NCBI GenBank assembly: GCA_022823465.1
Contig: JAJEHX010000037.1
Span: 1-47,117, forward strand
From: Candidatus Latescibacterota bacterium
Lineage (GTDB): Bacteria; JAAXHH01
Direction: 5' to 3'
DNA length: 47,117 bases
The notes under the pieces: model-generated
What the model was told of the DNA's origin: nothing
Database searches by the model: none
The model's input: only the letters and a program-made list of their open reading frames with translations
Translations under genes and position numbers: made by a program
Shown here: positions 1 to 47,117 of the stretch, one piece after another
How the letters are laid out: the number at the start of each line of letters is the position of its first letter
How positions within the stretch are numbered: the first letter of the stretch is position 1

Positions 1-83
1 GGCGTCCGGGCGACCTGTTCGCGCGGGATCGCCATGCCTTTCCGGGCGAAGATGTCCTTCGCCTGGTATTCGTGTATGTTCAA
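1..83 (-). CDS. sucC: Succinyl-CoA ligase (ADP-forming) beta subunit, N-terminal fragment
   Basis: The window edge cuts this gene, leaving 27 codons. Read on the minus strand they give (M)NIHEYQAKDIFARKGMAIP, the well-known ATP-grasp N-terminus of SucC, which couples succinyl-CoA cleavage to nucleotide phosphorylation in the TCA cycle. The start codon is TTG (81-83); no ATG lies in frame nearby. AAGGAG sits six bases upstream (complement of 90-95), which supports the TTG. The gene lies 121 bp downstream of xylB on the same strand, and a tandem repeat separates them. sucD would be expected beyond the edge. Family identity is clear despite the short length; the TTG start is inferred from the SD and the conserved N-terminus. 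Confidence 0.85.
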   Translation of the reverse strand, partial: MNIHEYQAKDIFARKGMAIPREQVART

Positions 84-146
84 TTCGTGCTCCTTCGGTT
101 CCGAATCTCTACTGCCCTTATTGAACCTGTGCCGAACCTCTCCGTT

Positions 147-218
147 CCACCCTGCTGAATATGCACACTCAAACCTGTTTCTCCACCCTGCTGAATACGC
201 ACACTCAAACCTGCTTCT
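147..218. repeat. 36-bp tandem duplication across the xylB stop codon
   Basis: Two adjacent 36-bp units (147-182 and 183-218) differ at two positions. On the minus strand the unit carries the last codons of xylB (VEKQV) plus TGA, so the gene end and stop are copied just downstream. The copy is a multiple of three, so it puts a second in-frame stop 12 codons later. It is one of about eleven such duplications in the window. Confidence 0.9.
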
Positions 219-1743
219 CCACCATGCCGCCCAGCGCGTCGAAACCCGGTTTAAGGGCCGGGTACATGGATCTGAATATACCGTAGCACTCCTCGTACCG
301 CGACGACGCAGCCCGGTCCGGTTCCGTCCGGGAAGCGACGGCGACCAGGTCGTCCGCGGCTTCCTCGACGGTACCGTACACGCCGGTGCCGACCGCGGCC
401 AGGATGGCGGCGCCGAAGGCGGGACCTTCCTCCGCGTTGACGGTGACGACTTCCGCGCCGTAGATGTCCGCCTGGATCTGCCGCCAGAGGCTGCTCCGCG
501 CGCCACCGCCCGTGGAACGGACTTGTGTGACGGACAGGCCGAGTTCCCGCATGATTTCAATGGAATCCCGCAGGGCGAAAGTTACGCCTTCCATGACGGA
601 CCGGATCATGTGGGGCCGTCCGTGACGTCCGGTGAGGCCGATGAAGGCGCCCCGCGCGTTGGCGTCCTTGTGCGGGGTGCGCTCGCCCATGAGATAGGGG
701 AGAAACACCAGACCCTCGCTGCCCGCCGGCGCGCGGGCCGCTTGGGCCGTCATCAACTCGTATGGGTCGGTGTCCAGCATCCTGGCCGCGCTGACCTCCA
801 CTTCGCCCAGCGTGTTGCGCAGCCACTGGAAGGCGCCGCCCGCGAAGAGGGTCACCCCCATCAGGTACCACTTGTCGGGGACGCTGTGACAGAAGGTGTG
901 GACCCGCAGTTCGGGATCCACGCGGACGTCGTCGGTGTGGGCGAATACTACGCCCGACGTTCCGAGGCTCGCGAGAATCCGGCCGGAACGGACGATGCCG
1001 GCTCCCACGGCGCCGCAGGTATTGTCGGCCCCGCCGCCGACGACGGGCGTGCCGGGCTTCAGTCCCATTTCCGCGGCCGCTTCTTCCGTCACGTGTCCGC
1101 ATACGTCGATGGATTCGAAGGTTGGAGGCATGAATTCCGTCGGCAGGCCGATGGCCTCCAGCATGGGGGCGGACCATCTCCGTTCGCGTACGTCGAACAG
1201 CAGGGTGCCCGCGGCGTCGGACACCTCCATGGCGAATTCGCCCGTCATCCGGAACCGGATGTAGTCCTTGGGCAGCACGACGCGACGGATCCGGCCGTAC
1301 ACCTCCGGTTCATGGTCGCGGACCCAGATCAACTTGGGCGCGGTGAAGCCTTCGAGGGCGGGATTGGACACCCACCGCACCAGGTTTTCTTCGCCCGCCT
1401 TTTCCGTGATCCAGCGGCACTGCTCCGTGGTCCGCGTATCGCACCACAGGATGGATGGGCGAAGCACCTCGTTCTTCTCGTCGAGCAGCACCGAACTGTG
1501 CATCTGGCCCGACAGACCGATCCCCGCGATCGAGTCGGCCGCGATCCCCGCCGTGTTCATGGCTTCGCGAACGGTGTTCGACGCCCCGCGCCACCAGTCG
1601 GCCGGATCCTGTTCGGCCCAGTTGGGACGGGGCGTATGCAGCGCGATTTCCTCGAAGGCGCTGGCCGCCAGTCCGCCGCGCTCGTCGACGATAATCGTCT
1701 TGATGCCCGATGTGCCGATATCGATGCCGATCAGATGTCTCAT
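205..1743 (-). CDS. xylB: Xylulokinase (FGGY carbohydrate kinase)
   Basis: This 512-residue kinase phosphorylates D-xylulose to xylulose 5-phosphate with ATP in the cytoplasm. The N-terminus reads MRHLIGIDIGTSGIK, the FGGY nucleotide-binding start. GQMHSSVLLD and GWCDTRT-like (ILWCDTRT) segments follow, then GGGADNTCGAVGAG, which holds the expected catalytic Asp, and a C-terminal STGGGARSSLWRQI adenine-site motif. The length fits the family. The start was moved to the ATG at 1743, because the 13 residues before it resemble no kinase. It lies between the sigma factor terminator and sucC, so it is probably transcribed from its own promoter. Substrate within FGGY is inferred from overall resemblance to XylB; another pentulose is possible. 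Confidence 0.88.
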   Translation of the reverse strand: MRHLIGIDIGTSGIKTIIVDERGGLAASAFEEIALHTPRPNWAEQDPADWWRGASNTVREAMNTAGIAADSIAGIGLSGQMHSSVLLDEKNEVLRPSILWCDTRTTEQCRWITEKAGEENLVRWVSNPALEGFTAPKLIWVRDHEPEVYGRIRRVVLPKDYIRFRMTGEFAMEVSDAAGTLLFDVRERRWSAPMLEAIGLPTEFMPPTFESIDVCGHVTEEAAAEMGLKPGTPVVGGGADNTCGAVGAGIVRSGRILASLGTSGVVFAHTDDVRVDPELRVHTFCHSVPDKWYLMGVTLFAGGAFQWLRNTLGEVEVSAARMLDTDPYELMTAQAARAPAGSEGLVFLPYLMGERTPHKDANARGAFIGLTGRHGRPHMIRSVMEGVTFALRDSIEIMRELGLSVTQVRSTGGGARSSLWRQIQADIYGAEVVTVNAEEGPAFGAAILAAVGTGVYGTVEEAADDLVAVASRTEPDRAASSRYEECYGIFRSMYPALKPGFDALGGMVEKQV

Positions 1744-1782
1744 ATCAAACCGCTGCCTGGCGGACCGCCGGCTTAAAGGCAC

Positions 1783-1808
1783 AAAAAAAACCTGCGCAAG
1801 ACCGCAGG
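1783..1808 (-). terminator. Rho-independent terminator of the sigma factor gene
   Basis: On the minus strand a perfect 6-bp stem (CCTGCG/CGCAGG, loop of six) is followed directly by eight T residues. It begins 30 bp after the sigma factor stop at 1838 and ends before the xylB start at 1743. This is the only textbook intrinsic terminator seen in the window. Confidence 0.88.
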
Positions 1809-1837
1809 AAACTGAAGGGTGGCGATGAAAGTCGAAT

Positions 1838-2722
1838 TCAACTCATGTAAGCGTGCAGTCGGACACTGCGGGAGGTATGCCGCAACCGGCGAATCGCCCG
1901 TTCCTTTATCTGGCGCACCCTTTCCCGGGTCAACCCGAACTGCTTGCCGATTTCGTCCAGGGTCATCGGCTTGTCCCTGTTGATTCCGAAATAGGACCGA
2001 ATCACGGCGGCTTCGCGGTCCGTGAGGGTATTCAGCGCCCAGAACACTTCCTCTTTAAGCGATTTCTCCATGACCGGCGTTTCCGGCGATTCGATGGCCG
2101 TATCTTCGATCACGTCGAGCAGGCGTCCCTCCTCGCCGGGTGAAAACGGCGCGTCGAGCGACAGGTGGGGACTGAAAATCCGCATGATATCGACCACTTC
2201 CTTATGATCCAGAGACATGCTGCCGGCGATCTCTTCGGTCGTGGGCTCCCGGCCCAGTTCCTGCTTGAGGCCCCGCACGGCCTTGTTTATCCGCCGCAGT
2301 TCCTCGGCCCGGTTCAGCGGAAGGCGGAAGATCCGCGACTGTTCGGCCAGAGCCTGCATGATGGCCTGCCGCACCCACCAGACCGCGTAGGATATGAACT
2401 TGAACCCCTTGTGCTCATCGTATCGCTGCGCGGCCTTGATCAGGCCTATATTGCCCTCGTTGATCAGGTCGGACAGCGGCAGACCCTGGTTCTGGTATTG
2501 TCTCGCCACCACCACGACAAAACGAAGATTGGCCTGGATAAGCTTGTTTAAGGCGCCATTCAACCCGTTGCGCGCGTCGCGCGCCAGTGCCATTTCCTCT
2601 TCCAGGTTCAGGACCGGTATGGACCTTATTTCCTTCAGGTAGGTGTCAAGTGAACGGTCATCCCCCGGATTCCGCGATCCAATCCGGGAAACGTTGACTT
2701 TCGACTGGGCGGTCCTGGCCAT
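1838..2722 (-). CDS. Sigma-70 family RNA polymerase sigma factor (primary or group 2)
   Basis: This 294-residue sigma factor has regions 1.2 to 4 but no long region 1.1. Region 1.2 reads DRSLDTYLKEIRSIPVLN. Regions 2.1-2.4 contain LRFVVVVARQYQNQGLPL, DLINEGNIGLIKAAQRYD and FISYAVWWVRQAIMQAL. Region 3 is EEIAGSM, and region 4.2 ends in the helix-turn-helix TLDEIGKQFGLTRERVRQI. This matches housekeeping SigA/RpoD promoter recognition. The size suits a small primary sigma of the FCB group or a group 2 (RpoS-like) factor; the sequence alone does not decide. The start at 2722 has AGAGGAAG upstream; the longer ATG at 2743 has no SD. The gene is monocistronic, ending in an intrinsic terminator. Confidence 0.93.
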   Translation of the reverse strand: MARTAQSKVNVSRIGSRNPGDDRSLDTYLKEIRSIPVLNLEEEMALARDARNGLNGALNKLIQANLRFVVVVARQYQNQGLPLSDLINEGNIGLIKAAQRYDEHKGFKFISYAVWWVRQAIMQALAEQSRIFRLPLNRAEELRRINKAVRGLKQELGREPTTEEIAGSMSLDHKEVVDIMRIFSPHLSLDAPFSPGEEGRLLDVIEDTAIESPETPVMEKSLKEEVFWALNTLTDREAAVIRSYFGINRDKPMTLDEIGKQFGLTRERVRQIKERAIRRLRHTSRSVRLHAYMS

Positions 2723-2928
2723 GATCTTCCTCTGATACCGCATATGGATCCACTGAAGACGGCACTATAGGCCTTCAGCATGGATCGCGAGCGAGCAAAT
2801 ACGGATATCGTGTGGATTTACGGAGAAACTATCCAGGGACTATTCACCGGTTCCCCAGCACTATAATGACGCGCCGGACGGGCCGTCAAGTTTTTTCAGG
2901 TGAAATCCGCAACGTTGTGCAACCCGGT

Positions 2929-4641
2929 TCAAAACACCCGTTTCTCGACGTTGTTTCCGATATAGATGTCCATCATCGTAGTCCGGTTGCCCCAGAAGAG
3001 ATCCTGCCCCCAGGCATTGGGGTCGAGTCCCTTGAACCAGGGCTTGCGCAGTTCCAGCACGTGGGTGTGATAGATGAACACGCCGCCCACGTCCTCGACG
3101 AGGATGCGCTCCGCCTCGGCGTAGTATCCCATGCGTTGCTCTTGGTCCAGCGTCGTGCCCCCGGCCTGCAGCAACCGGTCGAATTCGATGTTCTTCCAGT
3201 CGTGGCGGCCGTGTCCCACCGGCTGCGAATGCCACACCTGGGACAGCATGTTGTCGGGGTCGGGATAGTCGTACTGGTAGGGGATCAGGCCAAAGGGGAT
3301 GGTGTACTGGTACATGTTGTCCATGTACAGGCCGATTTCCTGGTTCCTGATCTCGACGCGCATGCCCAGGGTTTCCTTCAGCATGCCCTGTATCGCCTGG
3401 GCGATGCCCATCTGGGTCGGATCCGCCTGGCGCAGCCAGAACTCGATGGCGGGAAGGCCCCTTCCTTCCGGATAGCCGGCTTCCGCCAGCAGGCGCCGGG
3501 CCTCGGGCGGGTCGTAGCGCTGGATATCTTTGAGCTGGTCCCCCGTGTATCCCGGGAAGTTGGGCGGCAGCATGGTGTAGGCCGGCGTGCCGTGTCCCTG
3601 CAGGATGACCCGGCAGATGGTCTCCCGGTCGATGGCATGGCTGACGGCCCGGCGGACCCGCGCGTCGTCGAAGGGAGGCACCGCCGTCCGGAAGAAGAGA
3701 TACCAGGTCTGGAAATGGGGATTCGAGGTCAGTTCCCGGGTCAGTTCGGGACTGTTGTCGATCTCCCCCAGGTACTGGGCGAAAACGCCCTGGCGGTCGA
3801 CCTCGTTGTTTTCGTAGGGTGTGATGCCGGGGTGGGTGCCGGCGATGACGAACTTCAGCTTGACCTGCTCGAGGGATCCGGGGTATGGTCCGTTGTAGTG
3901 GGGATTCAGCACGTAGGAGATGTACCGGTCGGTGATCCACTCGTCCAGCCTGTAGCTGTAGTTGCTGACCATGTTGCCCGGTTCGGTCCAGCGGCGGCCG
4001 TATTTTTCAACCTGCCAGGGGGGCACCGGCGCCGCGGAATTGTAGGCCATGATGTGGGGAAGGTAGGGACAGGGCGCCTCGGCCTCTATTTCGAGGGTCA
4101 GGTCGTCGATGGCCCGAACGCCCACCGCGTCCCGGTCGGTGATCTCGCCGTGATTGAAGGCGCGCGCGTTCTTGATATTGTAAAAGAGAAAGGCGAAGAC
4201 GTTGCCCTCGTCCGGGTCCAGAAACCGCTTGAAAGTGTATTCGAAATCGTGGGCGGTCACCGCCCGGCCATCACTCCACCGCGCGTCCTCCCGGAGGTAG
4301 AACGTCCAGATCCGCCCATCCTCGGATGGTTCCCAGCGGTCGGCCGCGCCGGACCTGAGCACGTCGTCGGCGTCGAACATGGTGAGCCGTTCGAACAGAA
4401 AGGGATCCGAGCCCTTGACGCCGTAATTGTCCAGGCTCACGTCCAGGGTCTTCGGCTCTTCGATGAAATACATGAGGATCTGTTCGTGCAGCGGAGCGGC
4501 GTCAGGCGGCAGTTCTACGCCCAGGCTGTTGATGACGGGGCCGTCCGTGGGCTGGACCGCGGTGTTTTCGTTGCCGCCGCAACCGGTTGCGAAAAGCAGG
4601 ACGAGTAGGAGAGACCGAAACGACATGACGGGAGAGGGCAT
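2929..4641 (-). CDS. ABC transporter substrate-binding lipoprotein, peptide/nickel type (SBP_bac_5)
   Basis: The 570-residue product is an extracytoplasmic solute receptor. The N-terminus has a short basic and hydrophobic signal ending LLFATGC, a plausible though imperfect lipobox with Cys21 as lipidation site. The body has the family pattern: EPKTLDVSLDNYGVKG, WTFYLREDARWSDGRAVTAHDFEYTFKR in successive pieces, DARVRRAVSHAIDRETI, and a C-terminal dyad-rich lobe. The family mainly binds oligopeptides. The start at 4641 has AAGGA upstream; the longer start at 4689 lacks a signal peptide. No permease or ATPase gene is adjacent, so the receptor must work with transporter parts encoded elsewhere. 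Substrate is unknown; oligopeptide is the default guess. Confidence 0.88.
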   Translation of the reverse strand: MPSPVMSFRSLLLVLLFATGCGGNENTAVQPTDGPVINSLGVELPPDAAPLHEQILMYFIEEPKTLDVSLDNYGVKGSDPFLFERLTMFDADDVLRSGAADRWEPSEDGRIWTFYLREDARWSDGRAVTAHDFEYTFKRFLDPDEGNVFAFLFYNIKNARAFNHGEITDRDAVGVRAIDDLTLEIEAEAPCPYLPHIMAYNSAAPVPPWQVEKYGRRWTEPGNMVSNYSYRLDEWITDRYISYVLNPHYNGPYPGSLEQVKLKFVIAGTHPGITPYENNEVDRQGVFAQYLGEIDNSPELTRELTSNPHFQTWYLFFRTAVPPFDDARVRRAVSHAIDRETICRVILQGHGTPAYTMLPPNFPGYTGDQLKDIQRYDPPEARRLLAEAGYPEGRGLPAIEFWLRQADPTQMGIAQAIQGMLKETLGMRVEIRNQEIGLYMDNMYQYTIPFGLIPYQYDYPDPDNMLSQVWHSQPVGHGRHDWKNIEFDRLLQAGGTTLDQEQRMGYYAEAERILVEDVGGVFIYHTHVLELRKPWFKGLDPNAWGQDLFWGNRTTMMDIYIGNNVEKRVF

Positions 4642-4821
4642 GGCACACGCTTCCTTCAATCGATTGTTCGTCCGGTATCGACCGTGCACTGCTTATGAAT
4701 AATGACAACAGACCGGTCAGGGGTCAATAGAAAAGGGGTCGTGCCCGGAAGGGCGTTTCTTGACTTCCAGGCATGGGAAGGGTAGGTTGGGTGCGACCTT
4801 ATTCTCACTCGGAATCCTGCC

Positions 4822-6162
4822 ATGGCCAAGACAACCACCGGGTCGCCCCGTCCCACGCTTCGCAAGTCCCTTGGATTCTTCGACGGCATCACCATACTCG
4901 TCGGCATCACCATTGGGGCAGGTATCTTCTCGGCGCCCCAGATCATCGCGGGTTTCACCGAATCCTTTACCCCCATACTCTGGCTCTGGATCGCGGGCGG
5001 CGCCTTCATATTCCTCGGCGGCCTGGTCTACGCGGAACTGGGCAGCCGGCTCCCCGATACCGGCGGTGAATACATGTATATCAGCCGGGCTTTCGGCCCC
5101 TTCGCCGGGTTCATGTTCGGCTGGTCCCAACTCTTCATCATCCGTACCAGTCCGCTCGCCGGCCTGGCCATCGTCACGGTCAACTACTTCTCCTATTTCG
5201 TCGAACATTCGCAGACCGAACGGATCGCGACCGCGCTGTTCATCATCCTGCTGCTCGCCATCCTGAACTACGTCGGCGTGCACCGGGCCGGTTTTTACCA
5301 GCGTCTGACCACGGTGCTCAAGGTCGCAGGACTGATGCTCCTCGTGGTGCTTGGATTCACCCTGGACTACGGGGGTGAAAACCTGCTGGGCACCTCCGCG
5401 GCGCCGACCGGCACCCTGGGGTCCGTCGGCAATATGGTTGCCGCCGCGTTCATGGTGGTCTTCGCCTACATGGGGTTCGAACGCGTGGGTTACTCTGCTG
5501 GAGAGATGAAAGATCCCAGGCGCACGATTCCCCTGACCATGTTCGTGGGGATCTCGGTGATCGTCGTGATCTACGTCCTGGCGAATCTCCTCTATCATCA
5601 GACGCTTGGCATGGAGGGCGTCCGCACGAGCACCATCGTTGCCTCGGACACGGCGGTCCTGCTGCTGGGGCCCCTGGGCGCGGGATTCATCGCCCTCACC
5701 GTCATGATTTCCACGACCGGAAGCATGAACGGCACTTTCATGACCGCCACCCGCGTCTACTACGCCATGGCACGGGACGGACTCCTCTTCAAGTGGCTGG
5801 ACTACATCCATCCCGTGTACCGGACGCCTTCGCGGGCGATCATCGCCCATGCCGTGTGGGGTTCGGTCATTCTGCTTTTCCGGGGGACCTTCGAGACCAT
5901 CATGGCGGGGATGGTTTTCGCGGTACTCATCTTTTTCGGAGCCAATACCCTGGCCCTGTTCAGGCTGCGCAGCATGGGCGTCGGCGCCGAAGACGGGTAC
6001 CGGGTGCCGCTGTATCCGTGGATTCCGGCCCTCTTCCTGGCCGGCATCGTCGTCCTCGTGCTCCTGCGGGCCACCTTCGAGTGGTACAATTCGCTTATCG
6101 ACCTCGCCTTCATCGTCACGGGCCTGCCATTCTGGTTGATCTGGCGGAAGACGCGGGGATGA
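4822..6162 (+). CDS. APC superfamily amino acid permease
   Basis: This 446-residue integral membrane protein has about 12 hydrophobic segments. The first carries the unwound-helix motif TIGAGIFSAP typical of APC transporters (amino acid/H+ symport or exchange). YAELGSRLPDTGGEYMYI and the later YMGFERVGYSAGEMKDPRRTIP are family hallmarks of the LAT/YfnA-like branch. The basic N-terminal tail and the C-terminal WLIWRKTRG follow positive-inside logic. The start is the only ATG before TM1; the SD is weak (GGAA). It lies divergent from the SBP lipoprotein at 2929. Substrate cannot be read from the sequence. Confidence 0.9.
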   Translation: MAKTTTGSPRPTLRKSLGFFDGITILVGITIGAGIFSAPQIIAGFTESFTPILWLWIAGGAFIFLGGLVYAELGSRLPDTGGEYMYISRAFGPFAGFMFGWSQLFIIRTSPLAGLAIVTVNYFSYFVEHSQTERIATALFIILLLAILNYVGVHRAGFYQRLTTVLKVAGLMLLVVLGFTLDYGGENLLGTSAAPTGTLGSVGNMVAAAFMVVFAYMGFERVGYSAGEMKDPRRTIPLTMFVGISVIVVIYVLANLLYHQTLGMEGVRTSTIVASDTAVLLLGPLGAGFIALTVMISTTGSMNGTFMTATRVYYAMARDGLLFKWLDYIHPVYRTPSRAIIAHAVWGSVILLFRGTFETIMAGMVFAVLIFFGANTLALFRLRSMGVGAEDGYRVPLYPWIPALFLAGIVVLVLLRATFEWYNSLIDLAFIVTGLPFWLIWRKTRG

Positions 6163-6261
6163 TTTCAGCGGCAGTGCCGCCGCATTGGGGATATGCTCCG
6201 GCGACGCGTTTAGACAACCATGGCGCGTCGCGAGAGCGGCGGGCCATGGGTCAGTTTTCCC

Positions 6262-6290
6262 TTTACGAAATCGCCTTTGCGCTGTATATT
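6262..6290 (+). promoter_or_regulatory. Candidate sigma-70 promoter upstream of moaA
   Basis: TTTACG (6262-6267) and TATATT (6285-6290) are separated by exactly 17 bp, giving a likely start near 6297 and a leader of about 60 nt before moaA. The -10 matches consensus at five of six positions and the -35 at four. No molybdenum-cofactor riboswitch fold was recognised by eye. Confidence 0.45.
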
Positions 6291-6356
6291 TAACCGTTCC
6301 ACTCAAGCATAGATTCCAGCGAAACCAGCCGGGCCTGACGAGGCCGGAGATCATCA

Positions 6357-7349
6357 ATGAGTTATCAGTTGACGGACAGTTTCGGTCGAACGATCAACAA
6401 CCTGCGGGTATCGGTGACGGATCAGTGCAATTTCCGCTGTATCTACTGCATGCCCGAAGAGGGGATGATCTTTCAGCCCCGGGAAGAGATCCTGACCTTC
6501 GAGGAGATCAGCCGTTTCGTCGGAATCGTCACCGGACTGGGCATCTCCAAGCTGCGGCTGACCGGCGGGGAGCCGACCGTTCGGAAGGACCTGCCGGTAC
6601 TGGTGCGCATGCTCGCGGATATCCCGGGCGTCCGGGACATGGCCATGACGACCAACGGGTTTCTGCTCAAGAAGATGTCCCGCGACCTGCGTGAGGCGGG
6701 ACTGCCCCGAATCAACGTCAGCCTGGATACGCTGGACGAGGAGAAATTCAGGCAGATGACCCGCCGGGACGTCCTGCAAAAGGTACTCGACGGGCTTGAA
6801 GAAGCGACCAGGCACTTCCAGCTTCCGATCAAGATCAACGTGGTTGCCATGAAGGGATACACCGAGGACGAACTGCTGGATTTCGCGAAACTGGCGCGAA
6901 CGGGACCCTACCAGGTACGCTTCATCGAGTTCATGCCCCTCGACGCGGATCGTTCGTGGACCCGGGACCAGGTGCTGGACGGCGCCGAAATCATCGAGCG
7001 GATCGGTGAGAAGTGGCCCCTGGACGCGGTGAAACGTCCCGACCAGCGCGAGCCGGCCGACCTGTTCCGCTTCCGGGACGGCAAGGGCGAGATCGGTCTC
7101 ATCGCGTCGGTCAGCGAACCCTTCTGCGGCAGCTGCAACCGCATACGTATCACGGCGGACGGCAAGCTGCGGACCTGCCTGTTCTCGATCAACGAAACCG
7201 ATATCAAGGCCCTGTTGCGCGGCGGCGCGTCGGATGCCGAAATCGCCGAGACGGTCATCGAGGCGGTGCGGCACAAGGAACCCGGACACCACATCAACGA
7301 ACCGGATTTCGTCCAGCCGGAGCGGACCATGTCCTCCATCGGCGGATAG
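6357..7349 (+). CDS. moaA: GTP 3',8-cyclase, molybdenum cofactor biosynthesis
   Basis: This radical SAM enzyme of 330 residues, with MoaC, converts GTP to cyclic pyranopterin monophosphate, the first step of molybdopterin synthesis. The N-terminal [4Fe-4S] motif is C24-N-F-R-C28-I-Y-C31. LTGGEPTVRKD is the SAM-binding GGE motif. The second cluster is formed by C257, C260 and C274 in CGSCNRIRITADGKLRTC. The protein ends in Gly-Gly, a conserved MoaA feature. GGAG lies upstream of the ATG. moeB follows 58 bp downstream on the same strand, fitting a cofactor operon. MoaC, MoaD and MoaE are not in the window. Confidence 0.96.
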   Translation: MSYQLTDSFGRTINNLRVSVTDQCNFRCIYCMPEEGMIFQPREEILTFEEISRFVGIVTGLGISKLRLTGGEPTVRKDLPVLVRMLADIPGVRDMAMTTNGFLLKKMSRDLREAGLPRINVSLDTLDEEKFRQMTRRDVLQKVLDGLEEATRHFQLPIKINVVAMKGYTEDELLDFAKLARTGPYQVRFIEFMPLDADRSWTRDQVLDGAEIIERIGEKWPLDAVKRPDQREPADLFRFRDGKGEIGLIASVSEPFCGSCNRIRITADGKLRTCLFSINETDIKALLRGGASDAEIAETVIEAVRHKEPGHHINEPDFVQPERTMSSIGG

Positions 7350-7407
7350 CGCGCCCACGTGATGAGACGCGCCCGTCATCGTTTCCCAAAGTCTGCAGGA
7401 GATCATC

Positions 7408-8589
7408 ATGAGTCAGCGGTTGTCATCTCAGGAGCTCCTCGCCCAGGTCAAGGGCGAAGTCAAAGAGATGTCCATGGAAGAACTCAAGGAGAAGCTGGAC
7501 CGGAAGGACGACCTGGTCCTGATCGACGTGCGGGAGCAGGACGAGGTCGATCAGGGCGTCATCGTCGGGGCGACCCACATTCCGAGGGGCTTTCTCGAAC
7601 TCAGGATCGAGAACACCGAGAGCGACCGGGACCGCGAAATCGTGCTGTATTGCGCGGGCGGCAACCGATCGGCGCTGGCGGCCCAGTCCCTCGAGGCCAT
7701 GGGATACACCAACGTCATCTCCATGCGGGAGGGCTACACGGGCTGGAGTGGCGCCGGTTTTCCGGTAGTCCAGGAACGCGCACTGAGCAAGGAAGAACGC
7801 CTGCGGTATTCCCGCCACCTCATCGTGCCGGAGATCGGGGAAAAGGGGCAAGTGAAGATCCTCGAATCGAAGGTGCTGCTGGTGGGTACGGGGGGCTTGG
7901 GATCCCCGTCGGCCTACTATCTCGCCGCTGCCGGCGTGGGCACCATCGGACTCATCGACTTCGACGTGGTGGACGTGACCAACCTGCAGCGGCAGATCAT
8001 CCACGGGACCTCGGACATCGGGCGTCCGAAGGTGGTGTCCGCACAGGAAACCATCAGCGACCTGAATCCCGACTGCAACGTGATCCTCCATGAAGCGAAG
8101 CTCATGGCCGAAAACGTCATGGACATCATCAAGGACTACGACATCGTCGTCGACGGTTGCGACAACTTTCCCACCCGGTACCTGGTGAACGATGCCTGCG
8201 TGCTGGCCGGCAAGCCGAACGTACACGGCAGCATCTACCAGTTCGACGGCTACGCCACGGTGTTTCATCCGGACAAGGGGCCGTGTTACCGCTGTCTCTA
8301 TCCGGAGCCGCCGCCGCCGGGCGCCGTGCCCAGCTGCGACGAGGCCGGCGTGCTCGGCGTGCTCCCCGGTACGGTGGGGCTCATCCAGGCCACCGAGACC
8401 CTCAAGCTCATACTCGGCACGGGCGACTCCCTCATTGGGCGGATCCTCATGTACGACGCCCTGGACATGACCTTCCAGACCTTCAACGTCCAGAAGGATC
8501 CATCCTGTCCGCTGTGTGGCGAAAACCCCACGGTAACCGAGCTAATCGACTACGAAGCGTTCTGCGGCTTCGCGCCGGCCGCCGGTTGA
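7408..8589 (+). CDS. moeB: Rhodanese-MoeB fusion: sulfur-carrier-protein adenylyltransferase
   Basis: The 393-residue protein has an N-terminal rhodanese domain (about 15-120, LVLIDVREQDEVDQG, active-site loop C82-AGGNRS) and a MoeB/ThiF-type E1 domain (about 130-393). The E1 part shows the ATP loop GTGGLGS at 160-166, DFDVVDVTNLQRQI, two zinc pairs (C293/C296, C367/C370) and a conserved Cys310 in VPSCDEAGVLG. E1 enzymes of this type adenylate the C-terminal Gly of MoaD or ThiS; a rhodanese can supply persulfide sulfur. In Uba4/MOCS3 the rhodanese is C-terminal; here it is N-terminal. The SD AGGAG precedes the ATG. Location after moaA supports a molybdopterin role, though service to other sulfur carriers is possible. 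Confidence 0.92.
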   Translation: MSQRLSSQELLAQVKGEVKEMSMEELKEKLDRKDDLVLIDVREQDEVDQGVIVGATHIPRGFLELRIENTESDRDREIVLYCAGGNRSALAAQSLEAMGYTNVISMREGYTGWSGAGFPVVQERALSKEERLRYSRHLIVPEIGEKGQVKILESKVLLVGTGGLGSPSAYYLAAAGVGTIGLIDFDVVDVTNLQRQIIHGTSDIGRPKVVSAQETISDLNPDCNVILHEAKLMAENVMDIIKDYDIVVDGCDNFPTRYLVNDACVLAGKPNVHGSIYQFDGYATVFHPDKGPCYRCLYPEPPPPGAVPSCDEAGVLGVLPGTVGLIQATETLKLILGTGDSLIGRILMYDALDMTFQTFNVQKDPSCPLCGENPTVTELIDYEAFCGFAPAAG

Positions 8590-8595
8590 CGGCGG
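8579..8595 (+). terminator. GC-rich hairpin over the moeB stop codon
   Basis: A perfect inverted repeat CCGCCG-gttga-CGGCGG places the moeB TGA in its loop. No T-run follows, so it is at best a weak or Rho-assisted stop. It may simply be chance in GC-rich DNA. Confidence 0.25.
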
Positions 8596-8751
8596 TTCGG
8601 TGCGTTTCCTCCCGACCGCACGCAAGCCCGTGCCCGTGAAGGGACTTTCAGCGGACGACCGCGCGGCCAAGGGGATTTTCACGTTCACTGACGCCTTATT
8701 CCACATACTCTTTAACCCAATAATCCGTTAACCCATAAGGAAAAACAAACC

Positions 8752-9642
8752 ATGGCGGAACGAATCGGCTTCATCGGCCTCGGCATCATGGGCGAGCCGA
8801 TGTGTCGCAACCTGATGAAGGCGGGATATGCCTGTACCGTGAATACCCGGACGAAATCCAGGGCTGAAAAGCTCCTTTCGGAAGGCGCGGCCTGGAGCGA
8901 CAGCCCGAAGGATACAGCCGGCCGGTCGGACGTGATCATCACCATCGTGACCGACACGCCGGACGTGGAGAAGGTCATCCTCGGCGAAGACGGGATCATC
9001 GAAGGCATCCGGTCGGGTTCGGTGGTAATCGACATGAGTACCATCTCCCCCTCCGCCACGCGGGACATGGCCGCCGCGCTCAAGGAAAAAGGCGCCGACA
9101 TGCTGGACGCGCCCGTGAGCGGCGGCGACACGGGGGCGATCGCCGGGACCCTCTCCATCATGGTGGGCGGCAAGCAGGACGCCTTCGACCGGTGCCTGCC
9201 GGTTTTCGAGGCCATGGGCAAGAGCATCAACCTGATCGGCGATCACGGCGCGGGGCAGATGACCAAGCTGTGCAACCAGGTGGCGGTGAGCGTGGCCAAC
9301 CTGGCCATGGCGGAAGCCCTCATCCTGGCGGCCAAGGCTGGTTTGGATATGGAGAAGATGCTCGCCGCCATCAGCGGGGGCGCCGCGGGTTCCTGGCAGT
9401 TGTCCAACCTGGCGCCGCGCATCATCAAGCGGGACTTCGATCCGGGTTTCATGGTGAAACTGCAGCAGAAGGATCTGCGGCTCGTGCTGGGCGCCGCGTC
9501 TGAACTCGGCCTGGGACTTCCCGGCGCGAGCCTGGCGCACCAGTTGTTCAACGCCGTCGAAGCAGCCGGTGAGGGCGACGAAGGCACGCAGGCGCTGGTG
9601 AAATCCCTGGAACGCATGTGCGGAGTGGAAGTACGCGGCTAG
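8752..9642 (+). CDS. 3-hydroxyisobutyrate dehydrogenase / tartronate semialdehyde reductase family
   Basis: The 296-residue NAD(P)-dependent beta-hydroxyacid dehydrogenase starts with the Rossmann motif GFIGLGIMGEPM (6-17). The substrate loop DAPVSGGDTGA (119-129) and the catalytic Lys172 in GAGQMTKLCNQ are present. These enzymes interconvert 3-hydroxyacids and semialdehydes (MmsB, GarR/GlxR). MmsA, the partner in valine breakdown, is encoded at 34864-36330, so an MmsB role is possible, but GarR-type reduction of tartronate semialdehyde is equally compatible. AAGGA lies upstream of the ATG. The stop codon is covered by a tandem duplication. The cytochrome c gene follows 45 bp later. Confidence 0.9.
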   Translation: MAERIGFIGLGIMGEPMCRNLMKAGYACTVNTRTKSRAEKLLSEGAAWSDSPKDTAGRSDVIITIVTDTPDVEKVILGEDGIIEGIRSGSVVIDMSTISPSATRDMAAALKEKGADMLDAPVSGGDTGAIAGTLSIMVGGKQDAFDRCLPVFEAMGKSINLIGDHGAGQMTKLCNQVAVSVANLAMAEALILAAKAGLDMEKMLAAISGGAAGSWQLSNLAPRIIKRDFDPGFMVKLQQKDLRLVLGAASELGLGLPGASLAHQLFNAVEAAGEGDEGTQALVKSLERMCGVEVRG

Positions 9643-9670
9643 TCAGGACGGAAGCACGCGGTCAGACAGG
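9627..9670. repeat. Imperfect 21-23-bp tandem duplication across a stop codon
   Basis: GGAAGTACGCGG (9627) recurs as GGAAGCACGCGG (9650), and each is followed by TCAGGAC or TCAGACAGG. The first copy holds the TAG stop of the dehydrogenase gene (9640-9642). The second lacks the CTAG quartet. The match is weaker than in the other cases. Confidence 0.6.
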
Positions 9671-9687
9671 TTCTCTGAAGGAGATCG

Positions 9688-10161
9688 ATGCGTTTCAGCG
9701 TGCTGGTGACTCTCTTCGGCGTGGGCGCGGTCCTGATGGCGGTCGCAGTGGTGTTCATGTACGGCACGGATGGAGCGGACGAACCCAGAACGCCGGCCGA
9801 CCACGGACGCCGGCTGTTTCGACTGCAGGGTTGTGCTACCTGCCACGCCATCGGCGGCGGCATTTCCCGGGGGCCGGACCTGGCCGGGTTGATTCCCCGG
9901 CTTTCGGCCCGTTTGACCGACGCGGCATACCGGGATCACCTGGACTCTCTTCAGGTAGCGCGGCCGGACGTTTACGCCTTCTTCGCTCCCCGGTACGAGG
10001 GGATATTCAGCGCGCAGGGCGATGAACGGATCGAGGCGTGGTTCGCCCAGCATCTGAAGAATCCCCGGTTCGATCATTTCACGGGCTTGATGCCCGATTA
10101 CGATCATTTGACCGAAGAACAAATCGAACGGTTGACGGCCTTTATCATGACCTTGAAGTAG
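9688..10161 (+). CDS. Class I cytochrome c, membrane-anchored or secreted
   Basis: The 157-residue protein begins with a hydrophobic segment (residues 4-24, LVTLFGVGAVLMAVAVVFMY), either a signal or an anchor. One covalent haem site C49-A-T-C52-H53 follows, and Met135 in GLMPDYDHL is the likely sixth iron ligand. The C-terminal helix LTEEQIERLTAFIMTL is typical of small c-type cytochromes. It would carry electrons in the periplasm; its partner is unknown. The insertion between haem site and Met (about 80 residues) is longer than in minimal cytochromes c. AAGGAG lies five bases upstream of the ATG. A three-copy tandem array begins at its stop codon. Confidence 0.9.
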   Translation: MRFSVLVTLFGVGAVLMAVAVVFMYGTDGADEPRTPADHGRRLFRLQGCATCHAIGGGISRGPDLAGLIPRLSARLTDAAYRDHLDSLQVARPDVYAFFAPRYEGIFSAQGDERIEAWFAQHLKNPRFDHFTGLMPDYDHLTEEQIERLTAFIMTLK

Positions 10162-10248
10162 AACAGCTGAGCCGAACCAGGCGCCTGCGAGAACAGCCAG
10201 CCGAACCAGGCGCCTGCTAGAACAGCCAGCCGAACCAGGCACTTGCGA
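10161..10248. repeat. Three-copy 29-30-bp tandem array after cytochrome c
   Basis: Units lie at 10161-10190 (30 bp), 10191-10219 and 10220-10248 (29 bp each). Each contains GCCGAACCAGGC and starts GAACAGC. The first base of the array is the last base of the TAG stop codon. The units are contiguous without spacers, so this is not a CRISPR array. Confidence 0.92.
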
Positions 10249-10328
10249 GTACACCATTTGAAATAAACGTCCGCGGTCAGGAAGCGCAGTGAGCCGCGGT
10301 ACACCTATAGCAGAACGGAGAACGAAAC

Positions 10329-12005
10329 ATGTCAGACGCCGGAAAAAGACACAGCAGGACCATCACCGACGGCCCTTCGCGGGCTCCGGCCCGGGCCATG
10401 CTCAAGGCTTCGGGGTTCACCGACTCTGATCTGGCCCGTCCGATCATCGGGATCGCCAACACCTGGATCGAGATCGGCCCCTGCACCTATCACCTTCGCG
10501 ACCTCGCCGAATACGTAAAGGAGGGCGTCCGGGAGGCCGGCGGCACGCCCATGGAGTTCAACACCGTCTCCATCTCCGACGGGATCACCATGGGCAGCCA
10601 GGGCATGAAGGCCTCCCTGGTCAGCCGCGAGGTGATCGCCGATTCCATCGAACTGGTCACGATCGGGAACATGTTCGACGGCCTGATCGCCCTATCCGGC
10701 TGCGACAAGACGATCCCGGGCACGGTCATGGCCCTTGGCCGGGTTAACGTCCCGTCCCTCATGCTCTACGGCGGCTCCATCATGCCCGGCAGTTTCCAGC
10801 AGCACGACGTCACCATCCAAGACGTCTTCGAGGCGGTCGGCGCCCACGCGTCGGGACGGATGACCGACCTCGAACTGAAGGACATGGAAGACCACGCCTG
10901 TCCGGGCGCCGGGGCCTGCGGCGGCCAGTTCACGGCCAATACCATGGCCATCGCATTCGAAATGCTGGGCATCTCGCCCATCGGCAGCGCGAGCGTGCCC
11001 GCCACCCATCCGGATAAACCGGAGGTGGGCCGCCAATGCGGTCGGCAGGTCATGGAACTGGTGCGAAGGAACATCTGTCCCCGGGACGTCATGACCCGGA
11101 ACGCCTTCGAAAACGCCATTGCCGCCGTGCTCACCACGGGCGGTTCTACCAACAGCGTGCTGCACCTCCTGGCCGTCGCGCAGGAATCGGGCGTGGACCT
11201 GCAGATCGAGGATTTCGACCGGATCAGCGAGAAGACGCCGCTGCTCGCGGACCTGAAGCCGGGCGGACGGTTCGTGGCCAATGATCTGTTCGCCGCGGGC
11301 GGGAACCGGCTCGTGGCCAAACGCATGCTGGAAGGCGGCATGCTCCACCAGGATGAGATCACCGTTTCAGGCCGGACTATCGCCGAAGAAGCGGCAGCCG
11401 CGTCCGAGACGCCGGGCCAGGTAGTCGTCCGAAACCTCGAAGCCCCCCTCAAACCCACGGGCGGATACGTGATCCTGAAGGGCAACCTGGCCCCAGAAGG
11501 ATGCGTCCTGAAGGTCGCGGGCCACGAGAAGACCCATCACCGCGGCCCTGCGCGGGTATTCGACTGCGAGGAAGACGCCATGGCGGAGGTATTGAAGGGC
11601 GGGATCAAACCCAACGACGTGGTGGTCATCCGCTACGAGGGACCGAAGGGCGGTCCGGGCATGCGGGAGATGCTGGCCGTCACGGGCGCCCTCGTCGGGG
11701 CGGGGCTCGGAGAATCGGTGGCCCTGATGACCGACGGCCGCTTTTCAGGCGCGACCCACGGTTTCATGGTCGGGCACGTGGCGCCCGAAGCCGCCGTGCG
11801 GGGTCCCATCGCCGCGTTGCGGGACGAAGACACGGTGGTCTTCGACGTGGCGTCCCGGCGCCTGGACGTGGAACTGACCGACGAGGAGATCGCAGAACGC
11901 CTTACCGACTGGTCCGAGCGGGCCTCCCGTTTTGGTGACGGAGTGATGACCAAGTACGCCCGGCTAGTTTCTTCAGCGGCAAGAGGGGCGGTCACAAGGG
12001 CCTGA
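10329..12005 (+). CDS. ilvD: Dihydroxy-acid dehydratase
   Basis: The 558-residue enzyme dehydrates 2,3-dihydroxy-3-methylbutanoate (and the methylpentanoate analogue), the third step of valine and isoleucine synthesis. Three cysteines fit a [2Fe-2S]-type site: C52 (EIGPCTYHL), C125 (SGCDKTIPG) and C197 ([16 protein letters not shown]). [13 protein letters not shown] and the C-terminal [21 protein letters not shown] in pieces are family signatures. The length is normal. GGAG lies nine bases before the ATG. It converges on the arginase gene, with only six bases between the stops. No other ilv or leu genes are in the window. Confidence 0.96.
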
Positions 12006-12011
12006 CCTGAT

Positions 12012-12920
12012 TTACAGAATCCCGCGGCCGAGCGCAGACAGCAGAAGCTCCACGCCCAGCTCGGCCGTCGTGTTGCGTGTATCCAGGATCGGGTTCAGTT
12101 CGACCAGGTCGAGGGCGCGCAGCAATCCGCTGTCGGCCACCGTTTCCATGAGCAGGTGCGCTTCGCGGTAGCTCAGTCCGCCCTTAACCGGCGTACCCAC
12201 GCCTGGGGCGATCCCCGGATCGCATACGTCGAGATCGAAGGACACGTGAACGCCCGCCGTTCCACTTCCCGCGAGGTCTAGCGCCTTTTCCGCCACCCGG
12301 GCCATCCCCAGCTGATCCACGTCCTTCATCGTGTAGACATGGATTCCGGAATCGAGCACCAGATTACGCTCCGCGGGGTCGAGGTTGCGTACGCCCACGA
12401 GGACGGTGTGCTCCGCTTCGACGGCCGGTCCGGCCGGACCGAAACCCGATAATTCAACCGGCTGCCCGCCCAGCAGCGCGGACAGCGCCATGCCGTGCAC
12501 GTTTCCGCTCGTGCTGATGCCGGGTGTATTCATGTCGCCGTGGGCGTCGATCCAAAGCAGGCCGATACGTTCCCCGTCGTCCCGGGCGCGGGCGGCCGTG
12601 GCAGTTGCCGAACCGGCTGCCAGACTGTGATCGCCGCCCAAAACTACGGGAATCGCTCCATCCCGGTGGGCTGCGAGTGCCGTATCGAAAAGGCTGCGGC
12701 AAACGCCCTCGATGTCTTCGATGCACTTCTTGGCGGGATCGCCAGGACGGCACATTTCACGGATGGGAGCGGGCAGATCGCCCCGGTCCGTCACCGTTCT
12801 TCCGAGGGCGGAGACGCGTTCGCCGACATTGGCGATGCGCATGGCTGAGGGGCCCATGTCGACGCCCCGGCGGCCCGCGCCGAGATCGAGAGGGACGCCG
12901 ATGATGTGGATCGGAGCCAT
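12012..12920 (-). CDS. rocF: Arginase (ureohydrolase family)
   Basis: The 302-residue enzyme hydrolyses arginine to ornithine and urea using a binuclear Mn site. All metal ligands are visible: H98 in GGDHS, D125-A-H127-G-D129 and D229/D231 in SFDLDVCDP with D234. The GNVHGMALS segment (H142) is typical of true arginase rather than agmatinase. The N-terminal IGVPLDLGAGRRGVDMGPSAMR also matches arginase. The start is the ATG at 12920 with AAGGA eight bases before it; the longer start at 12959 adds unrelated residues. It is the last of three minus-strand genes after the PEP-hydrolase-like and cupin genes. Confidence 0.93.
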   Translation of the reverse strand: MAPIHIIGVPLDLGAGRRGVDMGPSAMRIANVGERVSALGRTVTDRGDLPAPIREMCRPGDPAKKCIEDIEGVCRSLFDTALAAHRDGAIPVVLGGDHSLAAGSATATAARARDDGERIGLLWIDAHGDMNTPGISTSGNVHGMALSALLGGQPVELSGFGPAGPAVEAEHTVLVGVRNLDPAERNLVLDSGIHVYTMKDVDQLGMARVAEKALDLAGSGTAGVHVSFDLDVCDPGIAPGVGTPVKGGLSYREAHLLMETVADSGLLRALDLVELNPILDTRNTTAELGVELLLSALGRGIL

Positions 12921-12949
12921 CGGGGTATTCCTTAAAAGATCGTGATGCG

Positions 12950-12994
12950 GCGAGCGCACCGGGTGGGCGCGCCGGTCGCGAGCGCGCCGGATGG
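12950..12994. repeat. 28-bp-period direct repeat between the cupin and arginase genes
   Basis: GCGAGCGCACCGGGTGG (12950-12966) recurs as GCGAGCGCGCCGGATGG (12978-12994), 15 of 17 matching. It lies about 20 bp downstream of the cupin stop. Confidence 0.6.
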
Positions 12995-13012
12995 ACCAGT
13001 AGCGCCGTCAGA

Positions 13013-13441
13013 TCAGTCCCGGACGGGCAGGTCACCCGGCGGTGCGATACGGCAGCCGGGCAGGGTGCGCAGAAAGGCTTCGGGACCCGGCGGACAGTAG
13101 ATGGCGATGATGCGCATAGGCTCCCAGCCGGTGTTGATCGTTTCGTGGTACATGTCGGCGGGAATGTGGCACATCATGCCGGGTCCGACCTTGCGGCGGA
13201 TCTCCTTTCCGTCTTCCTCCACCATCTGTTCGCCCTCACCCGAAATGTAATAGAGGATTTCCTCCACGCCGGGATGGTTATGCCGCTCATGCCCCTTGCC
13301 CGGCTCCAGCACGACCAGCCCCATGCTGAAGCGTTCCGTTTCGGTCACCCGGGGCTCGCTGAACCACTTTATATTGCCCCAGTCGAACATCATGGTTTCC
13401 ACGTCGTCCGGCTCTACGAATCGACGGCCAGGTTCCGGCAT
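13013..13441 (-). CDS. Small cupin-domain protein
   Basis: The 142-residue protein is a single conserved beta-barrel cupin. Motif 1 is seen as GKGHERHNHPGVEEILYYISGEGE in overlapping parts: His residues in HERHNHP and the Glu in VEEILY are the usual metal ligands. Motif 2 is the IPADMYHETINTG segment with one further His. Such proteins bind a metal and act as sugar isomerases, dioxygenases or ligand sensors; the reaction here is unknown. AGGAGG lies five bases before the ATG at 13441. The reading frame stays open far upstream (to 14419), but that part is a shadow of the neighbouring gene and a repeat-rich leader. Confidence 0.85.
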   Translation of the reverse strand: MPEPGRRFVEPDDVETMMFDWGNIKWFSEPRVTETERFSMGLVVLEPGKGHERHNHPGVEEILYYISGEGEQMVEEDGKEIRRKVGPGMMCHIPADMYHETINTGWEPMRIIAIYCPPGPEAFLRTLPGCRIAPPGDLPVRD

Positions 13442-13450
13442 ATCTGCCTC

Positions 13451-13567
13451 CTGAGTCTGCGCAACGTGCTGTGTGAGTCTGCACTGAGTGCTGTTGTGAG
13501 TCTGCACGCCGTGAGTCTGCTCAGTGCGTATACGTGCGGCGTGTATCTGTGTGGCGCGTATTTGTGC
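13451..13567. repeat. Repeat-rich leader between the PEP-hydrolase-like and cupin genes
   Basis: GTGAGTCTGC occurs at 13473, 13496 and 13511, with a variant CTGAGTCTGC at 13451. It is followed by three degenerate 15-bp units (13523-13537, 13538-13552, 13553-13567) of the form GGCGTGTATCTGTGT. The array lies just 5' of the cupin SD on the minus strand and would form most of the 170-bp intercistronic transcript. Confidence 0.75.
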
Positions 13568-13611
13568 CGCGCTGGGCGGCCGATTCACTGAATCAGCCAA
13601 CCTCTGGTCAT

Positions 13612-14439
13612 CTAAATGGCCAGTCCCTTGAAATGCCGGACCTGTTCTGTAAGCGCCCGTTCCACGGGCAGACGCTCGATGCTCGACGCCCCGAAGAAGC
13701 CCACAACCCCGGTCGTGTTGCTCAGCACGTACTCTGCGTCGTCGGGTTCGGCGATGGGGCCGCCGTGGCATAGGACCAGGATGTCCTCCCTTACCCCGAC
13801 GGCCGCGTCGCGGATGGCCTGGACCCGCTCTGCGGCCTCCGGCAGCGTCATGGCCGTCTGGGCGCCGATCGTGCCGCTGGTGGTCAGTCCCATGTGGGGC
13901 ACGAGCACGTCCGCACCCGCCCCGGCCATCTTCACGGCTTCTTCCTCGTTGAAGACATAGGGACAGGTGAGCAGCCCGGCCTGGTGGGCCTCGGCGATCA
14001 TCTCGACCTCCAGGTCGTATCCCATGTTCGTTTCTTCCAGGTTCTGGCGGAACAGGCCGTCGATGAGACCGACCGTGGGGAAGTTCTGCACGCCGGAGAA
14101 GCCCTGGTCCTTGAGCTGTCGAACAAACACGCTCATGATGCGGAAGGGGTCCGTTCCGCAGACGCCGGCCAGCACCGGGGCGTCCTCCACGATGGTCAGG
14201 ACCTCCTGGCCCATCTCCACCACCACCTGGTTGGCGTCGCCGTAGGGCATCATCCCCGAGAGAGAACCGCGTCCGCCCATGCGGTACCGGCCGGAGTTGT
14301 AGATGATGATGATGTCGGCGCCTCCGGCCTCCGCGCACTTGGCGGAAAGGCCCGTGCCGGCGCCGGTGCCGATGATGGGTTTGCCTTCGGATACCTGCGC
14401 CCGCAACCGCCGCAGGCATTCGTCATAGGGTATGGCCAT
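13612..14439 (-). CDS. PEP-hydrolase-like TIM-barrel protein (PEP mutase superfamily, Pfam PEP_hydrolase)
   Basis: The 275-residue protein reads PIIGTGAGTGLSAKCAEAGGADIIIIYNSGRYRM, then GTDPFRIMSVFVRQLKDQG, FPTVGLIDG, GYDLEVEMI and VLVPHMGLTTSGTIG. This is the conserved pattern of the family once called TIM-barrel signal transduction proteins and now annotated as phosphoenolpyruvate hydrolase family. Members are often linked to Tm-1-like UPF0261 proteins, none of which is seen here. The start is the ATG at 14439 with GGAG six bases upstream; the 58 residues before it are not conserved-looking. It probably leads a unit with the cupin and arginase genes. The true reaction in bacteria is uncertain. 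Confidence 0.85.
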   Translation of the reverse strand: MAIPYDECLRRLRAQVSEGKPIIGTGAGTGLSAKCAEAGGADIIIIYNSGRYRMGGRGSLSGMMPYGDANQVVVEMGQEVLTIVEDAPVLAGVCGTDPFRIMSVFVRQLKDQGFSGVQNFPTVGLIDGLFRQNLEETNMGYDLEVEMIAEAHQAGLLTCPYVFNEEEAVKMAGAGADVLVPHMGLTTSGTIGAQTAMTLPEAAERVQAIRDAAVGVREDILVLCHGGPIAEPDDAEYVLSNTTGVVGFFGASSIERLPVERALTEQVRHFKGLAI

Positions 14440-14702
14440 GGTTTGCTCCGGTACTGGGACTAAGTGATGCGTGATATGTGCGACTTCCAGGCATGCATTC
14501 GCAGCCGCTTTGCCCGCAAAGCGGTATGATTCGAGTATAGGAACAGGTCGAACCGGCGTCAACGAAATTGGCGGCACGACAGGATGGACGCGCAATATGT
14601 TTGAACAGGTCATGAGTGCGCTTTATTTTCATGGAAGAAAGCGCCTCGCCGCAACGTCAAAGAACCGGCACTCAGATCCGGTCGTTCGCAAAGGGTCATG
14701 CC

Positions 14703-17144
14703 ATGATCGGCAACGCGTTTCTACGCATCCAACCGATGCGGCACGAGGAAGCCCACATCCTTCGATTCGAAGTCCGGGATCCGGACAGGGGCTGGCGTAC
14801 CGTCCTGTCCCACCGGGCCGAAAGCAAGCACCGCCCCTGGGAAAAGGATGAGGCTTCGTCGGTGGAAGATCTGGAAGTCGCGCCTTCGGAAGGCCTGGAA
14901 GGCCCGTCCTCGGAAGGCCTGGAAGGCCCGTTTTCGGGTGGAAGATCGACCGGGGTCTTCACGGAGATCAACACACAGGGTGCGACCACACTCATCCGGC
15001 GTGGCGAGATCGGCAATCACCGTCTCGAGGAACGCATTTCCATTGTATCGGACAACCGGCTTCGGGTCGAGGTGCGAGATCGCCTCACCCGTTCCGGCGT
15101 GCCTCTTGCGCGGCTGATGAATCATTACTACTTCATGCCCGACAATCGGGCGATGGGCTACGCCCTGCCCCTGGACTTCGCGTGGCTGCCAGGGTTGCAC
15201 GACAACGAGGAACACGTGGCCGGGGACTGGTTCTTCCGGTCTCCCTGCGCCATCGTTTCGGCCCACGGAGTCTATGCCGCCATCGTGCCCGATCTGGATC
15301 GGATGCAGGAGCAACCGGACCTTCCCCACGCCCTCGACCTGCGCGCCTGGCATCACCCCGGAAGCGGAGAGGCCTACGGCCTCCCGCGCCTCTCCTACGG
15401 TATCTGCCGATGGAAACCGGACGGCCACGTGCTAACGGCCCGCGATGAAGCCGCGCCGATTGAGCAGACTGAAATCACCTATGCTTTCGATCTGCTGGTC
15501 GGGGCTGCCCAGGGTCCCAAACCGGTCGTGACCCAGGTGACGGAACTGCTGTGGGACAAATACGGGACACGATGTATGCAGGACATTCGGCCCCAGGTCA
15601 TGCCCTTTGAGGCATATGGAAGTCAGTATACCTACAAACATGAGCTGAAACTTTGGGAAAAACGTGTAACCTGCGGTGATGGAGCGGGTTATGGGATCGA
15701 AAATGTCTGGCGGAGAGGCGTCAACTACCACGCCTGGGAGAATGACTTCCAGGCCGGATACGGCCTGCTGCATTACGGACGGAAATGGGCGGACGATCAT
15801 CTTGCAGCCATCGCCGAAGGCATGATCAATCTGCGGCTTTCCTCGCCCAGGCGGAAGGGGGCCTTCCCTTGTATATACAATGTAGATACAGCGTCCTGGG
15901 AAGGGGCCATGTACTGGACTTCCTGGCCCGCGCACCCCATGGATGGCTACGACCTGCAGTCCATGGGCGTCACGGCCTGGTGGATGCTCTACTGGTATGA
16001 GCATTACCCCGATCTCGAACGCGGGGCCGATGCGCTGAACTGGATCATCGATTTCTGCCGGTTCCTGGTCGACGCCCAGCTCCCGTCCGGCGCGATCCCG
16101 ACCTATTTCGACCGTCAACTCGACCCCGCGCCCCAACTGAAGGAAGACGCCCCCACGGCCATAGGCGGCGCGGTGCTGGCGAAGACCGCCCGCATCGTTG
16201 GAGATCCCGAAATGGAACGAGCCGCCCTGAAGGCCGGCGCGTTCATGAACCGGGAAATCGTCCCGAAGATGAGGTTCCAGGATTTCGAGCTCTTCTACTC
16301 CTGCGCGCCGAGGCCGCTGTACTGGGTCGATCCCCTCAACGGCATCCCGCCGGTCAACACGCTGGCCATTCAGTGGGCTGCGGATCACTTCCTCGCCCTG
16401 TACCGGCTGACGGAAGATGAGCAGTCCTTGCGCCAGGGCGAGTACTGCCTGGGCCTCTTGTCCCTGTTCCAGCAGGTGTGGGCGCCGAACCGGTTCGGCA
16501 AGGCCTGCCTTTTCGGCGGTTTCGGCGTGATGAACTGCGACGGGGAATGGAACGACGGCCGGCAGTCCCGCATGGTGCCCACCTACGCGGACTATTACCT
16601 CGCTACAGGCAAGATCGAATACCTCGAGCGGGCCGTGGCCGCCTGCCGCGCCGCCTTCGCCGCCATGGACATGGAGGAAAACCACGCCAACGGAATAAAC
16701 GACTACCGCATCACCATGGCCGAGCAAGTCCAGGTGGAAGCGGGAATCGGCCTGTCGCCGGAGAGCGTCATGCACGGCGATCCCTGGGTGCATAGCGGGG
16801 AAGGCGGCGGATGGACCGGCTTCAACTGGGGCCCCGGCGGCGGCCTCAGCGCCGCGGCGTACCTGGAACGTCATTTCGGAGGCGTCTGGGTAGATGGAAG
16901 GACCAGAACCGCGATCGGCATCGACGGAGTCTGCGCCAAAGTAGAGGGATGGACGGACGGGCACATCGCGTTGTCCGTCAAGAACGCCCTGAACCAGTTG
17001 CCGTTGCCATATACCGCACGTCGGAAGGTCCTGGTCCGATTCGGGAACCTGGCCGAAGGCGAACGCAAGATCACGATCAACGGACAGAACTTGGGCCAGA
17101 TGCGGCGAGCCGACCTGGCACAGGGGTTGGAAGTCGAGGTTTGA
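14703..17144 (+). CDS. Uncharacterised large protein, glycoside-hydrolase-like (alpha/alpha)-barrel
   Basis: About 813 residues from the ATG at 14703 (AAGGG upstream); a GTG at 14616 or ATG at 14631 in the same frame would add 24-29 residues. I recognise no named family. The first 200 residues look beta-rich. The middle and C-terminal part is helical and aromatic-rich (WEGAMYWTSWPAHPMDGYDL, GVTAWWMLYWYEHYP, CDGEWNDGRQSRMVPTYADY), with repeating helix pairs such as YLATGKIEYLERAVAACRAAF. That recalls six-hairpin glycosidases or broad carbohydrate-active (alpha/alpha)6 barrels. No signal peptide is evident. An in-frame 24-bp duplication (SEGLEGPS) lies near residues 61-76. The stop codon is tandemly duplicated. 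A PhyH gene follows at 76 bp. Confidence 0.65.
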   Translation: MIGNAFLRIQPMRHEEAHILRFEVRDPDRGWRTVLSHRAESKHRPWEKDEASSVEDLEVAPSEGLEGPSSEGLEGPFSGGRSTGVFTEINTQGATTLIRRGEIGNHRLEERISIVSDNRLRVEVRDRLTRSGVPLARLMNHYYFMPDNRAMGYALPLDFAWLPGLHDNEEHVAGDWFFRSPCAIVSAHGVYAAIVPDLDRMQEQPDLPHALDLRAWHHPGSGEAYGLPRLSYGICRWKPDGHVLTARDEAAPIEQTEITYAFDLLVGAAQGPKPVVTQVTELLWDKYGTRCMQDIRPQVMPFEAYGSQYTYKHELKLWEKRVTCGDGAGYGIENVWRRGVNYHAWENDFQAGYGLLHYGRKWADDHLAAIAEGMINLRLSSPRRKGAFPCIYNVDTASWEGAMYWTSWPAHPMDGYDLQSMGVTAWWMLYWYEHYPDLERGADALNWIIDFCRFLVDAQLPSGAIPTYFDRQLDPAPQLKEDAPTAIGGAVLAKTARIVGDPEMERAALKAGAFMNREIVPKMRFQDFELFYSCAPRPLYWVDPLNGIPPVNTLAIQWAADHFLALYRLTEDEQSLRQGEYCLGLLSLFQQVWAPNRFGKACLFGGFGVMNCDGEWNDGRQSRMVPTYADYYLATGKIEYLERAVAACRAAFAAMDMEENHANGINDYRITMAEQVQVEAGIGLSPESVMHGDPWVHSGEGGGWTGFNWGPGGGLSAAAYLERHFGGVWVDGRTRTAIGIDGVCAKVEGWTDGHIALSVKNALNQLPLPYTARRKVLVRFGNLAEGERKITINGQNLGQMRRADLAQGLEVEV
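14883..14930. repeat. In-frame 24-bp tandem duplication inside the barrel-protein gene
   Basis: 14883-14906 and 14907-14930 differ at two positions and encode PSEGLEGP then SSEGLEGP in a low-complexity linker. The length is a multiple of three, so the frame is kept. Confidence 0.9.
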
Positions 17145-17177
17145 CGGGGTATTGCCTGTTTAGCGGGGTATTGCCTG
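17140..17177. repeat. 19-bp tandem duplication across a stop codon
   Basis: TTTGACGGGGTATTGCCTG (17140-17158) is followed at once by TTTAGCGGGGTATTGCCTG (17159-17177). The TGA stop of the barrel-protein gene is within the first copy; the second copy reads TTTAG. Nineteen is not a multiple of three. Confidence 0.92.
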
Positions 17178-17220
17178 ACGGAATATCAATACCATTGAGC
17201 AGCACACAAAGGGAGCGCTT

Positions 17221-18063
17221 GTGAAGCTATCGTCGTCACAACTCGAAGCGTATCATCGCGATGGGTACGTCATCGTAGACTGCCCCTTTCCCGCTGAGTT
17301 CACGGATGCCTGCATGCGCGCCGTAGACCATGTGGCGGCCGGTCCCGTATCAAACGATGTAGATACGCGCCGAAACCATTTCCGGCTGACCCCGCAAATC
17401 CCCGGCTCCTACTGGTGCGCGCTTGATCACTCGCTGCCGTTCCTTCGGATCATCCTCCATCCCGGGATCCTCGAAATCGCGCGGCAACTGACCGAAAGCG
17501 ACGACATCTTCCTGCGAAACGGATCGATCAACGAACTGGCGCCGGGCAAATCATTCTGGTGGCATCGCGACAGTGAAATGGTCTATACCGAGTTCATGCA
17601 CTACTTTTCGGGGGCTTCGGTGGAGTACGGCTGCCTCAGGGTCATTCCCGGCAGTCATGAGGGCTCCGTGGAAGCGTTGAAGGCAGAAGCGGAGCGGAGA
17701 CGGCGCGATCAGGGATACCCTGAGGCATACTGGGTGGATGGCCTTGCAGACGTGGCACTGCCCGGCGAAATACCGCTCGAAGTCCGGTCGGACCAACTCA
17801 TCGTTCGCGATTCGCGGATCTTTCACGCGACCGGATTGAACACCTCGAAGGAAGGGCGCCTGATGAGTCACTGGCTATTTCGCGACGGGTCGTGCGACGA
17901 CCACCGGTTTCGATTCGAGGACGTGCTGACTGCAGAACTGATCGAGGCCCTTTCACCTGAGCAGCGGGATTCGTTGTGGCTGGGGAGGGAATTCGAGATT
18001 GCCGAAGCGTACCGGGAAGAACGGGAAAGGGAGCGGGGGAAGGTGATGTGGGGAGTGGTGTAG
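17221..18063 (+). CDS. Phytanoyl-CoA dioxygenase (PhyH) family protein
   Basis: The 280-residue protein is a 2-oxoglutarate/Fe(II)-dependent oxygenase. The iron triad is H115-x-D117 (WWHRDSEM) and H202 (RIFHATGLN), and R213 (EGRLMSHW) would bind the 2-oxoglutarate carboxylate. The N-terminal LEAYHRDGYVIVDCPFP is the usual PhyH opening. Such enzymes hydroxylate varied small molecules; the substrate is not predictable. The start is GTG at 17221 with AGGGAG six bases upstream. It follows the barrel-protein gene closely on the same strand, suggesting co-transcription, and converges on the outer-membrane protein gene. Confidence 0.88.
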   Translation: MKLSSSQLEAYHRDGYVIVDCPFPAEFTDACMRAVDHVAAGPVSNDVDTRRNHFRLTPQIPGSYWCALDHSLPFLRIILHPGILEIARQLTESDDIFLRNGSINELAPGKSFWWHRDSEMVYTEFMHYFSGASVEYGCLRVIPGSHEGSVEALKAEAERRRRDQGYPEAYWVDGLADVALPGEIPLEVRSDQLIVRDSRIFHATGLNTSKEGRLMSHWLFRDGSCDDHRFRFEDVLTAELIEALSPEQRDSLWLGREFEIAEAYREERERERGKVMWGVV

Positions 18064-18170
18064 CAAGCTTGTCAGCCGCCATCTGTTTCGATCACTATTC
18101 GGCAATGGTCGCTTGAACCCCACTTTCGCTCGCGCAGCGAGGTACAATGCAATGCGCCCCTGCCCTCGTT

Positions 18171-19043
18171 TCAGAACGTGTAGCGCAACGACAACAGGAG
18201 TCCGTGGCTGGACAGCTTTGCTCTCGTTTCGGCGAGTTCTAATTCCAGCGGGTCGCGGCGGCCGTCGCGCCAGATCACGCGCCCGGTGTCTACGCCCGTC
18301 GCGACGAATCCCGAATCCGTATAGCGCCAGCCGACATCGAGCGTCATATTTGCCCACAGCGTCGTCGCGAAGCCGGCCGTCATCATCACGGCGAAATCGA
18401 CGTGTCGTCCGCTCGGGACGATGGTGTTCGTATTCGGGAATGTCATGTGCGTATCTTCGATGTCGACGACGTTGAGGCCACCGCCGCTGCCCAGGAAAGG
18501 TCTGAAGGGACCGAAACCGGGCAGGTCCAGGTAGGCAGCCATCATGCCGGATACGGAGGAAAGTTCCGCCGTGACTTCCTGGTCCCCCGTGGTCTGCACG
18601 AAATTGGCGTTGCCCTGATAGGTAAAGCCAGGACGGTATTGAAGGAGGGCTTCAAAGCGGAGCAGGGGTGTCGCGGCGTACCCGATCCCGAGTTCGCCGC
18701 CGGTCATCGTTCCGAAATCTCCCGTCGATCCCAGGGGCGAACCGTCGATGCCCTTGCCGCAGCCGTAGAGGGCGGCCGGGAAGACGCTCAGGCAGTCGTC
18801 GTCTCCGAACCTGGTTTTCGAGGACTGATCGATGTTTACCCCGGCCCGAAGGTAGAATCCATTCCGTTGTTCGGTGAGACCAGATACTGGATGGTCAGTT
18901 TCAATCCGGCCTGACGGATTTCCCCCTGAACCAGAGACCGCAGTCGCCTGTGCGCCCACCTGCTCGATATCCATGGTGACCATGATTAAAGCCAGGGTAA
19001 TGGCGATTCTGATCCCCATGGCGATACAACGGTCGACGGTCAT
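18171..19043 (-). CDS. Outer-membrane beta-barrel protein
   Basis: The 290-residue protein has an N-terminal signal-like segment (IRIAITLALIMVTMDIEQVGAQA, cleavage likely after AQA near residue 33). Alternating hydrophobic/polar strands follow, and the C-terminus LLLSLRYTF ends in Phe, the signal read by the Bam complex. FYLRAGVNIDQSSKTRFGDD, GYAATPLLRFEALLQYRPG and MTLDVGWRYTDSGFV are typical OmpA/OmpW-like barrel hairpins, suggesting about eight strands. Ligand and role are unknown. AGAGG lies upstream of the ATG at 19043. It supports a Gram-negative envelope for the organism. Confidence 0.85.
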   Translation of the reverse strand: MTVDRCIAMGIRIAITLALIMVTMDIEQVGAQATAVSGSGGNPSGRIETDHPVSGLTEQRNGFYLRAGVNIDQSSKTRFGDDDCLSVFPAALYGCGKGIDGSPLGSTGDFGTMTGGELGIGYAATPLLRFEALLQYRPGFTYQGNANFVQTTGDQEVTAELSSVSGMMAAYLDLPGFGPFRPFLGSGGGLNVVDIEDTHMTFPNTNTIVPSGRHVDFAVMMTAGFATTLWANMTLDVGWRYTDSGFVATGVDTGRVIWRDGRRDPLELELAETRAKLSSHGLLLSLRYTF

Positions 19044-19149
19044 GTACCTCTTCCGTTCCGGTGTCCTGTTAGGCCTCGGCGATATTCCGTGAAATCCGGC
19101 GTAATGTAACCGCCCGGTTTGGAGGGAGAATCATCACGATAACGACCCG

Positions 19150-19317
19150 TCAACTGGCGTAGTCATTGTCGGGCCGGAAGAACAAACCGCGCCTCGCATC
19201 TGTCCAGTCGGTGGTTTCCGGAATGTCATCGGTGTTGATGTCGCAGTCCGGCATGTTCGCCAGGTCGCGAATTTCACTCAGCATTTCGGGTGAAAGATCA
19301 GCCGTATCCTTGCTCAT
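19150..19317 (-). CDS. Small ORF resembling the start of a BrnA-type antitoxin
   Basis: About 55 residues, MSKDTADLSPEMLSEIRDLA followed by NTDDIPETTDWTDARRGLFF and a short tail. The D-x-x-DIPE-x-TDW-x-x-A-x-RG-x-F-x-RP pattern matches the start of BrnA (COG3514) antitoxins, which normally continue with a DNA-binding strand and helices (IKxQVTLRLD...). Here the frame stops just after FRP, so the DNA-binding half is missing. No BrnT toxin gene is next to it. The SD is weak. It lies 117 bp downstream of the helicase gene on the same strand. It may be a truncated remnant or an unrelated small protein. Confidence 0.4.
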   Translation of the reverse strand: MSKDTADLSPEMLSEIRDLANMPDCDINTDDIPETTDWTDARRGLFFRPDNDYAS

Positions 19318-19434
19318 AGGCATTCCGCAATGTCTGATTGCGTTACGTGCACCAAAGGACCGTCGGTTTTCACTCGTGATAATAGGAGAGACGTCAATAC
19401 AAATCAAGCACTTAACAACCGACAACGTTGTGAA

Positions 19435-21591
19435 TTACCCCAGGATCTTCTTGAACCGGGTGATGGTCTCCTCGTCCAGGTCTTCGATATGGACTTCGCC
19501 GGATTCGAGATCTTCCAATAGATCATTCAGGTTCGTGTAACGGTTCCCGAGGCGCCTCGATTCATCCGTGGTCATATCCCGATGAATGACGCGCAGGTAC
19601 GCTCGCTGCTCCGGGGTCGGATAGGTGAATCGCAACTCGAAATCATTCGCCTTCAGCGCTTCGTACTCCGATTGCAGTTTCACCATGGCGTCGCCGACGC
19701 CCAGCACGCGGACCCACGCCTTGCTTCGTGTAATCGCCGTGAAGAGCCGGTTGCGGATACTCGCCAGATCACGGCCCGCCGAGTAGCATTCCTGGGCGTT
19801 GACAATGTAGACCATGGCGGCTTCGTTGCCCTTTGCGCGGTGAATCCCGGTGAAGGTCACCAGGTCATCGCCGGGCAGAAAGAACAAATCCGGGTCCGTA
19901 TCCACGCCGGCGAGATGGGAAGGGATACCCAGTCGCATCAGGCGATTGCGCATCGGTCCGACCTGGTCGCGCGTTCTTTGAGGATTGGAGTTGATGACCA
20001 TGATGTCCTCGTGCCGCAGTTCGTCCCCTTCGAGGTTCCCGGCGATTGCCCGCGCCAGCCAGTCGGCCTGCTGCGTTTTGTTTTCGAAGGTGACGAACCT
20101 GATCAGATCGTCGAGATCCGAATGATCTTCCAGGAACCGGGGGCTCGTCTCCGCGGTTCTGTGCAGCGTTACCGGGCAGCCGTCGCGCAATGCGCCGTCA
20201 TGGACCCGATATCCGATTTCTTCCCATAGCCTCGGATGGTCGAACATCTGAACCAGGCCGGTGCCGTCCGCACGGGGCGGCTCGCGGTAAATGCCGAATC
20301 CGAGAGCGTGTGCCGCGACCAGAACGGACTTCGGGTTGCGGTAGCACTTCGACAGGATGATGTCGCGTTGCGGTTCGCGAGGGTCGGTGGCGTGCAGCCG
20401 CACGATGGGCGAACCGTCGGCGTTGCTACCGAAGATCTCCTCCGGCGACGGGAGGGAGCCGCCGGAGAGGCTCTGCAGCTCATCGTACGCGTACACCAGT
20501 CTTCCGGGACGACGGAGCATCGCGTAGCAGAGTCTCAGAAACGAGACCGACAGATCCTGCGCCTCGTCTACGAGCATCGCATCATAGACCGGCTTGGGCT
20601 CGCGCACCTGGCTGAGGGCGCTTTCGCAGACGCCCTCCAGTTCTTCTTCCTGCGGGTATCGGCGTCGCGCCGTTCGGAAATCGAGGTATTCCGCGCCGTG
20701 CAGACGGCAGAACTCGTAATAGATGCCGTCCCGTTCCCCTTCCCCCCGGGCGCCCCAGGCATTCAGGACGCGCAGGTACCTCCAATCGGGGCCTTCGCCG
20801 GTCTGTTCGATGGAGAAATGGGTGATCAGGCGGCGGAAATGTTCTTTTAGCGAACGCGTAAGGAACGTGACTGCGATACGCCAATCGGGGTGCGCCGCGT
20901 GGAGATAGGCCGCCTTCAGCGCCAGTACGATGGTCTTGCCCGACCCCGCCAGACCGCGTATGCGCTGCACGCCTTCGACCGTTTCGATGACGGCCCGGCG
21001 CTGCAGATGGTCCAGCGTCGCGATCGAGCTCTCGAGCCGCGCCAGTTTCGCGCCCCGGGAGTGTTCCTGCGTTACGTGCCTGCCGGGCCCGCTCTTTCGA
21101 ATCGTGGAGATGTTCTCGATCGCCGACAACGTCTTCTGGAACGCGTCAGGGTCGCGGGGATCCTGCCAGGTGAACAGGTCCAGCGCCTGAAGTAGCGAGG
21201 AGGCGTTCGCGAGCGGGTATTCGGGATCTCCGCAAGAAGCCGGGTCGTCGACTGCGGGGGCGAAGGAAACGGTATGAATGGGGACGATGAGATCCCGGCG
21301 GCGCATCAGTTCCCTGTGGGCCTTGAGCCGGGCTTCGAGCCGGTTGGCCGAATCGTCCTGCCGCGCCCCGTAAACCCCCGTATCGCGCCCCTCGATGAGA
21401 TCGAAGACGACGATCCCCCTGTCCGGCGAAACCAGCAGGGCGTCGATCGGGTGCGGCCCCGCGGACGTATTGATGATCGGGTATCCGATGAACAACTGGC
21501 CGGACAGGCTCGACTGTCGAGCCATGATCTCGACCAGGGCGTCGCTCGACACGGGTTTCTGGCTGGTACCCCGAACGATTTCGACGCTCAT
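19435..21591 (-). CDS. NERD-like nuclease fused to UvrD-like SF1 helicase
   Basis: The 718-residue protein begins with a nuclease-related (NERD-like) region (about 25-110; HPIDALLVSPDRGIVVFDLIEG) and continues as an SF1 helicase. Walker A is GLAGSGKT at 213-220. Walker B is LVDEAQDL around 341-347. Later helicase motifs include LSKCYRNPKSVL, VTFTGIHRAKGNEAAMVYIV and RNRLFTAITRSKAWVRVLG. This is the ATP-dependent, UvrD/Rep C-terminal layout. GAAGGAAT precedes the ATG. Stand-alone NERD-helicases are frequent in accessory and defence regions, though a DNA-repair role is equally possible. Neighbours are a BrnA-like stub downstream and a 0.5-kb gene-free gap upstream. Confidence 0.85.
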   Translation of the reverse strand: MSVEIVRGTSQKPVSSDALVEIMARQSSLSGQLFIGYPIINTSAGPHPIDALLVSPDRGIVVFDLIEGRDTGVYGARQDDSANRLEARLKAHRELMRRRDLIVPIHTVSFAPAVDDPASCGDPEYPLANASSLLQALDLFTWQDPRDPDAFQKTLSAIENISTIRKSGPGRHVTQEHSRGAKLARLESSIATLDHLQRRAVIETVEGVQRIRGLAGSGKTIVLALKAAYLHAAHPDWRIAVTFLTRSLKEHFRRLITHFSIEQTGEGPDWRYLRVLNAWGARGEGERDGIYYEFCRLHGAEYLDFRTARRRYPQEEELEGVCESALSQVREPKPVYDAMLVDEAQDLSVSFLRLCYAMLRRPGRLVYAYDELQSLSGGSLPSPEEIFGSNADGSPIVRLHATDPREPQRDIILSKCYRNPKSVLVAAHALGFGIYREPPRADGTGLVQMFDHPRLWEEIGYRVHDGALRDGCPVTLHRTAETSPRFLEDHSDLDDLIRFVTFENKTQQADWLARAIAGNLEGDELRHEDIMVINSNPQRTRDQVGPMRNRLMRLGIPSHLAGVDTDPDLFFLPGDDLVTFTGIHRAKGNEAAMVYIVNAQECYSAGRDLASIRNRLFTAITRSKAWVRVLGVGDAMVKLQSEYEALKANDFELRFTYPTPEQRAYLRVIHRDMTTDESRRLGNRYTNLNDLLEDLESGEVHIEDLDEETITRFKKILG

Positions 21592-22090
21592 GGCGATTCC
21601 TTCCGATTTATCAACATCTTGGCTGCTCCGTGGGTGAGGCGTTTCCTCGCGACCCGAGCGCGGTACGAATTGTACCGCCGGGAATCACGATGCGCCGGGA
21701 AACGCAATATGACGAAATACACGCGCGGCAGAGACCGTTACCGAACGGACGGTGACCTTACGGCAGCGTGCTGAAGAACGGTGATTTGATTAGTTAGTCG
21801 GAGGAATCGTGTAGAACTCGTAGAAAATTGTGTTCTGGTGGGGAAAATGTCAGAGGGGAGTGATCTGTAGCGGAGAACTATAGGGTAGAACGGCGGGGAT
21901 TTGTGGCGGTCTTACGCAGCGGGGATAGTCAAAGGTGGGTTGACCTTAGCCAGTTGCAAGACACTTGGTACAGACACCAGAAAATGTCATATTGACACTG
22001 AACTTGAACAGGTGAATCGGGACGGAAAGAATCCGCCCCATATCTCTGCATAGACCAGTTAAGCTCTGTATTCCATCAAGCTCGAAATCC
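21592..22090. other. Gene-free 499-bp interval
   Basis: This is the longest stretch without a supported gene. It is visibly less GC-rich than its flanks, mainly at 21780-22080, and lacks an ORF with recognisable similarity. It should hold the promoter of the helicase gene (minus strand; TACAAT is present at the complement of about 21668-21673, but no convincing -35). No hairpin with a T-run, no tRNA shape and no tandem repeat was seen. It could contain decayed sequence. Confidence 0.5.
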
Positions 22091-23167
22091 TCACCCACCC
22101 ACCTTCGCCTCAAACGCCGCAATCTCCTCCGCGCCTTCCAACACACCAATCTCAAGGTGAAAGTCGCGCACCTCATCGGGCTCGATGTGCTGCAGGTAGC
22201 CGTTCTTGCGGTTCCAGGCACGCCCGAGCATGCTGACGTTGCCGGGTTCGATGCCGGTGACGTAGGTGCCCCGGTGGAAGTGCTGCCAGTGGGTGACGAT
22301 GGGGATTTCCGCCTTGGGGAAAGACCAGTACAGGCCGAGGCCTAGGCGATCGTTGATCAGGCCGACACGGCACTGGCCGCTGGCATCGGCGCGAGGATGG
22401 AGGATGTAGACGTCATCGTGCGCTTCGTCCCCGGGTGCAGTGACCGTAGCATAGGTTTCGGGGCCGACTTCCCGGTCTTCGAGCCATTCGGTCGTCTTCT
22501 CGCTGTCGATGACCACGCGGGTGCCCTCGTCGAGGACGGGGAACCCCGGGTTGCAGTGATAGACGAACATCAGGGGCGAACGGTCGACCGATTGGTTGTG
22601 TATACGGTCGTGGATATGCAGCGATTTCTCGCCCAGGACGGTCGAGATTTCCCGGGTGAGTTCCAGGTTGGTGCCGAAGACGACGGCTTCCCTGACCTTC
22701 CCCCGCACCTTGACGATGTAGTCGTCACCGTCCCACTGGCCGTCGGTATGGACCTGCCGGGCGGGAAGGAAGGAAAGGCGGCCGTGGAGACCTAGTTCTT
22801 CGTTTTCCTCTTCCGGATCGGTCTCCGGATGCCCCGTGAAGGTCATCCCGCAGCTCAGTACCAGGCCGCCGTAGAACCCGCGCATCCAGCCGTATCCCTG
22901 CGGTTCGTAGAAGGACGGTCCCACGTCGCCGGTGTTCCCGCGAAAGCAGAGCGACATGCCCTTGTAGTGGGCCGAGGCTACGTCCAGTGCCCGTCCCGGC
23001 AGCAGGGAGAAGCACAGTCCCGAGGCGTTGAATACCTCGATGAGATCGGCCCCCCGGTCGCTGCCCTCTCGCAGTTCGCCGTACCGGGCGTGGGCGACCT
23101 GGCTCATGTCCCCAATGCGATCAAGCAGTTCTCTCCGGGTATAGTCTCTTCCAAATAGACGCGCCAT
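22091..23167 (-). CDS. DUF4432 family protein, aldose-1-epimerase-like
   Basis: The 358-residue protein matches the DUF4432 pattern of galactose-mutarotase-like beta-sandwich proteins: GLCFSLLPGRALDVASAHYKG, YGWMRGFYGGLVLSCGMTFTG, HGRLSFLPA, LHIHDRIHNQS, FVYHCNPGFPVLDEG, and a late YVTGIEPGNVSMLGR. These proteins are thought to act on sugars or sugar acids; the reaction is not established. The start is the ATG at 23167, because GGGAG is seven bases before it; the GTG at 23173 would sit too near the SD. It follows glnS by 26 bp on the same strand, so the two may be co-transcribed. Confidence 0.88.
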   Translation of the reverse strand: MARLFGRDYTRRELLDRIGDMSQVAHARYGELREGSDRGADLIEVFNASGLCFSLLPGRALDVASAHYKGMSLCFRGNTGDVGPSFYEPQGYGWMRGFYGGLVLSCGMTFTGHPETDPEEENEELGLHGRLSFLPARQVHTDGQWDGDDYIVKVRGKVREAVVFGTNLELTREISTVLGEKSLHIHDRIHNQSVDRSPLMFVYHCNPGFPVLDEGTRVVIDSEKTTEWLEDREVGPETYATVTAPGDEAHDDVYILHPRADASGQCRVGLINDRLGLGLYWSFPKAEIPIVTHWQHFHRGTYVTGIEPGNVSMLGRAWNRKNGYLQHIEPDEVRDFHLEIGVLEGAEEIAAFEAKVGG

Positions 23168-23181
23168 ATTCACACTCTCCC

Positions 23182-23199
23182 AGTTTACTTGATTTACTT
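23182..23199. repeat. 9-bp tandem duplication across the glnS stop codon
   Basis: On the minus strand AAGTAAATC is followed by AAGTAAACT. The first copy holds the terminal Lys codon and TAA of glnS; the second provides another in-frame TAA. Confidence 0.7.
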
Positions 23200-24933
23200 G
23201 CGCTGGATCTTCGCCCAGGTATCGCGCAGGGCAATGGTCCGATTGAACACGGGTCCGGTTTGGGTGGCCTCTGGAATGGCCCGGTCAGACTCTGGCGTGG
23301 CCCCGTCATCCGCGGGGCCGTCAGGCTTCGAATCGACGGCGTCGACGCAAAAATAACCCAGCCGCTCGAACTGGTAGTTCACGCCGGGGACGGCTTCGGC
23401 CAGTCCGGGTTCGACCTTGCAGTCCGCGACGGTCTTGAGCGAATCCGGATTCAGCAGCGACCGGTCATCGTCCGTTTCGCCCGGACGAGGTTCCGGGTCG
23501 CTGAAGAGCCGGTCGTACAGGCGCACGGTGGCGTTCAGGGCGTGCGCGGCCGACACCCAGTGGATGGTGCCCCGTACCTTTCTGCCGTCCGGCGTGGTGC
23601 CGCCCCGGGATTCCGGATCGTAGGTGCAGTGCAACTCGACTACCCGTCCCTCGTCATCCTTGATCACGTCCGTACAGGTGATGTAATAGCCGTAGCGCAG
23701 GCGGACTTCGCGACCCGGCGCCAGCCGGAAGAACTTCCGCGGCGGATCCTCCATGAAATCGTTCCGCTCAATGTAAATCTCCCGGGAAAAAGGTACCTGC
23801 CGCGTCCCCATGCCCTCGTCCTCGGGATTGTTCACGGCCTCCATCTGGTCGGTGCGGTCGGCGGGGTAATTCGTAATCACCACCTTCAACGGGTCCAGCA
23901 CGCCCATGACCCGGGGCGCCCGCTTGTTCAGGTCTTCCCGGATGATGAAATCCGACAGAGCCATGTCGATGAGGTTGTGGTTCTTGGCCACGCCGACGCG
24001 GTCGCAGAGCGTCCGTATGGCCTCGGGCGTGTATCCACGGCGCCGCAGGCCGGACAGCGTGGGCATCCGGGGATCATCCCACCCGGATAGTACACCGTCT
24101 TCGATGAGGGGTCGGTAAAAACGCTTCGACAACACGGTATGGGCTAGGACGAGCGGGGCGAATTCAATCTGCTGCGGATGGTAGGCGTCCAGCCGGTCCA
24201 GGATCCAGTCATAGAGCGGCCGGTTGTTCTCAAATTCCAGCGTGCAGAGCGAATGGGTGATGCCCTCGATGGAGTCCGACAGGCAGTGGGTGAAATCGTA
24301 CATGGGGTACACCCGCCAGTTGTCTCCCGTGCGGTAATGATGGGCGTGCCGGATCCGGTACAGCACGGGATCGCGCATCGTCAGGTTGGGATGGGCCATG
24401 TCGATCCGGGCCCGCAGCACGTGGGCGCCGTCCGGAAACTCCCCGGCCTGCATGCGCTCGAACAGGTCCCGGTTCTCCGCGGCCGCCCGGTCGCGGTACG
24501 GACTGTTGCGGCCAGGTTCCGTGGGCGTGCCCCGATGATCCCGCATTTCTTCCCAGGTCAGGCTATCTACGTAGGCGTCGCCCTGGTCCACGAGCTGCAG
24601 TGCGTAGGCGTACAGCTGATCGAAGTAATCAGAGGCGAAGTACAGCCGGTCTTCCCAGTCGAATCCCAGCCACTGGATGTCCCGCTTGATCCCCTCCACG
24701 AAGTCCACGTTCTCGGTCTCCGGATTCGAGTCGTCGAACCGGAGGTTGCACAGGCCCCCATACTCTTCCGCCACGCCGAAATTCAGGCAGATCGACTTGG
24801 CGTGACCGATGTGGAGGTAGCCGTTCGGCTCCGGAGGGAAACGGGTCATCACCTTGCCACCGAACTTGCCGCTTTCCATGTCCGCGTCGATGATTTCGCG
24901 TATGAAGTCCCTATACTGTTTTTCTTCACTCAT
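23194..24933 (-). CDS. glnS: Glutamine-tRNA ligase
   Basis: The 579-residue class I synthetase charges tRNA(Gln) directly. The HIGH motif lies in [20 protein letters not shown] and the KMSKS-type motif is [18 protein letters not shown]-like ([15 protein letters not shown]), [20 protein letters not shown] in pieces and [16 protein letters not shown] are GlnRS hallmarks. It is slightly longer than E. coli GlnRS because of an acidic, Pro-rich insertion near the C-terminus ([19 protein letters not shown]), just before [12 protein letters not shown]; this insertion contains a 21-bp tandem duplication. AGGAAG lies upstream of the ATG. Having glnS means this lineage need not use GatCAB for Gln-tRNA. 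Confidence 0.96.
23269..23310. repeat. In-frame 21-bp imperfect duplication in the glnS C-terminal insertion
   Basis: 23269-23289 and 23290-23310 encode (minus strand) DDGATPE then SDRAIPE. The length is a multiple of three and it falls in a non-conserved linker absent from typical GlnRS. Confidence 0.7.
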
Positions 24934-25028
24934 AACTTCCTGATCCTGTTAACGTTGGAGCGGATTCAAGACCGTGTAATATAGGGCTGGAAACGCCACG
25001 ACGCAAACGAAGTCTAATGTCAGTCCAA

Positions 25029-25082
25029 CTTTAATATAGCGGTAAAACCCGTCCATATTAAACACAGCCTTTAATATAGCGG
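25029..25082. repeat. TTTAATATAGCGG direct repeats with an inverted partner
   Basis: CTTTAATATAGCGG occurs at 25029-25042 and again at 25069-25082, 40 bp apart. Between them ATATTAAA (25055-25062) is the reverse complement of the TTTAATAT core. A looser TAATATAGGG lies at about 24977. The cluster sits in the 172-bp gap between the ATPase gene stop and the glnS start. It could be a binding-site cluster or the glnS promoter region; AT-rich composition stands out against the flanks. Confidence 0.55.
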
Positions 25083-25105
25083 GTGGGACTGTTCGGATTG
25101 GTTGG

Positions 25106-26257
25106 TCAGAACCCGTCAGTGCACGCATGTCCAAGCCCGACAGCTTCCACGCGCTCGTGAACGAGAAACCTCGCTTCGCCGGGGTACACGACGACGAGCC
25201 GGTCGAGTTTCAGGTCGGTCAACGCCGTGTGCATGGAACGCGTCAGCGATGGCGTACTGGATCGCTTGAACTCGAATCCGGTTCTTCGGCCGCCTTCCAT
25301 GATCAGGAGGTCAAGTTCCGACCCGCGATGCGTAGCCCAGTAGTAACAGTCTTCCCATGCAGTGCCGGTGATCCGGACCACCTCCTGCATGGCGAAGCCC
25401 TCCCATGACGCGCCGGATTTCGGATGCCCCATGAGATCTACCTCGTCTTTCACACCCAACAGTGCGTGCAGCAGCCCGGTATCCGAAAGATAAACCTTGG
25501 GCGCCTTGACCTGCCGTTTCTTCAGATTCTCGTACCAGGGCTGCATTCTGCGCGCTACCAACGCGCCGACGAGCGTGTCGAAATACGTATTCACTGTCGG
25601 CGCCGTGACACCAAGTGCGCGGCCGAGTTCCGCACCGTTCCAGTGATTTCCGTGGTAGTGGGCAAGCATGGTCCAGAATCGACGCATGGAAGCGGCAGGA
25701 ACAGACACCCCGAGTTGAGGCAGGTCCCTTTCCAGGAACGATCGAATGAACGCAGTCCGCCAGGTAAGGCTGTCCTCATCGTTTCCGGCGAGGAACGAAG
25801 GAGGAAACCCGCCGCGTAACCAGAGCCGGTCTGTTTCGTCGGCACCCGTTTCGTTCACCCGCAGAGGCGGAAGTTCATAATATGCGATCCTACCGGCGAG
25901 CGATTCCGAAGATTGTCGTAGAAGGGCGGGTCCCGCACTGCCCAGGACCAGAAATCGGGCCGGTATGCCGGGGCGGTCCGCGAGCACGCGCAGCAGACGG
26001 AAAAGTCCTTCATTGCGCTGAACCTCGTCAATGACAACCAGCCCACGGAGTGGTTCCAGCGCAAGCTTGGGATCGGACAGCCGGGTCTCGTCCGTCGGAT
26101 CCTCGAGATCGAAAAAGGTGACGGAACGCGTTTCGGCTTTGATCAATTGCCGTGCCAGCGTAGTCTTGCCGACCTGCCGTGCTCCGATGAGACAGACCAC
26201 GGGAAACTGGTTCAGCAGTTTGCCAATTGCGGTGAGATGTTGCGTACGAGGGATCAT
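25106..26257 (-). CDS. AAA_14 / DUF4143 ATP-binding protein
   Basis: The 383-residue protein has Walker A GARQVGKT (25-32), Walker B GLVVIDEVQR (72-81) and the arginine-rich sensor area of AAA_14. The C-terminal DUF4143 half contains a helix-turn-helix-like ALGVTAPTVNTYFDTLVGA and a PD-(D/E)xK-like signature, ELDLLIMEGGRRTGFEFKRS (E-x-D...E-x-K). This common prokaryotic family has unknown function; links to toxins, defence and DNA transactions have been proposed. The ATG at 26257 is preferred to TTG at 26266; neither has a clear SD. A 10-bp dyad lies just upstream. Neighbours (methyltransferase, glnS) give no functional clue. Confidence 0.88.
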   Translation of the reverse strand: MIPRTQHLTAIGKLLNQFPVVCLIGARQVGKTTLARQLIKAETRSVTFFDLEDPTDETRLSDPKLALEPLRGLVVIDEVQRNEGLFRLLRVLADRPGIPARFLVLGSAGPALLRQSSESLAGRIAYYELPPLRVNETGADETDRLWLRGGFPPSFLAGNDEDSLTWRTAFIRSFLERDLPQLGVSVPAASMRRFWTMLAHYHGNHWNGAELGRALGVTAPTVNTYFDTLVGALVARRMQPWYENLKKRQVKAPKVYLSDTGLLHALLGVKDEVDLMGHPKSGASWEGFAMQEVVRITGTAWEDCYYWATHRGSELDLLIMEGGRRTGFEFKRSSTPSLTRSMHTALTDLKLDRLVVVYPGEARFLVHERVEAVGLGHACTDGF

Positions 26258-26270
26258 ACCGTACAATATA

Positions 26271-26305
26271 TGTGAAAATCGAAAGCGACGCTATTGATTT
26301 TCACA
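26271..26305. promoter_or_regulatory. 10-bp perfect dyad upstream of the ATPase gene
   Basis: TGTGAAAATC (26271-26280) and GATTTTCACA (26296-26305) form a perfect inverted repeat with a 15-bp spacer, 14 bp before the ATG at 26257 on the minus strand. There is no T-run, so it is not a terminator of the methyltransferase gene. An operator, possibly autoregulatory, or an RNA hairpin in the leader would explain it. Confidence 0.55.
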
Positions 26306-26320
26306 ATGCGCGCTGGTTTC

Positions 26321-27154
26321 CTACATTGTCCTCGCCCACGCCCCGATATGCGGCGGGATGACCACCGGACGCTTTGACGCGACGATTTCGTCCCGGACGC
26401 GCTGGGGTATGGTCTCCACGTCCACTTCCGCCGCGGTGGCGATCCCGTAATGCTCCAGCAGGGGAAGCACGCTCTGGAAGGAATTCGCTACATAGGAGTA
26501 TCCCGGCCAGTCGGCGGATCCGCCTATCAACAGGCCGGCATCCAGGTTCGGTTCGGGCAGCCCCGCCTCGACGAACACCCGGTAGAGTTCCAGCCCCATG
26601 TTGCCGTTGGCCCCGGACCGCTCGAAAACCTCGACGACCCAGTCGCCGAGCTGCCCCATGAGCGGGGTATCGGGGTGCTTGTACACCTCTGTGATCGTGA
26701 AATCGATCTCCTGGAACATGACGATGCCGCCGGAGCGAAGACGGGGAATCAACCCCTTCAGGACGGCTGCCGGATCGGGCAGGTACATGAGCACCAGCCG
26801 GCCGACCAGGGCGTCGAAGTCGCCCCCGACATCAAGCGTCTGTATATCGCCGGCGTGAAAAGTCACGTTTTTGTGCCCCGCCTGCTCGACCCGTTCCCGC
26901 GCCGTTTCGAGGATATCGGGATTCATGTCCACGCCCACGACTTCCCCGGCCGTCCCCACGAGATCCGCGACAGCCAGCGCCACGTCTCCGGCACCGCTCC
27001 CGATATCGAGCACCCGCATCCCGCTGCGGATACCGGCCGATTTCAGAAACCGTCTCGTGATCGGTTCGAAGAGCCGGGACTGTTCGATCAGGCGCTCCGT
27101 CTCTTCGTCACTGCGGCCCGGGGTATATCGTCGTTCGCTGTGTTGGTCCGTCAT
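26321..27154 (-). CDS. Class I SAM-dependent methyltransferase
   Basis: The 277-residue protein has the Rossmann-like methyltransferase core: motif I VLDIGSGAGDVALAVADLVG (about 48-67), the acidic end of beta2 in VVGVDMNPDILETARERV, GDIQTLDVGGDFDALVGRLV, and LRSGGIVMFQEIDF after beta5. It belongs to the Methyltransf_11/25/31 cluster of UbiE-like enzymes acting on small molecules. The C-terminal 80 residues form a cap that sets substrate choice; the substrate is unknown. AAAGGAG lies 11 bases before the ATG. It stands alone between the ABC importer and the ATPase gene. Confidence 0.87.
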   Translation of the reverse strand: MTDQHSERRYTPGRSDEETERLIEQSRLFEPITRRFLKSAGIRSGMRVLDIGSGAGDVALAVADLVGTAGEVVGVDMNPDILETARERVEQAGHKNVTFHAGDIQTLDVGGDFDALVGRLVLMYLPDPAAVLKGLIPRLRSGGIVMFQEIDFTITEVYKHPDTPLMGQLGDWVVEVFERSGANGNMGLELYRVFVEAGLPEPNLDAGLLIGGSADWPGYSYVANSFQSVLPLLEHYGIATAAEVDVETIPQRVRDEIVASKRPVVIPPHIGAWARTM

Positions 27155-27310
27155 GTTCGGGATGGCTCCTTTCCGGACAATCTGTTGCTGTGTTCGCGCT
27201 TTAATCTGTGCAGATAGGTTTCAGAATGGCACAAAGTGGGCAGCTAGATTGCCCGCGTCAATCTCTTTACGACCTCCCAGCACCTTACACTGAAGCATGA
27301 ATCCGGCCAC

Positions 27311-27412
27311 CCGCCTCACTCCTTCACCGCCCCCAGCGCCCCAGCGTAATCCCCTGCACGACGCCCCGCCTTACTCCTTCACCGCCCCCAGCGTGATCCC
27401 CTGCACGAATTC
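27311..27412. repeat. Tandem duplication of the 3' end of the MalG-type permease gene
   Basis: Unit 27366-27412 contains the last codons of the permease and its TAA (27371-27373). Unit 27311-27365 copies it with about 90% identity, a TGA in place of TAA, and a further 8-bp internal doubling of CCCCAGCG. The copy would encode VQGITLG...AVKE again. The distance between the two stops is 55 bp, not a multiple of three. Confidence 0.9.
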
Positions 27413-28195
27413 CCGCTGCATCGCGAGGAACAGGGCCATGATGGGGAGGATGGACAGCAGCGTACCGGCCATGAGCATGCCGTATTCCTGGCGGTAGACG
27501 CCCACCAGGCTGGCCAGGCCGAGGGGCAGGGTGTACTTGGCGGCGTCCCGCAGGACGATCATGGGCCATAGGAACTCGTTCCAGGCCCCCAGGAACCCGA
27601 AGATGCTCAGGGCGCCCATGGCCGGCTTCACGGCCGGGATGATGACGCGCCAGTAGATACCGAACTCAGACGAACCGTCGATCCGCGCCTGGTCGATGAG
27701 GTCCGTGGGCACGCCCAGGATGAACTGCCGCATCAGGAATACACCGAAGCCGCTCGAAGCCAGGTAAGGCAGAATCACACCCTGGTAGGTGTCCAGCCAG
27801 CCGAATTGGTACAGCAGGGTGAACAGGGGCACCAGCACCAGGTGAAAGGGGATCATCATGGAGGCGAGGACGATGGCGAAGAGGACGCCGCGGCCCCGGA
27901 ACGAGTACTTGGCGAAGGCGAACCCGCCCATGGTGGCGATAGCGAGGAGCAGCAGGGTGTGCGAAGTGGCCAGGAAGGTGCTGTTGACGATGTACTGGAC
28001 GATCGGCATTTCCTGGAACAGCCGGGTGAAGTTCTCGAGCGTGGGATCCTGGGGAAGAAAGGTGGGCGGATAAGAGAAGATCTCGCCCGACGGCTTGAAG
28101 GAAGCGGATACCACCCAGAACAGCGGCGTCAGGACCAGGACGGTCAGCAAAATCAGGAGCACATAGGTGATGGTGGTGCGAACAGGGTTTCTCAT
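27371..28195 (-). CDS. Carbohydrate ABC transporter permease, MalG type
   Basis: The 274-residue inner-membrane protein has six hydrophobic segments, starting TTITYVLLILLTVLVLTPLFW. The cytoplasmic EAA loop that contacts the ATPase is LIDQARIDGSSEFGIYWRVIIP (in part), and the C-terminus WNEFLWPMIVL...MQREFVQGITLGAVKE is typical of MalG/UgpE-like CUT1 permeases. It starts at the ATG 28195, four bases after the upstream permease stop; a TTG at 28222 would overlap by 23 bases. It is the last gene of a three-gene importer unit that lacks an ATP-binding subunit. The 3' end is tandemly duplicated. Confidence 0.93.
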   Translation of the reverse strand: MRNPVRTTITYVLLILLTVLVLTPLFWVVSASFKPSGEIFSYPPTFLPQDPTLENFTRLFQEMPIVQYIVNSTFLATSHTLLLLAIATMGGFAFAKYSFRGRGVLFAIVLASMMIPFHLVLVPLFTLLYQFGWLDTYQGVILPYLASSGFGVFLMRQFILGVPTDLIDQARIDGSSEFGIYWRVIIPAVKPAMGALSIFGFLGAWNEFLWPMIVLRDAAKYTLPLGLASLVGVYRQEYGMLMAGTLLSILPIMALFLAMQREFVQGITLGAVKE

Positions 28196-28199
28196 GAGG

Positions 28200-29051
28200 T
28201 CAGTTTTCCCTGAATACGCCAAATAACCGGACCTGGATGATGGAAATCACCCCGATGATCACGGCCAGGGCCCATCCGATGGTCGCCGCGTAGCCGAGGT
28301 TGATGAATTCGAATCCGTGCTTGTACAGGTACATCACCATGGTCATGCTCGCGTTGCCGGGGCCGCCCTCCGTGAGCACGTAAGGCAGGTCGAAAAGCTG
28401 GAACGAACCGATCATGGACGTGATCACCACGAAGGCGATCACGGGCTTGAGGGCGGGGATCGTCACGTGCACGAAGCTCTGCCAGGGTCCCGCACCGTCC
28501 ACCGCCGCCGCCTCGTAGAGCTCCTGGCGGATGCTCTGTAGCCCCGCGAGGAAGTAGACCATGTTGAATCCCGCCCACCGCCATACACCGGCCAGCACGA
28601 GGGCGGGCATGACCAGGTCTGGATCCTGGAGCCACTGGATTTCGGAACCGAGGACCCGGTTCACCAGGCCGTAGCGCCGGTCGTACAAGAGGTAGAAGAT
28701 CACGGCGATGAAGACGCCGGAGATCAGCACTGGCGAGAAGAAGGAAAGGCGGAACAGGTTCCGGCCCTTCAGGCGGGCATTGCTGAGGAGCAGGGCGAGG
28801 GCCAGGGCCACGGGCAGTTGCAGGAGCAGGCTGCCTGCGGCGAAATAGGCCGTGTTCCAGAGGGCGGTCCAGAAGAGCGGGTCCGCAATCAGCCGTTCGA
28901 TGTTCTCGAGGCCCACGAAGGTCTGGTTCTGCATGCCCCGGACACTGTACGTGCTAAGACGGATCGAATCGAACAGGGGGTAGACCATGAAGACCCCGAA
29001 GAGCGCGAAGAAAGGCGCGAGGAAGAAGTAGGGGGCGTACCGGGGCTTCAT
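28200..29051 (-). CDS. Carbohydrate ABC transporter permease, MalF type
   Basis: The 283-residue protein begins MKPRYAPYFFLAPFFALFGV and has about six transmembrane helices. The EAA loop is YEAAAVDGAGPWQSFVHVTIP and is followed by ALKPVIAFVVITSMIGSFQLFDLPYVLTEGGP in pieces, as in UgpA/LacF-like CUT1 permeases. The ATG at 29051 overlaps the TGA of the binding-protein gene (ATGA), a sign of translational coupling. It would form the membrane channel with the MalG-type partner four bases downstream. The sugar cannot be predicted. Confidence 0.94.
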   Translation of the reverse strand: MKPRYAPYFFLAPFFALFGVFMVYPLFDSIRLSTYSVRGMQNQTFVGLENIERLIADPLFWTALWNTAYFAAGSLLLQLPVALALALLLSNARLKGRNLFRLSFFSPVLISGVFIAVIFYLLYDRRYGLVNRVLGSEIQWLQDPDLVMPALVLAGVWRWAGFNMVYFLAGLQSIRQELYEAAAVDGAGPWQSFVHVTIPALKPVIAFVVITSMIGSFQLFDLPYVLTEGGPGNASMTMVMYLYKHGFEFINLGYAATIGWALAVIIGVISIIQVRLFGVFREN

Positions 29052-30358
29052 TCGGTCTCTGTTGTGTTGTTCCGCAGCGCGCGGACCTGCTCTGCCAGGT
29101 GGGACAGCGCATCGGCGGGTGTCCGAATCCCATTGGCCGCCTCGTACACGGCCTGCCGCAGCAGATCGTTGGCCTCGGCCCAATAGGGGTTCAGGTGGAA
29201 TCCGGGGATGTCGGGCGCGAGTTCCGTAAGGCTTCTGCCCAGGACCTGCCCGTCCAGGTACGCCTCGGGCTCGGTATACACCGGGTTGGACCACGCCGAA
29301 CGGATCGGCGGTATGATAAAGGTCTTGCGGTAACGGTTCGCGAGGGCCTCATCGTCCATGTAGGCGAACTTGGCGAATTCCCAGGCGAGGTCCGGGTTCT
29401 CGGCCTGTCTGGTGACCGCGATCATGGTGCCGCCCCAGGTCGAGGTGCGGCGCTCGCCTTCCTGCCAGGCCGGCAGGGGCATGGCCCGCCATTTCCCTTC
29501 CAGTTCCGGGACGAACCTCCGTGCGAAGCTAATGTACCAGTCCGGTGCCAGCACGCCCAGAATAATGCCTTCCTTCATGGCGGCGTAGCTGGCCGGGTCC
29601 TGGGAGAATTCGGGGATGGCCAGTTGCTCTTCGTTGAGCAGGCTGCAGTAGAATTCCAGGGTGGAAACGGCAATGTCGTTGTCGATGATGACCCCGCCGT
29701 CCTCATCGAACATGCCGCCGCCGTTCTGCAGGAGCATCAGCCAGAAATGACCGGGCTTGTGAGCGCTCAGCATGATCGGGTATTGGTCGGGCCGCCCGTC
29801 GCCGTCGTCGTCGCGGGCGAGGGGTCTCGTCTCGCGGACGAAATCATCCCAGGTCTCGATGGATGCCGGATCGATCCCCGCTTTCTCGTAGACGTCGTGA
29901 CGGTACAGGAGCATGACGGGATGGACATCGCGGGGCAGACCGTATATACGGCCGTCGAGGGACCAGGGTGCGAGGCGGGCCTGGACGAACTCGTCTGTGA
30001 TCCCTTCGCGCTCGATGCGGTCGGTCAGGTCCACGAAGCCTATTTCCTCCTTCGTGCCCTTGAAGAACCTGCCGACCGATGAAATCTCGACTTCGGACAG
30101 ATCGGGGCCGCCGATGCCGGAAAGGAAGGCGGCCAGGAGCTTGTCGTGCAGTTTCGAGATCAGCCGAAGTTCGACTTTGACGCCGGGATGCGCCGCTTCG
30201 AACGCCGGAATCCTCGCGCTGAACTCATCGTAGTGCGTCTGCGCGAAGATCCAGAACTCCAGTGTGTCCGAGCGGTCATCGCCGCGGAACACGATGACGG
30301 GAAAGGCCAGGAGGAAGAGCAGTCCGAAGATCAGGGGAGCCTTGCCGAGGTGATTCAT
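29048..30358 (-). CDS. Sugar ABC transporter substrate-binding protein (family 1)
   Basis: The 436-residue receptor has an N-terminal hydrophobic helix (APLIFGLLFLLAFPVIVF) without a lipobox Cys, so it is either cleaved or stays membrane-anchored. The mature part reads LEFWIFAQTHYDEFSARIPAFEAAHPGVKVELR, GGPDLSEVEISSVGRFF, IYGLPRDVHPVMLLYRHDVYEKAGI and ENPDLAWEFAKFAY, all in keeping with MalE/UgpB-type proteins. An Asp-rich loop DDDGDGRPDQYPI resembles a calcium site. The gene is translationally coupled to the MalF-type permease. The SSS symporter gene lies 44 bp upstream. Confidence 0.92.
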   Translation of the reverse strand: MNHLGKAPLIFGLLFLLAFPVIVFRGDDRSDTLEFWIFAQTHYDEFSARIPAFEAAHPGVKVELRLISKLHDKLLAAFLSGIGGPDLSEVEISSVGRFFKGTKEEIGFVDLTDRIEREGITDEFVQARLAPWSLDGRIYGLPRDVHPVMLLYRHDVYEKAGIDPASIETWDDFVRETRPLARDDDGDGRPDQYPIMLSAHKPGHFWLMLLQNGGGMFDEDGGVIIDNDIAVSTLEFYCSLLNEEQLAIPEFSQDPASYAAMKEGIILGVLAPDWYISFARRFVPELEGKWRAMPLPAWQEGERRTSTWGGTMIAVTRQAENPDLAWEFAKFAYMDDEALANRYRKTFIIPPIRSAWSNPVYTEPEAYLDGQVLGRSLTELAPDIPGFHLNPYWAEANDLLRQAVYEAANGIRTPADALSHLAEQVRALRNNTTETE

Positions 30359-30402
30359 ACGCTATGCCTGTTGCCGGCAAATGGGTGGTCGGTCATACGC
30401 GA

Positions 30403-31872
30403 TTAGCCATCCCCCATGGCCCGGCGAATCGGGGTCATAACGGGGTCGGTAACGGATTCAGGCGGCGGGGCAGTAAAGAACGATACCCCGACACCAACGA
30501 TGGACGCGGCCATGAAGCTCCAGGCGACGGGAATGAGTCCCGGATTGGGAAGCCATTCGTAGAACATGGCCACGAGCACGGCGTTTCCCGCGACGATAGC
30601 CGTGATGGCCGCCGGCGCGGTAAAACGCCTCCAGTGCAGCCCGAGCAGCCAGATAGGGGTCAGCGTGACGAAACCGGAAAAGGACAGCTGGGCCAGGGCG
30701 AATATGGACGCCGGCCGGAGGATCACGATGTAGTAGGCGATCCCGCCGAGTATGACGAGGAACAACCGGCCGAGCACGACCTGTCGGCGCTGGGACAGCC
30801 CGTACCACACGTCCCGCGTAAGCATGGACGACAACGTGAGCATCTGGGCGTCCAGGGTGGACATGACCGCGGCAAGAATCCCGGCCAGGGCGAGTCCCTG
30901 CACCATGGGACCGAAATGGCTGCGGATCACCATGGGGAAGACCATGTCGGAATCACGGCCGACGAAATCGGGGAATTCGATGCGTCCCCACACGCCGTAG
31001 AGCGTGGCCACCAGCATCAGCCCGATCATGATGGCGGGATAGTACCGAATGGAGTTCTTCAGCGATTTCACGTCTTTTGCGGCGAATACCCGCACCAGCA
31101 GGTGGGGAAAGGCAAGGACGACCAGCCCCATGGCCATGCCCCAGACGAACCAGTTGCCCGTCGTGAAGGGCGGCGTGTCTTTCGTGGCCGCCAGTTCCGG
31201 AAAACGCTGCGCGACTTCCGTCATGACGCCTGAGATGCCGCCGAAGTCGGCCGCGACCACGAAGATCGAAACGTAGAGAAACAGGCCGAAGACGAGGCCC
31301 TGGAACACGTTGGTCCACATGGTCGCCCGCATGCCGCCCGTAGTGGTGTAGAGCAGCGTGATGACCAGAATGCCCGCCGCCGCGATTTCGAAGGAGATCG
31401 CCTGCTGGGTAAAGACGTCGACGGCCAGCCCCACGCCGGCGACCCCAGTGGACAAATAGGGCAGCATGTAGATGAAGTAGACCAGGAAGAGCAGGCGTCC
31501 GAGGTTGGGACTGTCCAGCCTCCGGGCGAGCAGTTCCGCCGGCGTCACGGCCTTCAGCTTCCTGGAGGCGATCCAGGCCGGATACCCGATGACGTAGTAG
31601 GCCACGGGTATGATCAGCGCCGCCATGGCCGCCGTGTAGCCGAACACCCCGTAGCCGTGATGATAGGCCAGTCCCGAAATGCCCATGATCAGGAAGGGCG
31701 TGATGTTCGTGCCGAACAGGGCCATGAACATCACGAGCGATTTGGCGAGGCGGCCCCCGAGGAAGTAGTCTTCGGCCGTCGGCTTTGACCGGCGGAACGC
31801 GGCGGCGCCGATGCCCAGCACCACGACGAAATATACCACCACCACGATAAGTATGGTCGCTTCAGGACCCAT
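30403..31872 (-). CDS. Sodium:solute symporter family protein (SSS)
   Basis: The 489-residue membrane protein has about 13 hydrophobic segments. The N-terminal RRSKPTAEDYFLGGRLAKSLVMFMALFGTNITPF and the later TGGMRATMWTNVFQGLVFG, LALAGILAAVMSTLDAQMLTLSSM are family signatures including Na+-site residues. It resembles the branch that travels with DUF3311 partners; pantothenate, carboxylate and sugar substrates occur in the family. The start overlaps the DUF3311 gene by 11 bases, a coupling signal. It lies directly upstream of the sugar ABC genes, so one transcript could encode both uptake systems. Confidence 0.93.
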   Translation of the reverse strand: MGPEATILIVVVVYFVVVLGIGAAAFRRSKPTAEDYFLGGRLAKSLVMFMALFGTNITPFLIMGISGLAYHHGYGVFGYTAAMAALIIPVAYYVIGYPAWIASRKLKAVTPAELLARRLDSPNLGRLLFLVYFIYMLPYLSTGVAGVGLAVDVFTQQAISFEIAAAGILVITLLYTTTGGMRATMWTNVFQGLVFGLFLYVSIFVVAADFGGISGVMTEVAQRFPELAATKDTPPFTTGNWFVWGMAMGLVVLAFPHLLVRVFAAKDVKSLKNSIRYYPAIMIGLMLVATLYGVWGRIEFPDFVGRDSDMVFPMVIRSHFGPMVQGLALAGILAAVMSTLDAQMLTLSSMLTRDVWYGLSQRRQVVLGRLFLVILGGIAYYIVILRPASIFALAQLSFSGFVTLTPIWLLGLHWRRFTAPAAITAIVAGNAVLVAMFYEWLPNPGLIPVAWSFMAASIVGVGVSFFTAPPPESVTDPVMTPIRRAMGDG

Positions 31873-32074
31873 CGTAGTCCCGCCAGACGTATCGGGTAAA
31901 GTAGAGGACGAGGGCGGCGGCGGCTATGACCCAGGCCATATGGTAGGCCAGATCTGCGGGGAGCCACCCGAAGAGCAGCGGAGGGGAGGTTCCGTGGTTG
32001 AAGAAGTCGACGTGGAGCGCGGCCAGCACGACCACGAACACCCAGAATATCCGTCTATGGCGTCTTCGCGTCAT
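31862..32074 (-). CDS. DUF3311-type small membrane protein, symporter partner
   Basis: The 70-residue protein has two hydrophobic helices (IFWVFVVVLAALHVDFF and LAYHMAWVIAAAALVLYFT) separated by a short loop with Pro and Trp, and ends in WRDYDGS. Small two-helix proteins of the DUF3311 type are regularly encoded just before SSS symporters, and that is the arrangement here, with an 11-base overlap. It is probably a subunit or stability factor of the symporter. The family assignment rests on size, topology and context rather than strong motifs. Confidence 0.72.
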   Translation of the reverse strand: MTRRRHRRIFWVFVVVLAALHVDFFNHGTSPPLLFGWLPADLAYHMAWVIAAAALVLYFTRYVWRDYDGS

Positions 32075-32120
32075 GACTGATTGATCTCGACGGTTTTCGG
32101 CCTGCAGTCCAGTATGGGCT

Positions 32121-32199
32121 CAGGCCGCGGCAATCTCGGGACGCGGTTATCTCAGGCCGCGGCAATCTCGGGACGCGGTTATCTCATACTGCGGCAATC
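32121..32199. repeat. Perfect 32-bp tandem pair plus partial third copy
   Basis: 32121-32152 and 32153-32184 are identical. A decayed third copy (CTGCGGCAATC) follows to 32199. The array sits in the spacer between the AGCS and DUF3311 genes. Perfect identity points to a recent duplication. Confidence 0.95.
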
Positions 32200-32242
32200 A
32201 TGGTCCGTTCGAGGCGGCATCATGGTCCGGTCGACGCGGCAT
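32199..32242. repeat. 22-bp tandem duplication across the AGCS gene stop codon
   Basis: 32199-32220 and 32221-32242 differ at two positions. On the minus strand the unit carries DAASTGP and half of the TGA stop at 32220-32222, so the end of the gene is repeated just downstream, out of frame by one base. Confidence 0.92.
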
Positions 32243-33587
32243 CACCACGAAGCTTGCCGATGTACCGGCGGGTTTCCGCCGCAACGATGGGAGACAGGAA
32301 GAGCAGGCCGACCAGGTTGGGGAAGGCCATGAGACCGTTCATGATGTCGGAGACTCCCCAGACCAGTTCCAGTTCCGACACGGCGCCGACGCCCACGAAG
32401 AGGCAGAACAGCGTGCGGTAAGGCAGTGCGGAGCGTTCCCCGAGCAGGTATACGACCGATTTCTCGCCGTAGTAGCTCCAGCCCAGGATCGTCGAGTAGG
32501 CGAACAGTACCAGGCCCACGGCGACCAGGTATCCGCCGAAACCGCCCGGCAGCCCGGCGGTGAAGGCCGCCGCGGTGAGCGGCGCGCCCGTGTCGCCCGA
32601 CAGCCAGACCCCCGTACCGATGATGGTGAATCCGGTGATCGTGCACACCACCAGGGTGTCGATGAAGGTCTGGGTCATGGACACCAGGGCCTGCGTGACC
32701 GGGTCCTTCGTCTGCGCGGCCGCGGCGGCGATGCCCGCGCTGCCCAGGCCGGATTCGTTGGAGAAGATGCCGCGCGCCACCCCGAACTGGACCGCCTGGC
32801 GGACCATGGCGCCGGCAAAACCCCCGGCTGCCGCGACCGGCGTGAAGGCGTGGGCGAACACGAGTTCGAAGATGCCCGGTATCGCCGAGGCGTTCGCCAG
32901 GATGGCCGTTAGCCCACCGAGTATGTACAGCACGATCATGACGGGGACGATCAGGCTCGCCGCCCGGCCTATGCTCTTGATCCCGCCGATCAGGACCAGG
33001 CCCGTGCCGATCATCAGCACGATGCCCGTGATCCATGGATCCACGCCGAAGGTGCTCTTAAGCACGTCGGCCATGGAATTCGACTGGGTCATGTTTCCGA
33101 TGCCGAAGGCCGCGAGCGCGGCGAACAGGGCGTAGGCGCCGCCCAGCCACTTCCATCCCAAGGCGTTGGAGATGTAGTACATGGGGCCGCCCTTCATGAA
33201 CCCCCTGGAATCTGTCTCGCGGTACTTGACGGCCAGGACGGCCTCGGAGTACTTGGTGGCCATGCCCACCAGGCCCGTCATCCACATCCAGAAAAGCGCG
33301 CCGGGACCGCCGGCCGCGATGGCCGTGGCCACGCCCGCGATGTTACCCGTACCAACAGTCGCCGCAAGGGCGGTCATCAGGGCCTGGAAGTGGCTGATGT
33401 CGCCCTTGGCGTCCGCCTCCCGGCGGCGCACGAAAGCCAGGTACAGCGCATGGCAAAGGGAGCGGAACTGCACGCCCTTCAATAGTACCGTGAGATAGAG
33501 GCCCGTGCCGCCCAGCAGGACCAGCATGGGCAATCCCCAGACGTGGCCCTGAACGGCGCTGACTATGTCAAGCAGCGTGTTTTCCAT
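32220..33587 (-). CDS. Sodium:alanine/glycine symporter (AGCS family)
   Basis: The 455-residue Na+-coupled amino-acid carrier shows the AGCS pattern: [36 protein letters not shown] in successive pieces, [50 protein letters not shown], and [11 protein letters not shown]. About eleven transmembrane segments are visible. It imports alanine, glycine or related amino acids with Na+. The start is taken at the ATG 33587 ([14 protein letters not shown]); in-frame ATGs further upstream lack an SD. A perfect TTGACA on the minus strand at 33655-33660 could belong to its promoter, but no good -10 is spaced from it. Confidence 0.93.
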
Positions 33588-33679
33588 GAGATATTCCATA
33601 GTGAGGGTGAAGAGGCAAACAACGATGGCCAACCTAAGAGCGCGGCTGAACGCATGTCAAGCACTTTCCATTTTGTTGC

Positions 33680-33708
33680 TTGATCTTTAAACGTCCCGTT
33701 TTTATAGT
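33680..33708 (+). promoter_or_regulatory. Candidate sigma-70 promoter for the oxidoreductase at 33800
   Basis: TTGATC (33680-33685) and TATAGT (33703-33708) are separated by exactly 17 bp in an AT-richer stretch between divergent genes. The -10 matches five of six consensus bases. The leader would be about 85 nt. Confidence 0.5.
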
Positions 33709-33799
33709 GAACCATCGCCGGTAAAGGTCGACAATGGCCGTGCCGGTTTTTCATCTCACCATTCCAGGAAGACGCTATACTATTTGAGGATCATTCTAC

Positions 33800-34789
33800 A
33801 TGTCGACACTTCGTATTGGCATTGCGGGCGCCGGTGGCATGGGCGGTCATCACGCCCGGTTGCTTTCCGCCCGCGAAGACGCCCGGGTCGTGTCCCTTTT
33901 CGATACCGATCCGGTCGCGATGAACCGGCTGGAGAAGACCCTGGGACCGGCGGCGCAGGGGTTGAACCACTACGGGTCGCTCGAAACGATGATCGATTCG
34001 GAAGCACTCGACGGTGTCGTCATCGCGACGCCTCATACCCGGCACGCGGACCAGGTACGGACCAGTCTGGAAGCGGGCCTGCACGTGCTCGTGGAAAAAC
34101 CCATGGCGACGACAACGCGGGACGCCAGGGACTTCATCGAATACTCCGAACGGGCCGGCAAGGTGCTTGCCGTCGCCTACCAGCGCCACGGCGAGGGGAA
34201 GTTCATCAAGGCCCGGGAGATGATCCGGGAGGGCGTCATCGGCGACGTGCGCCTCGTCCACGTCATCATTGCCCAGGACTGTCTGGGGATCTTCAGCCCC
34301 GGCGCCTCGTGGCGCGCGGACCCCGAGCTTTCCGGCGGCGGGCACTTCATGGACACGGGCAGCCACATCAACGACATCCTGTTGTGGACGACGGGACTGG
34401 AACCGAAGTCCGTCCACGCCTTCATCAACCCGGAGGGCACCCACGTCGACGTCAATACGGCCATCTCGGTGGAATTCACGAACGGCGCCGTCGGCAACCT
34501 GTCCTACACCTCCATGTCGCCCGAATGGCGGGAGGAATTCACCTTCTATGGCACGGAAGGCGTGATGCGTTTCGGCGCATCGGAGCCCCTGTTCGTCCAT
34601 CGTAAGGGAGAGGACATCCGCCTGCCGCAGACCCCGGGCCGGGGAAAACCGCCGGCGGACAACTTCATCGATGCCATCCAGGGAGAGGCGGACGTACAGG
34701 CCCCGCCCATCTGCGGCCTGCGGGTAGTGCAGTTGACCGAGGCGGCTTACAAGTCGGCCGGGAGCGGAAAACCCGAGGCTGTCGGCTGA
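33800..34789 (+). CDS. Gfo/Idh/MocA family NAD(P)-dependent oxidoreductase
   Basis: The 329-residue protein opens with the dinucleotide-binding motif GIAGAGGMGGHHARLL. DGVVIATPHTRHADQV and the catalytic-loop Lys in HVLVEKPMATTTRDARDF follow, then GGGHFMDTGSHINDILLW, where the conserved His/Asp of the second domain lie. Family members oxidise or isomerise sugars, inositols and related polyols; the exact substrate is unknown. GAGGAT lies ten bases before the ATG, and a good promoter lies about 100 bp upstream. mmsA follows at 74 bp. The stop codon is within a 14-bp tandem duplication. Confidence 0.9.
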   Translation: MSTLRIGIAGAGGMGGHHARLLSAREDARVVSLFDTDPVAMNRLEKTLGPAAQGLNHYGSLETMIDSEALDGVVIATPHTRHADQVRTSLEAGLHVLVEKPMATTTRDARDFIEYSERAGKVLAVAYQRHGEGKFIKAREMIREGVIGDVRLVHVIIAQDCLGIFSPGASWRADPELSGGGHFMDTGSHINDILLWTTGLEPKSVHAFINPEGTHVDVNTAISVEFTNGAVGNLSYTSMSPEWREEFTFYGTEGVMRFGASEPLFVHRKGEDIRLPQTPGRGKPPADNFIDAIQGEADVQAPPICGLRVVQLTEAAYKSAGSGKPEAVG

Positions 34790-34809
34790 TCCTTTTCGGC
34801 TGACTTTTT
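34782..34809. repeat. 14-bp tandem duplication across a stop codon
   Basis: TCGGCTGATCCTTT (34782-34795) is followed by TCGGCTGACTTTTT (34796-34809). The TGA stop of the oxidoreductase (34787-34789) is in the first unit. Confidence 0.8.
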
Positions 34810-34863
34810 AATGTAATCAGGATATTACGTTTTCGCGTACCTAGGAAGATATTGAGGAGAATG

Positions 34864-36330
34864 ATGAGCGATCAAGAAGCGAGCACCTGTTCCCTGTTTA
34901 TAAATGGAGATTGGACCGACGCGGCCGAGGCGGCCACGGAACCGGTATTTAACCCTTCCGACGGCAGCGTCATCGCGCAGACGCCCATGTGCGGCGCTTC
35001 CGAAGTCGACGCCGCGGTTCGGGCGGCCCGGGAAGCCCTGCCCGACTGGTCGGCAACCCCGGTAGTGGACCGGGCGAGGATTCTCTTTCGATACGTACAT
35101 CTGCTCGAAGAAAACTTCGAAGCGTTGTCGCGTCTGGTAACGCGCGAGCACGGCAAGACTCTGGAAGAGGCCCGGGGATCCGTGCGGCGGGGTATCGAGG
35201 TCGTCGAGTTCGCCTGCGGGGCGCCTACCCTGCTCATGGGCGATTCCCTCGAACAGGTCGCCAGCGGGATCGACTGCGACACCATCCGGCAGCCCGTGGG
35301 AGTCTGCGCGGGCATTACGCCTTTCAACTTCCCTGCCATGGTGCCCATGTGGATGTACCCCATCGCCATCGTCTGCGGGAACACCTTCGTGCTCAAACCG
35401 TCCGAGAAAGTGCCGCTTACGGCCATCCGGCTCGTGGAACTCCTCCAGGAAGCCGGCCTGCCGCCCGGGGTGATGAACCTGGTCCACGGCGGCGTGGACG
35501 TAGTCAACGCCCTCTGTACCCATCCGGGCATCGACGCCGTATCCTTCGTCGGCTCGTCTCCCGTGGCAAGGCACGTCTACCAGACCGCGACCGCCCATGG
35601 CAAGCGCGTACAGTCGGCCGGCGGCGCCAAGAACTACATGATCATCCTGCCCGACGCGGATCCGGCCTTCACAGTGGATGCCCTGATCGGTTCGGTGTAC
35701 GGGTGCGCTGGTGAGCGGTGCATGGCCGGCAGTGTGGCCGTGGCCGTGGATGAAGCCGCCGGGCGCGTGCTGCCTCCGCTCCGCGAAGCGCTGGATGCGA
35801 TGAAAGTGGGGCCGACGGACCGGGACCCGGAGGCGGACATGGGACCGGTCGTCACCCGGCAGCACCTCGAAAAGGTCCACGGTTACATCGCCTCGGGCCT
35901 GTCGGACGGCGCCTCGCTCTACCGGGACGGCCGGGGCGTGGAAGTGCCGGAGACGCCGGACGGATTCTACCTGGGGCCTACGATTTTCGACGACGCGGCC
36001 ACGGACATGAAGATCGTCCGCGAAGAGATCTTCGGTCCTGTCCTTTCCGTGATTCGCACCGACAGTCTGGACAAGGGCATCGAAGCCTGTAATCAGAGCG
36101 GATTCGGCAACGCCGCGGTCCTGTTCACGGGCGACGGCAAGGCCGCCCGGACGTTCAGAAACCGGGTCAGCGCGGGCATGGTGGGCATCAACGTCGGCGT
36201 ACCGGCCCCCATGGCGTTTTTCCCGTTCTCGGGATGGAACGGTTCGTTCTTCGGCGACCTGCACATCCAGGGCAAGGAAGGGTTCGCCTTCTATACGCGG
36301 CAAAAAACCACCATGAGCCGCTGGGCCTGA
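34864..36330 (+). CDS. mmsA: Methylmalonate-semialdehyde dehydrogenase (CoA-acylating)
   Basis: The 488-residue aldehyde dehydrogenase converts methylmalonate (or malonate) semialdehyde with NAD+ and CoA to propionyl-CoA (or acetyl-CoA) and CO2, ending valine or inositol catabolism. Signs of this subfamily are GVCAGITPFNFPAMVPMWMYPIA in pieces, RVQSAGGAKNYMIILPDA, and Cys286 in the GCAGERCMAGSVAV motif, where other ALDHs have GQxC. The C-terminal PMAFFPFSGWNGSFFGDLH also fits. The ATG at 34864 has GAGGAG at workable spacing; the ATG at 34861 is too close to it. Downstream lies a repeat-rich spacer, then DUF362. Confidence 0.95.
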   Translation: MSDQEASTCSLFINGDWTDAAEAATEPVFNPSDGSVIAQTPMCGASEVDAAVRAAREALPDWSATPVVDRARILFRYVHLLEENFEALSRLVTREHGKTLEEARGSVRRGIEVVEFACGAPTLLMGDSLEQVASGIDCDTIRQPVGVCAGITPFNFPAMVPMWMYPIAIVCGNTFVLKPSEKVPLTAIRLVELLQEAGLPPGVMNLVHGGVDVVNALCTHPGIDAVSFVGSSPVARHVYQTATAHGKRVQSAGGAKNYMIILPDADPAFTVDALIGSVYGCAGERCMAGSVAVAVDEAAGRVLPPLREALDAMKVGPTDRDPEADMGPVVTRQHLEKVHGYIASGLSDGASLYRDGRGVEVPETPDGFYLGPTIFDDAATDMKIVREEIFGPVLSVIRTDSLDKGIEACNQSGFGNAAVLFTGDGKAARTFRNRVSAGMVGINVGVPAPMAFFPFSGWNGSFFGDLHIQGKEGFAFYTRQKTTMSRWA

Positions 36331-36432
36331 GCGCGGTGAGCCGGGGCGTGGCGATCTGAGCGCGGTGGCCTGAGCGTGGTGGCGTGGGCGCGGCGGCCTG
36401 GGCCTGTGACATGAGCCGGTGAATCTGAGCGC
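36327..36432. repeat. Degenerate CTGAGCGCGGTG array starting at the mmsA stop codon
   Basis: CTGAGCGCGGTG occurs at 36327 and 36356, CTGAGCGTGGTG at 36370, a looser GTGGGCGCGGCG near 36384 and CTGAGCGC at 36425. The TGA of the first copy is the mmsA stop. The array fills the 117-bp spacer up to the DUF362 SD. Confidence 0.75.
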
Positions 36433-36447
36433 ATAAAGGATGCGAAG

Positions 36448-37530
36448 ATGTCCAAACCCGACGTGTACATCCTGAAGACCCAACTGGCCGGGGAGGATGC
36501 GTTGAACGACGCGGCCTTCGCAAGCCCGGCACGTGAAATGCTGCGCACGCTGGACGTCGATCCCGGTGGCCGCGCCGTGATGATGAAACCCAACGTCACG
36601 GCCGGGGCGCCGCGCAACAGCGGTATCGTGACCCATCCCGCCTTCGTGGGAGGGATGATCGATTATTTCGTCGAGGACGCGGGCGTGCCGCGCGACGAAG
36701 TGTACGTCGGCGAAGCGACGAGCAGGCTGACGTCGCAGGCCCAGCGCGATCTGTCCTGGGCCAGGAGCGGCTATACCGAGATGGCGCGTGAAAAACGCGT
36801 TCGGTTGCTTGAACTGGCGGACTACGGCAACGTGCGCGTCACCCCGGGCAGCACGGTGCAACTCCACAACATTGGGATTTCCCGCTGGGCCGCCGCGGAC
36901 AACGTGTTCTACATCAACGTGCCCAAGCTGAAGACCCACAACCTGGGCGTGGTCACGTTGTGCGGCAAGAACCAGCAGGGCATCATGATTCCGGTCACGG
37001 AAAGGCACCTCTGTTCGGACGCTTGGCGCGCCACGTTCGGACGGGACGAGAAGCGAAAGCAGGGACGCGAGTGGATGCGGGTCGAGGACCACGAAGCCTG
37101 GCAGCGGACCATCGCCCACATGCACTGGGACGTCTATCTGGCCTGCCGGCCCGACTTCAACGTGGTGGAGGGCATCGTGGGACGGGACGGGAACGCCTTC
37201 TACCAGGGCCGCAACTTTCCCACGGGCTTGGTCGTTGCCGGCGAATCCATGGCCGCGGTGGACCTGGTGGCCGCCCATCTCATGGGATTCGAGCCGTCGA
37301 ACCTGGTATACCTGCAGGTGGGGATAGCACGGGGACTCTGTCCGCCCTCGATCAACGAGGTGAACGTGTACCTGGTCCGGGACGGCGAAGTGGCCGGATT
37401 GACCAACCCTGGCCGGTTCAGGGCCGATCCCCCCTTCGAGGTGTACCGGGACATCCCCGCGGACTACCCGAAAAAAGACCTCTTCGACGAGTACGACCCG
37501 AACGCCGAAGATTTCCAGATCACGGCCTGA
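36448..37530 (+). CDS. DUF362 domain-containing protein
   Basis: The 360-residue protein has the DUF362 pattern: AVMMKPNVTAGAPRNSGIVTHPAFVGG, then VPKLKTHNLGVVTLCGKNQQGIM, FNVVEGIVGRDGNAF and GESMAAVDLVAAHLMGFEP, in successive pieces. There is no CxxCxxC ferredoxin tail, which many DUF362 proteins carry. The function of the family is not established; links to iron-sulfur chemistry have been suggested. AAAGGA lies upstream of the ATG. An IDO-family gene follows 47 bp downstream and is probably co-transcribed. Confidence 0.88.
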   Translation: MSKPDVYILKTQLAGEDALNDAAFASPAREMLRTLDVDPGGRAVMMKPNVTAGAPRNSGIVTHPAFVGGMIDYFVEDAGVPRDEVYVGEATSRLTSQAQRDLSWARSGYTEMAREKRVRLLELADYGNVRVTPGSTVQLHNIGISRWAAADNVFYINVPKLKTHNLGVVTLCGKNQQGIMIPVTERHLCSDAWRATFGRDEKRKQGREWMRVEDHEAWQRTIAHMHWDVYLACRPDFNVVEGIVGRDGNAFYQGRNFPTGLVVAGESMAAVDLVAAHLMGFEPSNLVYLQVGIARGLCPPSINEVNVYLVRDGEVAGLTNPGRFRADPPFEVYRDIPADYPKKDLFDEYDPNAEDFQITA

Positions 37531-37577
37531 CGAAACGACCGGATGTTAAGGCGGGCCGGATAACCGGAGGGTCTCCC

Positions 37578-38762
37578 ATGGCACAGGAAAGGGCAGATCC
37601 CCTCTACGCCTCTTTGATGTCCCCCGCGGCGCGCGACCTGACCCACGGGTTTCTTCCTCCCGACGACCCGATATCGCGCCTGCCCGAAACCTTCGAAGAC
37701 TGGGAGCAGACCGGCGACGTGCTGCCCAAGCTGGCCCTGTCGCGGCATATCCGACCCGTCGTGGAGGACCTGCCCCCTTTCTCTTTGGATCGACTGTATA
37801 CCCTCGCCGAGCATGAGCGGGCCATGAGCCTGCTTTCCTTCCTGGCCAACATGTACGTCTTCGCGCCCGGTCACCCTGTCGCCACCGCGATCCCTAAAAA
37901 CCTGGCCCGGGGCTGGTACGCCGTCGCATGCCGCCTGGGCCGTCTGCCCATGCTGACCTACGCGTCCCAGGTCATATACAACTGGCGCAGGTTCGACCGG
38001 CAGGGTCCCGTCGAAGTCGGCAATCTCCACATGATGCTGAATTTCCTCGGCGGCATGGACGAAGAATGGTTCGTCACCATCCACGTGCATATCGAGGCGG
38101 TTGCGGGCCACGCGCTTTCCGTGTTGATCCCCGGCCAGGAAGCGGTGTCGAGGGGAGACTGCGAGACAGTTGTGCGCTCCCTGGACGCGGTGACCGATAC
38201 CCTCCACGAAATGCGGGCGGTCCTGGAACGGATGACGGAACGCTGCGATCCGAATACGTACTATCACCGGGTCAGGCCGTACATGTTCGGTTGGAAGAAC
38301 AACCCCGAGCTGCCAGACGGCATGGTATATACCGGCGTGGAAGCCTATGGGGGAAGGCCCCGGCAGTTCCGCGGCGAGACTGGGGCGCAGAGCGCGGTCA
38401 TCTACGCCGTGGACGGCTTTCTCGGCATTGAGCATGGCTATGATGAAATGCGGGCGTACCTGATGGAAATGCGGGACTACATGCCCGCGCAGGACCGCCA
38501 TTTCATCGAAACCGTGGAACGCGGGCCATCAGCCCGACAGCTTGCCCTGGAGCGCGGGAACGACCTGCCGGAATTGAGGAATGCCTACAACGCCTCGGTG
38601 GAAGCACTGTACGAATTCCGGCGGCTGCACATCGAGTACGCGGCGATGTACGTCCTCAAACCGGGACAGCGGGAAAACAAGGGGCACGTCGGCACCGGGG
38701 GCACGCCCTTCACGGTATACTTGAAGAAGCATATCGACGAGACCCTTGCCCACCGCATCTAG
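37578..38762 (+). CDS. Indoleamine 2,3-dioxygenase family protein
   Basis: The 394-residue protein matches the IDO family, haem enzymes that open the indole ring of tryptophan to N-formylkynurenine. Visible signatures are RVRPYMFGWKNNPELPDGMV, RQFRGETGAQSAVIYAVDGF, MPAQDRHFIETVE, His351 in LHIEYAAMYVLKP as the likely proximal haem ligand, and GTGGTPFTVYLKKH at the C-terminus. Length is close to human IDO1 (403). The ATG at 37578 has CGGAGG upstream. The same frame is open back to 36960, but that part shadows DUF362. No kynureninase, formamidase or other pathway gene is adjacent. A non-tryptophan substrate is possible. Confidence 0.88.
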   Translation: MAQERADPLYASLMSPAARDLTHGFLPPDDPISRLPETFEDWEQTGDVLPKLALSRHIRPVVEDLPPFSLDRLYTLAEHERAMSLLSFLANMYVFAPGHPVATAIPKNLARGWYAVACRLGRLPMLTYASQVIYNWRRFDRQGPVEVGNLHMMLNFLGGMDEEWFVTIHVHIEAVAGHALSVLIPGQEAVSRGDCETVVRSLDAVTDTLHEMRAVLERMTERCDPNTYYHRVRPYMFGWKNNPELPDGMVYTGVEAYGGRPRQFRGETGAQSAVIYAVDGFLGIEHGYDEMRAYLMEMRDYMPAQDRHFIETVERGPSARQLALERGNDLPELRNAYNASVEALYEFRRLHIEYAAMYVLKPGQRENKGHVGTGGTPFTVYLKKHIDETLAHRI

Positions 38763-38780
38763 TCTGCGGGGCCAAAACAG

Positions 38781-38809
38781 TTGCCCCGCCGGGATTTTCG
38801 TGTTAGATT
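38781..38809 (+). promoter_or_regulatory. Possible promoter upstream of ispH
   Basis: TTGCCC (38781-38786) and TAGATT (38804-38809) are 17 bp apart, 38 bp before the ispH ATG. Both hexamers are weak matches, so this is tentative. Confidence 0.28.
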
Positions 38810-38847
38810 AGCGTACTGGTAACGGCCATATCCACAAGGGCTTAGCG

Positions 38848-40104
38848 ATGGCGCGAAAGTTCGACATACCCGGTTTCTACAAGAGCGAGATCACCTCCCG
38901 GATCAAGCAGGGCCGGCGGACGGTCGACCCCAAGAAGAAAGACCTGTCGCCCGCCGTGCTGGATTTCGGCAGCGTCCGGTTCATCTTCGCCAGGCACTTC
39001 GGGTTCTGCTACGGCGTGGAAAACGCGATCGAAATCGTGTACAAGACGCTGGAGGAAAACCCGGGCAAGCGGATCTTTCTGCTCAGCGAGATGATCCACA
39101 ATCCTAACGTCAACACCGATTTGCAGGCCCGGGGCATTCAGTTCATCCACACTACCCTGGGCGAGCAGCTCATTCCATGGGATGAACTGACCCCCGACGA
39201 CCTGGTCGTCGTTCCCGCCTTTGGAACCACGGTGGAGATCAAGGAGATGCTGACCCGGCGGGGGATCGACTTCTGTACCTACGATACGACCTGTCCCTTC
39301 GTCGAGAAGGTCTGGACCCGCGGAGGACAGATCGGCCAGCAGGGATTCACAGTGGTCATTCACGGGAAACCCCGGCACGAAGAAACGCGGGCGACCTTTT
39401 CCCACAGCGTCCAGCAGGCCCCGACCGTCGTGGTCCGGGACCGGGAAGAGACTCTCGTCCTCGCCGATATCATCACGGGCAGGCAAAGCGGGGAACGGTT
39501 CTACGAGGTCTTTGGCGAAAACTGCTCCGAGGGGTTCGATCCTGAGCTCCATCTGAACCGCGTCGGCGTGATCAACCAGACCACCATGCTCGCCAGCGAG
39601 ACCCACGAGATCGCGCGGTTGATCAGGGAAGCGCTTGCGGAAAAGTACGGTGCCAAATACATCGACGACCATTTCGCCGATACCTCGGATACCCTGTGCT
39701 ACGCGAGCAATGAGAATCAGAACGCCACTTACGCCATGATCGAAAAGGGGGCGGACGTGGCCCTCGTCGTCGGCGGCTACAACTCGTCCAACACTTCTCA
39801 CCTCGTGGAACTCTGCGGGGAGACGATCAGCACTTTTTTCATCAACAGCAGCAAAGACATTCTGTCCGACAGACAGATCCGCCACTTCGACCTTGAGACC
39901 AGGTCGATCGTAGCGACCATCGACTGGCTGCCGGCCACCCGGCCCGTCGACGTCATCCTGACCTGCGGGGCTTCCTGTCCCGATATCATGCTGGACGACG
40001 TGCTGCTGCGCATTCTTTCGTTCTTCCCCGATGCCCCGGAGGTGTCGGAAGTCCTCGCGGATTTCGAGCAGACCGTCCTCCATCCAGTGGTTTCCGCATC
40101 ATAG
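38848..40104 (+). CDS. ispH: 4-hydroxy-3-methylbut-2-enyl diphosphate reductase, long form
   Basis: The 418-residue iron-sulfur enzyme performs the last step of the MEP isoprenoid pathway, making IPP and DMAPP from HMBPP. The three cluster cysteines are C54 (GFCYGVE), C149 (TTCPFVEKVW) and C284 (DTLCYASNENQNA). GGYNSSNTSHLVELC and LTCGASCPD are also conserved. It is about 100 residues longer than E. coli IspH, with an N-terminal extension of about 40 residues and internal insertions, resembling the cyanobacterial/plant-type form. AAGGG lies seven bases before the ATG. It is flanked by unrelated catabolic genes. Confidence 0.94.
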   Translation: MARKFDIPGFYKSEITSRIKQGRRTVDPKKKDLSPAVLDFGSVRFIFARHFGFCYGVENAIEIVYKTLEENPGKRIFLLSEMIHNPNVNTDLQARGIQFIHTTLGEQLIPWDELTPDDLVVVPAFGTTVEIKEMLTRRGIDFCTYDTTCPFVEKVWTRGGQIGQQGFTVVIHGKPRHEETRATFSHSVQQAPTVVVRDREETLVLADIITGRQSGERFYEVFGENCSEGFDPELHLNRVGVINQTTMLASETHEIARLIREALAEKYGAKYIDDHFADTSDTLCYASNENQNATYAMIEKGADVALVVGGYNSSNTSHLVELCGETISTFFINSSKDILSDRQIRHFDLETRSIVATIDWLPATRPVDVILTCGASCPDIMLDDVLLRILSFFPDAPEVSEVLADFEQTVLHPVVSAS

Positions 40105-40189
40105 GCCCGTCGGACCGCTCGTTGACCGGCTCACCGACGCGCAGTCATCCCAAAGAGACGATACAAAACCTACAATTCAGGGGCGTACC

Positions 40190-41056
40190 ATGCAGATCGG
40201 GGTAAGTTCTTACAGTTACAGCAGGCTGATTCGCAACGGCGAAATGACAGAGTTCGACGCCATACGGAAGACCGCGGAACTCGGTTACGATGTGATCGAG
40301 TTTTCCTCGCTGCACCCGCCCGAAGGTCAACCCTTCGAGCGGTACGCCCCAGACGTACGGAAGGCCTGCGACGCGGCCGGACTCCCTATCGCCAATTACA
40401 CGGTCGGCGCGGATTTCATCAACGGAAGCGGCGGGAACTGGAAGGACGAGGTGGAACGGGTGAAGGACGAGGTACGCATCGCCCATCTGCTCGGCGCGCC
40501 CGGCATGCGCCACGACGCCACCCGCGGCTTTGCCGACGGCCGCCCAGGCGGACGCTCATTCGACGACGCGCTGGCCATCCTCGTCCCGGCGATCCGGGCC
40601 GTAACGGAGTTTGCGGCGGACCTGGGCGTGCGGACGATGGTGGAGAACCACGGTTTGTTCTGCCAGGACAGCGAACGGGTGGAAAAACTGGTCAACGGCG
40701 TGAATCACGAGAACTTCGGCGTGCTCATCGACGTGGGCAACTTCCTGTGCGTGGATGAGCCGCCGGACACGGCGGTGGGACGCCTGATCCCCTACGCCTT
40801 TCATGTCCATGCCAAGGACTTCCATACCAGGCCGGGCACGGCGCCCGATCCCGGCGAGGGCTGGTTCCGGACGCGGGGAGGCAACTATCTCAGGGGCGCC
40901 ATCGTCGGCCACGGCGAAGTACCCCTGGCGTCCTGTCTGCACGTCCTTTCCCGGCAGGGTTACGACGGCGTGCTTTCCATCGAGTTCGAAGGCCTAGAGC
41001 ACCCCGTCGACGGCGTTCGCATCGGACTCGACAACCTCAGGCGCTACCTGGGATAA
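40190..41056 (+). CDS. Sugar phosphate isomerase/epimerase family TIM barrel
   Basis: The 288-residue protein has the xylose-isomerase-like TIM-barrel fold (AP_endonuc_2). Metal-site elements can be seen: E in RTMVENHGLFCQD, D and N in GVLIDVGNFLC, H in YAFHVHAKDFH, and E in GVLSIEFEG. These match the divalent-metal site of IolE/IolI/hydroxypyruvate-isomerase-like enzymes. Substrate is unknown; nearby Gfo/Idh/MocA genes suggest polyol or rare-sugar catabolism. The ATG at 40190 has AGGGG upstream; the longer frame from 40031 overlaps ispH and is not used. The stop codon is within an imperfect tandem duplication. Confidence 0.88.
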   Translation: MQIGVSSYSYSRLIRNGEMTEFDAIRKTAELGYDVIEFSSLHPPEGQPFERYAPDVRKACDAAGLPIANYTVGADFINGSGGNWKDEVERVKDEVRIAHLLGAPGMRHDATRGFADGRPGGRSFDDALAILVPAIRAVTEFAADLGVRTMVENHGLFCQDSERVEKLVNGVNHENFGVLIDVGNFLCVDEPPDTAVGRLIPYAFHVHAKDFHTRPGTAPDPGEGWFRTRGGNYLRGAIVGHGEVPLASCLHVLSRQGYDGVLSIEFEGLEHPVDGVRIGLDNLRRYLG

Positions 41057-41090
41057 CCGGCAGGCAATCCGGGATTTTCCGGCGCAATCT
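41050..41090. repeat. Imperfect 20-21-bp tandem duplication across a stop codon
   Basis: GGGATAACCGGCAGGCAATC (from 41050) is followed by GGGATTTTCCGGCGCAATC (from 41071). The TAA stop of the isomerase gene is in the first copy. The second copy runs to the stop of the convergent oxidoreductase gene. Confidence 0.6.
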
Positions 41091-42054
41091 ACCCGAGTCG
41101 CACGACCTCGCCTGTCTCCATGGATTCGTTTGCCGCCAGGGTGACGGCGAGGCTGCCTACCACGTCGCCGTAAGCCGATCTGATCAGCGCCGGATTCCCT
41201 TCTTCAATGGCCTGAAGGAAGAGTTCGTTCTCGAGCTGATAGGGGTTGTTCCGGCCCGGATATCTTACCGTTTCATCTTCCCTTACGACGACCAGGTCGC
41301 CTTTCACGATTTCCACCGTCATGCCACGGGCGATGACCTGCAGCCCTGTCCCGTAACCCTGTTCGGCGACGCAGGAAGAAAGTATGGTGGCCACGGCACC
41401 GCTTTCGAAGGTGAGTGACACGGTGCTGGCGTCCTCCACGTCGTAGTTGGGCAGGTCGTCCATCCGTCCCGTCGTGCCGGCGGCGTAGACGCTGGTCACG
41501 TCCCCCATCAGGTACCGCGCGCAGTCGTACACGTGCGTGGTCTGCTCCACGATCTGGCCGCCCGACTTGGACTTCACGCGCCACCAGGGCGATCCGGGCG
41601 TATTGCCGATCCAGTATCCGTAGGCCAGGGCCGGTCGCACGCCCGACAACAGCTTCCGCGCCTTCTGCGTTACGTCCAGGTAACGCCAGTTGTACCCGAC
41701 GCAGGACAGCACCCCGCTTTCTTCCACTTTTGCCGCGATGTTCCGCGCGGTTTCCATGTCCAGCGCCTGTGGCTTCTCGACGAAGAGGTGGAGGTTCCGT
41801 TCCAGCACGGCGAGTTCCGCATCGCCGTGGGCAAAGGGCGGCAGGCATACGTACACGGCGTCCAACTGTTCCCTGTCCAGCATTTCCCGGTAGTCGGCGT
41901 ATGCGCGTCCCCCGCAACGGTCCGCCGCGGCCTGGGCCCGATCGATCAGGATGTCTGAAAACGCCACGAGTTCGGCCCGATCGATATTGGGCAGGAGGCC
42001 CAGGTGCATGCCCGCGATACCACCCGTTCCGATAAAACCGATACGAACGCCCAT
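41089..42054 (-). CDS. Gfo/Idh/MocA family oxidoreductase (second copy)
   Basis: The 321-residue protein begins MGVRIGFIGTGGIAGMHLGL, the Rossmann dinucleotide site. DAVYVCLPPFAHGDAEL, the Lys of LFVEKPQALDMETARN, and GGQIVEQTTHVYDCARYLMGD, which carries the conserved His/Asp of the family active site, follow. It differs clearly from the oxidoreductase at 33800 and is not a recent duplicate. The ATG at 42054 has GGAGG upstream; the 32 residues before it in the long frame are not family-like. It is convergent with the TIM-barrel isomerase gene 33 bp away. Confidence 0.9.
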   Translation of the reverse strand: MGVRIGFIGTGGIAGMHLGLLPNIDRAELVAFSDILIDRAQAAADRCGGRAYADYREMLDREQLDAVYVCLPPFAHGDAELAVLERNLHLFVEKPQALDMETARNIAAKVEESGVLSCVGYNWRYLDVTQKARKLLSGVRPALAYGYWIGNTPGSPWWRVKSKSGGQIVEQTTHVYDCARYLMGDVTSVYAAGTTGRMDDLPNYDVEDASTVSLTFESGAVATILSSCVAEQGYGTGLQVIARGMTVEIVKGDLVVVREDETVRYPGRNNPYQLENELFLQAIEEGNPALIRSAYGDVVGSLAVTLAANESMETGEVVRLG

Positions 42055-42127
42055 TCCTTTTCCTCCATATTGCTTAATGCGTGGATATGTCGATGGCGGG
42101 ACAGCCTCGGCCCGCCCGTCCGTTAAA

Positions 42128-43882
42128 CTAGTGTTCCCGCTTGACGACAATCATGGTCGTGTCGTCGTCCTGGCGTCCGTTGCCTACGAAGGCGCGCCAC
42201 ACTTCGATCACGTGATCCCTGATCTCTTCTACCGGACAGTCATGGCAGTCTTTAATCGCCTGCTCGAGCCGGTCGATGCCGAATATCTCGTCGTCCTCGT
42301 TGCATTTCTCGATGAGACCATCCGAATACAGGACCACGACGTCCCCTTCATCCAGTTGCACGCGGCCGTCGTCGAAACTCGCGTCCTCGAAGGAGCCCAC
42401 GATCAGGCCCCCCGTGTACAGGTTGACCGTTTCGCCGGACTTCCGGCACAACAGGGGAGGCGGATGGCCGGCGTTGCAGTACACGAAGGTCATTTCCTGC
42501 ATGTTCGCTATGCCGTAGAACAGGGTCGCGAACCGATCGGCGGAGGTGACTTCGTACAACACTTCGTTCACGTGGCCGATCACGTAGCTCGGAAGGTACA
42601 CATAGTAATTGGCATATTCGTGGAAAGAAGTGTACAGCGAAGCCATGGTCAGCGCGGCGGGTATGCCCTTGCCGACCACGTCGCCGACGGCCACGCCCAG
42701 CTGCTTGTCGGAAAAGGGGATGAAATCGTAGAAATCGCCGCCGACTTCCCGGCTCGGCTCGCTGTACACCGCCAGGGACAGTCCGGGGGTCTCGGGGACG
42801 GCGCGCGGCAACAGGGCGCGTTGGATCTCACCGGCGACCTCCAGTTCCCTGTCCAGCGCCCTGCTTCGCCGGGCGTCATCGAACAGGCGCGCGTTTTGTA
42901 TGGCGATACTCGCCTGCGAGGCAAAGGCTTCCAGCAGGGACTGGGCTTCCTCGTCATAGGCGTTCGCCCGGTCGTTTTCAATGTTGAAGACCCCGATGAC
43001 CTGGTTGCCGGACAGCATGGGTACCGCCATTTCCGACTTTGTTTCCGGCCGGTGCTGCACGTACCGGTCGTCTCGTGACACGTCGGGCACGATGATCGCC
43101 CTGCCCGTCTCGGCCGCGGAACCGCTAATGCCCTCGCCCATCTTGAGGTTGATCGCGTCCCTATCGGACGCATATCCCCGGATGGTCCGTTCGACGACCG
43201 CGTTCTGGTCTTCGTCCAGCAAAACGATGGCCGCCGCGTCATAGGGCACGACGGTCTGCAACGCATCGATGATCAGATTCAATACCTCGTTCAGGTCCAG
43301 CGAACCGCTGATCTTCTTGCCCACTTCGTACAGCGCGGTGCGATGCAGCATCTCCTGTCTCGCCAGCCGGAAATGCAGAAGCCGCGTGACGGCATAGCCT
43401 GCGTGTCTCGCCAGGGATATGGTCACTTCCAGCCGTTCGGGATCGAATACGGTCTGATCCGACCCCATGGTCACGAGCATGACACAGTAAAAACGCTCAT
43501 CGATCTGGTGATGGAACAGCACGGCCTGGCCGGCCGGGGAGTCCTGGCCTGACATGGCGCCCACGGGCCACTCCATTTCGCCCGGGTCGTCAATCAGGCG
43601 CGTACTGGGCTGCGGACGCAGCCAGGCCAGTAGCGCTTCTGCTTCGGCGGGTGGGACGGGATGGACAAAATCGCAGCTGGAAGTTTCGAAGGCGATATGG
43701 TTCGAGACACAGTCCACCATGAAGAAACGGCACGTTTCCGCGTCGGACAACTCCAGGGTAATCTCTTCTATGGCGGCGGACAGGTCGGCCTCTCCCGTGG
43801 CCGCCGTCATGCGGGTCAGACCCTCGACCACACGGTGCCACAAGATATCCGAGCGTGTCTCTACAACTGACGATTCCAGCAT
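42128..43882 (-). CDS. GAF-domain PP2C-type (SpoIIE) protein phosphatase
   Basis: The 584-residue regulator has a divergent GAF-like N-terminal part (about 1-180), a clear GAF domain (about 190-340; ISGSLDLNEVLNLIIDALQ, GEGISGSAAETGRAIIVPDV, AVPMLSGNQVIGVFNIEN) and a C-terminal SpoIIE/RsbU-type phosphatase (about 365-584). Metal-binding parts are REVGGDFYDFIPF, GVAVGDVVGKGIPAALTM and the terminal GRQDDDTTMIVV. Such proteins dephosphorylate anti-sigma-antagonists in partner-switching cascades in response to a ligand. No RsbW-type kinase or STAS antagonist gene is present. The ATG at 43882 has a poor SD; rluD ends 80 bp upstream. Confidence 0.88.
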   Translation of the reverse strand: MLESSVVETRSDILWHRVVEGLTRMTAATGEADLSAAIEEITLELSDAETCRFFMVDCVSNHIAFETSSCDFVHPVPPAEAEALLAWLRPQPSTRLIDDPGEMEWPVGAMSGQDSPAGQAVLFHHQIDERFYCVMLVTMGSDQTVFDPERLEVTISLARHAGYAVTRLLHFRLARQEMLHRTALYEVGKKISGSLDLNEVLNLIIDALQTVVPYDAAAIVLLDEDQNAVVERTIRGYASDRDAINLKMGEGISGSAAETGRAIIVPDVSRDDRYVQHRPETKSEMAVPMLSGNQVIGVFNIENDRANAYDEEAQSLLEAFASQASIAIQNARLFDDARRSRALDRELEVAGEIQRALLPRAVPETPGLSLAVYSEPSREVGGDFYDFIPFSDKQLGVAVGDVVGKGIPAALTMASLYTSFHEYANYYVYLPSYVIGHVNEVLYEVTSADRFATLFYGIANMQEMTFVYCNAGHPPPLLCRKSGETVNLYTGGLIVGSFEDASFDDGRVQLDEGDVVVLYSDGLIEKCNEDDEIFGIDRLEQAIKDCHDCPVEEIRDHVIEVWRAFVGNGRQDDDTTMIVVKREH

Positions 43883-43962
43883 GGTATTCAGGGGCCTGGC
43901 GTCCTCGACTGCGGACGGTTCCCGATCGTTCCCACCCTTTCGGACAGGGCGGGGCCGATCAT

Positions 43963-44961
43963 TCAGTTGCCGCCGGACAGTAGCGTGACAGCCTGTTGCA
44001 TATCTTCGGGTACGGGCGCCCTGTAGGAATGGGTCCGACCCGAATAGGGATGGGTAAACTCCAGTTCGGATGCATGCAGCGCCTGCCGCCGCATGACACC
44101 CAGCATCATGCGCAACCTTGGGCGGCGTTGGGGCGCGATTCTGGCCAGGTGCTTGACCCTTCCGCCGTAAACGGGGTCTCCGATGATGGGATGGCCCAGG
44201 TGAGCCAGATGGACCCTGATCTGATGGGTGCGCCCGGTTTCCAGGTCGAGGAACAGCAGCGTCCCGTCCTCCATCACGCTGCCCACCCTGAAATGAGTGA
44301 CGGCCCGGCGGCCCCGGTCCGCTTCGACTACGGCCATCCGCTGCCTGTGCCGGGGATGCCGCCCGATCGGTGCGTCGACCGTACCCGACGGTTCCGCGGG
44401 ACAACCCCAGACCAGTCCGGTATATCCGCGTTTGATACGGCGTTCGGCCAGCTGGCGCGAGAGCATCGCGTGGGCGTCTTCGCGTTTCGCCACGATCATC
44501 AGGCCGGACGTATCCTTGTCCAATCGATGCACGATGCCCGGCCGGATGGGATCTTCAAATTGCTTCAGGCCCCCGCAGTGGTGCAGAAGCGCGTTTACCA
44601 GTGTCGATCTCGCATGGCCGGCCGCGGGATGAACGACCATGCCCGCTGCCTTGTTTACCACGAGAAGCGCATCGTCTTCAAAGACGATATCCAGCGGGAT
44701 GGACTCCGGTTCGGCACTGGCGGGGGCGGCCTCGGGCACAGTCACTGTGACGATGTCGCCTCCGCATACCCTGTGGCCGCACTTTTCGACGACAACCGAG
44801 TTGACCGAAACCCCACCGTCCCGTATCCAGCGCTGGATTCTCGACCTGGTTGCCGGCAGGTCCGTTTCCGACAGATACTGGTCCAGGCGCCTCAGAGACT
44901 GATCGGGCGGCACCACGGTTTCGACGAAGGAGCCCTCCCGTTCATCCGGAAGGCGCTTCAT
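43963..44961 (-). CDS. rluD: Pseudouridine synthase, RluA/RluD family
   Basis: The 332-residue protein has an N-terminal S4 RNA-binding domain (about 22-75, SLRRLDQYLSETDLPATRSRIQRWI) and a catalytic domain with Asp148 in the HRLDKDTSGLMIVAK motif. LETGRTHQIRVHLAHLGHPI is the second family signature. RluD modifies 23S rRNA helix 69; the family also has RluA/RluC members. Its place just after lspA is the common RluD arrangement. The ATG at 44961 overlaps the end of lspA by 20 bases, so translation is probably coupled. The N-terminal extension of about 15 residues is unremarkable. Confidence 0.92.
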   Translation of the reverse strand: MKRLPDEREGSFVETVVPPDQSLRRLDQYLSETDLPATRSRIQRWIRDGGVSVNSVVVEKCGHRVCGGDIVTVTVPEAAPASAEPESIPLDIVFEDDALLVVNKAAGMVVHPAAGHARSTLVNALLHHCGGLKQFEDPIRPGIVHRLDKDTSGLMIVAKREDAHAMLSRQLAERRIKRGYTGLVWGCPAEPSGTVDAPIGRHPRHRQRMAVVEADRGRRAVTHFRVGSVMEDGTLLFLDLETGRTHQIRVHLAHLGHPIIGDPVYGGRVKHLARIAPQRRPRLRMMLGVMRRQALHASELEFTHPYSGRTHSYRAPVPEDMQQAVTLLSGGN

Positions 44962-45418
44962 CGTTCAAGATCCGGTTTATGGCGGACAGCCGGGTGAAGA
45001 GCAGGATGATTCCGATGGTTACGGCGGAGTCCGCGACGTTGAAGACGGGCCATCGGTAAGCTTCCGCCCCGATATCGATGAAATCCGTGACCTCGCCGTA
45101 AAGCGCGCGATCGATTAGATTCCCCAGGGCGCCTCCAAGTACGATCATTATGGCGTACCGGCCCAGCCGTTCAGAAGAGGGCAGCCTGGCCAGATAGTAG
45201 ATCATTACGGCACACGCAATGATCGACAGGACCAGGTAAAGCCAGCGGCCGCCGATCGTGATTCCGAAAGCCGCGCCTGGGTTTCGAATGTACGTGAACT
45301 GAACCACGTCCCCCAGGAGGGGATAGGACTGATGCAGCGTCATCCACTGCTGAACGGCGATCTTGGTAAGCTGATCCAGGATCACGATCCCGGCGCAGAC
45401 GACGGCCGGTTTTGCCAA
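44942..45418 (-). CDS. lspA: Lipoprotein signal peptidase (signal peptidase II)
   Basis: The 158-residue inner-membrane aspartyl protease cleaves signal peptides of diacylglyceryl-modified prolipoproteins. Four hydrophobic helices are visible. The conserved ILDQLTKIAV, RNPGAAFGI, the catalytic Asp112 in GNLIDRALYGEVTDFID and Asp130 in FNVADSAVTIG are all present. The start appears to be TTG at 45418: no ATG or GTG lies between the upstream in-frame TGA and DQLTK at a sensible distance. No SD is visible, so translation may depend on coupling to the DksA/TraR gene that stops 19 bases upstream. The lipoprotein at 2929 is a likely substrate. Confidence 0.94.
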   Translation of the reverse strand: MAKPAVVCAGIVILDQLTKIAVQQWMTLHQSYPLLGDVVQFTYIRNPGAAFGITIGGRWLYLVLSIIACAVMIYYLARLPSSERLGRYAIMIVLGGALGNLIDRALYGEVTDFIDIGAEAYRWPVFNVADSAVTIGIILLFTRLSAINRILNDEAPSG

Positions 45419-45437
45419 TGCGCGCTGTTCGGAGATG

Positions 45438-45812
45438 TTAGATCAGCCCTCGTTCTTCCTTGGATTTGCATTCGATGCACATTCGGGCGTGGGGTACGGC
45501 CTCGAGGCGTGCCTTGCCGATATCGCCATCACAGACGTAGCAACGGCCATAGGCGCCGTTCTTGATCCGTTCCAGAGCCTCGTCGATATGAAACAGGAAC
45601 CTTCCCTCCCGTGAAGCGAGGTCATAGGCCTGTTCCTGCTCCATGGATTCGGTACCCTGGTCTGCCGGGTGTTCCGAAAACGGATAGCTTCCCGCGACGT
45701 CGCGCGCCGCGGAGTTAATCGTCTTGTCGCCGAAATAACCCAGTTCGTGCAACAGCGTTTCGCGCTTCTCGAGCAGGAGTTTTTCGAATCGCTTCAGATC
45801 TTCACCCGTCAT
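45438..45812 (-). CDS. DksA/TraR family C4 zinc-finger protein
   Basis: The 124-residue protein has an N-terminal coiled coil (about 5-40, LKRFEKLLLEKRETLLHELG), a middle part SEHPADQGTESMEQEQAYDLA and a C-terminal zinc finger CYVCDGDIGKARLEAVPHARMCIEC (C-x2-C-x17-C-x2-C) in pieces. DksA-like proteins enter the secondary channel of RNA polymerase and, often with ppGpp, tune rRNA and amino-acid promoters. The classic DksA tip motif DxxDxA is not obvious, so it is closer to the TraR/YocK-like group. The ATG at 45812 has GGAGG five bases upstream and overlaps the end of the PNP-like gene by 11 bases. A dksA-like gene before lspA is a known arrangement. Confidence 0.9.
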   Translation of the reverse strand: MTGEDLKRFEKLLLEKRETLLHELGYFGDKTINSAARDVAGSYPFSEHPADQGTESMEQEQAYDLASREGRFLFHIDEALERIKNGAYGRCYVCDGDIGKARLEAVPHARMCIECKSKEERGLI

Positions 45813-46554
45813 CCATACCTCCACGGCAAAGAAGGGTTTGATTAATTAGTTCCGCCAACCGTCCGTACTCCTCGCTTCGCGCGGGCACCGACGAAAATAA
45901 TGGTTTTCCATCGCCCGGCCAACTCTTTTCAACGACACCCACCGCGGCCACCGGCAAGCCGCAGTGTACCGCCGCGATCACTTCATCCAGCAATCCTTCG
46001 CCGGCAACATCGATTCCCGCCCGTACCCACGCGGCCTCTCCGTCACCGGTCCGGCCGATCCGGCCATACACCGCGCTCTGCAGGTCAAACCCCATCGATT
46101 CGGCGCCCCGTCTCAGGCTGAATGCCCATCGCGCGTCATAAGGCGCGCTCATATCGGGGTACCTCGGCCCCAGCCGTTCATCGTTCGGTCCCCGAAGCGG
46201 ATTCTCGCCGGTACAATTGACATGATCTTCAATGAGCACGAAAGAACCCGCTTCGAATCTGCCCGTCAGTGCGAAACACCCGAACGCGATGATCAGGCCC
46301 TCGGCGCGCAACATCCGCAGCACCCGCACCGCGTCGATGCTGCGTTCCGTTTCCAGGCCGTTTCCAAGAGAAGGCAACAAAACCGGTCCGGCCTGATACA
46401 CCGTTTCGAAGGGCGCCCAGGAATCGGGAGAATCCATGGCCTTCCAGGGCAGCCTGGGCGGCAAGTCGCGGGGAAGCACCAAGCCGACGATCTTCTTCCC
46501 CCGAAGGCGGTCGCCTAACCTGCCTGCCATCATCGAGATACGGTCGAACGTCAT
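45802..46554 (-). CDS. Purine nucleoside phosphorylase-like protein lacking catalytic motifs
   Basis: The 250-residue protein aligns by eye with class II (trimeric) PNPs in the central FVLIEDHVNCTGENPLRGPN and RLGPRYPDMSAPYD and in VIAAVHCGLPVAAVGVV. It is shorter than PNPs (about 275): the N-terminal phosphate loop GSGLG is absent, GRxHxYEG is replaced by a segment reading LPRDLPPRL, TNAAGGL is replaced by FGCFALTG, and the base-binding Asn of GISxxTN is replaced by Glu (GVVEKS). PNPs normally release ribose 1-phosphate from purine nucleosides. This copy probably does not do so by the usual mechanism. It overlaps the DksA/TraR gene. The leader is a 63-bp tandem duplication without a good SD. 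Confidence 0.78.
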   Translation of the reverse strand: MTFDRISMMAGRLGDRLRGKKIVGLVLPRDLPPRLPWKAMDSPDSWAPFETVYQAGPVLLPSLGNGLETERSIDAVRVLRMLRAEGLIIAFGCFALTGRFEAGSFVLIEDHVNCTGENPLRGPNDERLGPRYPDMSAPYDARWAFSLRRGAESMGFDLQSAVYGRIGRTGDGEAAWVRAGIDVAGEGLLDEVIAAVHCGLPVAAVGVVEKSWPGDGKPLFSSVPARSEEYGRLAELINQTLLCRGGMDDG

Positions 46555-46556
46555 CT

Positions 46557-46682
46557 TTGCCGCACAGGGTTGCCTGCGGGAATCGAGATTCCGCGCGGAT
46601 TCAACCCGCCCGGGACTAGTTGCCGCACAGGGTTGCCTGCGGGAATCGAGTTGCCGCGCGGGTTCAATCCGGCCGGGACCAT
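46557..46682. repeat. 63-bp tandem duplication upstream of the PNP-like gene
   Basis: 46557-46619 and 46620-46682 are about 87% identical by eye; the block TTGCCGCACAGGGTTGCCTG is exact in both. The array ends three bases before the PNP-like start codon (minus strand) and so replaces a normal ribosome-binding region. Confidence 0.92.
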
Positions 46683-46708
46683 GGCGCGCCGGCCGGAACT
46701 ATGGCGCG
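46669..46708. repeat. 20-bp tandem duplication across the divIVA stop codon
   Basis: CCGGCCGGGACCATGGCGCG (46669-46688) and CCGGCCGGAACTATGGCGCG (46689-46708) match at 18 of 20 positions. The minus-strand TAG stop of divIVA (46699-46701) is inside the second, gene-proximal unit. Confidence 0.85.
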
Positions 46709-47117
46709 AGGCCCATCGTCGATTTCTCGCCGTCTTCCCCCTCCTCCATTCCGCGCATCGAGTTAAACTGTTCCTGATGGGATTCCAGCAGAATCCTGAA
46801 TTTGACCTCGTAGTCCTTTCTCAGGGCGGTAAGTTCCCGGAGTTCCCGCTTGATCTCCGAAACCTGGCTGTTCGCGTCGGCTATCCAGCGGTCCGCCTGG
46901 TTTTCCGCTTCTTTCAGCACGTTTTCCGCTTCTTTCATCGCATTGGCCTTCATGTCATGGATGACCCGCTGGGCGGAAACCAGCGCGTCTTCGAGCAGCT
47001 TACGCCTTCTGCTGATATCGTTAAACTCTTCTTCCATCTCCGCGATCTTGCCGCGCAGGGATTGATTTTCTCTGACCAGTGCTTCGAAGGTGTCGGCGGT
47101 CGTGTTCAGAAACGCCT
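46699..47117 (-). CDS. DivIVA-domain coiled-coil protein, C-terminal part
   Basis: The window edge cuts the 5' end, leaving 139 codons. The visible part starts AFLNTTADTFEALVRENQSL and continues as a long charged coiled coil (AMKEAENVLKEAENQADRWI, EIKRELRELTALRKDYEVKF), ending HQEQFNSMRG plus an acidic tail. FLN-x3-D-x-FE-x-LVRENQ-x-L is the end of the DivIVA N-terminal membrane-binding domain. DivIVA/GpsB proteins mark curved membranes and organise cell-wall growth or division. Its position upstream of the dksA-lspA-rluD run fits the common yggT-divIVA-lspA layout. The first roughly 30-40 residues lie outside the window. Confidence 0.85.
   Translation of the reverse strand, partial: AFLNTTADTFEALVRENQSLRGKIAEMEEEFNDISRRRKLLEDALVSAQRVIHDMKANAMKEAENVLKEAENQADRWIADANSQVSEIKRELRELTALRKDYEVKFRILLESHQEQFNSMRGMEEGEDGEKSTMGLAP

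Follow-up and report, generated by a model that had tools for sequence, protein, structure and literature searches.

The window analysed here is a stretch of 47,117 nucleotides from the 3.86-Mb genome of a Candidatus Latescibacterota bacterium. Near the contig end, its minus strand carries divIVA, an open reading frame related to purine nucleoside phosphorylase (PNP), a DksA/TraR-type gene (traR), lspA and rluD (Table 1). The PNP-like frame is intact from ATG to TGA, and its stop at 45802 overlaps the likely traR start by 11 nt. An overlap with a DksA/TraR gene had been claimed in an earlier sequence-only reading, as had a run completed by divIVA, lspA and rluD; both descriptions hold, the second through Pfam matches. 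In relatives, yggT and yggS sit upstream of divIVA. The order divIVA, PNP-like gene, traR, lspA, rluD recurs wherever Latescibacterota contigs read far enough, and each Latescibacterota genome found to have the cluster carries a homologue beside traR and lspA.

Two other features touch the run. Between divIVA and the PNP-like gene, positions 46557-46679 hold a 60-nt direct repeat in two copies, 92% alike and with a spacing of 63, that does not occur again in this genome. Downstream, a long minus-strand ORF (42128-44404) encodes GAF and SpoIIE-type phosphatase domains; at its N-terminal end it runs into rluD in a different frame. Since the match of this ORF splits at the rluD overlap in relatives, its true start is probably near 43.9 kb.

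Table 1. Features of the PNP-like gene and its neighbours in the window
Feature	Position	Strand	Evidence or remark
rluD-type pseudouridine synthase	43963..44961	-	S4 + PseudoU_synth_2
lspA, signal peptidase II	44942..45418	-	PF01252, 7.9e-43
traR, DksA/TraR-type zinc-finger gene, likely ATG 45812	45438..45812	-	PF01258; yteA family model 3.3e-22, under cut-off
Predicted PNP-fold pseudoenzyme, 250 aa	45802..46554	-	PF01048, PDB matches, alignment with human PNP, AlphaFold2, Foldseek
traR ribosome-binding site GGAGG, within last codons of PNP-like frame	45818..45822	-	same in 7 congeners checked
Former Asn243-His257 region, residues 213-238	45841..45918	-	dN/dS 0.54; first half low model confidence
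Former GPSFETxAE (Phe200/Glu201) segment, residues 166-180	46015..46059	-	dN/dS 0.76; alignment
Conserved block HVNCTGENPLRGPNDERLGPRYPDMSAPYDAR, residues 111-142	46129..46224	-	human PNP 135-169, including trimer-interface loop 141-168
Former TNAAGGL (Asn115-Ala116) segment, residues 91-104	46243..46284	-	dN/dS 0.48; alignment
Former phosphate loop (GSGLG/Ser33), residues 21-50, shortened and altered	46405..46494	-	dN/dS 0.57; alignment
divIVA, truncated by contig end	46699..47115	-	PF05103, 1.5e-21

A predicted PNP fold without its active site

Several lines of evidence place the protein in the PNP/UDP phosphorylase fold, as the sequence-only reading had supposed. It matches PF01048 at 1.2e-9 (38.3 bits against a cut-off of 25.1), and a PDB search finds trimeric PNPs at 1e-21. 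NCBIfam PNP models also match (2.7e-26), yet far under their cut-offs: NF006054, TIGR01697 and TIGR01700 score 92.7, 80.5 and 81.2 bits against 218, 197.1 and 293.35, respectively. The AlphaFold2 model, built from an alignment of 11 sequences, has a pLDDT of 84.1 and a pTM of 0.87. With this model as query, Foldseek ranks trimeric PNPs first (E 1.2e-20; query-normalised TM 0.74-0.80 for the best matches), and the closest solved structure is the trimeric PNP 4m1e from Planctomyces limnophilus. The predicted fold, with its core strands and helices, is thus shared over the full length with trimeric (low-molecular-mass) PNPs.

The residues that make these proteins enzymes are not shared. Human PNP (sequence checked against PDB 7zsl) served as the reference for 14 catalytic or ligand-contacting positions: S33, R84, H86, Y88, N115, A116, F159, F200, E201, M219, S220, T242, N243 and H257. 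The window protein retains none of the 14 in the alignment; F159, for example, is replaced by Tyr, and the phosphate loop is shortened. The ten other full-length congeneric copies likewise score 0/14 each, with 0-1 in the copies from the wider family and order (G001, G013 and G014). No residue of the phosphate site (Ser33, Arg84, His86, Ser220) is left in the window protein or its congeners, and the window protein has neither Glu201 nor Asn243 (or Asp) at the base site. Loss of the GSGLG loop, GRxHxYEG, TNAAGGL and the base-contacting Asn had been noted earlier. The comparison with human PNP confirms all four (the S33 loop is changed, and R84/H86/Y88, N115-A116 and N243 are gone) and extends the list to E201, F200, M219, S220, T242 and H257. 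The residue losses, the fold and the neighbours together agree with the proposal of a PNP-fold pseudoenzyme in a cell-envelope/transcription gene run, and it is well supported at the sequence level that the protein would be a catalytically dead yet structurally maintained PNP.

The central block, which had been singled out as conserved, does correspond to human residues 135-169 and holds the loop 141-168. In calf PNP, subunit contacts are made mainly by this loop of one monomer on residues 87-91 and 196-205 of the next (PMC9916683). The window protein has the loop, its sequence is conserved order-wide in Latescibacterota, and 11 of the 30 invariant columns of the Latescibacterota proteins fall within it (hypergeometric p = 3e-4 for enrichment). 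The two receiving surfaces, on the other hand, are altered or deleted in the Latescibacterota copies, and an acidic residue near Glu205 persists in most of them. Because these surfaces are changed or missing, the alignment leaves a normal homotrimer through the loop not assured.

Conservation and the pattern of constraint

The PNP-like gene was found in 15 of the 16 Latescibacterota genomes examined: 11 full-length copies within the genus, one congener split across two contigs and three more distant relatives. In the remaining genome (G015) neither this gene nor TraR and LspA were detected, which means that the cluster is either absent or not assembled in it. None of the 11 full-length congeneric copies contains a frameshift or stop. 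Among them, dN/dS (Nei-Gojobori) has a pairwise median of 0.32 and a pooled value of 0.33; presence in 15 genomes together with the latter value rules out a chance ORF or a pseudogene. The gene is nevertheless the fastest-evolving member of the cluster, compared with 0.02 for traR and 0.11-0.16 for lspA, rluD, divIVA and yggT in the same congeners. A catalytic second PNP in the same genomes has a dN/dS of 0.26.

Purifying selection is concentrated on the trimer-loop block (residues 105-142, dN/dS 0.099). Residues 181-212 follow at 0.20 and the remnant of the Arg84 segment (residues 51-70) at 0.30, and most former active-site segments lie at 0.48-0.76. At synonymous sites the loop block differs to a normal extent (pS 0.43); the constraint therefore acts on the protein.

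This pattern bears on whether the frame is just a leader for traR, feeding ribosomes to the overlapping start, with a protein that matters little. The 11-nt overlap suits such a leader, and so do a traR ribosome-binding site that lies within the frame and the tail CRGG(M/L)DDG, which is strictly conserved throughout the genus because it overlaps that site. The more distant relatives lack the tail, however, and in G001, G013 and G014 traR is not overlapped in the same way. In addition, coupling to traR cannot explain the constraint on the loop block, which, like residues 181-212, lies far from the overlap. We consider a leader unlikely.

The same distribution weighs against a ligand-binding pseudoenzyme, whose altered pocket would take a nucleoside, nucleotide or alarmone and regulate DksA/TraR or DivIVA. 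The fold is that of a nucleoside-binding protein and a DksA/TraR gene is nearby, and the sequence-only reading had suggested nucleoside or nucleotide sensing. Conservation of the pocket would be expected of a ligand sensor, yet every canonical contact to phosphate, ribose and base is lost, most pocket segments evolve fastest and nearly freely, and the order as a whole shows no replacement set of conserved polar residues in the pocket. Sensing of nucleosides or ppGpp thus finds no support beyond the neighbouring DksA/TraR gene, and ligand binding in general seems quite improbable.

PNPs in the same gene position of other phyla

PNP relatives in other phyla were sampled by profile search, giving 83 loci after one duplicate was dropped. 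A PNP was assigned to the slot when at least two of yggS, yggT, divIVA, traR, lspA and rluD lay on the same strand within 7 kb. Thirty-eight of the 83 loci qualify, 29 of them with at least four of the neighbours; loci were sampled by best PNP score, and these counts are therefore not frequencies. The usual order is yggS-(yggT)-divIVA-PNP-ileS-traR-lspA-rluD. The gene separating PNP from traR proved to be a class I tRNA synthetase in the two loci checked. It is missing from the Latescibacterota clusters (L025-L034), as it also is from a few clusters elsewhere whose slot PNP is intact (L131, L136, L138 and L147). The window gene has the same neighbours, order and strand as this yggS-yggT-divIVA-traR-lspA-rluD slot. 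The gene run seen in the sequence-only reading stands; what that reading overlooked is the series of intact PNPs in the same slot of many other phyla. The occurrence of the slot across these phyla is new here, and no description of a cluster with a PNP between divIVA and traR/lspA was found in the literature searched.

Slot PNPs share with the window gene not only neighbours and order but also the loop sequence GPND..GPRFPDM. Identity to them is 60% over residues 131-166, compared with 12-40% elsewhere. They differ in catalysis: 34 of the 38 retain 8-10 of 10 catalytic positions (9-10 in the 45 PNPs outside the slot), and the window protein does not. Intact slot PNPs (L038-L158) have Asp where human PNP has Asn243, another residue the window protein lacks. 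A crystal structure exists of human E201Q/N243D PNP with 2-fluoroadenine (PDB 3gb9); together with this Asp, it suggests that intact slot PNPs may accept adenosine.

The four eroded slot PNPs outside Latescibacterota (G021, G096, G097 and G098) belong to one small phylum-level group and form a graded decay in the same slot: of the 10 catalytic positions, G021 and G096 keep one each, the fragmentary G097 copy two and G098 seven. Like the window gene, they combine an eroded active site with a kept loop, and their genomes carry a separate intact PNP, as does the window genome. They differ in that erosion is partial in G098 and in that the tree places the group among slot PNPs, with supports of 82/92 and 89/83 (not starred). 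The canonical trimer-loop motif is absent from the second PNP of either decaying lineage, where 26-28 aa stand in place of 32-35; in the G021 lineage (L110-L113) an unrelated segment replaces the loop.

In the tree, the Latescibacterota copies sit on a long branch that does not display descent from slot PNPs. With this long branch, AU tests reject neither a grouping with the G021 lineage in a single pseudo-PNP clade (p = 0.175) nor a grouping with the second PNP (p = 0.364). Orthology with slot PNPs is supported by synteny and not by the tree. Still, the shared slot, the shared loop motif and the second PNP's lack of that motif all argue for decay in place, and the most fitting reading of the window gene is a slot PNP whose catalysis was lost there and which was then retained. 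Recent duplication of the genome's own PNP is disfavoured because that second PNP has no such loop, although the AU test does not reject a grouping of the two. Replacement of YfiH/YlmD (PF02578) was also considered. That family was undetected in the four Latescibacterota genomes and G021 searched, and it coexists with a slot PNP in three other genomes, so there is no clear exchange.

Possible roles for the retained protein

Retention might reflect inertia, that is, slow decay under relaxed selection among important genes. The high dN/dS relative to the neighbours and the graded decay in the G021 phylum are what such decay would produce. Against it stand the intact reading frames of all 11 full-length congeneric copies, a constraint near that of the catalytic second PNP and a loop conserved across the order, and we regard it as improbable. 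A new catalytic activity on the PNP fold would account for the strong retention and could draw on the invariant polar residues R77, D110, H111, N124, D125, R131, D182 and H197. These residues also occur in ordinary slot PNPs, however, and map to the loop and core and not to a new site, which makes new catalysis very improbable.

The protein probably has a non-enzymatic job now. A scaffold or protein-binding role is most likely, although inferred, since selection constrains the subunit-contact loop and leaves most of the pocket free. The explanation we favour, and think more likely than not, is that an ancient cluster yggS-yggT-divIVA-PNP-(ileS)-traR-lspA-rluD held a resident PNP, which in Latescibacterota would have lost catalysis in place, purine phosphorolysis being covered by another PNP that is intact and encoded elsewhere in the genome. 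The pseudo-PNP would still fold into an oligomer through the trimer loop, may be translated in step with traR via the overlapping stop and start, and would be retained as a structural or protein-binding partner. At this one conserved gene position, PNPs range in a natural series from intact to fully dead, and the constraint that remains falls on the subunit-joining loop. This makes testable the idea that metabolic enzymes in division/envelope clusters have another, non-catalytic function able to persist after catalysis is lost.

Each decaying lineage pairs a catalytic second PNP that has no canonical loop with a slot pseudo-PNP that has the loop and no active site, which could mean a division of labour. 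Possibly the pseudo-subunit joins the catalytic PNP in a complex, stabilises it or regulates it; or its loop may serve a partner linked to DivIVA or TraR. We give this a small chance only, the idea of loop complementation having been noticed post hoc.

A literature search on bacterial PNP pseudoenzymes found nothing relevant. Among plants, the bark/vegetative storage proteins of Populus are nucleoside phosphorylase-like (PMC3751785). They resemble the window protein as phosphorylase relatives in a non-enzymatic role (for the window protein, a putative one); they serve plant nitrogen storage, are unlinked to this cluster, and are likened to it here by role and not by sequence.
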